64,000 bases of DNA. Origin: Prochlorococcus sp. AG-402-L09 (lineage in GTDB: Bacteria; Cyanobacteriota; Cyanobacteriia; PCC-6307; Cyanobiaceae). The notes beneath the pieces are model-generated. The model saw only the letters and a program-made list of their open reading frames with translations. It was not told where the DNA came from and made no database searches. The stretch is from contig QCIK01000002.1 in NCBI GenBank assembly GCA_003216715.1, positions 62,001-126,000 of the forward strand. Direction: 5' to 3'. Shown in pieces: positions 1 through 64,000 of the stretch (position 1 is the first letter of the stretch; each line of letters begins with the position of its first letter). The position numbers and the translations under genes are program-made.

Positions 1-1
1 A

Positions 2-151
2 TTATCAAAACCTTTTCATTCTTCTGTTCCTAAGGATAAACTTTTTACGCCCGCTCAATCTACAGAATACTTAATTAATATTATCTCCTCGCAAAAAACA
101 TCTGATTCTGGTAAGTTTTTAGCTTGGGACGGGAATATTATTCCATGGTAA
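2..151 (+). CDS. Short-chain dehydrogenase (SDR), C-terminal fragment cut by the window edge
   Basis: An open frame enters from the left edge and stops with TAA at 149-151, giving the last 49 residues of a protein. The tail contains VPKDKLFTP, then a helix-like stretch, then GKFLAWDGNIIPW. This ending (a KLFTP loop followed by a GKF-AWDG-IPW terminus) is what I know from C-factor-like short-chain dehydrogenases of cyanobacteria and proteobacteria, which are NAD(P)-dependent oxidoreductases. The nucleotide-binding and catalytic parts lie outside the window, so the substrate cannot be judged. The family call is a resemblance from memory and rests on a short piece. Confidence 0.6.
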   Translation, partial: LSKPFHSSVPKDKLFTPAQSTEYLINIISSQKTSDSGKFLAWDGNIIPW

Positions 152-255
152 GTTTTAGATTTTAATTAATATAAATCTTTCTATTTATACATTTAGATAT
201 TTTTCTGTTCTTTATTTTTTTCATTGTATTATATTAAAAGTAAAAATTTTAACCA

Positions 256-948
256 TTGAAAAAACATATTATCGCCATAGGTGGAGGTGGCTTTGGGAGA
301 AAAAATTCATCTCAGTTGATCGAAGAATATTTACTTAATATTTCAGGTAAAAATTACCCAAAAATTTGCTTCTTGCCAACAGCAACTGGTGATAATGATA
401 GCTATATAGTACGTTTTTATTCGATTTTTACTCGCCTGAAGTGTATTCCTAGTCACGTTGAATTTTTTAAAAGAACCATCGATATTAAAGCTCATATTAT
501 GGAGCAGGATGTTGTATTTGTTGGTGGTGGAAATACAAAAAGCATGTTAGCGATTTGGAATGACTGGGGGATGAGTGCATTACTTAAAGATGCTTACAAT
601 AAGGGAGTAATCATGAGCGGTGTAAGTGCAGGAGCAATTTGTTGGTTTACAACTGGTATTACTGACTCTTGGGATAACGAATTAAGGATATTGCCGTGTT
701 TAAATTTTATTAGTGGGACTTGCTGTCCTCATTATGATGAAGAACCTTCACGTATTCCTTATGTAAAAAAAATTCTACTTGATGAAAAAATATCCAATTG
801 CATCGCTATTGAAGGTGGTGCCGCCATGCACTTTATTGACGGGAAACCATTTAAAAATTTAAGTTTCAAAAAAAATAAAAATACTTATAATGTATTTCTA
901 GATAACAACGCTATAGTTGAGAGTCCTTACGAACAGATTCAATTATAG
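256..948 (+). CDS. Peptidase E-like (S51 family) serine hydrolase
   Basis: A 230-residue protein starting with TTG. It has the S51/class I amidotransferase-like fold signatures: GGGGFG near the N-terminus, VGGGNT at residues 89-94, and the nucleophile elbow GVSAGA with Ser124; CPHY with His159 may supply the catalytic histidine. Peptidase E cleaves Asp-X dipeptides in enteric bacteria; related proteins include cyanophycinase. Length is normal for peptidase E. It probably acts in the cytoplasm, as no signal peptide is seen. The true substrate cannot be read from the sequence. It stands alone between the dehydrogenase tail and a small membrane peptide, all on the same strand. Confidence 0.75.
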   Translation: MKKHIIAIGGGGFGRKNSSQLIEEYLLNISGKNYPKICFLPTATGDNDSYIVRFYSIFTRLKCIPSHVEFFKRTIDIKAHIMEQDVVFVGGGNTKSMLAIWNDWGMSALLKDAYNKGVIMSGVSAGAICWFTTGITDSWDNELRILPCLNFISGTCCPHYDEEPSRIPYVKKILLDEKISNCIAIEGGAAMHFIDGKPFKNLSFKKNKNTYNVFLDNNAIVESPYEQIQL

Positions 949-1033
949 ATAATTATTTTTCATTTACATTTGTTTTTCTTTTTTTCAAATCGTTTAATAT
1001 TAGAATTTACAGATTTATTTAGTAGTACTTAGA

Positions 1034-1240
1034 ATGTATCTTTTTTTGTTATCATTTTCAGAGATGGGGCTTAGTTTGCCTCTTGTAATTGTATTAGTTT
1101 TATTTGGTGGTTTCTTTCTTGTTAGCTTTTTTATTACGAGTCCTAATATGGATACAAAAGGCTTATTAAGAGTTCTATATTCAAAACCCGTTAGAAAGGC
1201 TGATGGATCTGTTGAGTATCCCGAAAGTAGGAATAATTAA
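1034..1240 (+). CDS. Small single-span membrane protein
   Basis: An ORF of 68 residues with one strong hydrophobic segment (about residues 13-34, SLPLVIVLVLFGGFFLVSFF) followed by a polar tail with KPVRKADGSVEYPES. ATG at 1034 is used here; an in-frame ATG at residue 11 (MGLSLPL) could be the real start and would still keep the membrane segment. I do not recognise the family. The defined topology and the polar, non-repetitive C-terminus favour a real gene over chance, but there is no second line of evidence. Confidence 0.5.
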   Translation: MYLFLLSFSEMGLSLPLVIVLVLFGGFFLVSFFITSPNMDTKGLLRVLYSKPVRKADGSVEYPESRNN

Positions 1241-1434
1241 ATTTTGCAAATATGTAGTATTTTTTATGAATTTCTAGTTTCTTATATTCTTGATATTCAA
1301 GGCAAATATATGGACCTTAATTAAACATTATGATTCTTTCGGGAACTATTTTTTGTGAAAGTTAGAAATTACTATAGCCTCATAGCACTCTTGAAGAGTA
1401 ACGTCGTATATGAACCGTAAGCATGTTCTAAAAA

Positions 1435-2652
1435 TTGGAAAAAAGTTTGTTTACTAAATTCAAGAGGGTCAATACCGAAATTAATAATAGGACTTTTCTT
1501 CCTTCTGGTCTAAATGGGAAAGCATTAGATATTTCACTGGATGATATCCCGTCTAGAAAAGAAGTTAGAGAAGCTATACCCAAGCATTGTTTTACTCGCC
1601 AAACTAATAGATCTCTTTTTTATCTCTTTAGGACAGTATTTATTCAGATCTTAGTTGTTTTGATAGGTCTCTCAATTCCTCTTACTAAGGAGATGATTCC
1701 AATTTGGATTTTATATGCAATTTTTTCTGGAACAACTTCAATGGGGCTATGGGTTTTAGCTCATGAATGTGGACATGGTGCATTTTCTGATAATCGTAAA
1801 TTAGAAACATTTGTCGGATATTGTCTTCACTCTTTTTTATTAGTTCCTTATTTTTCATGGCAAAGATCACATGCTGTTCACCATGCTTTTACCAATCACA
1901 TAACCGATGGAGAGACACATGTTCCTGTTGTGATCTCTGGAGATGGAAAATCTGAAAAAAAAGGTGGAGAGAATGAAATGGAGTCATCGTTATTTTTTGG
2001 CAAAATTCTTTATGGATTTAATCAACTCTTTCTTCACTTGATTCTTGGATGGCCAGCTTACTTACTACTTGGCAAAACAGGCGGACCTCGCTATGGGATC
2101 AGTAATCATTTCTGGCCAACAGCTCCCTTCTCTAAGAAACTTTGGCCATCTATATGGGCAAAAAAGGTATGGATCTCAGACTGGGGAATTGGTTTTATGG
2201 TTCTTTTATTGACACTTTGGTCTTTAAATTTTGGACTTAATTCTATGATTAGTCTATATTTAGGTCCTCTAATTGTTGTTAATATTTGGTTAGTTATTTA
2301 TACATGGCTTCACCATACAGATACTGATGTTCCTCATCTTGGTGCTAGTCAATTCACCTATATGAGAGGAGCTTTCTTATCTATAGATAGACCCTATGGA
2401 AAAATATTTGACTTTCTTCATCATTCTATAGGTTCTACTCACGCCATACATCATATTGAACCAACAGTACCTCATTATCATGCAAGACTTGCAACGAAAA
2501 TATTAAAAAATAAATTTCCTAAAGTATACCTATACAATCCCACCCCAATTCACAAGTCTCTTTGGCACATAGCAACTAATTGTGTTGCAGTAGAGAAAGA
2601 TTATGCTATCGACAGGTATGTTTGGAAACAACCCAACCACTCTAAGTCTTAA
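1435..2652 (+). CDS. desA: Delta-12 (omega-6) fatty acid desaturase, DesA type
   Basis: Membrane di-iron acyl-lipid desaturase of 405 residues, start TTG. The three histidine boxes that bind iron are complete: HECGH at 110-114, HAVHH at 146-150 and HAIHH at 336-340. The first box followed by GAFSDN is typical of the Delta-12/omega-6 branch rather than the Delta-9 branch (HRxxxH). Hydrophobic stretches at about 66-110 and 200-300 anchor it in the membrane. It is expected to add a second double bond to oleoyl chains of thylakoid and plasma membrane lipids, with ferredoxin as electron donor. The positional specificity (12 versus 15) is inferred and not proven by sequence alone. Confidence 0.85.
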   Translation: MEKSLFTKFKRVNTEINNRTFLPSGLNGKALDISLDDIPSRKEVREAIPKHCFTRQTNRSLFYLFRTVFIQILVVLIGLSIPLTKEMIPIWILYAIFSGTTSMGLWVLAHECGHGAFSDNRKLETFVGYCLHSFLLVPYFSWQRSHAVHHAFTNHITDGETHVPVVISGDGKSEKKGGENEMESSLFFGKILYGFNQLFLHLILGWPAYLLLGKTGGPRYGISNHFWPTAPFSKKLWPSIWAKKVWISDWGIGFMVLLLTLWSLNFGLNSMISLYLGPLIVVNIWLVIYTWLHHTDTDVPHLGASQFTYMRGAFLSIDRPYGKIFDFLHHSIGSTHAIHHIEPTVPHYHARLATKILKNKFPKVYLYNPTPIHKSLWHIATNCVAVEKDYAIDRYVWKQPNHSKS

Positions 2653-2761
2653 TTCACACTCTCATATCTTTAATAATTTGTTCTTCAAAAAGATTTGAAT
2701 TTCTCTCAACTCACTTTATAAATTATTTATATAATTCAAATTTTTTAAGTATTAAATTAAA

Positions 2762-2944
2762 ATGTCAAAAAAAGATTATGAAAGGTTTCTATACAAAATT
2801 GATCAATTAAATCAGTTAGTTGAATTAATTAATAGTTCACCTGAAAAGTATAAATTAATTATTAATTGTAAAACACATGACGATGTCGTTGAACTTGCAA
2901 AGCTATGGGGATATGAAATTGGAAGGAGATGGGGAGAATCTTAA
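2762..2944 (+). CDS. Nif11-like small protein
   Basis: A 60-residue protein starting MSKKDYERFLYKIDQL. It has the Nif11 domain layout: an N-terminal helix with YERFL, a middle helix, and a C-terminal D-VVELAKLWGYEIG motif, ending RRWGES. Nif11-like domains occur as leader sequences of ribosomally made peptides (for example prochlorosins) and as stand-alone small proteins in cyanobacteria. Here nothing resembling a Cys/Ser/Thr-rich core peptide follows the domain, so a precursor role is unlikely. It is convergent with the next small gene, 23 bases away. The function of stand-alone forms is not known to me. Confidence 0.7.
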   Translation: MSKKDYERFLYKIDQLNQLVELINSSPEKYKLIINCKTHDDVVELAKLWGYEIGRRWGES

Positions 2945-2967
2945 GCCTCCAATTTAAAGAAGAGAAG

Positions 2968-3219
2968 CTATTGTCCTCCTCCATTACAGCTCCAAACCTT
3001 TGAGGGCATTCCTTGTGTATTTTGTCCGTCGATGCGAAATGTTTTCGTTATACATTCATTTTGTGAGTCAGCCCATGTTGAAATTGGTTCTAAATCAGTT
3101 GACAGTTCCTTAACCGATTTTGATACAGATATAATTGAGATTGACGTAAATACGAGAGATAATGTACTTAAGCCTGCACAAATCAAGTATTTGTTATTGT
3201 CCAAGAATTCCTTTAGCAT
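2968..3219 (-). CDS. Small membrane-anchored protein ending in CNGGGQ
   Basis: An 83-residue ORF. Residues 10-33 form a hydrophobic segment, and the following part is polar with two cysteines: ECITKTFRIDGQ and VWSCNGGG at the C-terminus. The polar part is likely outside the cytoplasm, where the two cysteines could form a disulphide; that is inference. I chose the minus strand because this reading has a coherent membrane-plus-domain layout, whereas the overlapping plus reading (3032-3262) does not. The family is not named here, but an SCNGGG-like ending seems familiar from marine picocyanobacteria. Confidence 0.55.
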   Translation of the reverse strand: MLKEFLDNNKYLICAGLSTLSLVFTSISIISVSKSVKELSTDLEPISTWADSQNECITKTFRIDGQNTQGMPSKVWSCNGGGQ

Positions 3220-3368
3220 TTCTAGAAATCATTATTTATTGTCAACATTACTTATGGTTTAGAGATTGATCTGATTAAGTTATCCTTTGAGTATATTAGC
3301 TATGTTTTTGAATCTTGTTTTACTGTTATTAAAATGATTAGTCATCACGATCTTCATTAATCAAGATT

Positions 3369-3527
3369 TTAATTCTTTTTTTCAAAAAAGTCTAAGATCT
3401 TTTTTAATCTATCTGTGTTTTCAAAGTTAGGACTTGCTGTAAGAAAAATTACTAAAAGTATCATTAGTACTCCAACACTAGTAACGCCCAATAGTAGTTG
3501 TTGGAATGGATCTAAGGATTCAAGCAT
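3369..3527 (-). CDS. Small single-span membrane protein, 52 residues
   Basis: A short ORF starting MLESLDPFQQLLLG, with one membrane segment (GVTSVGVLMILLVIFLT, about residues 14-30) and a basic C-terminal tail containing RLKKILDFFEKK. The layout, an amphipathic start, one clean span and a charged tail, is that of the small thylakoid or plasma membrane proteins common in picocyanobacteria. No family is recognised. The neighbouring gene at 3628-3795, on the same strand, has a similar layout but no clear sequence similarity. Confidence 0.5.
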   Translation of the reverse strand: MLESLDPFQQLLLGVTSVGVLMILLVIFLTASPNFENTDRLKKILDFFEKKN

Positions 3528-3627
3528 TTCTAATTGGTTTAACTATTTAAATTTTGAATTAATGCTAATTGACCGAAAGCCTTTATAACACTATGAAAAC
3601 TTTATGTTTTAGTTCTTAGATAATTTT

Positions 3628-3795
3628 TTACTTGTCTTTAGTTTCTTTAGGCCATCTTGCCTTCAGATTAAGAGGGTTTTTGAAATTAATTACTATGGGT
3701 TTCCCTTGAGCTAATGATATCAAAGCTTTAAACGCCCACCCACCAAGAATTAATAGCACTGAGATTAAAAATATATAACTTATGTTCGTTACCAT
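3628..3795 (-). CDS. Small single-span membrane protein, 55 residues
   Basis: An ORF starting MVTNISYIFLISVLL with one membrane segment (about residues 4-20) followed by GGWAFKALISLAQGKP and a basic tail with NPLNLKARWPKETK. It is not long, but the N-terminal span and polar tail without low complexity argue for a real protein. It lies upstream of the 52-residue gene on the same strand, about 100 bases away. No family is recognised. Confidence 0.5.
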   Translation of the reverse strand: MVTNISYIFLISVLLILGGWAFKALISLAQGKPIVINFKNPLNLKARWPKETKDK

Positions 3796-3833
3796 TAATC
3801 ATAAAATTATTTAAAAATATACTAAGCTCTTAG

Positions 3834-4070
3834 GTGATATTATTTTCAATTGTAAATGTAAATAATAAAATATTTACTTATTTTTTAATTAAAATACCTA
3901 GTTTAAATTTTGTTATTTCAACTGATTTTTCTATTCCGTTAGATTCTCACGATCATAAGATACTCGCCAAAGAGCGATTTCTTTTAGTTATAAATACTTA
4001 CAATGCCCTTTTTAAAGCTCTGATTGTGTTTGTTCTAGCATTTTGTTATTATTTTTTTAACTTTTATTGA
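3834..4070 (+). CDS. Small hypothetical protein with C-terminal membrane segment
   Basis: A 78-residue ORF with a GTG start; the start is uncertain. The middle contains a polar part with SHDHKILAKERFLLVINTY, and the last 20 residues are hydrophobic and aromatic (ALIVFVLAFCYYFF). The middle looks like genuine protein sequence, but the N-terminal 25 residues are AT-rich filler-like and may not be translated. No family recognised. Confidence 0.4.
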   Translation: MILFSIVNVNNKIFTYFLIKIPSLNFVISTDFSIPLDSHDHKILAKERFLLVINTYNALFKALIVFVLAFCYYFFNFY

Positions 4071-4117
4071 TTTTTATCCGATTTGGTATGAATATAAAAA
4101 AGTTATTATTTATCTGA

Positions 4118-4324
4118 ATGATCAACAGTACATATTTATATTCCTTTTTTCTATTAGTTGTTTTTGCATCTCTTTTTTATTTATTTCTAAATTTTAGATC
4201 CGGCAAAAATGAAATTAATAATAAAATCCTTTTAAAAAATTTATTAGAAGGTTTAGATATGGAAGTGCCTGATGAATTGAAAACTTTAGATGATTCATCG
4301 ACTGATCCTCAAAATTTGTCTTAG
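4118..4324 (+). CDS. Small single-span membrane protein, 68 residues
   Basis: An ATG-started ORF with an N-terminal span (about residues 5-25, YLYSFFLLVVFASLFYLFL) and an acidic, polar C-terminal part with LLEGLDMEVPDELKTLDD. It is followed after 21 bases by another small gene on the same strand (4346-4516), so the two may be co-transcribed. No family recognised. Confidence 0.5.
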   Translation: MINSTYLYSFFLLVVFASLFYLFLNFRSGKNEINNKILLKNLLEGLDMEVPDELKTLDDSSTDPQNLS

Positions 4325-4345
4325 TTTGTACATGGATGTAATCTA

Positions 4346-4516
4346 ATGTCCAAGTTTAACTTTGACGATACAGAAACATCAGGCATTTGGTGGTCTACTA
4401 ATGTATCTATTAGAGATTTATGTGTAGAGCTTAAGGCAGATACAAGTTGTAGTGATTCAGAGATAGTTGACTTGCTCAGATCTATTGCAAAATCAATTGA
4501 TGTGAATGGTTTATAG
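4346..4516 (+). CDS. Small soluble hypothetical protein, 56 residues
   Basis: An ORF starting MSKFNFDDTETSGIWWS, with no membrane segment, a net negative charge and a C-terminal amphipathic stretch (EIVDLLRSIAKSID). Two tryptophans and two cysteines are unusual for chance translation of such AT-rich DNA, which supports coding. It lies 21 bases behind the 68-residue membrane protein gene. No family recognised. Confidence 0.5.
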   Translation: MSKFNFDDTETSGIWWSTNVSIRDLCVELKADTSCSDSEIVDLLRSIAKSIDVNGL

Positions 4517-4545
4517 ATTATATTTAATAAAATATATCAACTTTA

Positions 4546-5583
4546 TTATTTATCCCATTGTAGATTCCATTGAGATACTTTCCACTTCAATGCCCATAAA
4601 TATTGGGAATTATTTTGATTTTTGAGTTTTGCCTTAAGCCAGTCTTTAAGTGATGTAGGAACGATATTTAACTCGTTCTGAATCAACTTAAGGTTATTCA
4701 TATCAGCTCCATAACCTGATCTTTCGATCCAATCTGCCATAACGCCGATGTCGTATTCCAACAACTTAATTGCTACTCTCGGGATCATCAAATACCTTGT
4801 TTGGAGCCCTTCTGATGAAACTATTCTTTGGAGCGTCATAGCCATTTCATGACCTGTTAGCTCTTCACCTGCAATATTGATAGATTTATTTTTATATTTC
4901 TCTGATTTCGATAAAACACCTCTTACCCACTTACCTACATCCTCTACTGCGATGGTTTGCCACTTGAAATTCTTGCCAACTATTCCTGGAAAAATATTCT
5001 TTGAAATTGTATAGCCAGGTAATTTGTTTTCAAAGTTTTCAAAGTAGCTAACTGGTCTTAACACAGTCGTAATTTTCTTAAGGCCTATTTTTTCTATATA
5101 TTCTTCAATATCCCATTTGCTAGTAAAATGTCCGGGAGCAGGATCATTTTCTAGTGGGTCTTTTGCTTTACTAATTGAGCTAAATATAAAGTGATTTAGT
5201 CGTCCTTTTTCGTAAGCAATTTTAACTTGATTTATTAAGTTAAAACCTTGTTTCATTTCATAAGATCTGACAATACTTCCTCTAAACAATTTCCATCCTT
5301 TTGTAGGTGTTGTATTCCCAAAAATCACATCAACTCCTTCAAAAGCTTTATTAAGGCTTTCAGGATCCAATAAATCTCCCTTGACTAGTTCAACGTTCTT
5401 TATTTTTTCTAGCTCTATAGCATTTGAACTTTTTAAATTTCTTGTGATTGCTCGTATTTGGTATTTATCAGTTTTGCTTAATTCTTTAACGACTCCCATA
5501 CCTTGTCGCCCTGTAGCCATAGTTACTGCCACAACAAGTTTTTTCCTTACATCTGATTCCAAAATCTCTACTTGCTCAATCAC
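4546..5583 (-). CDS. NmrA-like NAD(P)-binding protein (atypical SDR)
   Basis: A 345-residue protein with a GTG start. The Rossmann fold nucleotide loop is modified from GxxGxxG to ATGRQGMGV (about residues 23-31), as in NmrA-like proteins. Downstream come a GDLLDPESLNKAFEGVDVIFG strand-helix unit, FIFSS at the position of the SDR serine strand, and VLRPVSYFEN. Such proteins bind NAD(P) and act as redox sensors or as reductases acting on small molecules. The catalytic YxxxK of classical SDRs is not evident. The last 30 residues are tryptophan-rich. The substrate is unknown. Confidence 0.7.
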   Translation of the reverse strand: MIEQVEILESDVRKKLVVAVTMATGRQGMGVVKELSKTDKYQIRAITRNLKSSNAIELEKIKNVELVKGDLLDPESLNKAFEGVDVIFGNTTPTKGWKLFRGSIVRSYEMKQGFNLINQVKIAYEKGRLNHFIFSSISKAKDPLENDPAPGHFTSKWDIEEYIEKIGLKKITTVLRPVSYFENFENKLPGYTISKNIFPGIVGKNFKWQTIAVEDVGKWVRGVLSKSEKYKNKSINIAGEELTGHEMAMTLQRIVSSEGLQTRYLMIPRVAIKLLEYDIGVMADWIERSGYGADMNNLKLIQNELNIVPTSLKDWLKAKLKNQNNSQYLWALKWKVSQWNLQWDK

Positions 5584-5806
5584 GCTGGAAGACCTTTAAG
5601 ACTTTAAATTAAATCATAAGTGAATTTATGTAAAGTTGTTGTGTTTTTCTGTATGAAGGTGATAGTGATCAAGACTTTTATTTGATTTTTTATTATCTTG
5701 GCTGTCTTCATTTTTAAATCCTTGTCTTTTCGTAAAGGAATGTTTTAAATGCTTTTACAGTTTCCAGATATTGGCTATGTATTAATTGGTACTAAGTTTG
5801 ATCATT

Positions 5807-6007
5807 ATGGCAAATGAAGTTCTTGCAGAAATTGTTCGACAAAACATTATCTTTGATGTTGTCGACGGCATTCCCCCATCAGGAGAAGAAACCGATGAAA
5901 TTAGATCCTTCCGTTCCCAAATAGAATCTGATGATTTGATGCTTGAATATTCAGCCGAAGAGTTAGGTTTTAATAATGTCTTGTTTGAGTACCTTAGTCA
6001 GGGATAA
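5807..6007 (+). CDS. Small acidic hypothetical protein, 66 residues
   Basis: Read from the ATG at 5807 (MANEVLAEIVRQNIIFD); the frame is open seven codons further up but that part looks noncoding. The protein is acidic and soluble (GEETDEIRSFRSQIES, YSAEELGFNNVLFEYLSQG) with no membrane segment or cysteine. It converges on the following minus-strand gene with a 21-base gap. I do not recognise a family. Confidence 0.5.
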   Translation: MANEVLAEIVRQNIIFDVVDGIPPSGEETDEIRSFRSQIESDDLMLEYSAEELGFNNVLFEYLSQG

Positions 6008-6028
6008 CCATTTATCTAAATTAGAAAT

Positions 6029-6430
6029 TTAATCAAGACCTTGGAATAATTCTTTGTGTACTGCAAATGTATGGTATAAGCATGTGCCATTTTCTGGTGA
6101 TAATCGCTCTCCGTCTTTATTCCATGCAAGTGAACAGATTAAATCTCCATCCCATTTAACTTTATGCTCATTAATTTCTTTTGACCAATCTCTAACACTA
6201 CTAAAGTGCTCGGGCATATGGTGACCTATCTTTCTGCAAATTTCACATAGCACAGATAATATTGGTGGCTTAGAATTTAATTTTAGATCTTTAGTAAGTG
6301 ACGGTTGAGTAAATACACCAACATATCTAATGTGATCAATAATCTTTTGTTCTTTAATATTTAACTCAGCTTTTACACAGGCTTGTTCAAATTCATGAAC
6401 TGGTGTTATGGGACGTAAGTTAGAAATCAC
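6029..6430 (-). CDS. Conserved-looking protein with a CEIC...HH motif
   Basis: A 133-residue soluble protein. The central part reads LCEICRKIGHHMPEHF, so a CxxC pair is followed by closely spaced histidines that could bind zinc or iron; no further conserved cluster is seen. The C-terminal half has WDGDLICSLAWNKDGERLSP and GTCLYHTFAVHKELF. No family is recognised, and the metal-binding idea is inference from the spacing only. Confidence 0.6.
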   Translation of the reverse strand: MISNLRPITPVHEFEQACVKAELNIKEQKIIDHIRYVGVFTQPSLTKDLKLNSKPPILSVLCEICRKIGHHMPEHFSSVRDWSKEINEHKVKWDGDLICSLAWNKDGERLSPENGTCLYHTFAVHKELFQGLD

Positions 6431-6743
6431 TTCGACACTTTTATATTGCGCTTATTTTTTATATTAACAAATTTCTATCTTTTTTTTATATTTTGAGTGA
6501 AGTTCATTGGACATTAAATTATATTTTTAGTCTTTTATATTTTTTTTCTTGAGTCAATCTATCTGTTTGACAAGAAGCAGAGTAGGTATCTTTCATGAAT
6601 TTGAGTTTTACTGAGATTTCTTCATGATTCTCTTTCTAAACTCAGTCATAGCTTACTTAAGCTACAGTTAAATGTTACAAATTAAAATATCAATGGTCAT
6701 ATTCCCTAATGACTGGTATTTATATTGGGTCTTACTAAAGAAC

Positions 6744-6893
6744 ATGCTTCCTTTAACTTTCGCTGGACTACTAAGTACACCAGCTCCTACTGCTCCAATC
6801 GTAGGTATCGCATTTATGGCTCTATTTGGAATTATGGCTGTCGTAGTTGGTCCTAATTACGATGGTTTTAATGATCCAAATACATCTAAATAA
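6744..6893 (+). CDS. 49-residue membrane peptide, paralogue A of a tandem pair
   Basis: Read from ATG at 6744 (MLPLTFAGLLSTPAPTAP). A single span of about residues 17-36 follows an STPAPTA motif, and the C-terminus reads VGPNYDGFNDP. A second gene of exactly the same length lies 289 bases downstream (7183-7332) and shares AGL-STPAPTA, VG, ALF, VGP-YDG-N-P. Between the two, 25 of 39 aligned residues are identical and 15 of those use different codons, so both are under selection as proteins. No known photosystem peptide matches this in my memory. A terminator-like hairpin follows at 6914. Confidence 0.7.
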   Translation: MLPLTFAGLLSTPAPTAPIVGIAFMALFGIMAVVVGPNYDGFNDPNTSK

Positions 6894-6913
6894 ATAGCTT
6901 ATCTAGCTAAATT

Positions 6914-6954
6914 AAGTGGGTTGATATGTTTTTCATGTTTACCCATTTTTTTTT
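6914..6954 (+). terminator. Probable intrinsic terminator after paralogue A
   Basis: Arms AAGTGGGT (6914-6921) and ACCCATTT (6941-6948) pair over 8 positions including one G-T, and the right arm runs into a run of nine T. It lies 20 bases after the stop codon of the 49-residue gene, and so separates the two paralogues into two transcripts. Confidence 0.55.
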
Positions 6955-7182
6955 GTTTTAAAATAATCAGACCTTATCCAAATGATTCCTTAGAGACATC
7001 TTCTGAAAACTTATAGGTTCGATTAACAAATAAATTTGTATATAATATTTTCTAGCATATAAACAATAGTTTCTTATGTGTGTATCAAAATGTCTGTTTT
7101 TGCTTTTTTGGTTCAAAACTAGTTAATAAATCATTAATTGATACCTTTTTCTGCTATTTATAACTAGCTTTATTTATCTTTT

Positions 7183-7332
7183 ATGGGTAATTTGTTAATT
7201 GCTGGCCTTACTAGTACTCCAGCCCCAACGGCTGTTCTAGTTGGAGTTGCTTCAATTGCTTTATTTGCAATAGTAGGATTAATGGTAGGTCCTGACTATG
7301 ATGGAATGAATGCTCCTGAGGTGAAAAAGTAG
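7183..7332 (+). CDS. 49-residue membrane peptide, paralogue B of a tandem pair
   Basis: An ORF starting MGNLLIAGLTSTPAPTAV, with one span (about residues 17-36, VLVGVASIALFAIVGLMVG) and a C-terminus GPDYDGMNAPEVKK. It has the same length and layout as the gene at 6744 and keeps the STPAPTA and VGP-YDG-N-P motifs. An in-out topology with a conserved acidic DYDG face is plausible. It is followed by its own terminator-like hairpin. A role in the thylakoid membrane is possible but unsupported. Confidence 0.7.
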   Translation: MGNLLIAGLTSTPAPTAVLVGVASIALFAIVGLMVGPDYDGMNAPEVKK

Positions 7333-7360
7333 AAACTATATATTTTAATATTTAAAATAT

Positions 7361-7403
7361 AACTAAGAGAAGTAAATTAATTATTTTTCTTAGTTTATTT
7401 TTT
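7361..7403 (+). terminator. Probable intrinsic terminator after paralogue B
   Basis: Arms AACTAAGA (7361-7368) and TCTTAGTT (7388-7395) are perfectly complementary and are followed by a T-rich run. The right arm reaches the stop codon of the convergent kinase-like gene, so the element may serve both directions. Confidence 0.5.
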
Positions 7404-8003
7404 TTCGTCTTGTAAATTTACAATTAATTTATTGTAGGTAAGTTTATCTAGAGTACATATTGAAAATACATTATAATAATTCAGATATTTTTGTACATTT
7501 TCATAAAATAAATACCAAGACTTATCGAATTTTTTATAGACCTCACTTATTTCTCTACCTCTTTCTAATTGATCTCTTTTAAGTCTTCTTTTAAAGCAAA
7601 TTCCTTTTTCCTCTTTACATACAATATTGATAGTCTCTTTATAGTTTAAATCTAACCTGTGAGCAAATATTCCTTCTAATATTAGGAATTGATTCTCATT
7701 TTCATAGTTAATGTTTACTTTTGATTTTGATGAATGCTTTGTTTTGAAGTCATATTTATAAAATGATATTAATCTTTCTTTATTATGAATAGATTTAAGT
7801 GTCTTCTTTATTTCTTTTTTCTTGAAACTCAAAGGCATATCATAAATATCATATTTAAATGTTGATAAAAATCGGATGAATATATTATCTTTATAATATG
7901 AATCAGTTTTTATTACTATTGTATTAGTAAATAATTTAGATATTTTTTTACTTAGATATGACTTCCCTGAACCAGATGGTCCTGTAATTATGATAGTTTT
8001 CAT
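7395..8003 (-). CDS. Uridine kinase-like P-loop protein
   Basis: A 202-residue protein starting MKTIIITGPSGSGKS; the Walker A motif GPSGSGKS is at residues 8-15. An IKTDSYYKD motif (about 31-39) matches the DxFY(K) substrate loop of uridine/phosphoribulokinase-type kinases, ILEGIFAH (about 108-115) fits the Walker B-like strand, and RRLKRDQLERGR fits the lid with conserved arginines. The substrate may be a nucleoside or another small molecule. The protein is very rich in Lys, Asn, Ile and Tyr, more so than nearby housekeeping genes, which suits either mutational bias in a weakly selected gene or transfer. Confidence 0.7.
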   Translation of the reverse strand: MKTIIITGPSGSGKSYLSKKISKLFTNTIVIKTDSYYKDNIFIRFLSTFKYDIYDMPLSFKKKEIKKTLKSIHNKERLISFYKYDFKTKHSSKSKVNINYENENQFLILEGIFAHRLDLNYKETINIVCKEEKGICFKRRLKRDQLERGREISEVYKKFDKSWYLFYENVQKYLNYYNVFSICTLDKLTYNKLIVNLQDEKK

Positions 8004-8065
8004 TCGTATTGATATTACTTATGCTTAATTGAAATGATTATAAATTCAATATTATTTAAATAGTA

Positions 8066-8206
8066 TTATAATATTTTATTGTAATTAAGTTCTTCGTTTG
8101 TCCAGTTTCTATTATTAAATCTATTTTCAATAAATCTTAGTACTAGTATAATTACAGGTATATGCATAAGTCCACCAGCTACCACGGTAATTTGGTTGTA
8201 AGGCAT
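8066..8206 (-). CDS. Small membrane protein, 46 residues
   Basis: An ORF starting MPYNQITVVAGGLMHIPV with one hydrophobic segment (about residues 7-24) and a polar tail with RFIENRFNNRNWTNEELNY. It sits alone in the gap between the kinase-like gene and the DUF2862-like gene, same strand. The evidence is the coherent layout only. Confidence 0.4.
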   Translation of the reverse strand: MPYNQITVVAGGLMHIPVIILVLRFIENRFNNRNWTNEELNYNKIL

Positions 8207-8302
8207 AATCCTTTCAATTAGTTTTTATTAATATACGTTATAAATCATATGTTATCTTAATATGTATCTTTTAGTCATATAAATATTATTCTTAGGTATA
8301 AA

Positions 8303-8530
8303 TTACATAATTTCAGATAATTCCTTTTCAAAAAACCAATTTATTTCACCATTATTTAATTTAACCACTAGTCCAAATTCATTTCCATCTACCATTTTAT
8401 AGCCTACTAATTCGACAATAGGTTCCTTTCTGATGTCTTCAAGAATATTTAGAGGTAGGCGATCTTTGACTTCGTTTATTTCAATTCTTAAAAGTTGACC
8501 TTTTTGAAGAGTTGAGGAATCTTTTATCAT
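8303..8530 (-). CDS. DUF2862-like small protein
   Basis: A 75-residue soluble protein with LQKGQLLRIEINEVKDRLP at the N-terminal side and VELVGYKMVDGNEFGLVVKL, then INWFFEKELSEI at the end. The KGQ-xR start and the beta-rich layout resemble the cyanobacterial DUF2862 family and, more distantly, NdhO. NdhO itself is less likely because its characteristic PPYLFExKGEI part is absent. Function of DUF2862 is unknown. Confidence 0.55.
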   Translation of the reverse strand: MIKDSSTLQKGQLLRIEINEVKDRLPLNILEDIRKEPIVELVGYKMVDGNEFGLVVKLNNGEINWFFEKELSEIM

Positions 8531-8571
8531 AATTTATTTTTTCTAGTTATTTTTTCATATTGATAATTAAT

Positions 8572-8862
8572 CTATCCGATTATTGATAGCGATAATTGAC
8601 TCTCAATTCCACTATATTTAATGTATTCTTGAAATTCAGATGAATCGAAGGCTTGTTGAGCTGCTGCTTTTGATTCAAATTCAACAATTACTCCTAATTG
8701 ACCGCCATCCCATTCGTTCAAATCGGAATTTTGGTTTACATCTTTAGCGATAATCGTTCCGCCCACTGACCTAAGCCATGGAACAACAGTTTTTACGTAT
8801 TCTATGAATTGGGCTGTACTTTCTATTTTGGCCTGCTTAAGCCAATAGCCTTTGGTTCCCAT
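8572..8862 (-). CDS. DUF1330 family protein
   Basis: A 96-residue protein starting MGTKGYWLKQAKIES. The KGYW start, the ..FIEYVKTVVPWLRSVGGTIIAKD middle and a VIVEFESKAAAQQAFDSSEFQEY strand-helix match the DUF1330 family, a ferredoxin-like alpha/beta barrel fold that usually dimerises. The activity of the family is not settled. Small cytoplasmic protein; single gene on the minus strand. Confidence 0.7.
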   Translation of the reverse strand: MGTKGYWLKQAKIESTAQFIEYVKTVVPWLRSVGGTIIAKDVNQNSDLNEWDGGQLGVIVEFESKAAAQQAFDSSEFQEYIKYSGIESQLSLSIIG

Positions 8863-9009
8863 TTCTTTATTTTTTCTTTAGATTCTCGCATATCGTTTCG
8901 CTTATACGTTAAGGTCTCCAAAATATTTAATATTATTAATTTATAAGTACATATACTATTTATTTTTTTAGACGTAATGATTGTTTGATTTTAATATAAC
9001 TTTAATTAT

Positions 9010-9237
9010 TTAGTTTATTGGATTTATTGTTTCCAGTTTTGATTTTAGTTGCATAATTAGATGCTGCCGCCCAACTGCTAGAACTTTTAGGGTGTCTTCG
9101 TGCATCCTTAATTGAGCGTCGGCAACTTGCATACCTTTAATAAGTTCTTGTACTTCTTTGGGTAAGCTTTTAAGGTCATATTTTTTATCCTCAAATGTTA
9201 AAATCGCTTCCTTTTCGTTTGATGGAGTATTTGACAT
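9010..9237 (-). CDS. DUF6447-like small protein
   Basis: A 75-residue protein with ILTFEDKKYDLKSLPKEV followed by a long helix with VQELIKGMQVADAQLRMHED and VLAVGRQHLIMQLKSKL. The TF-xKxYDxxSLP start and the ADAQLRMHEDTL helix match the DUF6447 family found in cyanobacteria and their phages. Function unknown. It lies 41 bases before the ABC transporter gene's stop end, same strand. Confidence 0.65.
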   Translation of the reverse strand: MSNTPSNEKEAILTFEDKKYDLKSLPKEVQELIKGMQVADAQLRMHEDTLKVLAVGRQHLIMQLKSKLETINPIN

Positions 9238-9278
9238 TTTATTTATATTATTAATTTTAAATATAGCATTAATTAATT

Positions 9279-11015
9279 TTAATAGCTCTTGATAAATTGT
9301 TTATCACAAAAATCCTTATATCTTCCTTGCCTGTTAATTAATTCTTTATGGTTACCTACTTCACATACTTCGCCTTTTTCAATCACCGCTATTTTATCTG
9401 CCTTTTGTATTGTTGATAATCTGTGAGCGATTACCAAGACTGTTCGTTTGTGCATTGCTTGTTGAAGACCCTTCTGAACTGATTCTTCCGATTCTGCATC
9501 TAGGGCACTAGTGGCTTCATCAAGTAACAAAATTGTTGGATCTCCTAGTAAAGCTCTTGCAATTGATATTCTCTGTAACTGACCTCCAGAAAGATTGCTA
9601 CCCCTTTCTTCAATAAAAGTTTCATAGCCGTCGGGTAATTCTTCAATAAAATCATGAGCATTTGCAATTCTTGCTGCATTTACTATGTCTTCTCTTGTGG
9701 TTGGTCTTCCAAATCTTATTGCTTCTGATATGGTTCCTGAAAATATAAAAGTTTTTTGTGGAACTATACCTATTAATCTTCTTAAGTAATTGGTATTAAA
9801 TTTGTTTAAATTATAATTATCAATAAATATTGATCCATTGCAAGGTTCTATGAATTTTAATATTAATGAAAAAATTGTACTTTTACCTGCTCCTGAAGGA
9901 CCAACTAATGCCATTATTTTTCCATTATCTATATCTAAACTAATATTTTTTATAACCTCCTTATCATCATTATATGAAAAAAATACATTCTTAAATGATA
10001 ACTTTCCTTCTACTCTATTAGGAGTAATACCTCTATCTGAGTTTGATATTTCTAATGGTTTAGTTGTTATTTCATTTAATCTTCTTAGTGAAGCTTGTCC
10101 TTGCTTTAATTCATTATAGTTCGTTGTAAGATGACTTATTGGATCAATTAACATAATTAAGGCTGTAAAATAACTGCCAAATTCTTCGTTAGACATACCT
10201 CCAATTTGTATTCTATAAGTTCCTATTGTGAGGATCCCTAAAATACCTATTATTTCTATTAATCCGACTATTGGATGCTGAAGCGCTACAAGCCTCAGCA
10301 TTTTATATTTAGCCTCTTTGTGTAATTTAACTTGTTTATCAAAATTATCTTGAAGCCATGCTTCTACTGCAAATGCTTTAACCATTGGTAGTCCTTGAAT
10401 TGCCTCTGAAAGTAAACCTGCTAATGAACTGATTTTGTCTTGACTTTGTTCAGAAGCTTTCAATACCTTCCCTCCAAAATCACTTACTAAAAGTGCAATT
10501 AAAGGCGCTAATATGATCGTTGCAAGTGATAAATTCCAATCAATAAATATCATATAACCAAAAACTGCTAGTAACTGAAATATCGATGGTGTTGTATCTT
10601 GTATAGTTTTATATATAACTTCCCCAACACGATCAACATCCTCTGTGAGTCTGTATGCAATATCCCCAGATGAAAGCTTCTCTATAAAAAGAATATTAGT
10701 TTTTTGAAGCTTTCTAAATAATGTTGTTCGAAGGTCTTGGCTTAGAGCTAATGCTGGTTTTGCCAAAAGACTATCTTGTAGATATTGTGCTGTTTTTTGA
10801 ATGATAAAAATAATTAAGGCTTGTAAAATGACAATTAATACTTGTTTTGTATTCCCTTGACCAATAGCCGGTATTAACTTGCCTGATAACCATGCAAGTA
10901 TTGGCCAACAAATTACGTATATAAACATGCTTATGCCACCCAAAAGCAATATTGGCAAATGTCCCTTAAGTTTCCCTATCAGGTAAATAAAATTTATTTT
11001 GTTTTTTTGTTTCAT
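9279..11015 (-). CDS. ABC exporter, fused membrane and ATPase domains (MsbA-like)
   Basis: A 578-residue half-transporter. Residues 1-310 form the six-span exporter domain, with typical EKLSSGDIAYRLTEDVDRV in the coupling region. The ATPase part has Walker A GPSGAGKST at 372-380, the Q-loop PQKTF, signature LSGGQ at 475-479, Walker B ILLLDE at 495-500 and the switch histidine in IAHRLST. It works as a homodimer in the plasma membrane. MsbA-type lipid export is the usual guess for such proteins in cyanobacteria, but peptide or drug substrates cannot be excluded. It is divergent from the S4-domain gene, 39 bases away. Confidence 0.85.
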   Translation of the reverse strand: MKQKNKINFIYLIGKLKGHLPILLLGGISMFIYVICWPILAWLSGKLIPAIGQGNTKQVLIVILQALIIFIIQKTAQYLQDSLLAKPALALSQDLRTTLFRKLQKTNILFIEKLSSGDIAYRLTEDVDRVGEVIYKTIQDTTPSIFQLLAVFGYMIFIDWNLSLATIILAPLIALLVSDFGGKVLKASEQSQDKISSLAGLLSEAIQGLPMVKAFAVEAWLQDNFDKQVKLHKEAKYKMLRLVALQHPIVGLIEIIGILGILTIGTYRIQIGGMSNEEFGSYFTALIMLIDPISHLTTNYNELKQGQASLRRLNEITTKPLEISNSDRGITPNRVEGKLSFKNVFFSYNDDKEVIKNISLDIDNGKIMALVGPSGAGKSTIFSLILKFIEPCNGSIFIDNYNLNKFNTNYLRRLIGIVPQKTFIFSGTISEAIRFGRPTTREDIVNAARIANAHDFIEELPDGYETFIEERGSNLSGGQLQRISIARALLGDPTILLLDEATSALDAESEESVQKGLQQAMHKRTVLVIAHRLSTIQKADKIAVIEKGEVCEVGNHKELINRQGRYKDFCDKQFIKSY

Positions 11016-11053
11016 TCCATCAAACTATGAATGTTTAATTTAAGAGCACGTAA

Positions 11054-11272
11054 ATGAAATTAGATCAATTTTTAAAATTTATGGGAATCGTTCAGACAGG
11101 AGGCGAAGCCAAAATCATTATTAAGTTAGGAAAAATATCAGTAAATGGCATAGTTGAAAAAAGAAGAGGTAGGAAATTAATTGATGGAGATCAAATTTCT
11201 TTTGCAAATGAAACATACATTGTTCCAAATTCTGATCCTCTAGGCCGTAAGTTGGCAAGAAGCGAAAAATGA
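11054..11272 (+). CDS. S4 RNA-binding domain protein (YaaA/YbcJ-like)
   Basis: A 72-residue protein that is one S4 domain: KLDQFLKFMGIVQTGGEAK at the start, IKLGKISVNGIVEKRRGRKL in the middle and the DGDQISF strand. It probably binds structured RNA, such as ribosomal RNA. The next gene, tpiA, starts 10 bases after its stop and folP overlaps tpiA, so the three genes are very likely one operon. Confidence 0.8.
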   Translation: MKLDQFLKFMGIVQTGGEAKIIIKLGKISVNGIVEKRRGRKLIDGDQISFANETYIVPNSDPLGRKLARSEK

Positions 11273-11281
11273 GGAGCTAGC

Positions 11282-12022
11282 GTGCGTAAACCGGTCATTG
11301 CAGGGAATTGGAAGATGAACATGACGTGTACCGAAGCGATTGAGTACATGCGTGTATTAATTCCACTATTGAAAGATATTCCGAAAAAAGATAGGGACGT
11401 TGTTATTGCACCTCCATTTACAGCCCTATACCCTCTGTCTGAGTTTATTAGGGACAGAAGTGAATATCTATCTCTATCTAGCCAAAATGTTCATTGGGAG
11501 GATAGTGGGGCCTATACAGCCGAAGTTTCTCCCCTTATGCTTAATGAGCTTTCGGTTAAGTGTGCAATCGTTGGACACAGTGAACCTCGTAAATATTTTA
11601 GTGAAAGTGATGAACAAATAAATAAAAGAGCCCAATCCGCTCAGGATCATCAGTTAATTCCAATTGTTTGTGTTGGAGAAACTTTTCAACAAAGAGAGAT
11701 GGGTGAAGCAGAGAGGGTTATACGAAGGCAAATTGATCAAGGTCTTGAAGGGATTGAGGTTAAAAGACTAATAGTTGCCTATGAGCCAATCTGGGCTATT
11801 GGTACTGGCAAAACTTGTGAAGCCAATGAGGCTAATCGAATTTGTGGACTTATTCGTAAGTGGATTGGTTACGAAGACGTGATTATTCAATATGGAGGAT
11901 CAGTAAAATCAAATAATATTGATGAAATCATGTCCATGTCAGATATTGATGGTGTACTAGTTGGTGGAGCCTCTCTAGATCCCACAAATTTTGCGAGAAT
12001 TGCCAACTACGAAACAATCTAA
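11282..12022 (+). CDS. tpiA: Triosephosphate isomerase
   Basis: TIM barrel enzyme of 246 residues, GTG start, normal length. It interconverts dihydroxyacetone phosphate and glyceraldehyde 3-phosphate in the Calvin cycle and glycolysis. The active site is complete: Asn9 and Lys11 in GNWKMN, His99 in VGHSEPR, and Glu168 in [12 protein letters not shown], whose tail is the flexible phosphate loop; GGSVK and GVLVGGASL give the phosphate-binding backbone. It stands between the S4-domain gene and folP in a tight cluster. Confidence 0.95.
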
Positions 12023-12842
12023 TAGTTCCCTGCCTAAGCATTGGGAAAGAGAAACCCAATTAATGGCAATAGTAAACATCACAAAAGATTCATTTAGTGA
12101 TGGGGGACTTTTTATGGACTTACCCTCTGCTATCAATCATGCATCATTATGTATTAAACAAGGAGCTCATATTCTAGATATTGGAGCACAGAGCACACGA
12201 CCTGGAGCATCTGAAATAGGATCGGAAATCGAGATTAAAAGATTAGTTCCTTTAATAAAAGAAATAAAGCTATTACATCCCGATTTCCCAATTTCTGTAG
12301 ATACTTTTCATCATTCTGTCGCAGAGAAAGTATTAAATGTTGGTGCTGATTGGGTTAATGATATTAGTGGTGGTAGACATGATTCTGAAATGTTCAATGT
12401 TATTGCTGAAAAAAATTGCCCTTATGTTTTGACTCATAGTCGTGGAAATAGTAAGACAATGGATTCTTTAGCTATATATAAAAATGTTGTTAAAGATGTA
12501 AAAAATGAATTATTCAATCAAATAGATTTAGCGCTATCTAAAGGCATTAATGATGAACAAATTATTATTGATCCTGGAATAGGCTTTGCAAAAAATGTCG
12601 ATCATAACTTAACTTTGCTGCGTAATTTAGATGAATTTGTTTCTATGAATTATCCAGTATTAATAGGTGCTTCTAGAAAAAGATTTATTGGTTCAGTTAT
12701 TAATGAAAATGACCCAAATAAAAGGATATTCGGAACGGCTGCCGTAGCCTCTAGATGTGTGAGTGCTGGTGTTGATATTCTAAGAGTTCATGATATTAAA
12801 CAAATTTCCCAAGTTATAATAATGACCAAATCAATTATTTAA
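11991..12842 (+). CDS. folP: Dihydropteroate synthase
   Basis: Makes dihydropteroate from p-aminobenzoate and the pterin diphosphate in folate synthesis. Motifs: [13 protein letters not shown] (pterin/diphosphate loop 1), [10 protein letters not shown] (loop 2), [14 protein letters not shown] and GASRKRFIG, and RVHDI near the C-terminus. The frame opens with a TTG at 11991, overlapping the end of tpiA by 32 bases. An ATG at 12063 would begin inside the first beta strand, so an upstream start and translational coupling to tpiA are more likely. Convergent with chlH with only a few bases between. Confidence 0.9.
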
Positions 12843-12849
12843 AATATTA

Positions 12850-15800
12850 CTAGTCTTCTGTATTAACACCTTCGATTCTATCTTCTACTTCTTGATAAAG
12901 TTCTTTTAATTGTTCAATATTTTCATCAGATGTTTCCCAATATCCTCTTCCATTAACTTCTAATAATGTACCAACTATTCTTCTAAAACTATGAGGATTT
13001 AATTCCATTAATCTTTTCCTCATCTCTGGATCATTTATAAAAGTTTCGTTTGATTCTTCATATACAAAATTATCAACTTGCCCACTAGTTGCACTCCATC
13101 CTAATGTGTAATTAAGTCTATTAGAGACCTCTCTTACACCTTCATATCCTGACTTGAGCATTCCTTCATACCATTTTGGGTTAAGTAATTTTGTTCTTGA
13201 ATCTAATCTGATAGTTTCACTTAATGATCTGACCTGAGCATTTGCTGTAGTTGTGTCGGCTATGTAACTACTTGGAGCTTTACCATCTTCTCTAAGATTC
13301 TTAATTAAATTTGTAGGATCGGAGTCAAAGTAATGACTTACGTCTGTTAATGATATTTCTGAAGAATCAAGATTTTGGAAAGTTACATCAGCTGTTTTCA
13401 TGACTGATTCAAAAACATCTCTGTTCTGATTCATTTCGCCTGGATTATCTGCATTAAAAGCATAAGTTTTTCTTGAAAGGTACATTTCTTGCAATTCATT
13501 TTCTTCTTCCCATGTTGAATTCTCTACTGCCAAATTAACATTTGAGCTATAACTTCCACTTGCATTTGAGAATACTCTACTTGCTGATTCCCTTATACTT
13601 TTACCTTCTTTCTCTGCTTGCTCGAGTGTATGTTTCCTTACGAAATTTTGATCAAGTGGTTCATCTGCCTCTGCAGCCATTTTTACTGCTTGGTCAATTA
13701 ATGCCATTTGATTAATAAACAAATCCCTAAATACACCCGAGCAGTTAACGACTACATCAATTCTTGGTCTTCCTAGTTCCTCAAGTGAAAGGAGCTCTAA
13801 TTTATTTACCCTTCCAACAGAATCTGGTTTTGGTTTTACTCCTACAAACCAAAGGATTTGAGCTAATGATTCACCATAAGTTTTTATGTTGTCAGTACCC
13901 CAAAGTACGCAAGCAATAGTCTCAGGCCAAGTACCTTGCTCCTCTTTTTGTCTCTCAATAAGCTTGTCAACTACACCTTTGGCTGAAGCCACAGCGGCAA
14001 CGGTTGGAATCGATTGGGGATCTAATGCGTGAATATTTTTACCACTTGGTAATACTCCAGGGTTCCTAATAGGATCTCCACCGGGACCAGGAATAACATA
14101 ATCTCCATCTAGAGCTTTTAAAAGGCTCTCCATCTCTTTGTCTGCACATATTTGCTCTAAGCAAAATCTCAAATAATCAAACAGCTTATCTAGTGAACTT
14201 GCATTTACATTTTCAAAACCTGCTTTCTTAGCCGATGCCTGCCATGGTGATGGGATTGAGAAACCAATACCTCTCAAGAACTCAACAATTAGTGTCCAGA
14301 TATTCTTCTTCATATTTACTCTCCCGTCTCTTCCTGTTAGAGACTTAACCATTGAACCAACAGCTTCTCTTGATGTTTCTGTAATTAATTTATTAAGTTC
14401 AACATCTTCTAATTTTCCCTTGTTATTACCTTCATATACTTCCTCAATTGTTTTTCCTTTTGATTCAGCTAATAAACCAGGCAAAGATCTGATTCCATCA
14501 TCCTCTCTTTCTATTGATGAGATACTTACCAACGTGGCAATTGCTTCCTCAGCAGTGGCTGGTTTACCAATTGTGTGTAAGCCGCAAGGTAATAAACGAC
14601 TTTCTATTTCCATTAATTGTTTATATACATTTCCTACGACCAAATCTCTTTCATCTATTTCTAATTCGGAGGCATCTTTATCAGGTAGTTTTACATCTTC
14701 ATCAAGATTACATTTTTTTGATGTTTCAACTATTGCGTTAACAATTTGAATCCCTCTTCCACTTTCTCGTAATTGCTGATATGAACCTACTAACTCTCCA
14801 AGTTCTTTTAGACCTTTATACAATCCAGCATTTTCAGCAGGGGGAGTTAAATAACTAATTGTTGATGCGTATCCTCTTCTTTTTGCGATTGTTGCTTCCG
14901 AAGGATTATTTGCTGCGTAGTAATAAAGATTAGGGAGACCGCCTATTAATGAATCGGGATAACAAGTCTCGCTCATACCCATTTGTTTCCCAGGCATGAA
15001 TTCAAGTGATCCATGGGTTCCAAAATGTAGAACTGCGTCTGCCTTCCAAACTTTTTCTAAATAAGTGTAATAAGCTGCAAAACCATGATGAGGACTTGCA
15101 CTTCTGGAATAAAGCAATCTCATAGGATCACCTTCATATCCAAAAGTTGGCTGGACGCCTACAAATACATTTCCAAATTCTTTTCCATAAATAAGAAGAT
15201 TTTGTCCATCACTATTTAAGTTTCCCGGCGGTTTTCCCCAGTTCTCTTCTAGTCTCTCAGAATATGGAGTTAATTTTTCATATTCTTGTACACTCATTCG
15301 ATGCGCAATTGATAGTTCAGGAGAACCTTGTAAAGCCTCTGGATCATTTATTAATGTCTCCATTAGTTCTTTTGGATTCTTAGGTAAATCTCTAATGTCA
15401 TAACCTTTTTGCTTCATTTCTTCTAAAACTCTATAAATAGATCCAAAGACGTCTAAATAAGCAGCTGTTCCCACATTTCCTTTGTCAGGTGGAAAACTAA
15501 ATACTGTAATAGCTAATTTCTTCTGAGCACGTTTTTTAATTCTTAGTGACGACCATCTAATAGCCCTTTCAGCTATTGCGTCTACTCTGTCTTGGAGTGT
15601 ATGAGCTTTGCCAGTTGCATCATCTCGACCAGATAAAACAATTGGCTCAATAGCACCATCTAATTCAGGAATCGCTATTTGAAGTGCAACTTGAACTGGA
15701 TGAAGACCTAGATCACTTCCTTCCCATTCTTGAGTTGTTTGGAAAACGAGAGGTAGAGCAACCATATAAGGTCGATTGAGTTTTTTTAAGGACTCGACAG

Positions 15801-16863
15801 CTTTTGGGTGATCTTGCCTTGCAGGACCTCCAACAAGTGCAAAACCTGTAAGAGAAACAACGCCATCTACAATTGGTTTATCAGGATTGATAGGATCGTA
15901 ATAAAATTCATTTACAGGCTTAGAAAAATCTAATCCACCACAAAAAATAGGAATTACCGTTGCCCCCCGATATTCCAATTCTTGAATAATAGCTACATAG
16001 TGGGCATCGTCTCCAGTAACAATATGACTTCTTTGAAGTACTAGTCCGATCACAGGACCGTTTTTAGCTTTACTTGAAAGATCATCCCTAGAAGCTGTCC
16101 AATTTAAATATTCTTTTTTATCCTCAAACATATTTGGAGCTAAGGGATGCCAAATTCCCAAATCAGGGAAAACTTCAGGCTCTGCAACTTCAATTTTTTC
16201 TTCTTCTTTATTTAGTTCTGGAAATACATATTTGTCTCCAAGCATTAATAGGAAATTTCTCAGATTATCAGGAGTACCCCCTAACCAATATTGAAAACTA
16301 AGCATAAAACTACGTGCATCTTGTGCTTTGTCTACGGGTAGATACTTAAGAATTGATGGGAGAGTATTTAAAAGCTTCAACATTGAATCTTGAAAGCCAG
16401 CACCTCCAGCTTCCTTCCTCTTCTTCATAAAATCACCAATGATGCTTTTGCTTTGTCCTAACTGGGCCATTGAAAATGTTCCCAATTTGTTCAATCGCAT
16501 CACTTCTGGCATTGATGGAAATACAACCGCAGCCTTAAGATTTTCCTTATGAGGTTCGACTGCTTCAACAACTTTTTGCGCTAAATCTTCAATGAAAATC
16601 AATGAAGCTACGAATAAATCGGCATTTTCTATATCTTTTTTAAAGCTTTCATAATTAGCTTTATCTCTAAGTTCTTCTATTAAATATCCATTTAGATCTA
16701 TTCCAATAGGACCATTTTGCGAATTTAATGAGTTAGCAGCTTGAGTTAAAGCATTTTGATATTGAGGTTCAAGAACCACGTAAACAGCCTTCATCACTGC
16801 TTTATGGCTGTGATTCTCGACAGGTGAAACTCTGCGATTGGCTGAGCGAACCTGTGTAAACAT
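12850..16863 (-). CDS. chlH: Magnesium chelatase subunit H
   Basis: A 1337-residue protein, the normal length for ChlH. It is the porphyrin-binding and catalytic subunit that, with ChlI and ChlD, inserts magnesium into protoporphyrin IX, the first committed step of chlorophyll synthesis. Recognised by the CobN/BchH-type blocks: [53 protein letters not shown] and the C-terminal [13 protein letters not shown]. The [14 protein letters not shown] block is diagnostic. It has its own promoter region shared with the divergent dapB (66-110 bases). Located in cytosol and loosely on membranes in the family. Confidence 0.95.
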
Positions 16864-16976
16864 CTTTTCTTCTTACGTAATTCGAACAAGCCTAGTGTTC
16901 AGTGGCCCTTTAGTGTGTTATTTAGTTAATGGGTGTTACAAGGGATATCAAATATGATTGTGAAAAAAGTAATTCA

Positions 16977-17825
16977 ATGAGTTCTGCTAATCAATCAATA
17001 CCAGTTTTAGTCGCAGGAGCTTTAGGTCGAATGGGATCTGAAGTTATTAAAGCAATTAATTCATCCAAAGATTATCAACTCGTTGGCGCAGTTGATAATC
17101 AGAAAGAGAAAGAAGGTCAAGACGTTGGCTCATTAATAGGTTTAGAGCCACTTGATGTTTTCCTTTCAACTGATTTCGAAGGCTCTTTGTGCGCTGCAAG
17201 TCAGAATGCATCAAAAAATGGTTCAAATAATGGTGCTGTTCTAGTTGATTTCACTCATCCCAAAGTTGCTTATAAACACACTCGCACATCAATTGCTTAT
17301 GGAGTACATCCAGTCATTGGTACTACAGGAATAACAACAGATCAATTAGATGATCTTTCAAAATTTGCAGAAAAGGCTTCTCTTGGTTCAGCTATTATTC
17401 CAAACTTTTCAGTAGGTATGGTTTTACTTCAGCAAGCTGCAGCTTCAGCGGCTCGTTTTTATGAGTTCGCTGAACTGACAGAAATGCATCACAATAAAAA
17501 AGCTGATGCTCCAAGTGGAACATGTATTAAAACGGCTCAATTGATAGAGGAGCAACGAACCGAATTTAATAAACCTTTAGTGAGCGAAGAAGAATCCATA
17601 GAAGGATCTCGAGGTGGATCCCGTCCTAGTGGCTTGAGACTTCACTCTGTAAGGTTACCCGGACTTGTTGCTCATCAACAAGTCATGTTCGGCTCCAATG
17701 GAGAAACATATGAGTTATCTCATAACACTATTGATCGTTCTGCTTACATGCCTGGAGTACTATTAGTGATTAAAAAAATCAGATCGTTCAATAAATTGGT
17801 TTATGGATTAGAGAAAATCTTATAG
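16977..17825 (+). CDS. dapB: 4-hydroxy-tetrahydrodipicolinate reductase
   Basis: Lysine and diaminopimelate pathway enzyme that reduces hydroxy-tetrahydrodipicolinate with NAD(P)H. The N-terminal dinucleotide loop is AGALGRMGSEV; the active-site block is EMHHNKKADAPSGT with catalytic His and Lys, then GSRGGSRPSGLRLHSVRLPG. I chose the ATG at 16977 (MSSANQSIPVLVAG), which fits the family's usual length of about 280; the frame stays open 16 codons further up to 16929. Divergent from chlH and followed 12 bases later by the 215-residue membrane protein. Confidence 0.92.
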   Translation: MSSANQSIPVLVAGALGRMGSEVIKAINSSKDYQLVGAVDNQKEKEGQDVGSLIGLEPLDVFLSTDFEGSLCAASQNASKNGSNNGAVLVDFTHPKVAYKHTRTSIAYGVHPVIGTTGITTDQLDDLSKFAEKASLGSAIIPNFSVGMVLLQQAAASAARFYEFAELTEMHHNKKADAPSGTCIKTAQLIEEQRTEFNKPLVSEEESIEGSRGGSRPSGLRLHSVRLPGLVAHQQVMFGSNGETYELSHNTIDRSAYMPGVLLVIKKIRSFNKLVYGLEKIL

Positions 17826-17837
17826 TTATACATATTA

Positions 17838-18485
17838 ATGTTATTTCCAATTAAGCAAAATGAGATAAACAAATTGATCCCTTCTGTGGCAACAGGGAAG
17901 CAATTTAATTCAGCGTTGGGTAATCCTCAAAAGATTTTTCAACGGATTATGATTTCAGCTATTGGAGGTGTAATTACATTACTCATTAGTCAAAGTCAAG
18001 TAACAAGTCAGTTTTACTCTTTATGGTTGGTTTTAGGTGTAATAATCCTTTTATATATTTTATGGGGTCCAATACTTGAAGCAAGTAGAAAAAATTCAAA
18101 GTTTAAAAGTTATTCTTTTTCAGCATTAGTTGATGGTTATATTTCAGATGTTTATGTAGAAGATAGGGTAGAAAAACAACAGGAGCAGGCGAATAAAGAT
18201 GGAAGGCTAGAGGTGTTAGAGAAAAAAAGAACATGGGTCGTATTGGATATAGAAGATGAAGATGGCTATATAGGAAGTATCAGTTTTCCATTACAGAATA
18301 AGTTCAATATACTTACTAAAGGAATGAGAATTAACTGTGTTGTTTTTAGTAATAGAAGAGATTTTGATACGATACAAGCTGTTAGTGATGCTTGGTGCCC
18401 AGAAATAAATTTATGGGTTGGTTCTTATCCATTTCTTCTTCGTCCTGCTTTTGAAGAATTTGTTAATATGAGAATTTTAAGTTAA
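17838..18485 (+). CDS. Conserved cyanobacterial membrane protein
   Basis: A 215-residue protein with two adjacent hydrophobic segments (about residues 36-52 and 60-78) and a long soluble C-terminal domain containing SALVDGYISDVYVEDRVEKQQEQ, KKRTWVVLDIEDEDGYIG and a WCPEINLWVGSYPFLLRPAFEEF ending. Homologues in other cyanobacteria are, as I recall, sometimes labelled phosphate transport permease; nothing in this sequence supports transport. It is directly downstream of dapB (12 bases), so probably co-transcribed. Confidence 0.7.
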   Translation: MLFPIKQNEINKLIPSVATGKQFNSALGNPQKIFQRIMISAIGGVITLLISQSQVTSQFYSLWLVLGVIILLYILWGPILEASRKNSKFKSYSFSALVDGYISDVYVEDRVEKQQEQANKDGRLEVLEKKRTWVVLDIEDEDGYIGSISFPLQNKFNILTKGMRINCVVFSNRRDFDTIQAVSDAWCPEINLWVGSYPFLLRPAFEEFVNMRILS

Positions 18486-18509
18486 ATATTTATTGTAATA
18501 AATGATATA

Positions 18510-19631
18510 ATGAATAGTATGAATATAGCAATTATTGGTTCTGGATTAACTGGATCTTTGGCAGCAATATCATTAGCAAATGCTGGCTGTAGAGTTGATC
18601 TATATGAAAGATTAACTGATGAAGAACTTATAAATAGAGATAGAACATATGCTATTACACATTCGTCAAGAAAGATATTAGAAAAAAATGGAATATGGTC
18701 TCATTTGGTATCCCATCTTGTTCCATTTCAATATCTAAATGTAATTGACTTTGAATTAAATAAAAAGTTTCAATTTCTTATTGATGATTTAAGAATTTCT
18801 GACCAAAAGTATTCCGCAGTAGGTTGGATTGCTGAACATAAAAATATCATGTTATCAATTTTAGAATTTATATCAAATATTGATAATGTTAATAAGATTC
18901 CAACATCCGTTATACCTAATACAAATAATTATGATCTGGTTCTTGCAGCTGATGGATCAAATTCAACAACTAAAAAGAAGCTTAAAACTCCATCATTTAA
19001 TTTTAATTATGATCAAATGTGTTTAACCGCTAAGGTACTATTAAGAGGTGTTAAATCAAATGAAGCATTTGAGATATTAAACTCAGAGGGTCCCTTTGCT
19101 GTTCTCCCGCTTGGTGGTGACTTGTTTCAAATAATATGTAGTCAATCAATTGTTAAAGGTACATATAATATGAGTTTATCAAAGTCATTGTTTTTAGATT
19201 ATTTATCAACAATTCTTCCATACGGTATAGAGCCGGATACAATCATTGATAAACCTGTTTCATTTCCAATAAATTTTGTTTTTAACTATACATTTTTTTC
19301 AGGCAAATACCTTTACATAGGTGAAACTGCTCACAAATTGCATCCTGCAGGAGGACAAGGTCTAAATCTATGCTGGAGAGATGTTGATTGCATAACCAAA
19401 TTAGTTTCTATACCATTTTTAAGGAACAATCATTATATTATTCCATTTATATATTCAATATCCAGAATAGTTGATGTTTTATTAATATCTATCTTTACTG
19501 ATAGTTTAGTTAGATATTCTAGAAGTAACATTAATTTTTTTATATTACCTAGAACATTAATTTTCTTTATTTTAAAAAAATCTACTTTTATTAGAAAACT
19601 TATTCTTAGTTTAATGACTAATGGAGTGTAA
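18510..19631 (+). CDS. FAD-dependent hydroxylase, UbiH/VisC type
   Basis: A 373-residue flavoprotein. The FAD-binding GxGxxG is in IIGSGLTGSLAAISLANAG at the N-terminus with an acidic end (DLYER), DLVLAADGSNS is the DG motif, and GETAHKLHPAGGQGLNLCW is the third FAD motif of aromatic hydroxylases. It is thus of the group that hydroxylates quinone precursors or other rings; in cyanobacteria the substrate may be in plastoquinone or a related pathway, which is inference. C-terminal 60 residues are hydrophobic and suggest membrane attachment. Its end overlaps the DUF2949 gene by 11 bases. Confidence 0.8.
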   Translation: MNSMNIAIIGSGLTGSLAAISLANAGCRVDLYERLTDEELINRDRTYAITHSSRKILEKNGIWSHLVSHLVPFQYLNVIDFELNKKFQFLIDDLRISDQKYSAVGWIAEHKNIMLSILEFISNIDNVNKIPTSVIPNTNNYDLVLAADGSNSTTKKKLKTPSFNFNYDQMCLTAKVLLRGVKSNEAFEILNSEGPFAVLPLGGDLFQIICSQSIVKGTYNMSLSKSLFLDYLSTILPYGIEPDTIIDKPVSFPINFVFNYTFFSGKYLYIGETAHKLHPAGGQGLNLCWRDVDCITKLVSIPFLRNNHYIIPFIYSISRIVDVLLISIFTDSLVRYSRSNINFFILPRTLIFFILKKSTFIRKLILSLMTNGV

Positions 19632-19848
19632 TATATATATGAAAAATACTAGTATTTCAATTAATCCACCTTCCGAGGAATTGTGCAATTTTATTATTGA
19701 AAAACTTGGAATAAGTCAAAGTGCATTAGAACTAGGTGTTAAAAGATGTTCATTCGAAAACTCTCCATTACCTATTGTTATGTGGAGTTATGGTTTGATA
19801 ACCACCTCTCAATTGCAGATAATACTTTTGTGGTTAAAGGATAATTAA
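19621..19848 (+). CDS. DUF2949 small protein
   Basis: A 75-residue protein. From the second methionine it reads MKNTSISINPPSEELCNFI, followed by EKLGISQSALELGVKRC and MWSYGLITTSQLQIILLWL. The helix-rich layout with LGIS--ALELG and a W-xGLI--QL ending matches the cyanobacterial DUF2949 family. Two starts are possible: ATG 19621, overlapping the previous gene by 11 bases, or ATG 19639 with no real loss. The overlap suggests coupling with the hydroxylase gene. Function unknown. Confidence 0.65.
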   Translation: MECNIYMKNTSISINPPSEELCNFIIEKLGISQSALELGVKRCSFENSPLPIVMWSYGLITTSQLQIILLWLKDN

Positions 19849-20363
19849 TACTTTATTAGACTTTCTACAAATAAATTTGATTCAATTTTTTTTCTACCTC
19901 TAAGTTCAGTAAGTTCTACAAGAAAAGCGTATCCAATTAAATTACCTCCTGCTTCTTTGACCAACTTACCTGCTGCTGCTGCAGTTCCTCCTGTCGCAAG
20001 CAAATCATCTACTATGATCACTTTACTATCTTTTTGAATTGAATTCTTCTGGATTTCTAATCTATCCTCACCATACTCAAGCTTATAATTAACACCTATT
20101 ACTTTTCCTGGTAATTTATTAGGTTTTCTAATAGGAATAAAACCAACACCAGACTTAAATGCTAAAGCAGATGCTGAAATAAATCCCCTAGATTCTATGC
20201 CGGCTATATAATCTGGTTTTGTAGTAGAGATTAGATTTAGCAGAGGCAACATTAATTCATTCCATCTCTTTGGCTCTTTATATATTGGGTTTAAGTCCTT
20301 GAAGACTATTCCATCTTTAGGAAAATCTTTTATTTCATTGATATATTTTTTCAATTTTTCCAT
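19845..20363 (-). CDS. apt: Adenine phosphoribosyltransferase
   Basis: A 172-residue purine salvage enzyme that makes AMP from adenine and PRPP. The PRPP-binding motif VIIVDDLLATGGTAAA is at 115-130; IAGIESRGF (53-61) and KPNKLPGKV (80-88) are the usual adenine/PRPP loops; the N-terminal DFPKDGIVFKDLNP is also typical of Apt. Length is normal. It ends 4 bases inside the convergent DUF2949 gene. Confidence 0.93.
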   Translation of the reverse strand: MEKLKKYINEIKDFPKDGIVFKDLNPIYKEPKRWNELMLPLLNLISTTKPDYIAGIESRGFISASALAFKSGVGFIPIRKPNKLPGKVIGVNYKLEYGEDRLEIQKNSIQKDSKVIIVDDLLATGGTAAAAGKLVKEAGGNLIGYAFLVELTELRGRKKIESNLFVESLIKY

Positions 20364-20444
20364 TCTTAAAAATTATTGGTGTGCGGTTTTATAAAACTAA
20401 CAATAAACCTAGCTAATCTTCCGATTGCTGTCATTATTTAAATT

Positions 20445-21041
20445 ATGAAGAAACCCAATTCAGTTGCTACTCAGAATGAACACGCAAACAATGCGTCAAA
20501 ATTTCAAGAATATACTGCTGAGAATGCATTTGTAAATTGTGTAATCGCTCATGATACGCCGAGGAAACTTGATTTTTTGATTTTAGTAATTGAAACTCTT
20601 CAAATTAACGCAACCGATTCTTTATTAACGAAGGCAAAAGACATTGGCTTGTCAAATCATTTTTCATGTAGAGTTCAATTTTGGAAAATGAGATGTGCAA
20701 ATCCCTTAAGGAAAAATTATACGTTCACATGTTTATCTGCAGAGCAGATTGATTCCCTAGTGGTACTTATTTCTTTGATGTCAGAAAATCTTTATCCACT
20801 TATTAGGCAATTACTTTCCTCAAAAGAATCTAAATCACTTAACGATGAGCGATGGTCTTTATTTACTACACGTCTTAAGTCACTTATTCGTGAAAGGATG
20901 AATATTAAACGTAGTTATATTGCTACCTTATTAAGTGAGGATAATAATGAATTTTTTAGGGAGCTATTAGTCATACTTTCTCTTTCTCGTGGAGAAGCGG
21001 GAGCTAATCGTTTAAAAGCTTCATTGTATTATCAATCATAG
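20445..21041 (+). CDS. DUF3038 family protein
   Basis: A 198-residue soluble protein of the cyanobacterial DUF3038 family, recognised by LDFLILVIETLQINATDSLL near the middle and RFF-like LFTTRLKSLIRERMN later; the next gene 9 bases downstream is DUF4335, and the two families are, as I recall, usually neighbours in cyanobacteria. Function unknown. The pair probably forms one operon and perhaps one complex, the latter inferred only from co-occurrence. Confidence 0.7.
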   Translation: MKKPNSVATQNEHANNASKFQEYTAENAFVNCVIAHDTPRKLDFLILVIETLQINATDSLLTKAKDIGLSNHFSCRVQFWKMRCANPLRKNYTFTCLSAEQIDSLVVLISLMSENLYPLIRQLLSSKESKSLNDERWSLFTTRLKSLIRERMNIKRSYIATLLSEDNNEFFRELLVILSLSRGEAGANRLKASLYYQS

Positions 21042-21050
21042 TATTTATAA

Positions 21051-21659
21051 ATGATTAATTTATCTTATAGATTTGAACAGGACTCTGCTTCTCTACAAAT
21101 AGCAGGGATGCCAGATGTTTCAAACGGAGACTCAGAAGATACTATCGGTATCTTATCTTCATGGACATTGAAAATAATTGGTTCACCTCTATTAGAAGGT
21201 GAGAAGGAACATCTCGATAATTTGATGGAAGTAATACTTCAATATTCAAGATCATATGTCTCTGGAATTAAACAGACATTCATATCTAATAAAAAATTTG
21301 TAATAATATCTCCTTTCGGTATTAGTCATAAATTATTACTCAATAGCACACAGCAAGGGGTAAAGCCTTTAGAAATTATCTTAGATGACTCAGAATTGTC
21401 AGATCTAACTAGATGTCTGGATCTTTTAAGATATGACCCTCGATTTAATATCAGATGGGATTTCAATCAAGAGAAACCCTTCAGTAAGAAATATGTCCTT
21501 AATAGTGTTTCTAATCCTAAGAATAATTCTAATTTCTTTTATGCTCTAATTATATTTATAATTACTAGTGCTTTGTTTATATTTATCCCAACCAATAATA
21601 AATTTGAGATAAGAGAAACAACCAATAATTCTAACTTATTACTGGAGAAATCAGACTAG
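21051..21659 (+). CDS. DUF4335 family protein with C-terminal membrane segment
   Basis: A 202-residue protein whose N-terminal half reads LSYRFEQDSASLQIAG and ILSSWTLKIIGSPLLEGEKE as in DUF4335, followed by LTRCLDLLRYDPRF. Near the C-terminus (about residues 165-182) a single span FYALIIFIITSALFIFI anchors it. It directly follows the DUF3038 gene with 9 bases between. In other cyanobacteria the tail is longer and proline-rich, in line with the reduced genome here. Function unknown. Confidence 0.7.
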   Translation: MINLSYRFEQDSASLQIAGMPDVSNGDSEDTIGILSSWTLKIIGSPLLEGEKEHLDNLMEVILQYSRSYVSGIKQTFISNKKFVIISPFGISHKLLLNSTQQGVKPLEIILDDSELSDLTRCLDLLRYDPRFNIRWDFNQEKPFSKKYVLNSVSNPKNNSNFFYALIIFIITSALFIFIPTNNKFEIRETTNNSNLLLEKSD

Positions 21660-21845
21660 TAATAAATTCATAGCTAAATAACTATAATTAAACGCTTATT
21701 TAAAATTTATCAATTCATAATATAAACTAATAAAATGTCGATTAAATACCAAAATTTTGATTTTAATTTTCATTTTACTAAAGTTTTTAGATATTAAATC
21801 ACCAATAAATAAAAAATCAACTATTATAAAAAAAATAAATTCTAG

Positions 21846-22496
21846 ATGAAACTTTCAATTAGTGATAGAGAGAAATTGGATATTGCTGACGATAAAATTT
21901 TTTACCAACAGCCTAGGTATGTCCACCATCTAAGCGCTTCATTCAGAACTCGACTTACAAAATTATACTCAGAGTATCTACTCAATCATCATGTAATTTT
22001 AGATTTAATGAGTAGTTGGGTAAGTCATTTGCCATCAAATATTAGATATAAAAAAGTTATTGGTCATGGAATGAATGAAGCTGAATTAGGCTCAAATAAA
22101 CGCCTTGATAAGTTCTGGGTTCAAAATCTAAATAAAACACAAAAAATGCCAATTGAAGATTCTACTATTGATGTTGGATTAATTGTGGCCGGATGGCAAT
22201 ATCTACAATATCCAGAAAAAGTTTCACTAGAACTTTCTAGGATCATCAAATCTGATTCGTTATTGTTAATATCGTTTACTAATCGTGCATTTTGGACCAA
22301 AGCGCCAAATATTTGGACTTATTCTTCAGAGGAAAAAAGAATTGAATACGTAAATAATGTTCTAACTGCTAATGGTTGGAGGATTGAGAAAATATTTAAT
22401 GAAAAAACCAATGAAAAAAAGCTTTTTGGTTTTTATACCTCAGAGAGTGATCCTTTCTTTTCAATTATTGCAAGAAACAATAAGTCTAATAACTGA
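21846..22496 (+). CDS. SAM-dependent methyltransferase-like protein
   Basis: A 216-residue protein with a methyltransferase type-11-like core: ILDLMSSWVSHLP takes the place of the VLDxGxGxG motif I, then IGHGMNEAELGSN, DSTIDVGLIVAGWQYL as the post-II region and SRIIKSDSLLLISFTN as motif III. The glycines of motif I are replaced by MSSW, as in a plant/cyanobacterial subgroup I recall, so SAM binding is likely but not certain. Substrate unknown. It lies alone, preceded by a 186-base AT-rich spacer. Confidence 0.6.
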   Translation: MKLSISDREKLDIADDKIFYQQPRYVHHLSASFRTRLTKLYSEYLLNHHVILDLMSSWVSHLPSNIRYKKVIGHGMNEAELGSNKRLDKFWVQNLNKTQKMPIEDSTIDVGLIVAGWQYLQYPEKVSLELSRIIKSDSLLLISFTNRAFWTKAPNIWTYSSEEKRIEYVNNVLTANGWRIEKIFNEKTNEKKLFGFYTSESDPFFSIIARNNKSNN

Positions 22497-22549
22497 ACTA
22501 GTTTTTATTAATAGTTGTATTTAGTATTAGTTAACACAAGTAATTCTTT

Positions 22550-22858
22550 ATGTCCTGTTCTCTAATTAAATTTAGTTCTGAGGATTGTGGAACCTGTCAC
22601 AGAATGAGTTTCTTTGATTCTAAAGTTGCGAATGAATTAGGTATTGAATTTGTTAGCGTAAAACTACAAGATACAGTGGTTTATAGAAAGTATAGACCAA
22701 TACTATTAAAGCAATATCCTACAAAAGAAGGTATGGGCTGGCCTACTTATCTACTAGTTAATGATCCTGAAGGTGAATTTGAAATTATTGGTGAACTAAA
22801 AGGAGGTATTGCCAAAGGTGATTTTAGAGAAAGACTTGCAAAACTAATTTCAAATTGA
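22550..22858 (+). CDS. Thioredoxin-like protein with CGTC
   Basis: A 102-residue thioredoxin-fold protein. CGTC is at residues 13-16, in LIKFSSEDCGTCHRM, and a cis-proline-like motif GWPTYLLV follows at about 64-71, with a FEIIGELKGGI strand-loop near the end. It is shorter than classical thioredoxin (WCGPC is missing), so its redox potential and partners probably differ. A cytoplasmic reductase or scaffold role is likely. It is convergent with the small membrane protein 22867-23115. Confidence 0.75.
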   Translation: MSCSLIKFSSEDCGTCHRMSFFDSKVANELGIEFVSVKLQDTVVYRKYRPILLKQYPTKEGMGWPTYLLVNDPEGEFEIIGELKGGIAKGDFRERLAKLISN

Positions 22859-22866
22859 TCTTGTAA

Positions 22867-23115
22867 TTAATTCACTGGTTGCATTAATCCACCACTTCCA
22901 GAGTCTGAATCATCATCATCATTTCCAGTATCTACTGTTAGAAGTGTATATATACCTAAAGCTAAAAGACTTATCATGCCACTAAAAAGACTTAGCCCAT
23001 ATTGGTTTGTGCTGATTTCTATAACTTCACCCAAGGTAAAAATACTCAAATTTTGGTGACTATAGCAATATTTCACTTTAAAAGCTTTTTGGTCAACCAA
23101 TTGAAAGATTGACAT
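22867..23115 (-). CDS. Small membrane protein with acidic GGLMQPV tail
   Basis: An 82-residue ORF with one span (about residues 43-60, LFSGMISLLALGIYTLLTV) and an acidic, serine-glycine tail with NDDDDSDSGSGGLMQPV. ATG at 23115 gives a 40-residue N-terminal part with a few cysteine/aromatic residues, which may or may not be translated; a start at the internal MISLL is possible. The GGLMQPV ending is distinctive and would be a good handle to find relatives. No family named. Confidence 0.55.
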   Translation of the reverse strand: MSIFQLVDQKAFKVKYCYSHQNLSIFTLGEVIEISTNQYGLSLFSGMISLLALGIYTLLTVDTGNDDDDSDSGSGGLMQPVN

Positions 23116-23141
23116 GTCCTTTCTTTGAAATGAGTGTGAAA

Positions 23142-26100
23142 TTATTGGGTATTAATTTCGGAATTCATTAACTTTAGCCAATCAGTAAGTTGGTCTAAAA
23201 GTTTATCGCTGTCCAATATACCAAGACCACGAATGGTAACAGTAGAACACCGAGAACCTTTCTTATAGATAAATCGGCCATGAAGATGTTTTGCTAAACC
23301 ATTTCTGAGTAATTTGAAAGCTGGCTCATCCATCATTGTTTCAAGCTCAACATTTGGTTTAGACAACTTAATTCTCGAGAAACCACATTTTTTTGCGATT
23401 ATTTTTAACTTCATTACTTCTATTAAAGATTCAACTGCCTTTGGTAATGTTCCATATCTATCAACTAAGTTGCCAGCAAACTGAACTAATGCATCATTGT
23501 TATCACATTCTGTAGCTAATCTATAAGCATTTATTTTTTCATCTGGATCAGTAATCCAATCACCAGGAATAAAAGCTGTTACAGGTAAATCTATTTGTGT
23601 ATCATCAACTGAAGGAATGTCTTGACCTTGAATTTCTGCGATAGTTTCCTGCAATAATTCCATGTATAAATCAAATCCTATTGTTTCCATTTGACCACTT
23701 TGTTCAATTCCTAAAATATTTCCAACCCCGCGGATTTCCATATCCCTCATGGCTAATTGATAACCGCTACCCAAATCACTAAATTCTTTTATGGCCTTTA
23801 ATCGTTGTCTTGAAGTCTCATTCAATTTCTCATTGCTTGGGTAAAATAACCATGCGTGTGCTTGTACTCCACTACGCCCTACTCGCCCTCTCAATTGATA
23901 AAGTTGTGATAAGCCAAACTTGTGAGAATCTTCAATTAAAATAGTATTTACTCTAGGAATATCTAATCCACTTTCGACAATAGTTGTACAAAGCAAAATA
24001 TCTGCATCTCCAGCATTAAATGCCAACATTGCACTCTCTAATGCTCCTTCTTCCATTTGTCCATGCGCAATTAATAATCTGATATTTGGAATCATGATTT
24101 TTATTTTGGCTGCAACATCATCTATCCCTTGTATTCGAGGAACAATATAAAATATTTGACCACCTCTATCAATTTCTTGTGAAATTGCGCTTCTGATTAT
24201 TTCATTATCTATTGGAGCTAAATGAGTTTTAATTGGTCTCCGTAATGGTGGGGGTGTTGTTATTAAACTCATTTCTCGCACACCAGAAAGACTCATATAA
24301 AGTGTTCTTGGTATTGGAGTTGCAGAGAGTGTTAATACATCAACACTTTTTTTTAATTCCTTGATTTTTTCCTTTTGGTTAACTCCAAACCGTTGTTCTT
24401 CATCTATAACTAAAAGTCCTAGATCCTTATATTCTAAATTTTTATTTAAGAGCTGATGAGTACCAACAACAGCATCAATTTGTCCATCCTTAAGTCCACT
24501 TAATATTTGTTTTCTCTCTTTACTAGTTTTAAATCGATTCAGTAATGATATTTTTATAGGGTAGGGTGCGAACCGATCTGAAATTGTTCTCCAGTGTTGC
24601 TGAGATAATACCGTTGTTGGTGCTAACAATGCTATTTGTTTTCCCGAAGTAATTGCCTTGAAAATTGCTCTTATTGCGACTTCTGTCTTACCAAATCCAA
24701 CATCTCCACAAACTAATCTATCCATAGGCTTTTCATTTTCCATGTCTTTTTTCACTTGAGAGGTCGCTGTTGCTTGATCGGGTGTTAGTGAATATGGAAA
24801 TGAGTCTTCTAACTCACTTTGCCATGGACCATCGTTTGGAAATTTAAATCCTTTTTCTTTATTTCTTTCTGCATATAATTTAATTAAATTAATAGCAACT
24901 TTTTTAACTGATCTTTTAGCCTTTTCCTTTACTTTGTTCCAATTTGCACCACCTAGTTTACTAATAGTGGGAGTCTTAGAATTTGAATTTCTATATCTAC
25001 CCAAACAGCCAAGTTGATCAGCCGCTACACTTAGTTTTCCATCCATATATTTTATTACTAGGTAATCTCTCGACTCGCCATTAATATTTAGCTTCTGAAT
25101 ATTTTGAAATAGACCAATACCATGATTTCTATGAACAACATAATCCCCAGGCTTCATTTTATTAGGGTCTATTCTTTTACTTTGTGATTGTTTTCTTCTT
25201 CTTATATAACCAGTACTAGAAATATTATGTTGCCCAAAAAATTCCTTATCTGTTATTAAGGCAATTTTCCATGCTGGAAGTAGAAATCCTTCTATTTCGC
25301 CATCATTATTATTTTTAATGGCTACTGGTATATTATCATCTATAACACTATTAATAGAATTTAGATCAATGTTATTAGGAATAAATTTTGAGATACATTC
25401 GTGCTCTTCTAATAGAGAGACTGCTCGACTAGGTTGAGCTGAAATTATCCAGATAGAATATTTTTCTTTTATATAATCTTTCAATGATAAGCTAATTTTA
25501 CCATATTGAATTGGTAACCATTGATGAGCTTTACTTGAAATTTTAAATACATTTAAATTGGATGTAGTATCGTCTAAATCTGTAAGATCAATTCCTTTAA
25601 ATGTATTAAGTGAATTATAAATATCATAAGCAGTATTATGAAGATTGGGTTTATAAATATCTTTTATTGATTCTTTTCCTTTAAAACTATAAATTAATTC
25701 ATTAAAACTTTCTGTAGCAATTTTATGCCATGCATTTCCATGAGCTATACCTTGCTTCCTTTCATCTACTACAATAAATGAATCATCTTCTATGTAGTTT
25801 AATAATGATGATGGTTTATCGAACGCCACTCCTAAATACTTTCTAGCAGATGATAATGTATTTGAATTTACTAACATAGAATACTCATGTTCTTCAAATA
25901 AACTTGTTATGTCTTTATCAGTAATTGATAAAAGCTCTTTGATAATTAGTGGATCAAATCCTTTTGGTGTAATACAAACATTATCAATTTTATCTAATGA
26001 CCTTTGTGATATTGGGTCAAATTCTTTTATCTTTTCTAATTGATCTCCAAATAATTCCAATCGAATAGGTAGTTCGCTACTTACTGGATAAATATCAATA

Positions 26101-26648
26101 ATATCTCCACGTCTTGTCCATGTTCCTTCCTGATCTATATTATTGGTTTTTATATATCCACATTCACTCAATTTTGTAGATAATGAACTTAATTTTACTT
26201 CGTCTCCTACATTCAATTTAATGCAGTTAGATTTAAAATAATCTGGTGGCGGTAAATGTGGCTGTAATGATCTTTCTGTCGCAATTATTGCAATATTTTC
26301 ATTATCCTTTAATTCTATTAAATCACTAAGAACTTGTAATTGACCCCATATTATTTCTGATGTTACTTCTATAGAATCATAGGGTGATACCTCGCTCGTA
26401 GGATATAGACATGTCTTAGTCCATCCACAATCTTTAATTATGGGAAACCACCTTGTTGCTTCTTCTAATGTTGGGACAATTACTAATAATGTTTTTGATT
26501 CTTTTCTTGCAAGTGATGTTGTAATTAAAGCTTTCGCAGTACGTGATGCTCCAGTTAGTATTAATCTTTCTTCTCTATTTGATCTAACAACTAATTCATT
26601 TGTTAACTGATGATTTTCTAAATAATTAGCGACTGACTCTAGTGACAC
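23142..26648 (-). CDS. mfd: Transcription-repair coupling factor
   Basis: A 1168-residue DNA translocase that removes stalled RNA polymerase and recruits UvrA. Seen in order: UvrB-like N-terminal module (RLILTGASRTAKA to SEVSPYDS), RNA polymerase-interacting CarD-like part (PGDYVVHRNHGIGLF), helicase domains with Walker A CGDVGFGKTEVA, DEEQRFG box, SATPIPRTLY, GRVGRSG, and the TRG motif region (LTDWL at the very end follows). Length is normal. It stands upstream of the small GGLMQPV gene and is followed by hypothetical gene 26712 on the same strand. Confidence 0.95.
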   Translation of the reverse strand: MSLESVANYLENHQLTNELVVRSNREERLILTGASRTAKALITTSLARKESKTLLVIVPTLEEATRWFPIIKDCGWTKTCLYPTSEVSPYDSIEVTSEIIWGQLQVLSDLIELKDNENIAIIATERSLQPHLPPPDYFKSNCIKLNVGDEVKLSSLSTKLSECGYIKTNNIDQEGTWTRRGDIIDIYPVSSELPIRLELFGDQLEKIKEFDPISQRSLDKIDNVCITPKGFDPLIIKELLSITDKDITSLFEEHEYSMLVNSNTLSSARKYLGVAFDKPSSLLNYIEDDSFIVVDERKQGIAHGNAWHKIATESFNELIYSFKGKESIKDIYKPNLHNTAYDIYNSLNTFKGIDLTDLDDTTSNLNVFKISSKAHQWLPIQYGKISLSLKDYIKEKYSIWIISAQPSRAVSLLEEHECISKFIPNNIDLNSINSVIDDNIPVAIKNNNDGEIEGFLLPAWKIALITDKEFFGQHNISSTGYIRRRKQSQSKRIDPNKMKPGDYVVHRNHGIGLFQNIQKLNINGESRDYLVIKYMDGKLSVAADQLGCLGRYRNSNSKTPTISKLGGANWNKVKEKAKRSVKKVAINLIKLYAERNKEKGFKFPNDGPWQSELEDSFPYSLTPDQATATSQVKKDMENEKPMDRLVCGDVGFGKTEVAIRAIFKAITSGKQIALLAPTTVLSQQHWRTISDRFAPYPIKISLLNRFKTSKERKQILSGLKDGQIDAVVGTHQLLNKNLEYKDLGLLVIDEEQRFGVNQKEKIKELKKSVDVLTLSATPIPRTLYMSLSGVREMSLITTPPPLRRPIKTHLAPIDNEIIRSAISQEIDRGGQIFYIVPRIQGIDDVAAKIKIMIPNIRLLIAHGQMEEGALESAMLAFNAGDADILLCTTIVESGLDIPRVNTILIEDSHKFGLSQLYQLRGRVGRSGVQAHAWLFYPSNEKLNETSRQRLKAIKEFSDLGSGYQLAMRDMEIRGVGNILGIEQSGQMETIGFDLYMELLQETIAEIQGQDIPSVDDTQIDLPVTAFIPGDWITDPDEKINAYRLATECDNNDALVQFAGNLVDRYGTLPKAVESLIEVMKLKIIAKKCGFSRIKLSKPNVELETMMDEPAFKLLRNGLAKHLHGRFIYKKGSRCSTVTIRGLGILDSDKLLDQLTDWLKLMNSEINTQ

Positions 26649-26711
26649 TATTCAATTTTTTCTTATAATATTATGTTTACCATAACATTTTTTTTGTATT
26701 TTTGAGAAGTC

Positions 26712-27371
26712 TTAACGAGGTAAATATTGATTTCGAATTGATTTAAGCTTTGCAACAAATGTGGTCAATTGCTCTTGATTAAGTTCCTTTCTGGTTGAAA
26801 CATTAAATTCTTTTTGTAAAAAATCTCTTCCTTGTATATGGTTCCACGACAAATCCCTAAGTATGATGTCAGATTCTGCTATTAAATTATCAATATTTTC
26901 TTTATCTAAATTAGATTGAGTTTGTATATCCTTATCCTTTAAAAGACTTAAATACTTTACAATGTCATGATATTTAGTTATTTTGCTCCGATTATTATAA
27001 CCAAGGTTTTTTTGTAGAAAATTAATTTCATCTTCTCTAGACCATTTTAATCGTTCAATTTCTAAATCTATTGCTGAGAGTTCATTACTCCAGTCACTTG
27101 GTTCATCATTTATAGTAATCTTTTCACCTTTAGGTAATTCAGTTTTCGATGGGGTTTTGATTTTCTCTTCATTTACAGACTTAATAGTTGATTTATGATT
27201 GGATATTGTTTTTAACCTTTCATTTAGTCTGGATATTGCTTTATCTTCCGCAATTTCTACTGTAGGTCCTTCAGCAAGGGCACTTCCTAGATTTTTTTCA
27301 TTAAGCCAGCCATTTACTTGCACAATGGCTTTATTCTCTGATAAGTGGCAAAGTTTCGATTCAATCCTCAT
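26712..27371 (-). CDS. Hypothetical protein with two similar helical repeats
   Basis: A 219-residue soluble protein. The N-terminal part has VNGWLNEKNLGSALAEGP and AIVQV strands, resembling a small alpha/beta unit. The C-terminal half contains two related stretches: WSREDEINFLQKNLGYNNRS and WNHIQGRDFLQKEFNVSTRK, each with W, FLQK, a hydrophobic position and a [NS]xR end, so a duplicated small helical unit is likely. No known family is recognised. It lies 63 bases upstream of the mfd start, same strand, and could be linked with repair, which is inference from position. Confidence 0.55.
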   Translation of the reverse strand: MRIESKLCHLSENKAIVQVNGWLNEKNLGSALAEGPTVEIAEDKAISRLNERLKTISNHKSTIKSVNEEKIKTPSKTELPKGEKITINDEPSDWSNELSAIDLEIERLKWSREDEINFLQKNLGYNNRSKITKYHDIVKYLSLLKDKDIQTQSNLDKENIDNLIAESDIILRDLSWNHIQGRDFLQKEFNVSTRKELNQEQLTTFVAKLKSIRNQYLPR

Positions 27372-27456
27372 AACCCTTTTGGATTAGCCTAATTAGAATT
27401 ATTAGCGTTAACATATACCAAAGAGGCAAGATAAATAGCTCTTTTTTCGTAATTTA

Positions 27457-28179
27457 ATGGATTCAGCATCACTTAGATCCTTAACTCCGTTACTTGATGG
27501 TATTGACAGATGGGTTGAATTAGCACCTCTTTTGCCCATTATTATTTCGTTAGAGCTTGTATTGTCGGCTGATAATGCAGTGGCTCTAGCTTCAATAACT
27601 AAGAATCTAAATAATATTGATCTTCAAAAAAAAGCACTGAATATAGGTATATTTATTGCATTATTATTGAGAATACTAGTAATTCTTACAGCTGAATTAT
27701 TCTTGAATTTTTGGCCAGTTAAGCTTATTGGTGGTATTTATTTAATATCCTTATCAATTTCTAAGTTAATTTCTATTAACGAGAATTCCTATATTGATAA
27801 TGAAAAAGCTAATAATGTTAAATCTAAAAGTTCATTATTAAAGGTTATTCTTTTATTAGCTATAACTGATTTAGCATTTTCAATCGATAGTATTACGGCA
27901 GCCGTAGCAATAAGTGACCAATTTCTTTTAGTTATTACTGGAGCAATTATAGGAGTTATAGCATTAAGATTTACCTCTGGATTATTTATTAAATGGTTAG
28001 AAGTATATATTAATTTAGAAAAAGCTGGTTATATCGCAGTTGGTATTATTGGTTTAAAATTAATTCTTCAATTAATATTATTCAAACTATTTATACCTGA
28101 GTATCTATTCTTCTTAATTATGCTATGTCTTTTTCTTTGGGGTTTTTCATCCAAAGTAGATACAATTGATAATATTTAA
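27457..28179 (+). CDS. TerC/YkoY family integral membrane protein
   Basis: A 240-residue protein with about seven membrane segments. Two TerC signatures are present: [12 protein letters not shown] (the SADN motif) and [12 protein letters not shown], each with membrane-embedded acidic residues. Members of the family take part in metal (manganese, calcium) handling and, in plants and cyanobacteria, in thylakoid membrane formation. It has its own start region, divergent from gene 26712, and its end overlaps the fmt stop by 4 bases. Confidence 0.8.
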
Positions 28180-29186
28180 GTTCCAAGTATATCTTTAGTC
28201 CCTAGATTGGTTTGACATGACAATGTATAGCTGTCTGTTGACTTTTTGCCTTCAAGTTGTGCATATTTAATTACAATTGGATAATCATTTGACATTATAA
28301 TTATACCAACTATCTTATTTATTAGAATAATTTCTCCAGGTTTTCTATTCTTTATTAATTTATATTCAATATCATACATTTCATTTAACACTTGCTCTTT
28401 TTGTTCTGTGCTTGCCTCTATTATTTTTATTCTTTTTCCATTATGAAATGTATATGCGTTTGGATATAGTCCCTGAATTTTCTTTATAATTTTTCTTGCC
28501 GGTTGATTCCAATTAATTAAATAATCTTCTTTTTTTATTTGTCTTGCATAACTCGGTTTCCCATTTAGTTTTGATTGATCTATAGCATTTAATTCTTCTA
28601 GAATTAAATATTTGTTTATGCTTTTAATCTGCTTTAATCGTTCAATTGATTTTACTAATAGTTTAGAAGAAATCGTAGATAGTCTATTCGTGAGTATTTC
28701 AAGGTTGTCTGAATCATTAATAACAGTTTCCTCTTGTTCAATAACCGGACCTGTATCTAAGCCTTCCTCCATCGACATGATACAAATCCCCGTTTTTGTA
28801 TCATTATTCATAATGCTCCACTGAATTGGGGCTGCGCCTCTCCAAGCAGGTAATAAGGAAGCGTGACTATTCCAGCATCCCAGTTTTGGCTGATCTAATA
28901 TTACTTTTGGAAGTATTTGACCAAAAGCTACAACTACATAAACATCAGCTTTCAAACTTATAAGTATATTCTTTGTATATTCATCATGGCTTATTGATTG
29001 TGTTGTAAAGACAGGTATATCTAAATCTATTGCAGCTTGTTTTACTGGTGATGGTGACAATTTCTTTCCTCGACCACGCTTTCTATCTGGTTGTGTAACT
29101 ACAGCAATTACTTCGTGTCCCGCCCTCACAATATTTAATAGATTTTCAGCAGCATATTTAGGTGTTCCCCAAAAAACAATTTTCAC
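28176..29186 (-). CDS. fmt: Methionyl-tRNA formyltransferase
   Basis: A 336-residue enzyme that transfers a formyl group from 10-formyltetrahydrofolate to initiator Met-tRNA. The formyl-transfer domain has the catalytic Asn106, His108 and Asp144 in [16 protein letters not shown] and EEGLDTGPV; a C-terminal OB-like domain (GKPSYARQI...PNAYTF) binds tRNA. Length is normal. Its start overlaps the stop of the TldE gene by 4 bases, giving probable translational coupling. Confidence 0.95.
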
Positions 29187-30571
29187 GCTTCACCAGTTAT
29201 TGATATGTTATCTACCCAAACATATGGACTAATACCCTGATGAGTAACAACCTGTTCCTTTTCAATTTTTACAATATCTTTTAAAACTTTTAAAATATCT
29301 CCAGCAACTGTTGCGGCTTCTATTGAGGTCCTTTTTCCGTCATTAACGATCCAACCATCAAAGGGTAGGGAAAATGAACCTTGACTAGCTTTGACACCAG
29401 AATGTATAGCAGAAAGTTCATCTATTAAAATGAATTCCTTTCGTGTTTCTTTAATACTTAGGTTTGCATCTTTATCCAATTCACATCCACTTTTACTTAT
29501 AACTAACCAATCTGGTGATACAGATACTTTGGCACCTAAACCAGCATGGCCGGTTGGTTTAACTCCAAATTTTCTAGCAGTTGCTTCCGAATGTAGTAAG
29601 TTTGTCAATATACCATCAGTAACCAAATCAATATTTTGAGTTGGCGTTCCTTCACCGTCGAAACTAAATGCTCCTACATTTTCAGGATGAAGTCCTTCGT
29701 CGCTTATATTTAAATTAGCAACAGAAATTTGCGAACCTAATGAATCTTTATTCATTAAACTTAAACCGTCAATAATCGAACGTGCATTAAACATTGAACT
29801 AAATGCACTAATTAATTGTAGAAAGGCTTCAGGTGAAAAACATACTAAGTATTTATTGGTTTCTATAGATTTATAATTTAAATGACTGATTAATTTATCT
29901 GATGTTTCTTTTATGCAAGAATCTATTTGAAGTTCATCTAAATTAGAGTTTAATCTTATTCCTCCTGCACTTCTTGGCTTCTTGTTTATTTCTTCGGCCT
30001 TAGCATACAAGTAAATTGATGATTGTGATAGTTGCATATATCTATTAGCACCCTCACTATTGAGATAAATCCTTTCCATATAACTTTCACTTAATCCATT
30101 ATATGGAACAGAATCAATGGATTCATGTGTGTTTATTAATTGCTTTTCGGCTTTTATCAGAATAGTGAGTAATTCATCAATTGTATGCGTATCAGAAACT
30201 GATGAATATATTTCATTTAATGGTGACTTGGCTAATGTTGAGAACTCAGGTGAATCATTTTCATTGCCAAAAACACAAGCTTGAATTGCTCCTCTCATCG
30301 CTTTTTTAACTCCTTCACTTGTCAAGTCAGAAGTACTAGTTATTCCAACTTTATTATTTTCATTCCAAACTCTTAATGTCATTGAATTTCTTTGAGAACC
30401 TTTTAGCTGCTTCGCATTGCCTTGCTGAACTTGAACTGATATATCTTTACTAGATGTTGCTCCTACATCCCACTTATCAATTTTAGATTCTTTACTATAT
30501 TTTACTAAAAGTTTGTTCAATTCTTGTGGATTTAATTCACAACTTTTTTTATTAGTATTAAACTTATTCAT
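29183..30571 (-). CDS. tldE: TldE/PmbA family protein, partner of TldD
   Basis: A 462-residue protein of the PmbA/TldE family, which pairs with TldD to form a zinc protease that matures or degrades unfolded peptides. Visible features are VGVTS-like N-terminal strands, [22 protein letters not shown] and [12 protein letters not shown]; the HExxxH motif of TldD is absent, as expected for the non-catalytic partner. It directly follows the TldD gene with 2 bases between. Confidence 0.9.
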
Positions 30572-30573
30572 TT

Positions 30574-32019
30574 TTACCTTCCTCCTACTGTGATTGAATC
30601 AACTTTTATATGTGGCTGACCAACAGTTACGTTTACACTTCCACTCACAGATCCACAAAATCCAGCGGCAAGATCCAAATCATTTGCACACATGGAGATT
30701 CTTGGTAATATTTCTTTTGCTTCACCAATTAATGTTGCTCCTTTAACTGGTTTAACAAGTTTTCCATTTTTGATTAAATAGCCTTCTTCAACTGAGAAGT
30801 TGAATTGACCTGTTGGACCTACGCTGCCCCCACCCATTGATTTGCAGTAAAGACCATTATCAACACTTTCAATTAATTTATCAGGAGAAAAATTACCTTG
30901 TTTAATGTATGTATTTCTCATGCGACTAGCAGCGGCAAATGAGAAATTTTGTCTTCTACCACTACCTGTTCTGGGGTGACCTGTTCTTAATGAGCCTGCT
31001 CTATCTGATAGGAATTTTTTTAATATTCCGTCTTCGATAAGTAATGTATTTTGAGGTTCCATTCCTTCATCATCCATTGAAATTGAGCCAAAGGCATAAT
31101 TTGAGAGACCTTCATCTACTGCACTTACAGCTTTATTTGCAATTTGCTTATTGATACTGTCATGAAAAGGGGATGTCCCTCTTTCTAATTGCGTGGTTTC
31201 AAGTAGATGACCACATGCTTCATGGAAAATTACCCCTCCAAATTTATTGGCTAGAACAACAGGCATTTGCCCTGCTTCAACATAATCAGCATGCAGCATT
31301 TTTTGGGCACTTTCATTTAAATCGTCAGCACTTTTTTCGATTTCCCAGTTCCTAAGATCATCTGGGTTCCCAGAACTTCCATATCTTCTGGCGGAAGTAG
31401 ATCTTTTAGTATCCCTTTGAGCAATTACATTTATACCAACTGTTTGATGAAGACGAATGTCTCTAGCAAATACTCCATCCGTAGCAGCGACAAGAACTTC
31501 CTGCCAATTTCTTGAATAACTTGCTCTTCTTACTTGTAAATTTTTATTTTTGTCTGCTAATGATTTCGTAGCTTCCAGCAATTTTAATGTTGATTCATTT
31601 AGACCTGGTGATTGATCTAACCAATTATTCTTTTTAATTCCAAAGTCTTTCAAGTTTGTTAAACCTGCGAATTTATCTTTATTTTTTGAGCAAATATCCA
31701 AACCTAACATTCCTAAAGCTTGTTGAAGAGCGAAGAGCAAACCTGCTTTTGACAAATCGTTGGTGCTTACAAATCCATCCTTTTTCCCAAGGAAAACTCT
31801 AATGCCTGCCCCTATACCAAACGATGGACTAACATTTGAAATCTCATCTTGCTCGGCAAGAAGTGAAATATTATCTGATTTCTCCAGGAAAATTTCAATA
31901 AGGTCTGCTCCAGCGGATTTGCCAATCGATAATAATTCTTCAATTTGTGGTTTTAATGTGACGTCAAAAGTATGAAATAACAGATTATCACTTTGTTTAG
32001 TAAGTAAAGAATTAGTCAA
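30574..32019 (-). CDS. tldD: TldD metalloprotease
   Basis: A 481-residue catalytic partner of TldE. The HExxxH zinc motif HEACGH is at residues 266-271 in GGVIFHEACGHLLETT; GRRQNFSFAAASRMRN and MGGGSVGPTGQF are typical TldD blocks. In enteric bacteria TldD/E processes microcin B17 and degrades CcdA; the partners in cyanobacteria are unknown. First gene of a tight tldD-tldE-fmt series on the minus strand. Length is normal. Confidence 0.93.
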   Translation of the reverse strand: MTNSLLTKQSDNLLFHTFDVTLKPQIEELLSIGKSAGADLIEIFLEKSDNISLLAEQDEISNVSPSFGIGAGIRVFLGKKDGFVSTNDLSKAGLLFALQQALGMLGLDICSKNKDKFAGLTNLKDFGIKKNNWLDQSPGLNESTLKLLEATKSLADKNKNLQVRRASYSRNWQEVLVAATDGVFARDIRLHQTVGINVIAQRDTKRSTSARRYGSSGNPDDLRNWEIEKSADDLNESAQKMLHADYVEAGQMPVVLANKFGGVIFHEACGHLLETTQLERGTSPFHDSINKQIANKAVSAVDEGLSNYAFGSISMDDEGMEPQNTLLIEDGILKKFLSDRAGSLRTGHPRTGSGRRQNFSFAAASRMRNTYIKQGNFSPDKLIESVDNGLYCKSMGGGSVGPTGQFNFSVEEGYLIKNGKLVKPVKGATLIGEAKEILPRISMCANDLDLAAGFCGSVSGSVNVTVGQPHIKVDSITVGGR

Positions 32020-32153
32020 TTTTTCATTTTTTTTTATTATGGCATTAGATCGGCATAACTGCGTATAAACATAAAGAAGAAATGTCTATTGTTATTATTT
32101 AAAAATAAAATAAGAATAGTAATTAATTAATTGAATATTTAAATTGATAATAT

Positions 32154-32636
32154 TCAATTAGCGCCAATCCACTTTTGACCATTTAATCTTTGCAAAACTC
32201 TAGAAATTAGTAAAGGTAAAGTTGTCTTTTTCTCATCAATTAGAAAAGATTCCACAATGCTTGGTTTGGAATTTGACTCCGCTAATAATATAGTCTTATC
32301 GGAGGTTATTAATTCTTTATTAAAGCAAAGCCAGAATCTTCTTTGTTCAGATATTTCGCAAAATAACATCCAACAATTTCCACCCACTACTGGTCTTTCA
32401 CCTTCTATTAATCTTATATCACTAACTGCAGTTCCTTTCTTTTGTATAGAAATTTTTAATTCAGGAATAAAGTGATTATTAATAAATTCTTTAAATGGCT
32501 TATCTTCTAATTTAGGAGGCTTTATTGGTTTCTTAGGTATTGGTGAAGTATCTGCTTTTGACACGGAATCAGATTCAGATGTAATATCATCATTCTTAGA
32601 GTTAATTTTGTTTGTTGGTTTAGTGTTTTCCATCAA
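32154..32636 (-). CDS. DUF2996 family protein
   Basis: A 160-residue protein with a disordered, Lys/Pro/Ser-rich start and a conserved domain: KPPKLEDKPFKEFINNHFIP, then RPVVGGNCWMLFCEISEQRRFWLCF. This is the pattern of the cyanobacterial DUF2996 family. Function unknown; a small soluble protein. It stands before the LapA-like gene, in the same direction, after a 134-base AT-rich spacer downstream of tldD. Confidence 0.7.
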   Translation of the reverse strand: MMENTKPTNKINSKNDDITSESDSVSKADTSPIPKKPIKPPKLEDKPFKEFINNHFIPELKISIQKKGTAVSDIRLIEGERPVVGGNCWMLFCEISEQRRFWLCFNKELITSDKTILLAESNSKPSIVESFLIDEKKTTLPLLISRVLQRLNGQKWIGAN

Positions 32637-32706
32637 TATACTGTAGCAAATTAATTAAAATATTAGTTAAATTGTTTTTGATTAAAATGTTTTTTGGATT
32701 CATGGT

Positions 32707-33264
32707 TTACCAGCTTAAAAAAGATTCATCATTCCAGTCAATTGAATTTGTGTTTTCATCATAATAATTCTCCTCATTAAGTTCTTGTTCATTATACAAA
32801 TTTTCTTCAACATCGTTTGATATATCAGAATAAGCATATTGAACATTATCATTATTAATAAAATTACGATTAAGTCGTTCGGTTTTTCCTATTACTCTAA
32901 AATTTGCATTCAATGTAGGAGAAGGATCTTTTATATCTCGCTCTATTAAGATTTTCTCTAAATTAGTATTAATATATGAATCATTTACTTCAATGGTTTG
33001 TTTATCTTCATCATCAACTTTATAATTTAGTGCCTTAGTAAATCTTAATCTCTTTATGTAGACTAGATTAGTATTAAAAAGATATGAAAAGATAAAACCA
33101 CTTCCTATTGATAGTGAAAGATATGTACCTAAAGAGAGATTGGGAGTATTCCAAATAAGAATCTTTAATTTTGTATATTCCTTCTGATTAGTTAGATTTA
33201 AAAAAATTACTAATAATAATGTTGTTAAAAAAGGAATAGCTTTAATTAAAGATTTTAATTTCAT
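32707..33264 (-). CDS. LapA-like membrane protein
   Basis: A 185-residue protein with two N-terminal spans (about residues 8-24 and 46-64) separated by NQKEYTKLKILIWNTPNLSL. A short loop ending in an L/I-W-x-P-x-LSLG stretch and a second span is the layout of LapA/DUF1049-like proteins. The C-terminal 110 residues are acidic, Asn/Asp/Glu-rich and probably disordered. Its start overlaps ubiX by 4 bases. Function is unknown. Confidence 0.6.
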   Translation of the reverse strand: MKLKSLIKAIPFLTTLLLVIFLNLTNQKEYTKLKILIWNTPNLSLGTYLSLSIGSGFIFSYLFNTNLVYIKRLRFTKALNYKVDDEDKQTIEVNDSYINTNLEKILIERDIKDPSPTLNANFRVIGKTERLNRNFINNDNVQYAYSDISNDVEENLYNEQELNEENYYDENTNSIDWNDESFLSW

Positions 33265-33869
33265 TTAATTGGACCATCCCATCTCTTTATATTTTTAAAT
33301 TCCTCTCCTAGAGAATCAAACATTCTTACAACTATAAAATCGATTATATCTTCAATTGTTGTTGGATTTGTATACCATGCAGGAATAGGTGGGACAATCA
33401 ATGCTCCAGCAGTGGCTAAGCGTTTTATATTATCTATATGAATTAAATTTAATGGTGATTCTCTTGGCGAAATAATTAGCGGTCTATTTTCCTTCAAATG
33501 AACATCGGCACATCTTTCTATTAAATCTAATGAAAAACCAGAGGCTATTCTTCCCAATGTTCCCATTGAACATGGAACAATAAGCATTCCTTGAGTTTTA
33601 TGACTACCGCTTGCAATTGAGGCTGAATGATTATTCCATCTATAACATTTTAGCCTTCCTGATTTAACACATAGTTTATTTCTCCAAAATTCACATTGGG
33701 TATTAGGCTCTACAGGAATATTAATATTACGTTCACTTTTGGCTACTTCATAAGCTCCTTTGCTAAGTATTAAATCAACAGATTTATTATTTTCTAGCAT
33801 AAGTTGTACAGCTCGCTCGCCTATTTGCATAGCTGATGCGCCAGTAATTGCAATAACAATACTTTTCAT
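33261..33869 (-). CDS. ubiX: Flavin prenyltransferase UbiX/Pad1
   Basis: A 202-residue enzyme that makes prenylated FMN, the cofactor of UbiD-type decarboxylases. Family marks: ITGASAMQIGERAVQLM at the N-terminus, LIVPCSMGTLGRIASG and PLIISPRESPLNLIHIDNI, followed by GALIVPPIPAWYTNP. Length is normal. It overlaps the LapA-like gene by 4 bases and lies 6 bases downstream of the RNase R-like gene, so the three are likely one operon. Confidence 0.9.
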   Translation of the reverse strand: MKSIVIAITGASAMQIGERAVQLMLENNKSVDLILSKGAYEVAKSERNINIPVEPNTQCEFWRNKLCVKSGRLKCYRWNNHSASIASGSHKTQGMLIVPCSMGTLGRIASGFSLDLIERCADVHLKENRPLIISPRESPLNLIHIDNIKRLATAGALIVPPIPAWYTNPTTIEDIIDFIVVRMFDSLGEEFKNIKRWDGPIK

Positions 33870-33875
33870 TAATGC

Positions 33876-36179
33876 TTAATTACTCAATTTATTATCATTA
33901 ACATTATCATTACTACTATTTGATTCAATATCATTTATTTTTACAAGCTCTAGATCTATTTGATTTTTTAATATGTCTACTTTTAAAACTTTAACATTTA
34001 CTTTTTGAGAAAGTTGATAAGTCTTTTTACTTTTTCGACCGACTAAAAGATTTTGTCTAGATCTGTATTCATACCAATCATCGCCAAGAGTGCTTACATG
34101 AACAAGTCCTTCAGCAGCTAGATCATCAATCTCAGCAAAGAAACCATAACTTTGAACACCAGTAATAATTGCTGTAACTTCCTTACCTATAATTTGTTGA
34201 GCTTCTCTACATTGAGCAATTGAAATAATATTATTTCTAAATGACTTAGATCTTTTTCTTATTTCATTTAGGTATTGAATTAATTTCAAATTTGCATGAT
34301 TCTCAATATTTTCTTGAATTTTTGTTGGAAATATATCCCAATTTATATTATTCCAACTATCTTTTTTGCCCAGTTCAATTGATAATTTACTTCGGCTTGT
34401 AGATTTATTTTTACCCTCTATTAATAGAGAACTGATTATATATTGATTAAATATATTCCAGTAATTTAATGATGGACAACACCATGGAGATTCAATATTT
34501 TTAGAAGATATATCAATATGTAAATCTTCATTATCTGACTGAGGAATAAATTTATAAAGTTTTAGATGTATTCCGGGAATTATATGTTTGACCAGTTTGT
34601 GAAGGATTTTCTTTTCACTGCTTGACTCAAATGACTTTATTAATTGAGTGGTTGTTGCTGACCCATCAATATTAACTGTAATAGTATTATCTAAAGTCAA
34701 GGCTGATTTTGTTAATTCATTAATAGCTGACGAATCAGCTTCCTCATGTTCTTTATAAATAAATGGTAATTTATATCCAATTAAATGTTTAGCAAGAATA
34801 TTGTTAGAAAGTCTAATAAAAACGTCAATTATTGACTGGGAATCGGAAGAATCATATGATTTAGTCCACCCGTTGAAATCTCTACTTGGGAAAGCATGTT
34901 GTAATTCACTTAGTCTTTCTAAATTCGGAATATGTTGATCTAATTTTATAGACAAATTATTACTATTATTAATTAGTTTTGAAGAGTGAATTATGGTGTA
35001 AATAACATCTAGATTTTCCTTAAGAGGCTTGAGAGAGAGAGGAATTGACTTGGAAGTAGCTTTTCTGTTGTTTATAGCTTTAAGGTGTTTTGGCGTAATA
35101 ATCTTTGCTGGTTTAATTATACTGAGTAAAAATTTCCAATCAACAACGTTACCTACGCAATCGATATCAATCATGAGTGATATCGATTCACATTCTTCAT
35201 TAAGTTTAAATCGAGAGGCTGAGCTAAGTGACTCATTAAGAAATTCTAGCCAATTATTTCCTAAACAAATTACTTCGCCTTTCTTTTTAAGATATTCATC
35301 TAATTTACCACCTAAATTTATTCTTTCAGAAACAGTTGGTGAATGTAGCCATATTCTATTTCCTCCTTCAAAGGGTTCTGCATATATAGCAGGTAAAGAA
35401 GGTGAATTTACACATTCCCAGCTTTCAAATATAAGTGAAGGTTGTGAAGTTAAATCTTCTCTGCCTTTTAATGAAACTTTTTTATGAGAAACCTTGGGTA
35501 CATCAGAATTCCTGATAATATTATTTTTTGATAATAATATTTCTATATCACCATCTACACCACCGTTTGTTGATAACTCTCTAATTATTGAGCCCTCTGC
35601 TTTGAATTGAGCTATAGGATATTTTCTAATTTTTATTTCATAAATAATATCTTTACTAGTAGACTTATGTTGAATATCTACTTTATTATCCAACTCAATA
35701 ATTTCTGGTAATCTATCATCTAATGGGTAGGCCTTTAACTTTCCAGTCAATTTATCAGTTTCAACTTTTGCAAGCAATGTATCATTATATCTTTCTATTA
35801 CACATTGTATAGAACCTTCAGGAGCTCTTCTCTTAACGCCTGGTTTTGTAATTAATACAATTACAGAATCTCCATGCCAAGCGTTATTTAAATTAGCTTC
35901 TCTAATATATATGTCTTCATCTTGATCTTCTCTAACAACAAAGCAGTAGCCCTTACTACTACAACGCAACTTACCTTTTATAATTTCTATTTCAGGGTTA
36001 ATATCCAGTTTTTCATTATTGATATTATTAACAATTCCTAGCTTTGTAAGTGCATTAATTGCAATGCGCAAATTATCTCTATCAAGTTTTTTTGTGAGCT
36101 TTAATGATTTCTCAAGTTTAGTTATTTCTAAACCATCCTCTCTCTCTAGATTTTCTAGTATTTTTAGAACTGTTGTCAT
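33876..36179 (-). CDS. RNase R-like protein with degenerate RNB active site
   Basis: A 767-residue protein with RNase II/R layout: an N-terminal helix-turn-helix-like domain, cold-shock-like strands (GKLRCSSKGYCFVVRED at 69-85), an RNB domain and a C-terminal S1 domain (GFFAEIDDLAAEGLVHVST, about residues 662-745). In active enzymes R-x-DLT is followed by TIDxxxARDxDDA; here REDLT (240-244) is followed by ESWECVNSPSLPAIYAEP, so the catalytic aspartates are missing. The SPxRRY motif is replaced by SPWCCPSLNYW (from 564). It may bind RNA or ribosomes without degrading. Frame is intact over the full length, so it is not a decayed gene. Confidence 0.75.
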   Translation of the reverse strand: MTTVLKILENLEREDGLEITKLEKSLKLTKKLDRDNLRIAINALTKLGIVNNINNEKLDINPEIEIIKGKLRCSSKGYCFVVREDQDEDIYIREANLNNAWHGDSVIVLITKPGVKRRAPEGSIQCVIERYNDTLLAKVETDKLTGKLKAYPLDDRLPEIIELDNKVDIQHKSTSKDIIYEIKIRKYPIAQFKAEGSIIRELSTNGGVDGDIEILLSKNNIIRNSDVPKVSHKKVSLKGREDLTSQPSLIFESWECVNSPSLPAIYAEPFEGGNRIWLHSPTVSERINLGGKLDEYLKKKGEVICLGNNWLEFLNESLSSASRFKLNEECESISLMIDIDCVGNVVDWKFLLSIIKPAKIITPKHLKAINNRKATSKSIPLSLKPLKENLDVIYTIIHSSKLINNSNNLSIKLDQHIPNLERLSELQHAFPSRDFNGWTKSYDSSDSQSIIDVFIRLSNNILAKHLIGYKLPFIYKEHEEADSSAINELTKSALTLDNTITVNIDGSATTTQLIKSFESSSEKKILHKLVKHIIPGIHLKLYKFIPQSDNEDLHIDISSKNIESPWCCPSLNYWNIFNQYIISSLLIEGKNKSTSRSKLSIELGKKDSWNNINWDIFPTKIQENIENHANLKLIQYLNEIRKRSKSFRNNIISIAQCREAQQIIGKEVTAIITGVQSYGFFAEIDDLAAEGLVHVSTLGDDWYEYRSRQNLLVGRKSKKTYQLSQKVNVKVLKVDILKNQIDLELVKINDIESNSSNDNVNDNKLSN

Positions 36180-36262
36180 AATAACTTTGGATAATTAATT
36201 TAATTCCATTGGATGTAAGTCTTGAAAACAAAAACTATAAATTTGAAAATAATTTTTATTTA

Positions 36263-36556
36263 CTAGCTATCACTAGTATATTCCTTTTTACCTTCTGCTA
36301 AAAGGTTAATTCCAATAATTAAGAATACTATTCCTGAAAGCAGTTTAAGTAAGTACGCAGGGATTAGATTAGCAATAGAACCACCTGCTAAAGCTCCCAA
36401 AAGCGTAGCTAATATAAGTGCTATTGACGATCCAATAAAGACTGCCCAGGGTTTATTGGTTGTACTACTTAAAGTTATTGTTGTTAATTGGGTCTTGTCA
36501 CCCATTTCAGCTAAAAATACAGTGACAAATGTTGTGAAAAGGAGCGTTAGCAGCAT
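36263..36556 (-). CDS. UPF0016 half-protein (GDT1/Mnx family), small member
   Basis: A 97-residue membrane protein with one copy of the family's E-x-GD-K-[TS] motif, here FLAEMGDKTQL, within three predicted spans. Full-length members (Mnx, GDT1, TMEM165) contain two such halves and move manganese or calcium in exchange for protons. This half lies 16 bases downstream of a second half-size gene (36573-36920), so the two are probably two subunits of one exporter that removes manganese from the cytoplasm. Confidence 0.8.
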   Translation of the reverse strand: MLLTLLFTTFVTVFLAEMGDKTQLTTITLSSTTNKPWAVFIGSSIALILATLLGALAGGSIANLIPAYLLKLLSGIVFLIIGINLLAEGKKEYTSDS

Positions 36557-36572
36557 TTATCTGATTTGAATT

Positions 36573-36920
36573 CTAATTTTGAAAAAAATCAAAAAAACCT
36601 ATTGTTACTAGGTATATTCCTAAACTTAACATAATTATTCCTGAAACCACTGTAAAGTTTTGTCTTGGGAAGTTATTTGCTATCCATCTACCAAGAAGAA
36701 CTCCAAGAAGACTTGTAGAAATAAGTGCTAGTGCAGCGCCCATGAATATAATTAGTGGTCTACCGGACTGTGCAGAAAGCATTAACGTTGCAAGTTGAGT
36801 CTTGTCACCTAACTCTGCTAAAAATATTGTACTAAAGGATGTAATTAATACAGCTATAAAAGAACTAGAATCCTTTTGCTCACTTACTTTAACTTTTGAT
36901 TTTGAATTAGGTTGACCCAT
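36573..36920 (-). CDS. UPF0016 half-protein (GDT1/Mnx family), larger member
   Basis: A 115-residue membrane protein. After a short polar, Lys/Ser-rich N-terminal tail of about 22 residues, it has the E-x-GD-K-T motif in FLAELGDKTQLATLML and two further spans. It is homologous to the next gene downstream; both share FLAE-GDKTQL and a GR/GSIAN stretch. Together they supply the two halves that are fused in longer cyanobacterial exporters such as Mnx. Confidence 0.8.
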   Translation of the reverse strand: MGQPNSKSKVKVSEQKDSSSFIAVLITSFSTIFLAELGDKTQLATLMLSAQSGRPLIIFMGAALALISTSLLGVLLGRWIANNFPRQNFTVVSGIIMLSLGIYLVTIGFFDFFQN

Positions 36921-37231
36921 TACTTCCCTTTAGTGATTTATCCTTTTTAATTATTTTTCAGTCTTAATATCTTAATATATTAAACCTCTAAATAATCTAG
37001 TTATCTATTTATTCCCTATTTTTATAAGATTTTTCACATAATCACTAATTCCATTACTAGAATTCAAATAATTAATCTACGTTCATTAGATATAGTAGTT
37101 ATTTTGGCATTCAAATTATATTAACCTAAGCTATTAAACCAAAAAATAATGTGTTTTGATCAAAAAATTTTAATTATTGTGAAGTATTGCCTGTTTATTT
37201 AGTAGAATGAAATCATTATTTTTTAAACAAC

Positions 37232-37315
37232 ATGGGAAACCTATTGCCTCTAGTAGCTGTCTTTCTTGCTGGTCCAGCAATTATTGCCTTGATCTTCTAT
37301 AGAAGAGGTGTTTAA
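37232..37315 (+). CDS. psb30: Photosystem II subunit Psb30/Ycf12-like peptide, 27 residues
   Basis: A 27-residue peptide starting MGNLLPLVAVFLAGPAIIAL and ending FYRRGV. The single span with AGPAIIALIFY and a basic end matches Psb30 (Ycf12), a small PSII core subunit next to the cytochrome b559 region; the length is slightly below usual. An AAC-ACATG context and an AT-rich spacer upstream fit a start at ATG 37232. It ends 3 bases from the convergent recJ stop. PsbX or other single-span peptides are the alternative, and I cannot exclude them without a search. Confidence 0.6.
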   Translation: MGNLLPLVAVFLAGPAIIALIFYRRGV

Positions 37316-37318
37316 AGC

Positions 37319-39226
37319 TTAAGACGATTTGCCAAGTGCTATCTCTGCAAACGATAGAATCTTTTTAGCGAAGACCTCTTGATGTTTGCTTAATTTCTGT
37401 GAGTGTTTTGATAATCCTGAACTGATAAATTGACCTTCCTCATTTGTGATTAAAATACCCATATTTTTTGTTAATTCACATTTATATCGTTTATTATGTA
37501 TTTTTAAATCGATAGCTGAAGTATAGTTTTTAATGTCTATTAAATTTAATTGTATTTTTTCTTTTCCTTTCCATTGGTTTATTTCAATATAAAATGCAAT
37601 ATCTATTAAATCATTATATTTAAGTTGTTTGGTAGTATTCCATTTGATTGCTTCTATCGTTCCACTTCCATCATTTAAAGTCATTTTAAGATGGTTAGTC
37701 CTAAGTTTAAATATATCTATCACTTTGCATTTTCTTGTCCAAAATATTGGAGCTTTGTTCATAATGCCAAAAGGTCCCATTAACATAAGTTGTCTATAAA
37801 AATCGAGATTAATATCGCCAAATTTTAAGTACGCCTCAGGTTTAATACATTTATCTAAATCACAATTCTTAAATTCTCTAATAGCTATGTTATTAATCCT
37901 GACTTTAAGTTTAGCTATATTCTCTTCTTTAATAGTGAATCCCGCAGCCGCCGCATGTCCGCCATGAGCTATAAGAAGATCGTTACATTCAACAAGTACC
38001 TGATTGACCTTTAGAAGGTTATTTGATCTTATTGAACCTCTAAACAATCCATCATTTCCTAATGAAATTATTGCGGTAGGTAAATTAAACTTTTCAACCA
38101 TCCTTGCAGCCACGATTCCAATTACTCCAATATGCCATTGGCTGTTAGTGAGAACTAGAAACTTTCTACCATTGCTAAATTCGCTTTGAGCTATTGCCAA
38201 TGCTTCATTTTCTATAAGTGTGGTTACTCTTTTTCTTTCTTTATTTAAAGCAAAACATTCCTTTATATGTTTATTTATAGATTCTTCTGATTTATTTAAT
38301 AGAAGAGCAATTATTAGTTTTGGGTCTCCTATTCTACCTACAGCATTTATTAATGGTGCAATTTTAAAAGCTATATCTTCAGGCGTAATTTCAATTCCGT
38401 CAATTGATAGCTTTTTAATTATAGATTTGATTCCAATATTATTAGTAGTTCTTATTTCTGGTAAGCACTCTTTCAGCAATTTTCTATTAGCTCCCTTAAG
38501 AGGAGCCATGTCCGCTATAGTGCCAAGGCAAAATAATACATTTGCAGATGATTCCTTTATATCAAAATCAAATTTTTGACAGATGTTCATAGCTAAAATA
38601 TATGCAATACCAACTCCTGCTAAGTATTTATAAGGAGAATTAATAGGAGCTTGCTCGGGATGAATTATAGCAAATACTTCTATCTTATTATTTGGTATTT
38701 TATGATGATCTGTAATTATTAAATCAATTCCAAATTCATTAGATCTGTTAATTGCATTTAATGCTGAAATTCCATTGTCAACAGTGATTATTAACTTTAT
38801 TTCTTTACTATGAATTTCATTAATCATTTTTGTATTTAATCCGTATCCGTCATCCTGTCTTGATGGAATATATGCGATCGGATTCCCACCTAGCATAGAT
38901 AATAGTTCAACTAAAAGTACTGTGCTCGTTATCCCATCAGCATCATAATCACCACATATAGCAATTTTTTCGTGTTTTTTACAGGCATCTATTATTCTCT
39001 CAGTGGCTTTACATAATTCATTGAAATGATCCTCTGGTTGCGGAAGATCTGATGGGGCTAAGTATCCTTCCAATTCATTTTTTAAATCAAGCCCTCTTCT
39101 TGATAAGACTTTCTGTAAAGTAAAGTTAATTTTGCAATTTTCTATTTCTTTATGATTTATAGGCTTTGGTAATATCCATTTTTTAATTTGGTTATTATCT
39201 GTTGTCAAAAGCTTACCAAGATTCAA
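37319..39226 (-). CDS. recJ: Single-stranded-DNA exonuclease RecJ
   Basis: A 635-residue DHH-family nuclease acting 5' to 3' on single-stranded DNA in recombination and mismatch repair. Metal-binding motifs: CGDYDADGITST (91-102), ITVDNGIS with Asp150, ITDHHKIP with DHH at 173-175, HPEQA, and the DHHA1 motif GGHAAAAGF. A C-terminal OB-like domain (KMTLNDGSGTIEAIKW) binds DNA. Length is a bit above the usual 570. It is convergent with psb30 and divergent from the HAD gene. Confidence 0.93.
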   Translation of the reverse strand: MNLGKLLTTDNNQIKKWILPKPINHKEIENCKINFTLQKVLSRRGLDLKNELEGYLAPSDLPQPEDHFNELCKATERIIDACKKHEKIAICGDYDADGITSTVLLVELLSMLGGNPIAYIPSRQDDGYGLNTKMINEIHSKEIKLIITVDNGISALNAINRSNEFGIDLIITDHHKIPNNKIEVFAIIHPEQAPINSPYKYLAGVGIAYILAMNICQKFDFDIKESSANVLFCLGTIADMAPLKGANRKLLKECLPEIRTTNNIGIKSIIKKLSIDGIEITPEDIAFKIAPLINAVGRIGDPKLIIALLLNKSEESINKHIKECFALNKERKRVTTLIENEALAIAQSEFSNGRKFLVLTNSQWHIGVIGIVAARMVEKFNLPTAIISLGNDGLFRGSIRSNNLLKVNQVLVECNDLLIAHGGHAAAAGFTIKEENIAKLKVRINNIAIREFKNCDLDKCIKPEAYLKFGDINLDFYRQLMLMGPFGIMNKAPIFWTRKCKVIDIFKLRTNHLKMTLNDGSGTIEAIKWNTTKQLKYNDLIDIAFYIEINQWKGKEKIQLNLIDIKNYTSAIDLKIHNKRYKCELTKNMGILITNEEGQFISSGLSKHSQKLSKHQEVFAKKILSFAEIALGKSS

Positions 39227-39268
39227 TAGCTAGTATTCATAATTATATTTGTTTAATGCTTAAATTAC

Positions 39269-40015
39269 ATGAATAAGTTAGAAGCTGTATTTTGGGATGT
39301 AGATGGAACTATAGCTGACACAGAATTGTGTGGTCATAGAGTCGCTTTTAATTTAGCTTTTAAGGATTTTGACTTAGACTGGTATTGGGATGAGATCAAG
39401 TATTTGGAACTACTAAAAATAGCAGGTGGTCTAAACCGTATAATCCATTATCGAAACGAATCAAATAGTGAGTTAACTGAAGACGAATGTTCCAATATCC
39501 AATCGAGAAAGCGTATACATTACAAAAAATTGGTTGAATCTGGAACAATTAAAGTTCGAGATGGAGTTATGAGGCTTATTGATGAACTTTCTAGTTTTGA
39601 TATTGAACAATTTATTGTTACAACCAGCGGGAGAGGTTCTTTAGAACCATTTCTTAATACCACTCTCAGTTCACGGTTACATTCTTTTTCAGAAATAATT
39701 ACGAATGAAGATGTAAAAAAACACAAGCCATTCCCGGATGCCTATAACTTAGCAATTGAATTAAGTAAAAAATCGCATTTTAATTGCCTAGCTATTGAAG
39801 ACTCTATGATTGGTGTTGAAGCAGCTAAGTCTGCAAATCTTAATTGTCTTTTGACATTACCTCCGTGGTCATCGTCTATTCAAAATATTTCTAAAAAAGC
39901 AAACGCTTGTGTTAATAGTCTTGGCAATAGTATTAATCCTTCTAAAGTAATTTATGGTAAGAAATTAACTAGCAATATGGTTGACTTATCATATTTAACC
40001 CAAATTATTAATTAA
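39269..40015 (+). CDS. HAD-type phosphatase, CbbY-like
   Basis: A 248-residue haloacid-dehalogenase-like hydrolase. Motif I is FWDVDGTIADTE with nucleophile Asp10 and Asp12; motif II is FIVTTSGRGS; motif III lysine is in DVKKHKPFPDAY; motif IV is AIEDSMIGVEAA. The cap domain starts with GHRVAFNLAFKDF as in CbbY, a xylulose bisphosphate phosphatase in other organisms. Substrate here is inferred only from family resemblance. It is followed 3 bases later by the Ycf20-like gene. Confidence 0.85.
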   Translation: MNKLEAVFWDVDGTIADTELCGHRVAFNLAFKDFDLDWYWDEIKYLELLKIAGGLNRIIHYRNESNSELTEDECSNIQSRKRIHYKKLVESGTIKVRDGVMRLIDELSSFDIEQFIVTTSGRGSLEPFLNTTLSSRLHSFSEIITNEDVKKHKPFPDAYNLAIELSKKSHFNCLAIEDSMIGVEAAKSANLNCLLTLPPWSSSIQNISKKANACVNSLGNSINPSKVIYGKKLTSNMVDLSYLTQIIN

Positions 40016-40018
40016 TAT

Positions 40019-40348
40019 ATGCAGAAAACCAAATTTAGAAATCTTTTAGATTCATTTTTTAGACTTATTAATCCAATTGTTGCAGATTCATGGACCAAAA
40101 GAAGTTTACTTTTAATATCCTTACTCATTGGATTTTATTTTACCAACAGTCTAATTTCATTTTTGTTAGATAGATCTGTTAATACAATAATTCTGGCAAT
40201 AATTTTGATAATAATTATGGAATTAGCAATTAGATCAACACTGTTTTCAAAATATTCTAAATTATCATTAATTATACTTTCTATAAATAATTTCAGAATT
40301 GGTGCTACCTATGCCCTAATCCTTGAAGCATTTAAACTTGGATCTTGA
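40019..40348 (+). CDS. ycf20: Ycf20-like (DUF565) membrane protein
   Basis: A 109-residue protein with three predicted spans. WTKRSLLLISLLIGFYFTNS and the later MELAIRSTLFSKYSKLSL match the DUF565/Ycf20 pattern (a W-RxSLLLISLLxGF start and an acidic E in the later span). Plant Ycf20 homologues affect non-photochemical quenching. It follows the HAD gene by 3 bases and converges on rpmF. Confidence 0.65.
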   Translation: MQKTKFRNLLDSFFRLINPIVADSWTKRSLLLISLLIGFYFTNSLISFLLDRSVNTIILAIILIIIMELAIRSTLFSKYSKLSLIILSINNFRIGATYALILEAFKLGS

Positions 40349-40354
40349 GTAGCC

Positions 40355-40534
40355 TTAATCTGAGTCTTCTTCTGAAGTCTCATTCATGGGATATACAAAT
40401 CCCTGAGCTCTTCCGGTGAGAACTGATTTCCCAATTGATAATGCTTTCTCTGCTGCGATAGCCGCCTTACCTTTCCAAGTTGCATGTCTTTGATTTCGCT
40501 TCCCTTTAGAAGTTTTTTTCTTTGGTACTGCCAT
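40355..40534 (-). CDS. rpmF: Ribosomal protein L32
   Basis: A 59-residue basic protein starting [20 protein letters not shown], which is the L32 signature, then [16 protein letters not shown] and an acidic tail NETSEEDSD. It is a large subunit protein of the bacterial ribosome. It stops 7 bases from the convergent Ycf20-like gene. The zinc-binding cysteines of some L32 proteins are absent, as in most cyanobacteria with this form. Confidence 0.95.
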
Positions 40535-40706
40535 TTTTTCTCGACAATCGCTGATTTTTTATTTTATAACGCCATAGTCCAATTTATCAAAAATATTCCT
40601 TGGAAAGCTAATTTCTTGTCTCTTTTTCTATATAAACTCAAGTTAGTTAACATTTTGACTATAGTTTATTTATAAATACTTTTGAATTAGTTGAATTAAT
40701 TATCAA

Positions 40707-42434
40707 ATGAGTAAAAGTTATAGTCAATTGTTAAAGGATATTGAAAGTGGCGAAATAATTTCTATTATTTTAATTCCAAATAGAAGAGAGGTCCTTGTTG
40801 AATTTATTAATGGTGAAAAAAAATTAATTCCAATATTTTTTAATGATCAAAAAATACTCCGATTATCGGAATCATACAATATCCCTCTTACAGTAAGAGA
40901 TATCCGCTCAGAACAACGTTTAGCTAGTTTTATTACAGGACTTGGGCTTACCGTAATATTTGTTATAACTCTTTCATTTTTAATCAGAAGATCATCCAAG
41001 TTATTAAATAACATGCAGAGTTTTTCTCGCCGCTCCTCTCAGGTAAATGAAGAAGATATTGGTAAAATAACTTTTGATGATGTAGCAGGTTTAAATGAAG
41101 AATCTGATGAGTTAAGAGAAATAGTTACCTTTTTAAAGAATCCACAGATACTTATTGATCTTGGGGCGAAAACCCCAAAAGGTGTTTTATTGGTTGGCCC
41201 GCCTGGTACTGGTAAAACCCTATTAGCTCGTGCAATTGCTGGTGAAGCAAATGTCCCTTTCTTTTCTATATCAGCTTCAGAATTTGTTGAGATGTTTGTT
41301 GGTGTTGGAGCTGGCCGAGTTCGAGATCTATTTAAAAGTGCAAAATTAAAATCTCCCTGCATTGTCTTCATTGACGAAATTGATTCTATTGGCCGTCAAC
41401 GAGGAGCTGGAATTGGAGGAGGGAATGATGAAAGAGAGCAAACATTAAACCAACTTCTTACTGAAATGGATGGATTCGCATCAAACAATGGAGTTATTGT
41501 CATTGCAGCTACAAATAGGCCAGATGTATTAGACAGAGCACTAACTAGACCTGGAAGATTTGATCGTCAAATTGAAATATCTCTTCCAGATCGAAAAGCG
41601 AGATTTAAAATTCTATCTGTACATGCCAGAACAAAACCATTATCCGATTCTGTAAATCTTAGGGTATGGGCTTCTAAGACTCCTGGCTTTTCAGGAGCTG
41701 ATCTACAAAATCTTCTAAATGAGGCAGCAATTCATGCTGCAAGAAATAACCAATCAACTATAAGTGACATTGAACTTGATAAAGCTCTTGAAAAGGCTCG
41801 CTTTGGCTTACTTTCTAAACCACTTTCAGATATCACAAAGAAAAGACAAATTGCGTATCAGATTATTGGTAAAACATTAGTCTCTTTATTATTACCTACT
41901 ACAGATAAGTTAGAGAAAATTTCACTATTTAAATCTCTTGGAGAAATATCTGGAATGACATATTTCACACCTGATGATGAGACGATAGATAGTGGTCTTA
42001 TTACTAGGAATTATATTTATAATAAGATTGTTATTTTACTTGGTTCTAGAGCAGCCGAAATAATCATTTTTGGATCTAAAGAAGTTACTCAGGGATCACA
42101 AAGGGATTTTCAAGATGTTTATTTTTGGGCTAATCAAATGGTTACTAAATTTGGTTTCTCAGAACTAGGCCCTATTGCATATGAATCAGAAAACGATTCA
42201 ATTTTTTTAGGTAGGGATCTTATGCAAAGAACAAAAGAATATTCTCAGAAGACCAGTAAAGAAATTGATAAGCAAATAATAGCAATTGCAAACAAAGCTA
42301 TTAATCACGCAATTAAACTTCTTTCAGATAAAGTTCAACTAATGGATATGCTAGCTGATGAATTAATTGATAATGAAACTCTTGATGCTGAATACGTTAT
42401 TAATACACTGAAATCTTATATTGATACAGACTAA
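40707..42434 (+). CDS. FtsH-family AAA+ protein lacking the HEAGH protease motif
   Basis: A 575-residue protein with the FtsH plan. Residues 1-75 are a short soluble stretch, a single span lies at about 75-93, and the AAA domain has Walker A GPPGTGKT (164-171), pore loop MFVGVGA, Walker B IVFIDEID (219-226), and the arginine finger region TRPGRFDRQ. Where active FtsH has AYHEAGHALV, this protein reads [10 protein letters not shown] (383-392), so all zinc-binding and catalytic residues of HExxH are lost, while the later Asp467 (SQRDFQ) is kept. An ATP-driven unfoldase or partner of active FtsH, like plant FtsHi, is likely. Frame is intact. Confidence 0.85.
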
Positions 42435-42454
42435 ATTAATGAATTTTTCGTGGA

Positions 42455-43051
42455 TTAGAGTGCTGAAAAATATTCCTTGCTTCCTTTTGGGTCTTCCTTC
42501 ATAGTCTTATCACCAGGAGTCCAACCAGCAGGACATACCTCATCTGGGTGAGATTCAACATACTGGTATGCTTGTAAAATTCTTAATGTTTCATCTATAT
42601 TGCGACCAACAGGAGCTTTATTGATTGTTGAATGCATAATGACTCCACTAGGGTTAATTATAAATAAGCCTCTATCGGCTTCTCCATCTTCGTTTAAAAC
42701 ATTATAAGCCTGACAAATTTCACGCTTAAGGTCAGAGACAAGAGGATAGTTGATATCACCTATTCCTCCTTCATTTCTTGGTGTTTGAATCCAAGCTAAA
42801 TGTGTAAATTTGCTGTCGACAGATACTCCTAAAACTTCTGTGTTTTTGCTATTGAAATCGCCATATCTATCACTAAAGGCTGTGATTTCGGTAGGACAAA
42901 CAAATGTAAAATCTAATGGATAGAAAAATAAAACAACGTACTTGCCTCTGTATTGAGAAAGAGTGATGTCCTTAAACTCTTGATCAACGACTGCAGTAGC
43001 AGCAAAGTCAGGTGCTTGCATTCCGACCCTTAGGCACTCATTTGTCGTCAT
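42455..43051 (-). CDS. 2-Cys peroxiredoxin
   Basis: A 198-residue thiol peroxidase that reduces hydrogen peroxide and organic peroxides with thioredoxin. The peroxidatic Cys52 is in FVCPTE and the resolving Cys173 in EVCPAGW, both with typical flanks; the C-terminal YF motif is also present (EYFSAL), which marks the sensitive type that can be overoxidised. Located in the cytoplasm. Convergent with the FtsH-like gene and divergent from the Asn/Ser-rich gene. Confidence 0.95.
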
Positions 43052-43174
43052 GAAATTTGATGCGTATTTAGATTGGTATGGAGAGTAGAGAACTTACCCA
43101 TTTCCTTGTTATAATTTATCATGTAATCCACAATGAAAGTTAATCTTTTTTCTAAACGACCATAAATTATAAAA

Positions 43175-43585
43175 ATGAATGATCTAAGAAGTTGGGATTC
43201 AACCCTTGTTAAAAAATATAGTTCTTCAAATCACTTTAAGTTATTAAATCAGTTGAGAAATGAAGTTAAAAAGTATCCATTGAATAATAAGAAGAACATA
43301 AGATCAATTGATAATAAGGATTTTAATCAGGATAGTAGAATCAAGACAACAAACAATTACTCAAATAAACTATCATCATCTAATAATTCTAATTATAAAA
43401 ACGATAACAACGATACTATTTCAACTGTAAGTTTTAACAATTCAAAGAATTTTTCAATATACAATAATAATAATGATTCTACCAGCCTAAAGAATGAGAA
43501 ATCCTTGGTTGATCAAACATTATCCAGCTTTGATTCATTAGCACCAACTTTCAAAGAGCGACTTAATCACGTAGATTTAAAATAG
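43175..43585 (+). CDS. Asn/Ser-rich protein with conserved-looking ends
   Basis: A 136-residue protein. The first 35 residues (LRSWDSTLVKKYSSSNHFKLLNQLRNE...) look folded and charged; the last part (SFDSLAPTFKERLNHVDL) also does; the middle 70 residues are almost only Asn, Ser, Lys, Asp and Ile and probably disordered. Known relatives I cannot name. The ends may bind a partner while the middle is a spacer. The low complexity suits AT-driven expansion. Confidence 0.65.
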   Translation: MNDLRSWDSTLVKKYSSSNHFKLLNQLRNEVKKYPLNNKKNIRSIDNKDFNQDSRIKTTNNYSNKLSSSNNSNYKNDNNDTISTVSFNNSKNFSIYNNNNDSTSLKNEKSLVDQTLSSFDSLAPTFKERLNHVDLK

Positions 43586-43730
43586 TATATTAATTAGAAA
43601 TATTTCATAAAAATATAACAAAAATAACTAATAATGTTCTTGAGATTTATTGCATAGTATCAAGTTAAATAATAGAAAAATAAATTTTAGGATGACCTTT
43701 CCAGATATCGTTTACATCAAAGGATACAAA

Positions 43731-43804
43731 TGTCAGTGGAGAGACTTGAACTCTCGACCTCAGCGTTATGAATGCTGTGCTCTAACCGGCTGAGCTACAC
43801 TGAC
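43731..43804 (-). tRNA. tRNA-Met (CAU), elongator type
   Basis: A complete 74-base cloverleaf on the minus strand. Acceptor GTCAGTG pairs with CACTGAC, discriminator A; the D arm is GCTC-AGCCGGTTA-GAGC; the anticodon arm is CAGCA-TTCATAA-CGCTG with anticodon CAT and an A31-C39 mismatch at the stem base; the T arm is GAGAG-TTCAAGT-CTCTC. T8 and A14 are in the expected places. CCA is not encoded. The G1-C72 pair rules out an initiator-type tRNA; the D arm and variable loop look like elongator Met. A tRNA-Ile2, whose C34 is modified, is the alternative. Confidence 0.88.
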
Positions 43805-43805
43805 A

Positions 43806-44262
43806 TAATGAAACCTAGTTAAAAAATAGATTTTCACAGGTTTTTTTGAAGAGAATACGTCTTTAAAAAAGCTGAGTAATCTATTGTAAAAAGGTATACA
43901 CTATTATAATAATTCAGGATGGTCTACTACGGAAGAAATCTTTAGATATGAATTTTTTATTGGTTTGAACGTCCAAAACCAAAGTCCCTTTAGATTTTTT
44001 GATTTAATATTGAATTGATTGCAACTAAACTACTGAGATACATAGGTATAAAAACATTCCCATCTATAGGATTATTTGTAAATGTCAAATTCTATATTAA
44101 AAAAAACTTGATTTGACAAAGAATTTAACTAATTTCTATTCATAAGATAAACAAATCATTAACTGAATTATCATCAATGTAAAGGAAAGAAGAAGAGAAT
44201 ATTAAAGAATTGAAGATTCATATAATGCCATAGTAAATATAAAGAATGAATCGTATTAAGTT
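43806..44262. other. AT-rich noncoding stretch downstream of the tRNA gene
   Basis: About 455 bases without a coding frame that I can support. It is very AT-rich, has poly-A runs, and no clear hairpin with a T-run. It marks the left side of the small-protein island; whether it holds an old insertion point next to the tRNA is not shown by any direct repeat I can see. Confidence 0.6.
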
Positions 44263-44439
44263 ATGAGTGCTGACTATCTACAGGCATACCAATCATTTTT
44301 CGATTACTCTGATAAAATATCATCTACTAAAATTTCAAAAATTTCATACCTTTTGAAATTAAAAGCACAGAGTAATTCAATATCTGATTTAGATAAAAAG
44401 CATAAAGCATGGGGACAGAATCAAGTTATCTTTAAATAA
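44263..44439 (+). CDS. Small hypothetical protein, 58 residues
   Basis: An ORF starting MSADYLQAYQSFFDYSDKIS with SKISYLLKLKAQSNSISDLD and HKAWGQNQVIFK at the end. No membrane segment. The mixed polar, aromatic residue content is unlike random AT-rich translation. It stands alone in the island, with a structured element 143 bases downstream. No family recognised. Confidence 0.45.
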   Translation: MSADYLQAYQSFFDYSDKISSTKISKISYLLKLKAQSNSISDLDKKHKAWGQNQVIFK

Positions 44440-44581
44440 ATTTATTTTATATTTGTATTTGTATTTGTATAAATAATTATATGAATTAATTATTTTTTTA
44501 CTAGTAGTATTTTATTTTAATTTATTATTTTAGCTTAAAATGTTATACTTGCCGTTTTGAATAATTATTGCTATTAATTTA

Positions 44582-44637
44582 TTGAGGGTGATTGGAACAT
44601 ATTGAAGCTACCCAACATTAAGCTTCGTCATCCTCAA
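44582..44637. other. Nested inverted-repeat element (structured RNA or two-way terminator)
   Basis: Outer arms TTGAGGGTGA (44582-44591) and TCATCCTCAA (44628-44637) can pair over 10 positions, one being G-T; inner arms GAAGCT (44604-44609) and AGCTTC (44621-44626) pair perfectly around an 11-base loop. A 12-base bulge lies on the left side and 1 base on the right. It ends 4 bases before the stop of the convergent oxidase-like gene. No long T-run follows on the plus strand, but AATTTTTAAG follows. Confidence 0.5.
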
Positions 44638-44641
44638 ATTT

Positions 44642-45190
44642 TTAAGGGTTAATACGTTCCTCTATCCATTCACCTCTTTTGATCCATCGCCTTCTTGTAT
44701 GAATTGGTTTCTTAAGAATCAATTGATCAACATGAGTTATGTTAACGGTTAGTAAAATAAAATTTTTGTTTAATTTTAAATCTTGCTTAGATTCAAAATC
44801 ATACTTTCTATCCATAAAATGATGATCACGAGGATTTGGCCAACTCCACATTAATTTAGAATTTTTATTTAGTTTTTCCCAATGACTAAGATTTTTATTC
44901 CCCAAACAAATTCGAGATATTCCTCTAAGTCTAAACTGACATTTTGATCTTGAAAATAACCAACATATTTCCACGTTATTATTTAATTCTAATTCATGAT
45001 ATTTTTCACTTCTTTTATCAGTAAATATTTCCATATCATAGGAATCACTCCATCCTCTAAAAACAACAGTTCTAACTCTAGGAGTATTATCACTAGCTAT
45101 TGTGGCTAATTGAACCCATCTTGATGAATTAATTTCGCCATCTTTTTCCTGAGCGGAACTAATATGGGAGAACCATGGAGGAGTAATAAT
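44642..45190 (-). CDS. PPOX-class FMN-binding (pyridoxamine oxidase-like) protein
   Basis: The frame reads as a flavin-binding split-barrel protein: RWVQLATIASDNTPRVRTVV and FRGWSDSYDMEIFTDKRSEK give the FMN-binding N-terminal half, VEICWLFSRSKCQFRLRG the middle and ending WIKRGEWIEERINP. Homologues start near a PPW-FSHISS-like N-terminus, and here this part is present but has no ATG, GTG or TTG; the first ATG (45034) would remove half the barrel. In-frame ATT codons at 45188-45190 or 45185-45187 are the likeliest start; the upstream in-frame stop is at 45209-45211. Substrate unknown. Confidence 0.65.
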   Translation of the reverse strand: MITPPWFSHISSAQEKDGEINSSRWVQLATIASDNTPRVRTVVFRGWSDSYDMEIFTDKRSEKYHELELNNNVEICWLFSRSKCQFRLRGISRICLGNKNLSHWEKLNKNSKLMWSWPNPRDHHFMDRKYDFESKQDLKLNKNFILLTVNITHVDQLILKKPIHTRRRWIKRGEWIEERINP

Positions 45191-45307
45191 GATATTTCTA
45201 ATATAGATCTAAGGATATATATATTATAATTAAATGTTTATTTCATGTTAATAAAGTAATAGTTTATGCTAATTATTAATTCAAATAAAATTAATAATAG
45301 TTAAAGA

Positions 45308-45448
45308 TTATTGTTCCTCCTCATCATTTCCAATTCTTATTTCTACCCCTACAAAAGTAGCAAATAAAACGATTAGTAATCCAATTATTAACTTTAAGAG
45401 GCCAAAATGAGCTTCTCGCTCCGGTGAGTAAATGAAATCTTGAATCAT
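45308..45448 (-). CDS. Small single-span membrane protein, 46 residues
   Basis: An ORF starting MIQDFIYSPEREAHFGLLKL with one span (about residues 17-35) and an acidic tail EIRIGNDEEEQ. The polar start with EREAHFG, one clean span and charged end are coherent. It lies 15 bases downstream of the next gene's stop, same strand, so both may be co-transcribed. No family recognised. Confidence 0.5.
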   Translation of the reverse strand: MIQDFIYSPEREAHFGLLKLIIGLLIVLFATFVGVEIRIGNDEEEQ

Positions 45449-45463
45449 TAGTTAATAATACAT

Positions 45464-45670
45464 CTATTTTTCTTCTTCCCAATCTTCTTCTGCCTTATCG
45501 AGAATATCTTCAACAGTATTATCAAAGGTTTCTGCTACTGAACGCAACATTTTAGAAATAGTTGAATCAGGACAAGCAAGATCTTTTTGGATGGTTTCTG
45601 CACAGTCTTTTATTTCTTCCCATGCGTCTACCAGCACTTGAGAATCTACCGGTTTCCAATCCTCTTTCAT
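45464..45670 (-). CDS. Small acidic helical protein, 68 residues
   Basis: A soluble, strongly acidic protein starting MKEDWKPVDSQVLVDAWEEI, with two predicted helices (DAWEEIKDCAETIQKD and ISKMLRSVAETFDNTVEDI) and an EEDWEEEK tail. Two tryptophans and two cysteines make a chance ORF unlikely. It precedes the 46-residue membrane protein gene on the same strand with 15 bases between. Function unknown. Confidence 0.55.
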   Translation of the reverse strand: MKEDWKPVDSQVLVDAWEEIKDCAETIQKDLACPDSTISKMLRSVAETFDNTVEDILDKAEEDWEEEK

Positions 45671-45765
45671 TGATAGTCACCCCAAAAAGGATAGTTAATT
45701 AAGATTTGATTACTTTTTTATTTTAGCTTTTTCCATGTTAGATACTGTCTTGGTTTCTTGATTTT

Positions 45766-45870
45766 ATGAAAGGCGCGACTACAAATGCTGATTTTCACGA
45801 CTATGACAATTACTCAAAAGTTATCAACAAACTTCGCGTAAGCAGAGGCATCGTTAAATATGACTACTGA
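45766..45870 (+). CDS. Micro-ORF, 34 residues, overlapping the next micro-gene
   Basis: An ORF starting MKGATTNADFHDYDNYSKVI and ending GIVKYDY, whose TGA overlaps the next ATG by 11 bases. Composition is less AT-driven than its surroundings. It has no counterpart before the second copy of the micro-cassette, so it may be an upstream frame or a separate peptide. Low confidence. Confidence 0.3.
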   Translation: MKGATTNADFHDYDNYSKVINKLRVSRGIVKYDY

Positions 45871-45934
45871 AATACAACAAGTATTAGATCAAGTCGAGGC
45901 AAACCTCTCAAGAAGGGAAAACGAAAAAGTTTAG
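45860..45934 (+). CDS. Micro-protein, copy 1 of the LSR-type pair, 24 residues
   Basis: An ORF of 24 residues with EIQQVLDQVEANLSR as its core, an amphipathic helix. The gene at 46404-46559 contains a matching ELQQVLAQIEATLSR core: 15 of 23 aligned residues are identical, and 11 of those 15 use different codons. That excess of synonymous change shows that the peptide, not only the DNA, is kept. It is followed by a MLLPKP micro-gene in both copies. Confidence 0.6.
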   Translation: MTTEIQQVLDQVEANLSRRENEKV

Positions 45935-46047
45935 GAAAATTCTAAAAATACATAGTTTTTCTCATTTCAAGAAGTTTCAAACCTTTAATTCTTATTTACG
46001 AATTTTGAAAACCGCCTATAAATAAGTATAGAGATCATAATTCAATC

Positions 46048-46107
46048 ATGCTTTTGCCTAAGCCAGTTAGACCTGTTGATTCTGAAAAAAAAGGTAAAGA
46101 CAATTAA
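46048..46107 (+). CDS. Micro-protein MLLPKP, copy 1, 19 residues
   Basis: An ORF of 19 residues starting MLLPKPVRP and ending with a basic/acidic tail. A second gene (46637-46693) begins MLLPKPIRP; of nine aligned codons four differ synonymously, one gives Val to Ile and four are identical. A basic, proline-rich start of this length is unusual. A terminator follows 55 bases later. It lies 114 bases behind the LSR micro-gene. Confidence 0.6.
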   Translation: MLLPKPVRPVDSEKKGKDN

Positions 46108-46162
46108 TCCTTAATAACATCTAAGCATTTTAGTTAAAATTAATTATTCGTACAATTAACTA

Positions 46163-46199
46163 AGAGCATATATGCATTTGCAATATATGCTCTTTTTTT
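46163..46199 (+). terminator. Strong intrinsic terminator
   Basis: Arms AGAGCATATAT (46163-46173) and ATATATGCTCT (46183-46193) are perfectly complementary over 11 bases with a 9-base loop, followed by seven T. It closes the transcript of copy 1 of the micro-cassette, which supports that these micro-genes are expressed as one unit. Confidence 0.8.
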
Positions 46200-46403
46200 C
46201 TTATTATAAACAAGACATTTTTCTAAAGAATGTATTTATATAAATATAATTTAATAGTTTTATTTTATATGTCATTCAATTAAGAATTTACTATTGACAT
46301 CAAGAAAATCTTTGGCAGATTTGAAGAACTTGCTTCTCTATAAGATTCTTAAATAAATGTTTCTAGTTTATTTAAGATAAATAATTGATTTTTCATTATC
46401 TCT

Positions 46404-46559
46404 ATGAAAACTGCATCTAAAGAACTTCAAAAACTTAGATCAATGGCTGAGTCCTCATTGAATAAAACCGCTGAGCTGCAACAGGTTTTGGCTCAGATTG
46501 AAGCCACTCTTTCAAGGGTAGAAGTTCAAAAAGTCATTGAAAAGAAAAATAATCATTAA
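46404..46559 (+). CDS. Micro-protein, copy 2 of the LSR-type pair, 51 residues
   Basis: An ORF of 51 residues starting MKTASKELQKLRSMAESSLN, containing ELQQVLAQIEATLSRVEVQK and ending EKKNNH. It is mostly amphipathic helix, like a short coiled coil. It is the paralogue of the 24-residue gene at 45860, extended at the N-terminus. It is followed 77 bases later by the second MLLPKP micro-gene. Confidence 0.65.
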   Translation: MKTASKELQKLRSMAESSLNKTAELQQVLAQIEATLSRVEVQKVIEKKNNH

Positions 46560-46636
46560 AAATACTTAAATTAGTAGCATTAAATGCAGATTTCCTATTT
46601 TAATATGATTAAAAAGGGAATAGAATTTCAAATTTT

Positions 46637-46693
46637 ATGCTTCTACCTAAACCTATACGTCCTTCAAATAAAAATGATAAAAATAAAAAGTAA
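46637..46693 (+). CDS. Micro-protein MLLPKP, copy 2, 18 residues
   Basis: An ORF of 18 residues beginning MLLPKPIRPSNKNDK and ending in lysines. It pairs with the gene at 46048; the first nine residues agree apart from Val/Ile. The conserved core LLPKPxRP is the part under selection. No terminator as clear as that of copy 1 is seen. Confidence 0.6.
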   Translation: MLLPKPIRPSNKNDKNKK

Positions 46694-46778
46694 AATGGCC
46701 TCAACAACTATTATCAATGATTTATTTTAATAGACGTTAAATTTAATAGATAAATTTATGAATTAATTTTTGAATCGA

Positions 46779-46892
46779 ATGATATACTTAAACTATGTAC
46801 TTATTGCTATATATTTTTTGTTATTTCTTGCTACGAATCAAAAATATAGATTAGCATTGATAGGCAACATTCGCGTCATCTTTCCTAACTGA
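46779..46892 (+). CDS. Possible membrane micro-protein, 37 residues
   Basis: An ORF starting MIYLNYVLIAIYFLLFLATN, so an N-terminal span of about 17 residues, then QKYRLALIGNIRVIFPN. The layout is that of a small anchored peptide. It might equally be a chance frame in AT-rich DNA. Confidence 0.35.
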   Translation: MIYLNYVLIAIYFLLFLATNQKYRLALIGNIRVIFPN

Positions 46893-46996
46893 TAAAAATA
46901 ATTTTAATAAATAAATAATATTAATGGGCGGATTACACTACTAATGTTGTCCATACTTTCATGAATTTTTAAGCATGATAGAATTTTAAAATAATC

Positions 46997-47242
46997 TTGA
47001 TGATTTCTTTTATTTTTAGATTTATCCTGACAGCGTTAAATAAATTTAATGTAAGATTCAAAGAAAATAAGAATTATGTACTTGGTATGTTTCAAACTAA
47101 TTTTTCAAAAATCAATCAGAATCAATTAGTATCTTCTAATATTGACAAGAAGTATTTAAGCGATTTGACTGATATTAAAGAAAATTCTTATTCAACCTTA
47201 AACAATGATGAGGTCATTTTGGAATCTACCATAGCAAAGTAA
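46997..47242 (+). CDS. Possible small protein, 81 residues
   Basis: An ATG-started ORF with MISFIFRFILTALNKFNVRF at the start and an acidic C-terminal half with DIKENSYSTLNNDEVILES. The N-terminal 18 residues are hydrophobic. The composition is close to that of noncoding AT-rich DNA, so this is a weak call. No family recognised. Confidence 0.35.
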   Translation: MMISFIFRFILTALNKFNVRFKENKNYVLGMFQTNFSKINQNQLVSSNIDKKYLSDLTDIKENSYSTLNNDEVILESTIAK

Positions 47243-47455
47243 ATATACATATTAAGGTAAGGTAATTATCCTTTCGATTGCAATGCAATCCTTAGATTAT
47301 ATAATTATCGTTAAATATTCCTTTGTTATTTATATTCCTAGAGGTATAAATAAATGAAAAAAAATAGAGAAGAACATTAATTATCTTATAAATTAAGTAA
47401 TTAATACCGATTTCCAAGTAAATAATTACTAATTTTATATATTATACGAATATGT

Positions 47456-47647
47456 TTAGTGTGTTATAAAATGGTGAATAACTAGAGAAAGCAGAAATCC
47501 AGTCCAGATTCCTTTTATCCAACTTAAAACTAGCATTTGATAATTACTCAAACGGAAATGGTTTTGAATTGCAAGAGCGGCTCTTTTATCAATATCAATT
47601 AATGAGTAGGCTTGTACATTTTTAATATTAAATAATTTTCTTGTCAT
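47456..47647 (-). CDS. Small membrane protein, 63 residues
   Basis: An ORF starting MTRKLFNIKNVQAYSLIDID, then KRAALAIQNHFRLSNYQML, and a C-terminal span of about 18 residues (WIKGIWTGFLLSLVIHHFI). The basic, helical middle followed by one C-terminal span is the layout of a tail-anchored protein. No family recognised. Confidence 0.45.
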   Translation of the reverse strand: MTRKLFNIKNVQAYSLIDIDKRAALAIQNHFRLSNYQMLVLSWIKGIWTGFLLSLVIHHFITH

Positions 47648-47914
47648 ATATTAACCTATAGGTTTGCTTTGTTATCATACGATATAAAGGTTATTATAAA
47701 AGAACAAATCAATGACAAACAATTTCTATGTTCGATTGATATCTTATGAAATAATAGTTATTAAAAATAATCGTAGATTTTTATAAATGTTTTTCTAATA
47801 ATTATTATTATACTAAATCTTACTAATTTATGTCTGAATTATTAAACAAATATTATCTCACTCTTACAGCATTTTTTTGATAGAATATACTTTATTAAAT
47901 CATTATTAATATTA

Positions 47915-48046
47915 ATGAAATACATTGACCATGATTTTTCACAACAAAATGAAAGAATTATCTTATTACTATCAGAATTAAACCAAACGCTTGATCTATA
48001 TTATGAAGAAGCAATTGATAATGAATTTGAATCTTATAAACAATGA
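47915..48046 (+). CDS. Small acidic helical protein, 43 residues
   Basis: An ORF starting MKYIDHDFSQQNERIILLLS and ending in EEAIDNEFESYKQ. It would form one amphipathic helix with a Leu-rich face (IILLLSELNQTLDLYYEE), a possible coiled coil. It lies alone in the island. Weak but coherent. Confidence 0.4.
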   Translation: MKYIDHDFSQQNERIILLLSELNQTLDLYYEEAIDNEFESYKQ

Positions 48047-48282
48047 GAAATATTCGAAAAAAAAAATGACAAGAGGATGTCAGTTCTTTTAGTGAATATC
48101 TATTCATATGAAAAACCAGACAACCCGCTCGCATAAATTATATTTTCAAAAAAAGCACTTGTAATTTTGATTAAATTTGTTAATTTTTTAATATATTCAT
48201 TTTATTTCCTTTTTGAGCATTTATCTAAAAATTGGTTTTTAATCAATTTTAACACCACTAAAATTTTTCTATTCATCTAAAA

Positions 48283-48393
48283 ATGACATGTAACTGCCAA
48301 CACTGCATAGAAATTAAAAAACAGGTTGATAGAGCTGAAAAAAGGCAAGCAAATTTATTTAAAGCAAGGATTCATAAATTGAAAATTAGGTAA
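48283..48393 (+). CDS. Micro-protein with CNCxxC motif, 36 residues
   Basis: An ORF starting MTCNCQHCIEIKKQVDRAEK and ending RIHKLKIR. Three cysteines within six residues (C3, C5, C8; H7 adjacent) followed by a long basic helix. This could bind a metal, but nothing else supports that. It stops 3 bases before the convergent gene 48397. No family recognised. Confidence 0.45.
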   Translation: MTCNCQHCIEIKKQVDRAEKRQANLFKARIHKLKIR

Positions 48394-48396
48394 TTA

Positions 48397-48606
48397 TCAA
48401 TTTTCATATGGAATGACAGGTATTTTTAATCTTAATTGAGGTTTATTATTATTTGATTTGACTTTTAGATTTTCTTGATTTTTTTCATAAAATACTTTAT
48501 TTTCTTTTTTTGCCTCAATATTAACAAAAAAGAAATATATTGCTATTAATCCAAAATATGGTAAAAGATTTTTTACATTTTTCAGGATAGTATATATCGA
48601 TTTCAT
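48397..48606 (-). CDS. Small membrane protein, 69 residues
   Basis: An ORF starting MKSIYTILKNVKNLLPYFGL with a span AIYFFFVNIEAKKENK; the C-terminal part is basic and polar (KPQLRLKIPVIPYEN). LLPYFGLIAIYFFFVNIEA looks familiar from small proteins of picocyanobacteria. It converges on gene 48283 with 3 bases between. Function unknown. Confidence 0.5.
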   Translation of the reverse strand: MKSIYTILKNVKNLLPYFGLIAIYFFFVNIEAKKENKVFYEKNQENLKVKSNNNKPQLRLKIPVIPYEN

Positions 48607-48819
48607 TTTATGTTTATTAATCTACTTAGCCCTACTACTATAGTTTCTCCTAAGCATTAATGCAAAGATTTGGGTATACTTATCTAAAATTTTATTAATA
48701 TCACTATAAAGTATTAAATAATTAAATTAATAATAATCTGAATAACATTGTTTAAGTTACGGTTTCTATCACCACAAAGTACTTATTTGTTTATTAATAT
48801 TAAATTTTACGGTAATAGG

Positions 48820-48900
48820 ATGACTATTGAAAAGATTAAAGCTGCGGAGAAACGGATAAAAGAATTACAGCTTTTAATTAAAAGTTGGTCTAAAAAGTAG
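48820..48900 (+). CDS. Micro-protein, 26 residues, helical
   Basis: A frame starting MTIEKIKAAEKRIKELQLLI and ending KSWSKK. It encodes one strongly amphipathic basic helix with heptad-like spacing of I, A, I, L, L. Such a periodic design is less likely by chance than its length suggests. It lies 51 bases upstream of the 68-residue membrane gene on the same strand. Confidence 0.4.
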   Translation: MTIEKIKAAEKRIKELQLLIKSWSKK

Positions 48901-48951
48901 CTCACGTTTGGACTCAATTTTAGTTAAATTGAGAAAAGTGACTACAACCAA

Positions 48952-49158
48952 ATGCTATCTTTAGCAACTGCTTTATTTTTTCCAGATTATGGGACTAATG
49001 GTGTTCCTTGGGATTTAATACTTTTACACTTTTATTTTTTTGCGATATTCATACCTTTTATTGTGATTTTTAATGCGGCTAAAAGTTCAGATCGTTCAAA
49101 TCCACATAGGTTAAAAGATCAAACTACTAAATACCCAGATTTACATCCACGTGCCTAG
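48952..49158 (+). CDS. Small membrane protein, 68 residues
   Basis: An ORF starting MLSLATALFFPDYGTNGVPW, with one span LILLHFYFFAIFIPFIVIF (about residues 23-41), then NAAKSSDRSNPHRLKDQTTK and ending PDLHPRA. The C-terminal part is polar and looks like a real protein. No family recognised. Confidence 0.5.
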   Translation: MLSLATALFFPDYGTNGVPWDLILLHFYFFAIFIPFIVIFNAAKSSDRSNPHRLKDQTTKYPDLHPRA

Positions 49159-49170
49159 GCAAATATAATA

Positions 49171-49350
49171 TTAGATAATTTTATTTAAGTAAAGTACATC
49201 ATAGTGTTTATCATCACTATCAATAGCTATTAGCCATTCTTTAAATTCACTTTCAAGCGCAGCTTTATTTTGCCCTTTGAGTTTTGAAATTCTCTTAACT
49301 GCAGAGTTAATTGTCACTTCACAGCTTCCGAGTAAACTAGTTTTTGACAT
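49171..49350 (-). CDS. Small protein of the KEWL pair, 59 residues, minus-strand member
   Basis: An ORF starting MSKTSLLGSCEVTINSAVKR, then ISKLKGQNKAALESEFKEWL and DVLYLNKII at the end. Its neighbour 236 bases away in the opposite direction (49587-49772) has the same plan: EV, KR, L-G-N--AL, E-KEWL and VLY-N. They are divergent paralogues with a shared upstream region. The function is unknown; the layout suggests two helices and a small C-terminal strand. Confidence 0.6.
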   Translation of the reverse strand: MSKTSLLGSCEVTINSAVKRISKLKGQNKAALESEFKEWLIAIDSDDKHYDVLYLNKII

Positions 49351-49586
49351 TTAGAATACCTAATAATCATTATTATATTTCAACTTTAAAGCACCGTGAA
49401 TTAGTAAATCCCGTAACCTAGTCAAAACTTTTAGTGTGATTGTCTCACTTAATATTGACAAAGAATAGTCATTGAGGTTTTATAATTAAATTTTGATTTA
49501 AAATAAAAGGGATTTTGAATTATGTAATAAATGAAACTGAAAAAATTTTTTCTATAATTTATTATTAATAAAATTATCTTTCAACT

Positions 49587-49772
49587 ATGTCTTCAAAGCA
49601 ATCTGGAGCTTTAAAAGCAGTTGAAGTAATGCTTAACGGATCATTAAAACGCCTTAATAATTTGCAAGGTGAGAATAGGGAAGCACTTTATGATGAATAC
49701 AAAGAATGGCTAGAGGTAGATGATAATAATGAAATTAATGATGGAGTTTTATATTGTAATTATCTTGGATAA
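49587..49772 (+). CDS. Small protein of the KEWL pair, 61 residues, plus-strand member
   Basis: An ORF starting MSSKQSGALKAVEVMLNGSL, then KRLNNLQGENREALYDEYKE and WLEVDDNNEINDGVLYCNYL. It matches the minus-strand gene 49171-49350 in LKAVEV, KR, LQG-N--AL, E-KEWL and VLY-N. It ends 10 bases from the convergent trmL stop. A soluble protein; function unknown. Confidence 0.6.
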   Translation: MSSKQSGALKAVEVMLNGSLKRLNNLQGENREALYDEYKEWLEVDDNNEINDGVLYCNYLG

Positions 49773-49782
49773 AGATACAAAG

Positions 49783-50283
49783 TTATTTGCTTAATAAATT
49801 TAATTTTAAGCAGGCAGTATAACATACTATCCCACAGGCAACTGATAAATTCAAACTCCTAACTCCACCAGTCTTTACTTTATTCTCACCTCCTGGCATT
49901 GGTATTCCAGCAACTATTTCACAACTATTCATGATTTCATCTGGTAAACCTATATCTTCTCTACCGAACAAAAGTATATCTGTATTATTATAAATTATAT
50001 TTGAGATTGAATTATTGCTTTTTTTAGTAAGAGCGATAATTCGTGAGTTTTTAAAATAATTTTTATATTGTTCAAATGATTCATATAAATGTAAATCTAC
50101 TTTAGGCCAGTAATCTAATCCAGCTCTTTTTAAATATTTATCTTCAAAGCTAAAGCCAGTTGGTTTAATAATATCTAACGACATATCGAAAGCTAAGCAT
50201 GATCTACCAATTGTTCCAGTATTCTGTGGAATTCTTGGTTCAAATAATGCGACTCTTGGGCGAGAAGTATTAAATGAATTCAT
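49783..50283 (-). CDS. trmL: tRNA (cytidine/uridine-2'-O-)-methyltransferase TrmL
   Basis: A 166-residue SPOUT methyltransferase that modifies the wobble base of certain tRNA-Leu. Seen: RVALFEPRIPQNTGTIGRSC at the start (the family's LFEPxIPxNTG), LLFGREDIGLPDE in the middle and IPMPGGENKVKTGGVRSLNLSVA with the SAM-binding knot loop. Length is normal. Its start overlaps the upstream cobU gene's stop by 4 bases, so translation is probably coupled. Confidence 0.9.
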   Translation of the reverse strand: MNSFNTSRPRVALFEPRIPQNTGTIGRSCLAFDMSLDIIKPTGFSFEDKYLKRAGLDYWPKVDLHLYESFEQYKNYFKNSRIIALTKKSNNSISNIIYNNTDILLFGREDIGLPDEIMNSCEIVAGIPMPGGENKVKTGGVRSLNLSVACGIVCYTACLKLNLLSK

Positions 50284-50837
50284 GGTATGAGTTCCCCAAT
50301 TTTATCTAAGTCAATTGCAGTCCCATTGACAGCAAGCCATCTTTTTTTGGATTGGCGACTTATCAATGAGGCTAGGGTGCTATGTCGTTCACGAAAAAGA
50401 TGACCTATTGGTGTGGCAGGAACAATTCCCCAGCCAACCTCCTCAGAAACAACAACAATACAAAAATTATCGTCTGAAAGGCAATTAAGAAATTTAATTT
50501 GAAAATTATTCCACTGATCGTCCTCTTCTATTAAGTGATGCTCAACCAAGCCACCTAATGAGTCTATTAATATTGAATGATTACCTTTGATGGATTCAAT
50601 GGCTGTGCAGATGTCTTTTGGATGCTCAATGAGAGTCCAGCTATCAGGTCTTCTCATCCTGTGAAGATCGATTCTTTTTTGCCAATCTGGATCATGGGGT
50701 CTTGGTTTTGATGTTGCTATGTAAGTAACGGGATCGTGCTCCGTTATAAAAAATTCAGCTAATTTACTTTTTCCACTTTTTGTCGGTCCAGTAATTGATA
50801 TGAGTCCTTTATAGTTTTTGGCTATTGGAGTGATCAT
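50280..50837 (-). CDS. cobU: Adenosylcobinamide kinase/guanylyltransferase
   Basis: A 185-residue enzyme for the nucleotide-loop step of cobalamin (B12) synthesis. The P-loop GPTKSGKS and strand ISITGPT start the protein; YIATSKP and RIDLHRMRRPDSW (guanylate histidine region), then ILIDSLGGLVEHHL and SEEVGWGIVPATP are CobU/CobP signatures. Length is normal. It agrees with a B12-making cell that also has metH at the right edge of the window. Confidence 0.9.
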   Translation of the reverse strand: MITPIAKNYKGLISITGPTKSGKSKLAEFFITEHDPVTYIATSKPRPHDPDWQKRIDLHRMRRPDSWTLIEHPKDICTAIESIKGNHSILIDSLGGLVEHHLIEEDDQWNNFQIKFLNCLSDDNFCIVVVSEEVGWGIVPATPIGHLFRERHSTLASLISRQSKKRWLAVNGTAIDLDKIGELIP

Positions 50838-50970
50838 ATTCTCAGCTATTGGATTAATCTATTAATAGTGTTTTTTTATATATTATATCGATATAGCAAA
50901 AGATTAAAGGTAGGTATTGATATGTATAATAAAAAATCAATTTATTTATGAAACTTGGTTGAATAGATAA

Positions 50971-51588
50971 ATGTATAAAATTTCTAGCTTAGTTATAATA
51001 TTTGGATCTTTTTTATTAATTTTATCAATTATAAATATTGTTACTGCTAATCAAGTTAATCCTACTTTAGTAAGAGCAGAAACAATATCTGGAATTGCTT
51101 CAATAGCCTTAATAACTATTGGTTATCTCTGGACCGAAATTAACCCTAAACAACCTCCTAAGGCTAACTTGGATGGAAAGCAGGGTTTCGAACTTTGTAT
51201 GAAATTAACTGAGGATCAAAGAAATGAATTGGCCTGGGGAAGCAAGCAAATACTTACTGCAACAGCAGCTAGTACAGTATTAATATATTGGGATAATAAA
51301 GTAATACTTAGAAGAGGCTTGATTTCTGAAAAAATATTTGAACCTGGAGAAATATGTAAAAGATCCATTGATCAAAACCGATTAATCTCATTGGTTAATA
51401 CTGAATTATTTCCTGGTAGGGATGAGTTTGATGGCGTTTTAAATAATTTACCAGCAGTGATTGTTTACCCTCTTGAAAATAGAGGTCTCACAATAGTTGG
51501 AGGTTGGTCAAAAAGATCATTTACTAATTCAGATGAAAAATGGATATCAGGATGGTCCGATAAGTTATACGTACTACTCAGTAAGTAG
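50971..51588 (+). CDS. CCB-type cofactor assembly protein (cytochrome b6 haem c_i)
   Basis: A 205-residue protein with two N-terminal spans (about residues 7-24 and 43-58) and a soluble C-terminal domain with QGFELCMKLTEDQRNELAWG and LPAVIVYPLENRGLTIVGGWSKRSF, a GAF-like fold. This is the CCB2/CCB4 family, which helps attach the covalent haem of cytochrome b6 on the stromal/cytoplasmic side. It is divergent from cobU and overlaps the convergent lipoprotein gene's end by 15 bases. Confidence 0.75.
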   Translation: MYKISSLVIIFGSFLLILSIINIVTANQVNPTLVRAETISGIASIALITIGYLWTEINPKQPPKANLDGKQGFELCMKLTEDQRNELAWGSKQILTATAASTVLIYWDNKVILRRGLISEKIFEPGEICKRSIDQNRLISLVNTELFPGRDEFDGVLNNLPAVIVYPLENRGLTIVGGWSKRSFTNSDEKWISGWSDKLYVLLSK

Positions 51589-52233
51589 GAAGTTAATAGT
51601 TGTTTCTACCTGTTTCTTATTAGATGTAAATACTAAAGTATTATCTTTTTTAAACCATTTTGCAAAGTCAGATTTGATTTTTACGTGATATTGCTCATCA
51701 CCATTTGAACTATATATATATCTATTGAAGTCACTATTGTCTATTTTAAGTAAGCCTGCATCAATATTGTAAAATCCATTAGTTGCATTTATTCTAGTAT
51801 TATCAAAATTAATATTAACTGGATCAATTATTTCAATAATAGAGGTATTTAAATCCCAATCAAAAGAATTAGTAGTCATATAGTAATCCTGGTTGTCAAG
51901 AAAAGATATGTTTACACTATTAAAAACTCTAATGGAATTAGTTAAATTGTTGAGAGTTGAATTTCCAGACTTAACTTTAAAGTCTTGACCATTTTTATTA
52001 AGTAATTCAATTGAGCTTTCAAATATATCTATATCATTATTTAATGGGTCAATAATGGCTTTTGGACTAGTGATTCTTACGCTGGTTTGATTATTAGGAT
52101 TTTCCTGAAGTAGTTCAAAATCATTAATGTAGCTTTTATTATCTATCTGAATAGAAGATTTGTTTGATTTTTGACACCCAAATAGAGGTAATGTAGTAAT
52201 TAATAGCAGAAAATAAATCGGTAAATGCTTCAC
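51574..52233 (-). CDS. LptC-like outer-envelope lipoprotein
   Basis: A 219-residue protein with an N-terminal lipoprotein signal and lipobox LPLFGC (Cys20). The body is beta-rich with repeated VRITSPKAIIDP, VKSGNSTLNN, YMTTNSFDWDLN and INATNGFYNIDAGLLK units, the layout of LptC/OstA-N proteins that bridge LPS transport. It may act at the periplasmic side of the plasma membrane. Its start shares one base with the metG stop, so it is likely co-transcribed with metG. Confidence 0.65.
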   Translation of the reverse strand: MKHLPIYFLLLITTLPLFGCQKSNKSSIQIDNKSYINDFELLQENPNNQTSVRITSPKAIIDPLNNDIDIFESSIELLNKNGQDFKVKSGNSTLNNLTNSIRVFNSVNISFLDNQDYYMTTNSFDWDLNTSIIEIIDPVNINFDNTRINATNGFYNIDAGLLKIDNSDFNRYIYSSNGDEQYHVKIKSDFAKWFKKDNTLVFTSNKKQVETTINFLLTE

Positions 52234-53783
52234 TAGACAGAATTCTCAGTAAATTCAATTTTATCCATTACAGGACAAGGATCTTGTAGTCCATTATCAG
52301 GATCTAACAAACCCCATTGTAATGATTTTTGAAAATTGATAGTTGAAGAATCAATATTTAATTGATTTAATATTCTAATACTTAAATTGGGTACAAAAGG
52401 ATTTATCAATATTCCAATAATTCGGCAAGTTTCAAGTACAGAATATATATCAAGAGCAACAATGTCTTTATTTTTTATATCTTTAATTAGCTTCCATGGT
52501 GCTCGATCATTTAGGTAAAGATTTGCACTATTAGCTAATTCTATAATTGCATTTGCTGAATTTTTAAAATTACTATTTTTAAATGATTCCTTGTATTCAT
52601 TTATTTTTATCTCTGATTGAACTTTAAGAGGAGATTCAGGTAATAAAGTATTATCTATTGGAATTTTATCACTAAACCATTTTTTAGACATTGTAATTGT
52701 TCTGTTTAACAAATTACCAATGGTATTACATAAATCACTATTAACAATATCAACAAATCTTCTCATTTGAAAATCACCATCTTCACCAAATTCAATATCT
52801 CTTAAAAGATACCATCTCATCGCATCTATACCTACATATTCCAAGAGTTCAATAGGGTCGAGCACGTTACCTAATGATTTACCCATTTTTTGCCCTTCTC
52901 GTGTTAAAAACCCGTGTCCAAAAACACTTCCAGGAGGTTTCATACCTGCAGAAAGTAGCATTGCTGGCCAATAAACTGCATGAAATCTGAGTATATCCTT
53001 TCCAATTACATGTATATTTGCAGGCCAATTACATAACGATTCCTCGGTGAGTTCAGGAGATTTTTGATCACGAAGAGATCCACTAATATAACCTAATAAA
53101 GCATCGAACCATACATAAAAAGTGTGATCATTATTTCCAGGAACATTTATACCCCACTTTAAGTTTACTCTAGAAATTGAGAAATCCCTTAACCCTTTTG
53201 AGACAAAATTAATAATTTCATTTTTTCTACTTTTTGGAGAAATAAAACCATCAATTTGAATTAATTTTTCAATTTGCTCTTGATATTTTGATAATTTAAA
53301 AAATAAATTCTCTTCATCTCTCCATTCTAATTCACTTTTATGAATAGAACATATTGGGCTTTCATCGTCCTCGGTTACATCTTTATATTCCTCACATCCA
53401 ACACAATACCAACCACTTTGTCTACCCATATAAACATCATCAGATTTCAAAACTTTTGAATAAAATTGATGAACTAATGATGTGTGGTCTTTAGAGGTTG
53501 TTCTTACAAAACGATCATAACTAATATTTAATTTATCCCATAGATACTTATACTTTTCTGTGATTTCATCACAATGTAGTTGGGGTTCAAGATTTTTACT
53601 TTCTGCGGTTCGCTCTATTTTTTGACCATGTTCGTCAACGCCAGTAAGAAAAAGTACTGTATTTCCACTTAGTCTTTGAAATCGAGCTATTGCATCACAA
53701 GCGATTGTTGTATAAGAACTACCTAGATGAGGCTTGTCGTTAACATAATATAGTGGTGTTGTAATTGTGTATTTCATATTCAT
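52233..53783 (-). CDS. metG: Methionyl-tRNA synthetase
   Basis: A 516-residue class I synthetase. The HIGH motif appears as HLGS in YYVNDKPHLGSSY, the zinc-like knuckle as WYCVGCEEYKDV, and KMSKS as KMGKS in REGQKMGKSLGNVLDP; a C-terminal helical anticodon domain completes it. The dimerisation tail of longer MetG proteins is absent. Length is typical of cyanobacterial MetG. It precedes the LptC-like gene by a one-base overlap. Confidence 0.93.
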   Translation of the reverse strand: MNMKYTITTPLYYVNDKPHLGSSYTTIACDAIARFQRLSGNTVLFLTGVDEHGQKIERTAESKNLEPQLHCDEITEKYKYLWDKLNISYDRFVRTTSKDHTSLVHQFYSKVLKSDDVYMGRQSGWYCVGCEEYKDVTEDDESPICSIHKSELEWRDEENLFFKLSKYQEQIEKLIQIDGFISPKSRKNEIINFVSKGLRDFSISRVNLKWGINVPGNNDHTFYVWFDALLGYISGSLRDQKSPELTEESLCNWPANIHVIGKDILRFHAVYWPAMLLSAGMKPPGSVFGHGFLTREGQKMGKSLGNVLDPIELLEYVGIDAMRWYLLRDIEFGEDGDFQMRRFVDIVNSDLCNTIGNLLNRTITMSKKWFSDKIPIDNTLLPESPLKVQSEIKINEYKESFKNSNFKNSANAIIELANSANLYLNDRAPWKLIKDIKNKDIVALDIYSVLETCRIIGILINPFVPNLSIRILNQLNIDSSTINFQKSLQWGLLDPDNGLQDPCPVMDKIEFTENSV

Positions 53784-53841
53784 AATATATTCTAAATATT
53801 ATATTGTATTTTTAAACCTATTGCACACTTATGATGAAAGC

Positions 53842-55128
53842 TTATTTTGATAATGAAATCAATTCAAAATATATTATATCATCGTTATTATTATTGACTA
53901 TATTTTGAACATTAAGGCTCTCACCGATATTTAAGTTCTTTTTTGATTTTAGATTACATATAGTAGAAAAATGATATTCTATAAAGTATAAAATACAAAT
54001 ACATTTATATTTGTTTATCCAATTTAGTAAAATCACATTATAATCCTTAAACGAATTTTTTTTGAACCATTTAATTAGCCAATATTTTTGATCCTCTCTA
54101 TATCTCACAATATTTTGTCTTCCTTGATTATTAATCTCAAGAGTCATTTGTTCAACATCTTCTTTAGAGATAAGTTCTTTATTATTTAGATATCTAGTTA
54201 TTTGGTAGTTAACCAACAAGTCTGCATATCTTCGTATAGGTGATGTGGCATGTAGATAAGATGTTAACCCTAAACTGGTATGAGGCATTGGATTTATAGA
54301 ATAATACGACTTACCCATGGTTTTCTTAAGTACAAAATTGTATAAAACTTTATTTTCAGAATCTTGAATATTATCTTTTGAAACTTTATCTATACGTTGT
54401 TGGACTCTATATGGAACAGGAATTTTATTGACTTTAGTAAAATTTGAAATTAGATTTCCATACAAAATCATTGCTTCACTTATTAATTGTCTCGATAACG
54501 TTTGATCTATTATCTTAAGGGTGGGATTGTTATCTTCTACCATAATCTTTCCAAATGATTCTAATATTTCCGTAGCACCTAAATTCTTTCTCCAACATTT
54601 TCTACTTTGTAAAATTTCAGAGATAATACTTAAATCTTCTTCTTCTTTTGGCGCATAATCTATTAGTTCATCAGCTTCTGTATAAGTTAACCTAAAGTCT
54701 ACTTTAATAATACTCTGGACTATTTCTGTAGAACCAACACTACCATCTTCATTAAAAATAACACCTAAACTTAATGATGCTCTCTTTTCTTTTTCAGTTA
54801 GACTAAACACATCATTTATTAAAATTTCAGGAAGCATATAATAAGTAGTAGTTGATAAATAAACAGTTGAAATAAGCTTCCTTGCCTTCTTATCAATAGC
54901 TGATTGATATTCAAAATATGAAGTAGGGGAAGCTATGTGGATCCATAACTTATGCTGATTAGATATTTTTTCTAAAGAAATTGCATCATCTATTTCAAAT
55001 GTTTCGGAATCATCTATTGAATACGTTTTAAGATGTGTAAGGTCTTTAACTGAAATATCTACATTTTTTGTTTGTTTAAATCTAGTAATTATATTTTTAA
55101 CTTCATTATCTATTATTTTATTGCACAT
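53842..55128 (-). CDS. RNase II-like exoribonuclease (RNB domain only)
   Basis: A 428-residue RNB-family protein. The catalytic block is intact: YSIDDSETFEIDDAISLE with Asp39, Glu45, Asp47 and Asp48, and SPIRRYADLLVNYQI later. It lacks the N-terminal cold-shock domains and the C-terminal S1 domain of full RNase II/R, being about 60 per cent of their size, but its start is only 24 bases from rpsR, so no longer upstream frame fits. It degrades RNA 3' to 5'. It is clustered with rpmG, rpsR and metG. Confidence 0.8.
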   Translation of the reverse strand: MCNKIIDNEVKNIITRFKQTKNVDISVKDLTHLKTYSIDDSETFEIDDAISLEKISNQHKLWIHIASPTSYFEYQSAIDKKARKLISTVYLSTTTYYMLPEILINDVFSLTEKEKRASLSLGVIFNEDGSVGSTEIVQSIIKVDFRLTYTEADELIDYAPKEEEDLSIISEILQSRKCWRKNLGATEILESFGKIMVEDNNPTLKIIDQTLSRQLISEAMILYGNLISNFTKVNKIPVPYRVQQRIDKVSKDNIQDSENKVLYNFVLKKTMGKSYYSINPMPHTSLGLTSYLHATSPIRRYADLLVNYQITRYLNNKELISKEDVEQMTLEINNQGRQNIVRYREDQKYWLIKWFKKNSFKDYNVILLNWINKYKCICILYFIEYHFSTICNLKSKKNLNIGESLNVQNIVNNNNDDIIYFELISLSK

Positions 55129-55151
55129 TCTATTTTTAATAGAATATTAAC

Positions 55152-55373
55152 TTACCCTTCTGGATTAACAAAGGGAAGTAAAGCAATAATCCGTGCTCTT
55201 TTAACTGCTGTGGTTAAATCTCTTTGTTGCTTAGCTGTTAATCCAGTAAGTCTTCTGGGTAAAATTTTTCCTCTATCTGTAATAAATTTCTTTAATAATT
55301 CTACGTCCTTATAGTCAATAGGATCCCCAGGCTTTATGGGAGAGAGCTTTTGTTTGAATAGTGAATTAGTCAT
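55152..55373 (-). CDS. rpsR: Ribosomal protein S18
   Basis: A 73-residue basic protein with [40 protein letters not shown] and ARIIALLPF, which is S18. It binds S6 in the platform of the small subunit. It is preceded by rpmG with 27 bases between, on the same strand; rpmG-rpsR is the usual cyanobacterial order, followed here by the RNB gene 23 bases later. Confidence 0.95.
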
Positions 55374-55400
55374 TTTTAAAAAGGGTATAAAAGGAAATGA

Positions 55401-55598
55401 TTATTTGATTTCTCTATGAATAGTCATCTTATTTAATTCAGGGCAGAATTTTTTAAGTTCCAGTCTCTCAGTAGTGTTCCTACGATTTTTTTCTGTGGTG
55501 TATCTAGATACTCCTGCAGAACGCTTTTCTGAGCTAGGTACAGATCTAGACTCAGTACATTCTAAAGTGACCACTATTCTGGTACCTTTTTTAGCCAT
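55401..55598 (-). CDS. rpmG: Ribosomal protein L33
   Basis: A 65-residue basic protein starting [18 protein letters not shown], then [20 protein letters not shown] and ending [14 protein letters not shown]. The [20 protein letters not shown] end is the L33 signature. First gene of the rpmG-rpsR cluster, divergent from pheT with 116 bases between. Confidence 0.95.
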
Positions 55599-55714
55599 AT
55601 GAACTTAGCTCAACTTTTGTGAGTCTAGGGAACAAAGTACAATCTTACTAGGCTAAGCACCCTTTTTTATAAATTCATTTGAGCACCTATGTTTAACTCA
55701 TGTAAGAGCAAATT

Positions 55715-58189
55715 ATGAAGGTATCAGTTTCTTGGCTAAAAGATCTTGTCGAATTTAACAATGATATTGATGAATTGGCTGAAAAGCTTTCAATGACAGG
55801 CTTTGAAGTTGAATCATTAGAAGACTTATCAGCCCAAGCAAAGAATGTTGTTATTGGTTATGTTGAAGAGATCACACCACATCCAAATGCCGAAAAGCTC
55901 AAAGTTTGTTCAGTAGATGTTGGTTTACCCAAAAAGCTAAGTATTGTTTGTGGTGCACCAAACGTAAAAGCCGGATATCACGTCCTTGTGGCGAAGGTTG
56001 GAGCCTATTTATCTTCAAAGTCACTGAAAATAAAATTATCTAATTTACGAGGCGTAGAAAGCGCAGGAATGATTTGTTCATTGGATGAATTAGGGATTGA
56101 AAGTAGTAATGAAGGTATAGAAATTCTTGAAGAAAGAGAAACAAATATCCCTCCAATTGGTTCAAATGCTGTCGATTATCTTGGTTTGAATGACACCATT
56201 ATTGAATTAGCTATTACTGCTAACAGACCTGATGGTATGTCTATGGCTGGTATAGCACGAGAAATATCAACCATAACAAATTCAAAATTAACATTACCAA
56301 CATTAAATTTCAATAAAGACTTTGAAAAATTTGAGCCACAAATAAGAGAAAAAGAAACGATAGGATCAGAATTTATTTACTCACTTACGTATATAGATAA
56401 TATAGACAATACTGGAAAGATAAATAAATCTATATCTAATAAATTAAATTCATTAAGACAAAATTGTATAAACCCTGTTGTAGACATAACAAATTTTTTG
56501 ATGCTTGAGCAAGGCCAGCCACTACATGCCTTTGATGCAGATCTATTAGATAATATAGTTGGTAGAGTAGTTATGCCAAATGATTTTGGTATTAGAAATG
56601 GTAGAAAAGGCGAATCATTTGTTGCACTCGATAAAAAAGAATATAAATTAAATGAAAATATAAAAGTAATTACATGCGGCGATTTTCCAATTGCAATAGC
56701 TGGGGTTATCGGAGGTAACAACAGTTCCGTAAGTTCTAAAACTACAAGAGTTTGGTTGGAAGCAGCTGTATTTACTCCTACTTCAGTTAGAAATAGTAGT
56801 AGAGAAATAGGGCTCAGAACAGATGCAAGTAGTAGATACGAAAAGGGTATATCACCTAACATGACAACAGCTGTTTCACTAAGAGCTAGTGATCTTATTT
56901 CATTAGAATTAGGAGGTAATATTAAATCGACTCATGTAAACAATGAATTTATTAGAAAAGATATTAGTGTCAATCTTAGAATAGACAAAATAAACAAGGT
57001 TCTAGGTAAATTGAGTTGCATAGATAATAATAAATTAGATAAAAGTTCTAATACATTCCGATATCCTAATAAGGATGAGATTGAGCCACTTCTAACAAAA
57101 CTTGGGTGCCTAATTACGTCAACTTCTAGTGGTTGGGATGTACAAATTCCTCCTTACAGATCATCTGATTTAACTAGAGAAATCGATTTAATAGAAGAGA
57201 TAGCAAGACTAATTGGATATGATAATTTTGATTCAAATATGCCCGATCCTCTTGAGCCAGGAGTACTAACACCTTCAAATTTGGTTGAAAGACGTCTACG
57301 TAATTCGTTTATACATAATGGTTTTCAAGAAATAGTGACTTCATCACTTGTTGGTCCTGATAACACTGGTGGAAATGCTGTAATAATCAAAAATCCACTA
57401 CTATTAGAGACAAGTAGATTAAGAACAAATGTATGGGATGAACATCTAAAAATTCTTCAGAGAAATGTATCATTTGGAGCTGAAGGGTGTTGGATCTTTG
57501 AAATAGCAAAAACATACAAAAAAGATAAAGAAAGCTTTGTTGAAACAAATTTATTAGCAGGAGCTTTGACTGGAAATAAACGATTTAGTAAGTGGGGCTC
57601 AGCATCAAAACAAATATCTTTAGATTATTTTGAAGCAAGAGGAAAACTGAGGCAATCCATTGAAGTTCTTGGAATTGAAACTATTGATAAGCAACTTATC
57701 GAAAAAAATTTCATGCATCCGGGTCGAACTTCTGAATTATTTGTTGAAGGAAAAAGCATCGGCTTCTTTGGACAAATACACCCTACTCTTTCCGAAAAAT
57801 ATGATCTAATTAAAGAAACTTACTTATTTAACCTTGAGTTTGATTCATTGATTAAGGCCTCGACAAGGAAAACAAATTGGACAAGAATTTACAAGGATTA
57901 CCCCACTGTTCCTTTCATGGAAAGGGATATTGCGCTTATTCATTCAAGAAAATATAGTTCCTTAGAAATAATTAATCTAATAAAGAAATCTGGTAAACCA
58001 CTTTTAGAGAAAGTGGAATTGATAGACCGTTACGAGGGATCCTCTATTCCGGAGGATTCGGTTAGCCAGGCTTTTAGAATAAAATACAGAGATCCTAAAA
58101 AAACACTAATAGAAGATGACATAAATCCAATACACGAAAAAATAAGAGCCGCTCTTAAAGAAAAATTGAATGCGGACCTCAGAAGTTAG
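55715..58189 (+). CDS. pheT: Phenylalanyl-tRNA synthetase beta subunit
   Basis: An 824-residue subunit that, with PheS, forms the (alpha-beta)2 enzyme. In order: B1 domain MKVSVSWLKDLV, an EMAP-II-type tRNA-binding fold (HPNAEKLKVCSVDVG and IVCGAPNVKAGY), B3/B4 editing domain (EQGQPLHAFDAD, SSRYEKGI), B5 with its DNA-binding-like fold (SDLTREIDLIEEIARLIGYD), B6/B7 and the C-terminal FDX-ACB anticodon domain (YPTVPFMERDIALI). All parts are present, length is normal. It is followed by a 705-base noncoding region. Confidence 0.95.
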   Translation: MKVSVSWLKDLVEFNNDIDELAEKLSMTGFEVESLEDLSAQAKNVVIGYVEEITPHPNAEKLKVCSVDVGLPKKLSIVCGAPNVKAGYHVLVAKVGAYLSSKSLKIKLSNLRGVESAGMICSLDELGIESSNEGIEILEERETNIPPIGSNAVDYLGLNDTIIELAITANRPDGMSMAGIAREISTITNSKLTLPTLNFNKDFEKFEPQIREKETIGSEFIYSLTYIDNIDNTGKINKSISNKLNSLRQNCINPVVDITNFLMLEQGQPLHAFDADLLDNIVGRVVMPNDFGIRNGRKGESFVALDKKEYKLNENIKVITCGDFPIAIAGVIGGNNSSVSSKTTRVWLEAAVFTPTSVRNSSREIGLRTDASSRYEKGISPNMTTAVSLRASDLISLELGGNIKSTHVNNEFIRKDISVNLRIDKINKVLGKLSCIDNNKLDKSSNTFRYPNKDEIEPLLTKLGCLITSTSSGWDVQIPPYRSSDLTREIDLIEEIARLIGYDNFDSNMPDPLEPGVLTPSNLVERRLRNSFIHNGFQEIVTSSLVGPDNTGGNAVIIKNPLLLETSRLRTNVWDEHLKILQRNVSFGAEGCWIFEIAKTYKKDKESFVETNLLAGALTGNKRFSKWGSASKQISLDYFEARGKLRQSIEVLGIETIDKQLIEKNFMHPGRTSELFVEGKSIGFFGQIHPTLSEKYDLIKETYLFNLEFDSLIKASTRKTNWTRIYKDYPTVPFMERDIALIHSRKYSSLEIINLIKKSGKPLLEKVELIDRYEGSSIPEDSVSQAFRIKYRDPKKTLIEDDINPIHEKIRAALKEKLNADLRS

Positions 58190-58894
58190 TCTAACAAGTC
58201 CAATACGCGACTCAATATAAGTCCAGCCCCAAGACCAGCATTAGACTAGTTAGATGATAATTTTTTAAAAAATTTTAAAATTCATCCTATCTAGTCGAGT
58301 AATTAGATTTTTTATTTCATTAGAATTGCGCACGGATTAATAACGTTTAACTCTACTGTCGATATACATTTCAAGAATCAGCGAGAAAAGTCTTACTGGT
58401 CTTAAAAATGGTTCAATCCTAGACCCATAGATAGTCTCATACTAGATTCACTAGATACACTTTAATGTTAATACCAGAAGCAATTTCTAATTACTTCAAA
58501 TCAGAGAGTTTATTCTTTTATTAAATGCATAACTGTCTATAAAACAGTTACGCAGACAGAATATATTAGTCATACCAAAGGAATCAAGGCATTAAATCAT
58601 GAGTGGACAGAATATGGACATATTCAACCTCTGGTTAGACAAAATCTAGGGATTACATTCAAACTGTTTAAAAAAAAGTCCAATATTTACTCATTTTAAA
58701 ATGCATTTGAGGACTAAAGATACCTTTAATTTATTTTTTTTTATTAAAAAATAATAGCTTGAATTAACAGATCTAATTTTTATTCCAATATTTGATTAAT
58801 TAGTGAAATATTATTCGAACAATCCAATCCAATGAGTCTTATACGAGTCCACAACATAGACCAATAGTAAGACCAATCCAAGACTGGCGAGAGG
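58190..58894. other. Noncoding region with phased AGTCY/AGACY words
   Basis: About 705 bases between pheT and the convergent J-domain gene without a coding frame that I can support. Two clusters of five- to six-base words stand out: AGTCT, AGTCC, (CGACTC), AGTCC, AGACC, AGACT start at 58188, 58197, 58209, 58220, 58232 and 58243; AGTCT, AGTCC, AGACC, AGACC, AGACT start at 58835, 58846, 58858, 58870 and 58881. A looser cluster lies at 58389-58457, and GGACA, GGACA, AACCT, AGACA, AGGGA run at 11-base steps from 58605. A 7-base hairpin (TAACTGT/ACAGTTA) lies at 58530-58550. The words do not keep one reading frame. Confidence 0.6.
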
Positions 58895-59953
58895 CTAGCT
58901 TTTGTATAAATCTTTGAGCAATTGATAAGCCTCGTTTAGTTTTCTCATAGTTTCGTTTGATCCTCCAGCGTCAGGATGATTGGAAAGAGCTTTTTCTTTA
59001 TAGGCATCTCTAATAAAAGAAAGAGTTAGAGATGATCCAGGCTTTGTTGGCAAACCTAATAACTTCAGAGCACCATGAACAGTCATCGTAGACTCAAGTG
59101 TTTGGAATGAAGTTACATTTTGACTACGTTTGAATTTATTAACGAATCTGCGAATGAGCGTGGGAATTCTACTTCTTAGGTTTTTAGCCGAAAAGGGATC
59201 TTCGAGCGCACCTGCCAATATAACCACATCATCAAAAGTCACCGAATCGATTGTCCATTCACTGCAATAGGAATTAAGCATTTTACAGGCAGCATTCCAT
59301 GTAAAAGGAATATTTTCTGTGCCATCGACATTTGGCCAGATATCTCTAGCGAACCATATCATTGAAGCCTCAATTACACTTTCAGTCGGTTTTTGCCCAT
59401 AAAGATAGATCCAATGTTTTTCTACAGCATCTTTCGCTTTTAACAAATCATCAATATCAATAGTGGTTATAGAGGTATCTTCCATATTTTTAAAAGTTTT
59501 ATCTTTACTCAAACTTCTCTTTAGGTTTGTAGTTTGTTTTCTAATAAAACCTGGCAATTCAATACCTGTGGAGACAGTATCTTTTTTATTACTATGAATA
59601 TCTTTTGCTTTGACATCATTGACAGCTACATTTTTTATTTCAATATTCTTATTTCCAACTATCACAAGTGCTTTTTCTTCCTGGTTACTAAAATCTATTC
59701 CATTTTGAGCAGTTGAAGAATCATTATTACTATCATGATTAAAATCTAGTTGTTTATTTTCAATTAAATCCTCATCTAAATCATTAGATAAAATAACCTC
59801 TAATAATCTCTCGAATACTAGTCCTCTAGCCCTAAACCCCCACTCTTTGCGAAGCCGGTCGACGCCATCAACCAGATCAATTGGTAAATCAATTGATATT
59901 CTCTTAACTTCCTTGCCTTCCCCTTCTGCCACAAGAACCTTATATCTAGTCAT
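58895..59953 (-). CDS. Ribbon-helix-helix-like and J-domain fusion protein
   Basis: A 352-residue protein with three parts. Residues 10-55 (VKRISIDLPIDLVDGVDRLR...RARGLVFERLLEVIL) look like a ribbon-helix-helix DNA-binding or dimerisation unit; residues 58-160 are polar, Asn/Asp/Lys-rich and probably disordered; a central helical domain (WIYLYGQKPTESVIEASMIW...) follows; the last 60 residues are a J-domain with SNHPDAGGSNE (HPD motif) and MRKLNEAYQLLKDLY. J-domains stimulate DnaK ATPase, so this protein may bring DnaK to DNA or to an assembly. Known relatives are not named. Confidence 0.7.
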   Translation of the reverse strand: MTRYKVLVAEGEGKEVKRISIDLPIDLVDGVDRLRKEWGFRARGLVFERLLEVILSNDLDEDLIENKQLDFNHDSNNDSSTAQNGIDFSNQEEKALVIVGNKNIEIKNVAVNDVKAKDIHSNKKDTVSTGIELPGFIRKQTTNLKRSLSKDKTFKNMEDTSITTIDIDDLLKAKDAVEKHWIYLYGQKPTESVIEASMIWFARDIWPNVDGTENIPFTWNAACKMLNSYCSEWTIDSVTFDDVVILAGALEDPFSAKNLRSRIPTLIRRFVNKFKRSQNVTSFQTLESTMTVHGALKLLGLPTKPGSSLTLSFIRDAYKEKALSNHPDAGGSNETMRKLNEAYQLLKDLYKS

Positions 59954-60124
59954 ATATTAATAGCCTTTTTATCTTCAACACACGTTTAGCTTTGAATTTA
60001 TATAATTAATCTCTAATTGCAAAATAAATTAAAATTTCGATATATTATCTTAAAATTAAATTATGGCCACATCGATCAATATTATTATGTATTATTTTTC
60101 AAGTGAATCAAATACTATTCAGAA

Positions 60125-60304
60125 ATGAACTTCTGCGAATCGTCCAGAAACTGGAGTGAAAGAAAAAAATTTTTTCAAGCAAGGAAATTAAATTTTTTAA
60201 TTTCTGTTAAAGAATCTTATGAAAGAAAACTTGCTGCTATCACAGCATCAATATCAAAACTTGAAGAACAAATGAATTCAACAACTCCTAGTGTCGAAAG
60301 CTAA
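60125..60304 (+). CDS. Small helical protein, 59 residues
   Basis: A frame starting MNFCESSRNWSERKKFFQAR, with LNFLISVKESYERKLAAITA and SISKLEEQMNSTTPS. It forms one long basic-then-amphipathic helix. The composition (Trp, Cys, Arg near the start) is unlike noncoding AT-rich DNA. It ends 19 bases from the convergent nucleotidyltransferase-like gene. Function unknown. Confidence 0.5.
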   Translation: MNFCESSRNWSERKKFFQARKLNFLISVKESYERKLAAITASISKLEEQMNSTTPSVES

Positions 60305-60323
60305 ATTAACTTTAATCTACTTC

Positions 60324-61160
60324 TTAAATCACATCCTTTAATATTCTTTCTGGACCATATTTAATAAGAGTATCGACATCAGATCTTTTTGTTCCAAGAA
60401 AATAACCAGCAAAACCAAGAGCATTTATACTAAATCCATTTGATTTATCAGATTTACGTGTTATCAATGCAATCCACTTAGATGTTATAAGTAAATTATA
60501 TGGTTTTAAAGGTTTATTAATCAAATCAATCTCACCAATATTCATCTCATTAACCATAGACTTATATGAGTTAAATAAATCATTCGAGCTTGAGTCTGTG
60601 TTTTTACTCCTTGGTCTAATTGAAATACAATGAGAAATTTCAGAATGTATATCCATATTATTATTTAATAAAGAACAAAACCATTCATATCTAGGACAAA
60701 TACTCTCATAATTATGTCTTGGTAATAATTGAAAATGTCGATGAGGCTGACTAGCACCAGCTTCTTTACTACTATTAAAAAACCATAAGCCTGTAGTATC
60801 ATTATCAACATTCAGAATAGCTTTAAAATCATCTTCATTAAGCCAGCCATTTTGTGGTTTCCAGCTATTAGTTATTAATAATATATGCCCTATTTGTACT
60901 GGATATTTATTTAAAATTAATGTATGATTATCATTTACTGGCTGTATTTCTAATCTAGTATCCCAAGGAATAAATGGATTTCGTTTTGGACCATATTCTA
61001 TTAAATACTTGGGTATAGGACTTTTAAGAAAACGAAGCTCAAAATCATAACATTCTTTAGTAGATTTATATTTTATGGTATTCAGAGGAATTACGGCTCC
61101 GCAATTAACTGCTTTTCTACTAATCTCCAGAGCCTTTGACCATATAGATTCGCTCTTCAC
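60324..61160 (-). CDS. ATP adenylyltransferase / Ap4A phosphorylase-like protein
   Basis: A 278-residue HIT-superfamily protein. GHILLITNSWKPQNGWL and FFNSSKEAGASQPHRHFQLLP hold the catalytic H-x-H-x-Q motif, as in yeast Apa1/Apa2-type Ap4A phosphorylases and GalT. Such enzymes split or remake diadenosine tetraphosphate. Length is close to the usual 300. A 13-base inverted repeat (61186-61218) lies 25 bases upstream of its start. Confidence 0.75.
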   Translation of the reverse strand: MKSESIWSKALEISRKAVNCGAVIPLNTIKYKSTKECYDFELRFLKSPIPKYLIEYGPKRNPFIPWDTRLEIQPVNDNHTLILNKYPVQIGHILLITNSWKPQNGWLNEDDFKAILNVDNDTTGLWFFNSSKEAGASQPHRHFQLLPRHNYESICPRYEWFCSLLNNNMDIHSEISHCISIRPRSKNTDSSSNDLFNSYKSMVNEMNIGEIDLINKPLKPYNLLITSKWIALITRKSDKSNGFSINALGFAGYFLGTKRSDVDTLIKYGPERILKDVI

Positions 61161-61185
61161 CTCAAATAAACCTTTGATAAATAAT

Positions 61186-61218
61186 TTTTATAGATTATAT
61201 AATTAATAATCTATAAAA
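61186..61218. repeat. Perfect 13-base inverted repeat upstream of the Ap4A phosphorylase-like gene
   Basis: Arms TTTTATAGATTAT (61186-61198) and ATAATCTATAAAA (61206-61218) are exact reverse complements with a 7-base loop. It lies in the promoter region of the gene read from 61160 downwards. Being purely A/T except for one G and one C per arm, it could be an operator for a dimeric regulator, or part of a mRNA leader. It is not followed by a strong T-run on either side. Confidence 0.55.
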
Positions 61219-61309
61219 TTTAAATTTTATATAAAAGCTTATCAACTAATTGCTAACCAATAGTTTTAAAAGCTGAAAGAACGTAATCAACAATCTAAAA
61301 ATCATGAAA

Positions 61310-61436
61310 TTTATCCCTGACAAGCCGCACAACGCAAGAATGATCAATTGCATACACATTGTTGGTTTGGGGTCCTAGAGACGATTTACGGGCTTCTAGA
61401 GACCACTTGTTTTCTCGTTTGATCTACCCGTTTATT
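61310..61436. other. Relatively GC-rich noncoding patch with direct repeats
   Basis: In a 508-base gap between the Ap4A-like gene and the small gene at 61669, this stretch is clearly richer in G and C than its flanks and has no convincing frame. CTAGAGAC occurs twice (61375-61382 and 61396-61403), starting 21 bases apart, about two helical turns. It may be a regulatory site or a small noncoding RNA gene; no conserved ncRNA motif I know was matched. Confidence 0.45.
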
Positions 61437-61668
61437 GTTTAAAAAGTCGTTTAAAATAAATTTTTCAATTGTAAAAATTAAAAGGTTAAATTCATTAATT
61501 ATTTTTTAAATCAGTATTCGGTTGTAATCCTCTGCACTGCAATGGTTTTTGGATAAGACAAGGAAATTCAAATTTATCAATTTGCAAAATAGTTTATGAT
61601 TATTGGCAAATAAGGTTGACGAAAGCAGGGGGGAAAGAGGTAAAAACTGATTCAGTAATGTGTCCTCA

Positions 61669-61896
61669 ATGGATTGGGACTTTTCTGAAGACGAAGCTTT
61701 TTTAGCTCTCTGCGATGCGTTTCGCGAGAGTGGAGAGACATCAGCCATGGAATTTTTGGCAACGGGTGAGGGTGCTTTTCACTTTCAGGAATTAACTCAA
61801 AATGCTGCCGGAGAGGGAATTGATTTAAGCGACTCAGAATCAATGGCAGAGTTTCAGATGGAAGTATTAGAAACAATCCATGAAATGGGTAACTAA
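61669..61896 (+). CDS. Small acidic protein, 75 residues
   Basis: From the ATG at 61669 (MDWDFSEDEAFLALCDAFRE) the frame gives a strongly acidic, soluble protein with GETSAMEFLATGEGAFHFQE and EFQMEVLETIHEMGN. GTG at 61660 is an alternative start three codons earlier. The plus strand is chosen over two overlapping minus frames because those are rich in rare, basic and low-order stretches. It is convergent with metH. Function unknown. Confidence 0.55.
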   Translation: MDWDFSEDEAFLALCDAFRESGETSAMEFLATGEGAFHFQELTQNAAGEGIDLSDSESMAEFQMEVLETIHEMGN

Positions 61897-61932
61897 TTTT
61901 TTTTATATTAATTTATAAATTGGGGAAGATAT

Positions 61933-64000
61933 TTAAATACCAAAGTATTTAGCTACTGGATGTAATGCAACAATAGCAGTAGTACTTTGCTCAGGATGAA
62001 GTTGCTCACTTTCGTCCATAGAGATGTTAATTTTTTTAGCTTCAAGCCATAACAATTGTTTTCTAGAATCTGAAACTTCAGGACAAGATGGATAGCCAAA
62101 AGAATAACGGCAGCCTCTGTATTTAACATCTAAGATATCTTTTATATTATCTGGTTCATAGTCTTCAAATCCACATTCAAACCTAATAACAGCATGTATA
62201 TATTCAGCAAGTGCTTCAGCCAGCTGCACAGTCAAACCATGAAAAAATAAATAATCAGAGTATGAGTCTTGACTAAATAACTTATGCGAATATTCACTAG
62301 CTGATTCTCCCATTGTGACAGCCTGCATTGGCAAATAATCTGTAGGTTGATTATTATTTAAATCGTTATAAAAATCTGCTATACAAAATCTTTTTCCAGA
62401 TCTTTGCCTAGGTAATAAAAAATCTCCTAAAAGAGTTTGGTGATCTTTATCATATACATTTAAGTAATTACCAGCTCTACCACAAGGGAAATATCCATAG
62501 ACTAATGATGGATTAATAAGCTTTTCATCGATTATTTTATTCATCCAGTAATCCAACTTCGGTTCGGCCTTATTAAGTAAAAAATCCTTATAATCAGAGG
62601 CAGACATCTCCTTGGAACGTTTCATTTGCCATTGACCTGCAAATAAAGCATTACGATCTAAAAATTTATAAACCTTTGTTATGTCTATATCTCTATCAAA
62701 TAAAAACTTTGGGCCGATAAATGGTGGTTTAATAGGATCTATTTGAGATATATCTTTTGACCTTGAGGTATCTTCAATAGGCTTATCATTGATAGTTTTG
62801 ATAGAAATTGTTTTATCTTTATTTGCTTTTTTATAGTTACCAATTGTTATACCCTCAGGAGCACCATCTTTAAAGCCTGATATATTATCCCAGTTATTTA
62901 ATTCCTTAGCTTTCATATATGAATCCATAAATCTTAAATCCGTAAAAGCATCTTTACCATAAATAACTTTACCTCTATAAACACTTGCACAATCTTGATT
63001 AACAAATTTGGGAGTCAGTGCTGCACCTCCCAGAATAATAGGCACAGATATATCTTCTTCATTTAATGCTTTAAGATTATCTTTCATAAATGCAGTTGAT
63101 TTAACTAGAAGACCACTCATAGCAATACAATCGGCTTTATGCTCTTTCTGTGCATTGATTATTGAATTGACTTCTTGCTTAATTCCTAAATTAATAACTT
63201 CATAACCGTTATTTGATAAAATTATATCTACTAGATTTTTGCCAATATCGTGAACATCACCCTTAACTGTTGCGATGATAAATTTTCCTTTAGATTGATT
63301 AGCCTCAGATTTATCCATATACTGCTCTAAATATGAAACTGCGAATTTCATTGTTTCTGCTGATTGGAGAACAAATGGCAATTGCATTTGACCCGAACCA
63401 AATAATTCACCAACAACTTTCATACCATCTAATAAATATTCATTAATTATTACTAAGGGTTTATATATCTTTAAAGCCAAGTCAAGATTTGAATGTAAAT
63501 TTGTTTTTTCACCATCAATAATATGATTCTTTAATTTTTCTTCTATTGGTAAATTAATATCATCATTATTAGTACTTTTATTTAAAAGTGTCTTTGAATC
63601 ATCGAAATAACTAGTTAAGGTAGTTAGAGGATCATATGTGCATACTGTATTTTCAAATATTCTTCTATCATAAATAAGATCCAAGCATATTTTTATCTGT
63701 TCATCACTAATTTTATTTAGAGGTAAAATCTTTGATGGAGAAACAATTGCAGAGTCAAGACCGGCCTTAATTGCCTCATTAAGGAAGATAGAATTAAGAA
63801 CAATTCTTGCACTAGAAGATAAACCAAAACTTACATTTGAAATTCCAAGGATTAAGTGAACTGATGGATGTTGCTCTTTTATTAACTTAATTGCTTTTAT
63901 AGTTTCTAAACCATTCTTTCTATCTTCTTCTAATCCTGTTGAAATAGGTAATGCTAGAGGATCATAAAAAAGTTCATAAGATTTTAATCCAGAATTAGTC
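61933..64000 (-). CDS. metH: Cobalamin-dependent methionine synthase, C-terminal half (partial)
   Basis: The frame runs through the right edge, so the 5' part is outside. Visible domains, read along the protein: the tail of the pterin-binding domain (ELFYDPLALPISTG, LGISNVSFGLSS), a helical cap with LDGMKVVGELFGSGQMQLPF, the B12-binding domain with KGDVHDIGKNLVDIIL (histidine ligand in DxHxxG), and the SAM-binding activation domain with DVKYRGCRYSFGYPSCPE. It converts homocysteine and methyl-tetrahydrofolate to methionine. Requires a B12-type cofactor, in agreement with cobU. Confidence 0.95.
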   Translation of the reverse strand, partial: TNSGLKSYELFYDPLALPISTGLEEDRKNGLETIKAIKLIKEQHPSVHLILGISNVSFGLSSSARIVLNSIFLNEAIKAGLDSAIVSPSKILPLNKISDEQIKICLDLIYDRRIFENTVCTYDPLTTLTSYFDDSKTLLNKSTNNDDINLPIEEKLKNHIIDGEKTNLHSNLDLALKIYKPLVIINEYLLDGMKVVGELFGSGQMQLPFVLQSAETMKFAVSYLEQYMDKSEANQSKGKFIIATVKGDVHDIGKNLVDIILSNNGYEVINLGIKQEVNSIINAQKEHKADCIAMSGLLVKSTAFMKDNLKALNEEDISVPIILGGAALTPKFVNQDCASVYRGKVIYGKDAFTDLRFMDSYMKAKELNNWDNISGFKDGAPEGITIGNYKKANKDKTISIKTINDKPIEDTSRSKDISQIDPIKPPFIGPKFLFDRDIDITKVYKFLDRNALFAGQWQMKRSKEMSASDYKDFLLNKAEPKLDYWMNKIIDEKLINPSLVYGYFPCGRAGNYLNVYDKDHQTLLGDFLLPRQRSGKRFCIADFYNDLNNNQPTDYLPMQAVTMGESASEYSHKLFSQDSYSDYLFFHGLTVQLAEALAEYIHAVIRFECGFEDYEPDNIKDILDVKYRGCRYSFGYPSCPEVSDSRKQLLWLEAKKINISMDESEQLHPEQSTTAIVALHPVAKYFGI

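Follow-up and report, generated by a model that had tools for sequence, protein, structure and literature searches.

Small soluble cyanobacterial proteins that bind a larger protein include NirP1, PirA and the glutamine synthetase inactivating factors IF7 and IF17. Small RNAs are also known from these bacteria. Yfr106-108 are LL-specific Prochlorococcus sRNAs in NATL2A (PMC7368042), and Yfr103 has an imperfect palindrome that is conserved between -29 and -58 relative to its start site (PMC5069720).

The locus described here contains two types of very small ORF, called helix and LPKP, and lies in the window, the 64,000 nt stretch of DNA that was analysed (G000:C2:62001-126000, part of a 1.6-Mb draft genome). 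Relatives with a name in the genome collection are single-cell genomes and MAGs of Prochlorococcus, and we infer that the source lineage is the LLI (NATL-like) clade of Prochlorococcus. Intactness of LPKP-A was counted in the 30 same-genus Prochlorococcus genomes with an assembly that reaches the locus, and helix-B and LPKP-B were counted in the 29 genomes with the locus. Wider searches used a genus set of 41 genomes and a family set of 300 genomes.

The initial annotation described a helix ORF followed by a short peptide ORF, present twice on the + strand in identical order, and direct reading bears this out. Between the helix copies 15 of 23 residues are identical, 11 of these with different codons, and the short peptides differ synonymously at four of nine codons and by one Val/Ile exchange. 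The helix copies are true paralogues, as a search of the genome with copy B retrieves copy A (E=1e-7), and the repeat is genuine, far exceeding what chance would give. Related genes were also found in relatives, LPKP in this genus and the helix across Prochlorococcus. However, the further proposal that the ORFs are kept as peptides by protein-level selection holds for two of the four, LPKP-A and helix-B, and is not supported for helix-A and LPKP-B. As a whole, the locus is probably best explained as two genuine tiny genes (LPKP-A and helix-B) accompanied by two decaying paralogues. The features are listed below; helix-A was originally reported as 45860-45934.

45812..45949, + strand, helix-A relic, read as what is left in frame of a ~50-aa gene; its homology to helix-B spans two stops in that frame
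45963..45994, + strand, conserved upstream block with the near-palindrome AAGTTTCAAAC at 45972-45982, a candidate regulator site
45995..46022, + strand, predicted sigma70-like promoter of LPKP-A (TTTACG, 16-nt spacer, TATAAA)
46048..46107, + strand, LPKP-A microprotein gene, MLLPKPVRPVDSEKKGKDN, with a 17-codon core
46162..46199, + strand, predicted intrinsic terminator of the LPKP-A transcript (-16.5 kcal/mol, z=-4.5)
46294..46299, + strand, TTGACA, -35-like element of helix-B, about 105 nt 5' of the ATG
46404..46559, + strand, helix-B, a 51-aa conserved helical small protein
46637..46693, + strand, LPKP-B, paralogue of LPKP-A, MLLPKPIRPSNKNDKNKK

LPKP-A was intact in all 30 genomes. Its dN/dS is 0.020 (bootstrap 0.006-0.041), the codon variants comprise 29 synonymous and 4 non-synonymous changes, and the pairwise identities at codon positions 1, 2 and 3 are 0.95, 1.00 and 0.64, i.e. 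third positions vary freely (pS 0.52) and the amino acids do not. Neither indels nor stops were found in the first 17 codons in the genus genomes carrying the gene. Past residue 17 the tail is free, and reads DN, ED, DD, DS, LE, DHISH or nothing. Thus, an intact frame and purifying selection on the amino acids across relatives, as expected of a protein-coding microprotein gene, were both found. Judged from the sequence comparisons, LPKP-A is a protein-coding, standalone tiny gene.

The distribution of LPKP-A is narrow. The exact degenerate pattern MLLPKP[VI]RP was found in 22 of the 300 family genomes, every one in this genus, and the reversed control gave 0. An LPKP profile scored E values of about 1e-11 in the pattern-bearing genomes and no better than 0.087 in other genera, which is noise. 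The pattern was not found in viral contigs, nor was the 601-base locus found in phages. Within the genus LPKP-A was found in 30 of 41 genomes. The remaining 11 are drafts that appear not to have assembled this region, since they either lack MetG (6 kb away) as well or have it on a contig that stops short of the locus. True loss in two of these (G185 and G255) was considered and ruled out, as MetG is absent from both drafts.

Upstream of LPKP-A the order is AAGAAGTTTCAAAC, then TTTACG (45995-46000), the spacer and TATAAA (46017-46022). The motifs are 0.83-0.97 identical in pairwise comparisons (TATAAATA of the predicted promoter reaching 0.97) and the spacer 0.72. The upstream block itself has identities of 0.83-0.88 vs 0.43-0.60 in the flanks, and its near-palindrome reads AAGTTTCAAACTT in many relatives. 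When the genome was searched for a wider regulon sharing the palindrome and TTTACG, only the LPKP-A site was found. The strong terminator that the initial annotation placed after copy 1 is confirmed by its folding energy and by compensatory changes in relatives; the stem is retained in most of them, with several pairs preserved by changes on both sides. LPKP-A therefore has the signals of its own transcription unit, judged by sequence.

A short transcript with a terminator is also what would be expected if the function lay in the RNA, either as a regulatory RNA or as a leader/attenuator, with translation of the ORF serving solely to control it. Prochlorococcus has many LL-specific sRNAs, Yfr106-108 among them, and the transcript of LPKP-A could be identical with sRNAs published in PMC7368042. 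However, third positions are free here while the amino acids are fixed, consistent covariation in the transcript is limited to the terminator hairpin, and Rfam covariance models gave no match in 44000-49000 up to E=1. Conserved alternative hairpins of the leader peptide/attenuator kind, in front of a structural gene on the same transcript, were not found. Behind LPKP-A there is also no obvious gene to be attenuated, as helix-B, which follows it, has a conserved promoter-like element (TTGACA) of its own. We consider a function at the RNA level quite unlikely and favour the microprotein.

The helix-A frame at 45812-45949 reads TQKLSTNFA*AEASLNMTTEIQQVLDQVEANLSRRENEKV*ENSKN (asterisks mark stops), with an in-frame TAA upstream of the copy-A ATG and an in-frame TAG at the C-terminal end. 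With the 51-aa helix-B as query, copy A was matched over 46 residues with both the TAA and the TAG inside the match, and the match to the helix family (46 bits) likewise runs across the stops. As the in-frame match passes through the TAA, homology to helix-B begins well 5' of the ATG chosen in the initial annotation, and the 24-aa peptide proposed there (45860-45934) corresponds to the open stretch between two nonsense codons of a broken gene. Among the 30 genus genomes, about half have an open ~50-aa frame at this position, and in the remainder it is stopped, frameshifted or N-terminally lost, at differing places. The open copies (n=14) have a dN/dS of 0.25, compared with 0.088 for helix-B. 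We regard helix-A as the relic of a ~50-aa paralogue that stop codons have broken. We also weighed whether helix-A arose by a frameshift from ORF 45766-45870, which overlaps it, and discarded this, as the in-frame homology continues through the stop codon.

The proposal that all four ORFs, including the 24-aa copy-A helix, are kept as peptides can draw on the fact that this stretch begins with ATG and retains the conserved core, and on a dN/dS below 1 in the open copies. The two in-frame stops, the stops or frameshifts at different places in about half of the relatives and the poor retention of LPKP-B, found in only 8 of 29 genomes, argue against it, and we judge it very unlikely. LPKP-B lacks the LPKP-A promoter block and has a dN/dS of 0.20. 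It is missing in most relatives, and one of the 8 retained copies has a TTG start.

Helix-B, initially given as a 24-mer, is a 51-aa ORF that is full length in 28 of the 29 genomes and truncated in one, G296, which retains LPKP-A without any intact helix. At its -35-like element ATTGACAT is nearly invariant in the 29 genomes. The AlphaFold2 model is a single helix of residues 2-50 (pLDDT 93.7). Positions 8, 11, 15, 18, 22, 25, 29, 32 and 36 hardly vary and fall in a heptad a/d pattern, which suggests a short coiled coil. Amphipathicity was marginal in a hydrophobic-moment test, as 396 of 5000 shuffles were equally high. Searches of phages, IMG/VR, PHROGs and the PDB with the helix gave no matches or insignificant ones; no homologues were present in phages or viral contigs that would make it a phage gene. 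In G296 and G266 (L194, L215) the MetG matches hold one in-frame TAG, and G296 is stopped in helix-B too; these stops may reflect either sequencing error or decay.

Helix relatives occur across Prochlorococcus, including HL-like and HNLC genomes. The HL-type relatives (MDKTKEQLEKLREVAEASLTKTDELQKVLAQIEALMSREE...) and L092 and L093, which are of HNLC type, are found 3' of a gene that, from its sequence, we take to be pstB-like. Between this gene and the helix gene, the HL/HNLC-type relatives L092, L093 and L024-L031 have a conserved hydrophobic ORF of ~29 aa (like MKNFPFLPFLIFAGALITTATVGLPVFNS), some 180-310 nt 5' of the ATG of the helix, together with a GTATAAATACCTATATAGT promoter-like element that is strongly conserved. 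This ORF may be another unannotated membrane microprotein.

In a tree built from 51 columns, the helix-A sequences, including the single one of G315, form one clade (99/89) and the HL-type sequences a separate clade (100/99). Helix-B clusters with copies from G315 and G313, weakly resolved. G315 has one cassette copy, in the order PPOX, 46-aa ORF, 68-aa ORF, open helix-A, LPKP-A and terminator, and helix-B is absent after the terminator. A third, B-like helix is found elsewhere in L184 (G313) and L185 (G315), directly 3' of a 58-aa membrane ORF (MGFTGNELIKAADFLHIESTTGLF...), with ATGATATG at the junction. Because G315 has helix-A at the locus and a B-like helix elsewhere, the split between the A and B helices probably predates the G315 branch. 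The presence of LPKP-B in 8 of 29 genomes indicates that copy B formerly held both genes. As LPKP-A and helix-B are kept and helix-A and LPKP-B are eroding, the paralogous duplicates have decayed reciprocally.

A different view is that LPKP-A and the helix form one functional pair, as partner proteins or a toxin-antitoxin-like system, and that the duplicated cassette was kept since both cooperate. The order is identical in both copies, 29 of 30 genomes retain at least one intact helix and at least one intact LPKP, and G315 has a single cassette. However, the members decay independently at each copy. Their promoter-like elements are separate, so neither copy is a simple operon. In HL and HNLC genomes the helix relatives are present although LPKP is absent, and the helix can thus function by itself. 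A toxin is also not suggested by MLLPKPVRPVDSEKKGK, which on direct reading is proline- and lysine-rich without a membrane segment; LPKP-A is hydrophilic and is not a short hydrophobic membrane peptide like the type I toxins (Ibs/Ldr-like). A paired function is unlikely, and the term "two-gene micro-cassette" used initially is overstated, as each of helix and LPKP can be lost while the other is kept, and their transcription signals are separate.

Two neighbours deserve mention. The frame of the PPOX-type flavoprotein (window 44642-45190, - strand) is open upstream of the listed ATG (PPWFSHISSAQ...), and at the start used in G315 (MPPW...) there is no ATG, GTG or TTG here; a non-canonical start or start loss is possible. 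A 68-aa acidic protein (window 45464-45670, - strand) is divergent from the locus and, with the ORF 45308-45448, shows conserved synteny in relatives (93 % identity in G086).

Returning to the reading as two tiny genes and two decaying paralogues, the following mechanism is proposed. A transcript of roughly 170 nt would start from the sigma70-type promoter of LPKP-A and end at the intrinsic terminator. Its synthesis would probably be controlled by a regulator bound to the near-palindrome, immediately 5' of the -35 element. Translation of this transcript would yield a soluble peptide of 17-19 residues. LPKP-A is most likely a partner-binding microprotein, i.e. a peptide ligand with a basic tail whose invariant LLPKPxRP segment would dock on a larger partner. 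Helix-B, separately promoted, most likely acts as a short coiled-coil adaptor in the form of a 51-aa single-helix protein. LPKP would have been kept at copy A and the helix at copy B while the remaining two members eroded.

A 17-residue conserved product with its own promoter and terminator signals is far below the usual gene-calling limits, and LPKP-A would be a microprotein that marks one lineage of an abundant ocean phototroph. That so streamlined a genome retains it implies a real use. In addition, the locus offers a clear natural example of duplicates that decay reciprocally, here at a scale of 17-50 codons, and helix-A illustrates that a relic can be taken for a peptide when the paralogues of a single genome are compared.

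The LL-clade sRNAs of Prochlorococcus (Yfr106-108 and Yfr103) are short standalone transcripts, as proposed for LPKP-A, and the palindrome of Yfr103 (PMC5069720) parallels the near-palindrome upstream of LPKP-A. However, the substitutions in LPKP-A are of the coding type and it has no Rfam match, and marine Synechococcus and MIT9313 have Yfr103 but not LPKP-A. The helix has weak HMM scores to DUF883 (PF05957; E 0.0044, 17.4 bits vs a gathering cut-off of 25.4 for the N-terminal domain) and DUF5798 (PF19111; E 0.01, 16.5 vs a cut-off of 27), and no Pfam family above cut-off or NCBIfam match was found for it. LPKP is too short for protein-family scans and these negatives, with those from PHROGs and the PDB, concern the helix only. 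The motifs were absent from the literature searched, in line with the initial statement that no description of the pair was known. LPKP is a new orphan microprotein and the helix an undescribed small-protein family. As LPKP is unmatched outside one genus, there is no context from which to transfer a function.

LLPKPxRP resembles the LPRPRP-type core of the proline-rich peptides that bind the ribosomal exit tunnel (oncocin/apidaecin class), which we take as a lead only; the proline spacing differs and LPKP carries no hint of secretion. That LPKP-A is an endogenous regulatory peptide of a core machine such as the ribosomal exit tunnel, fixed as a freestanding 17-residue regulator in one Prochlorococcus lineage, is extremely unlikely. 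If LPKP binds a larger partner as proposed, it would be comparable to NirP1, PirA and IF7/IF17, which likewise come from short genes; these are several times longer than its 17-19 aa and have known partners.
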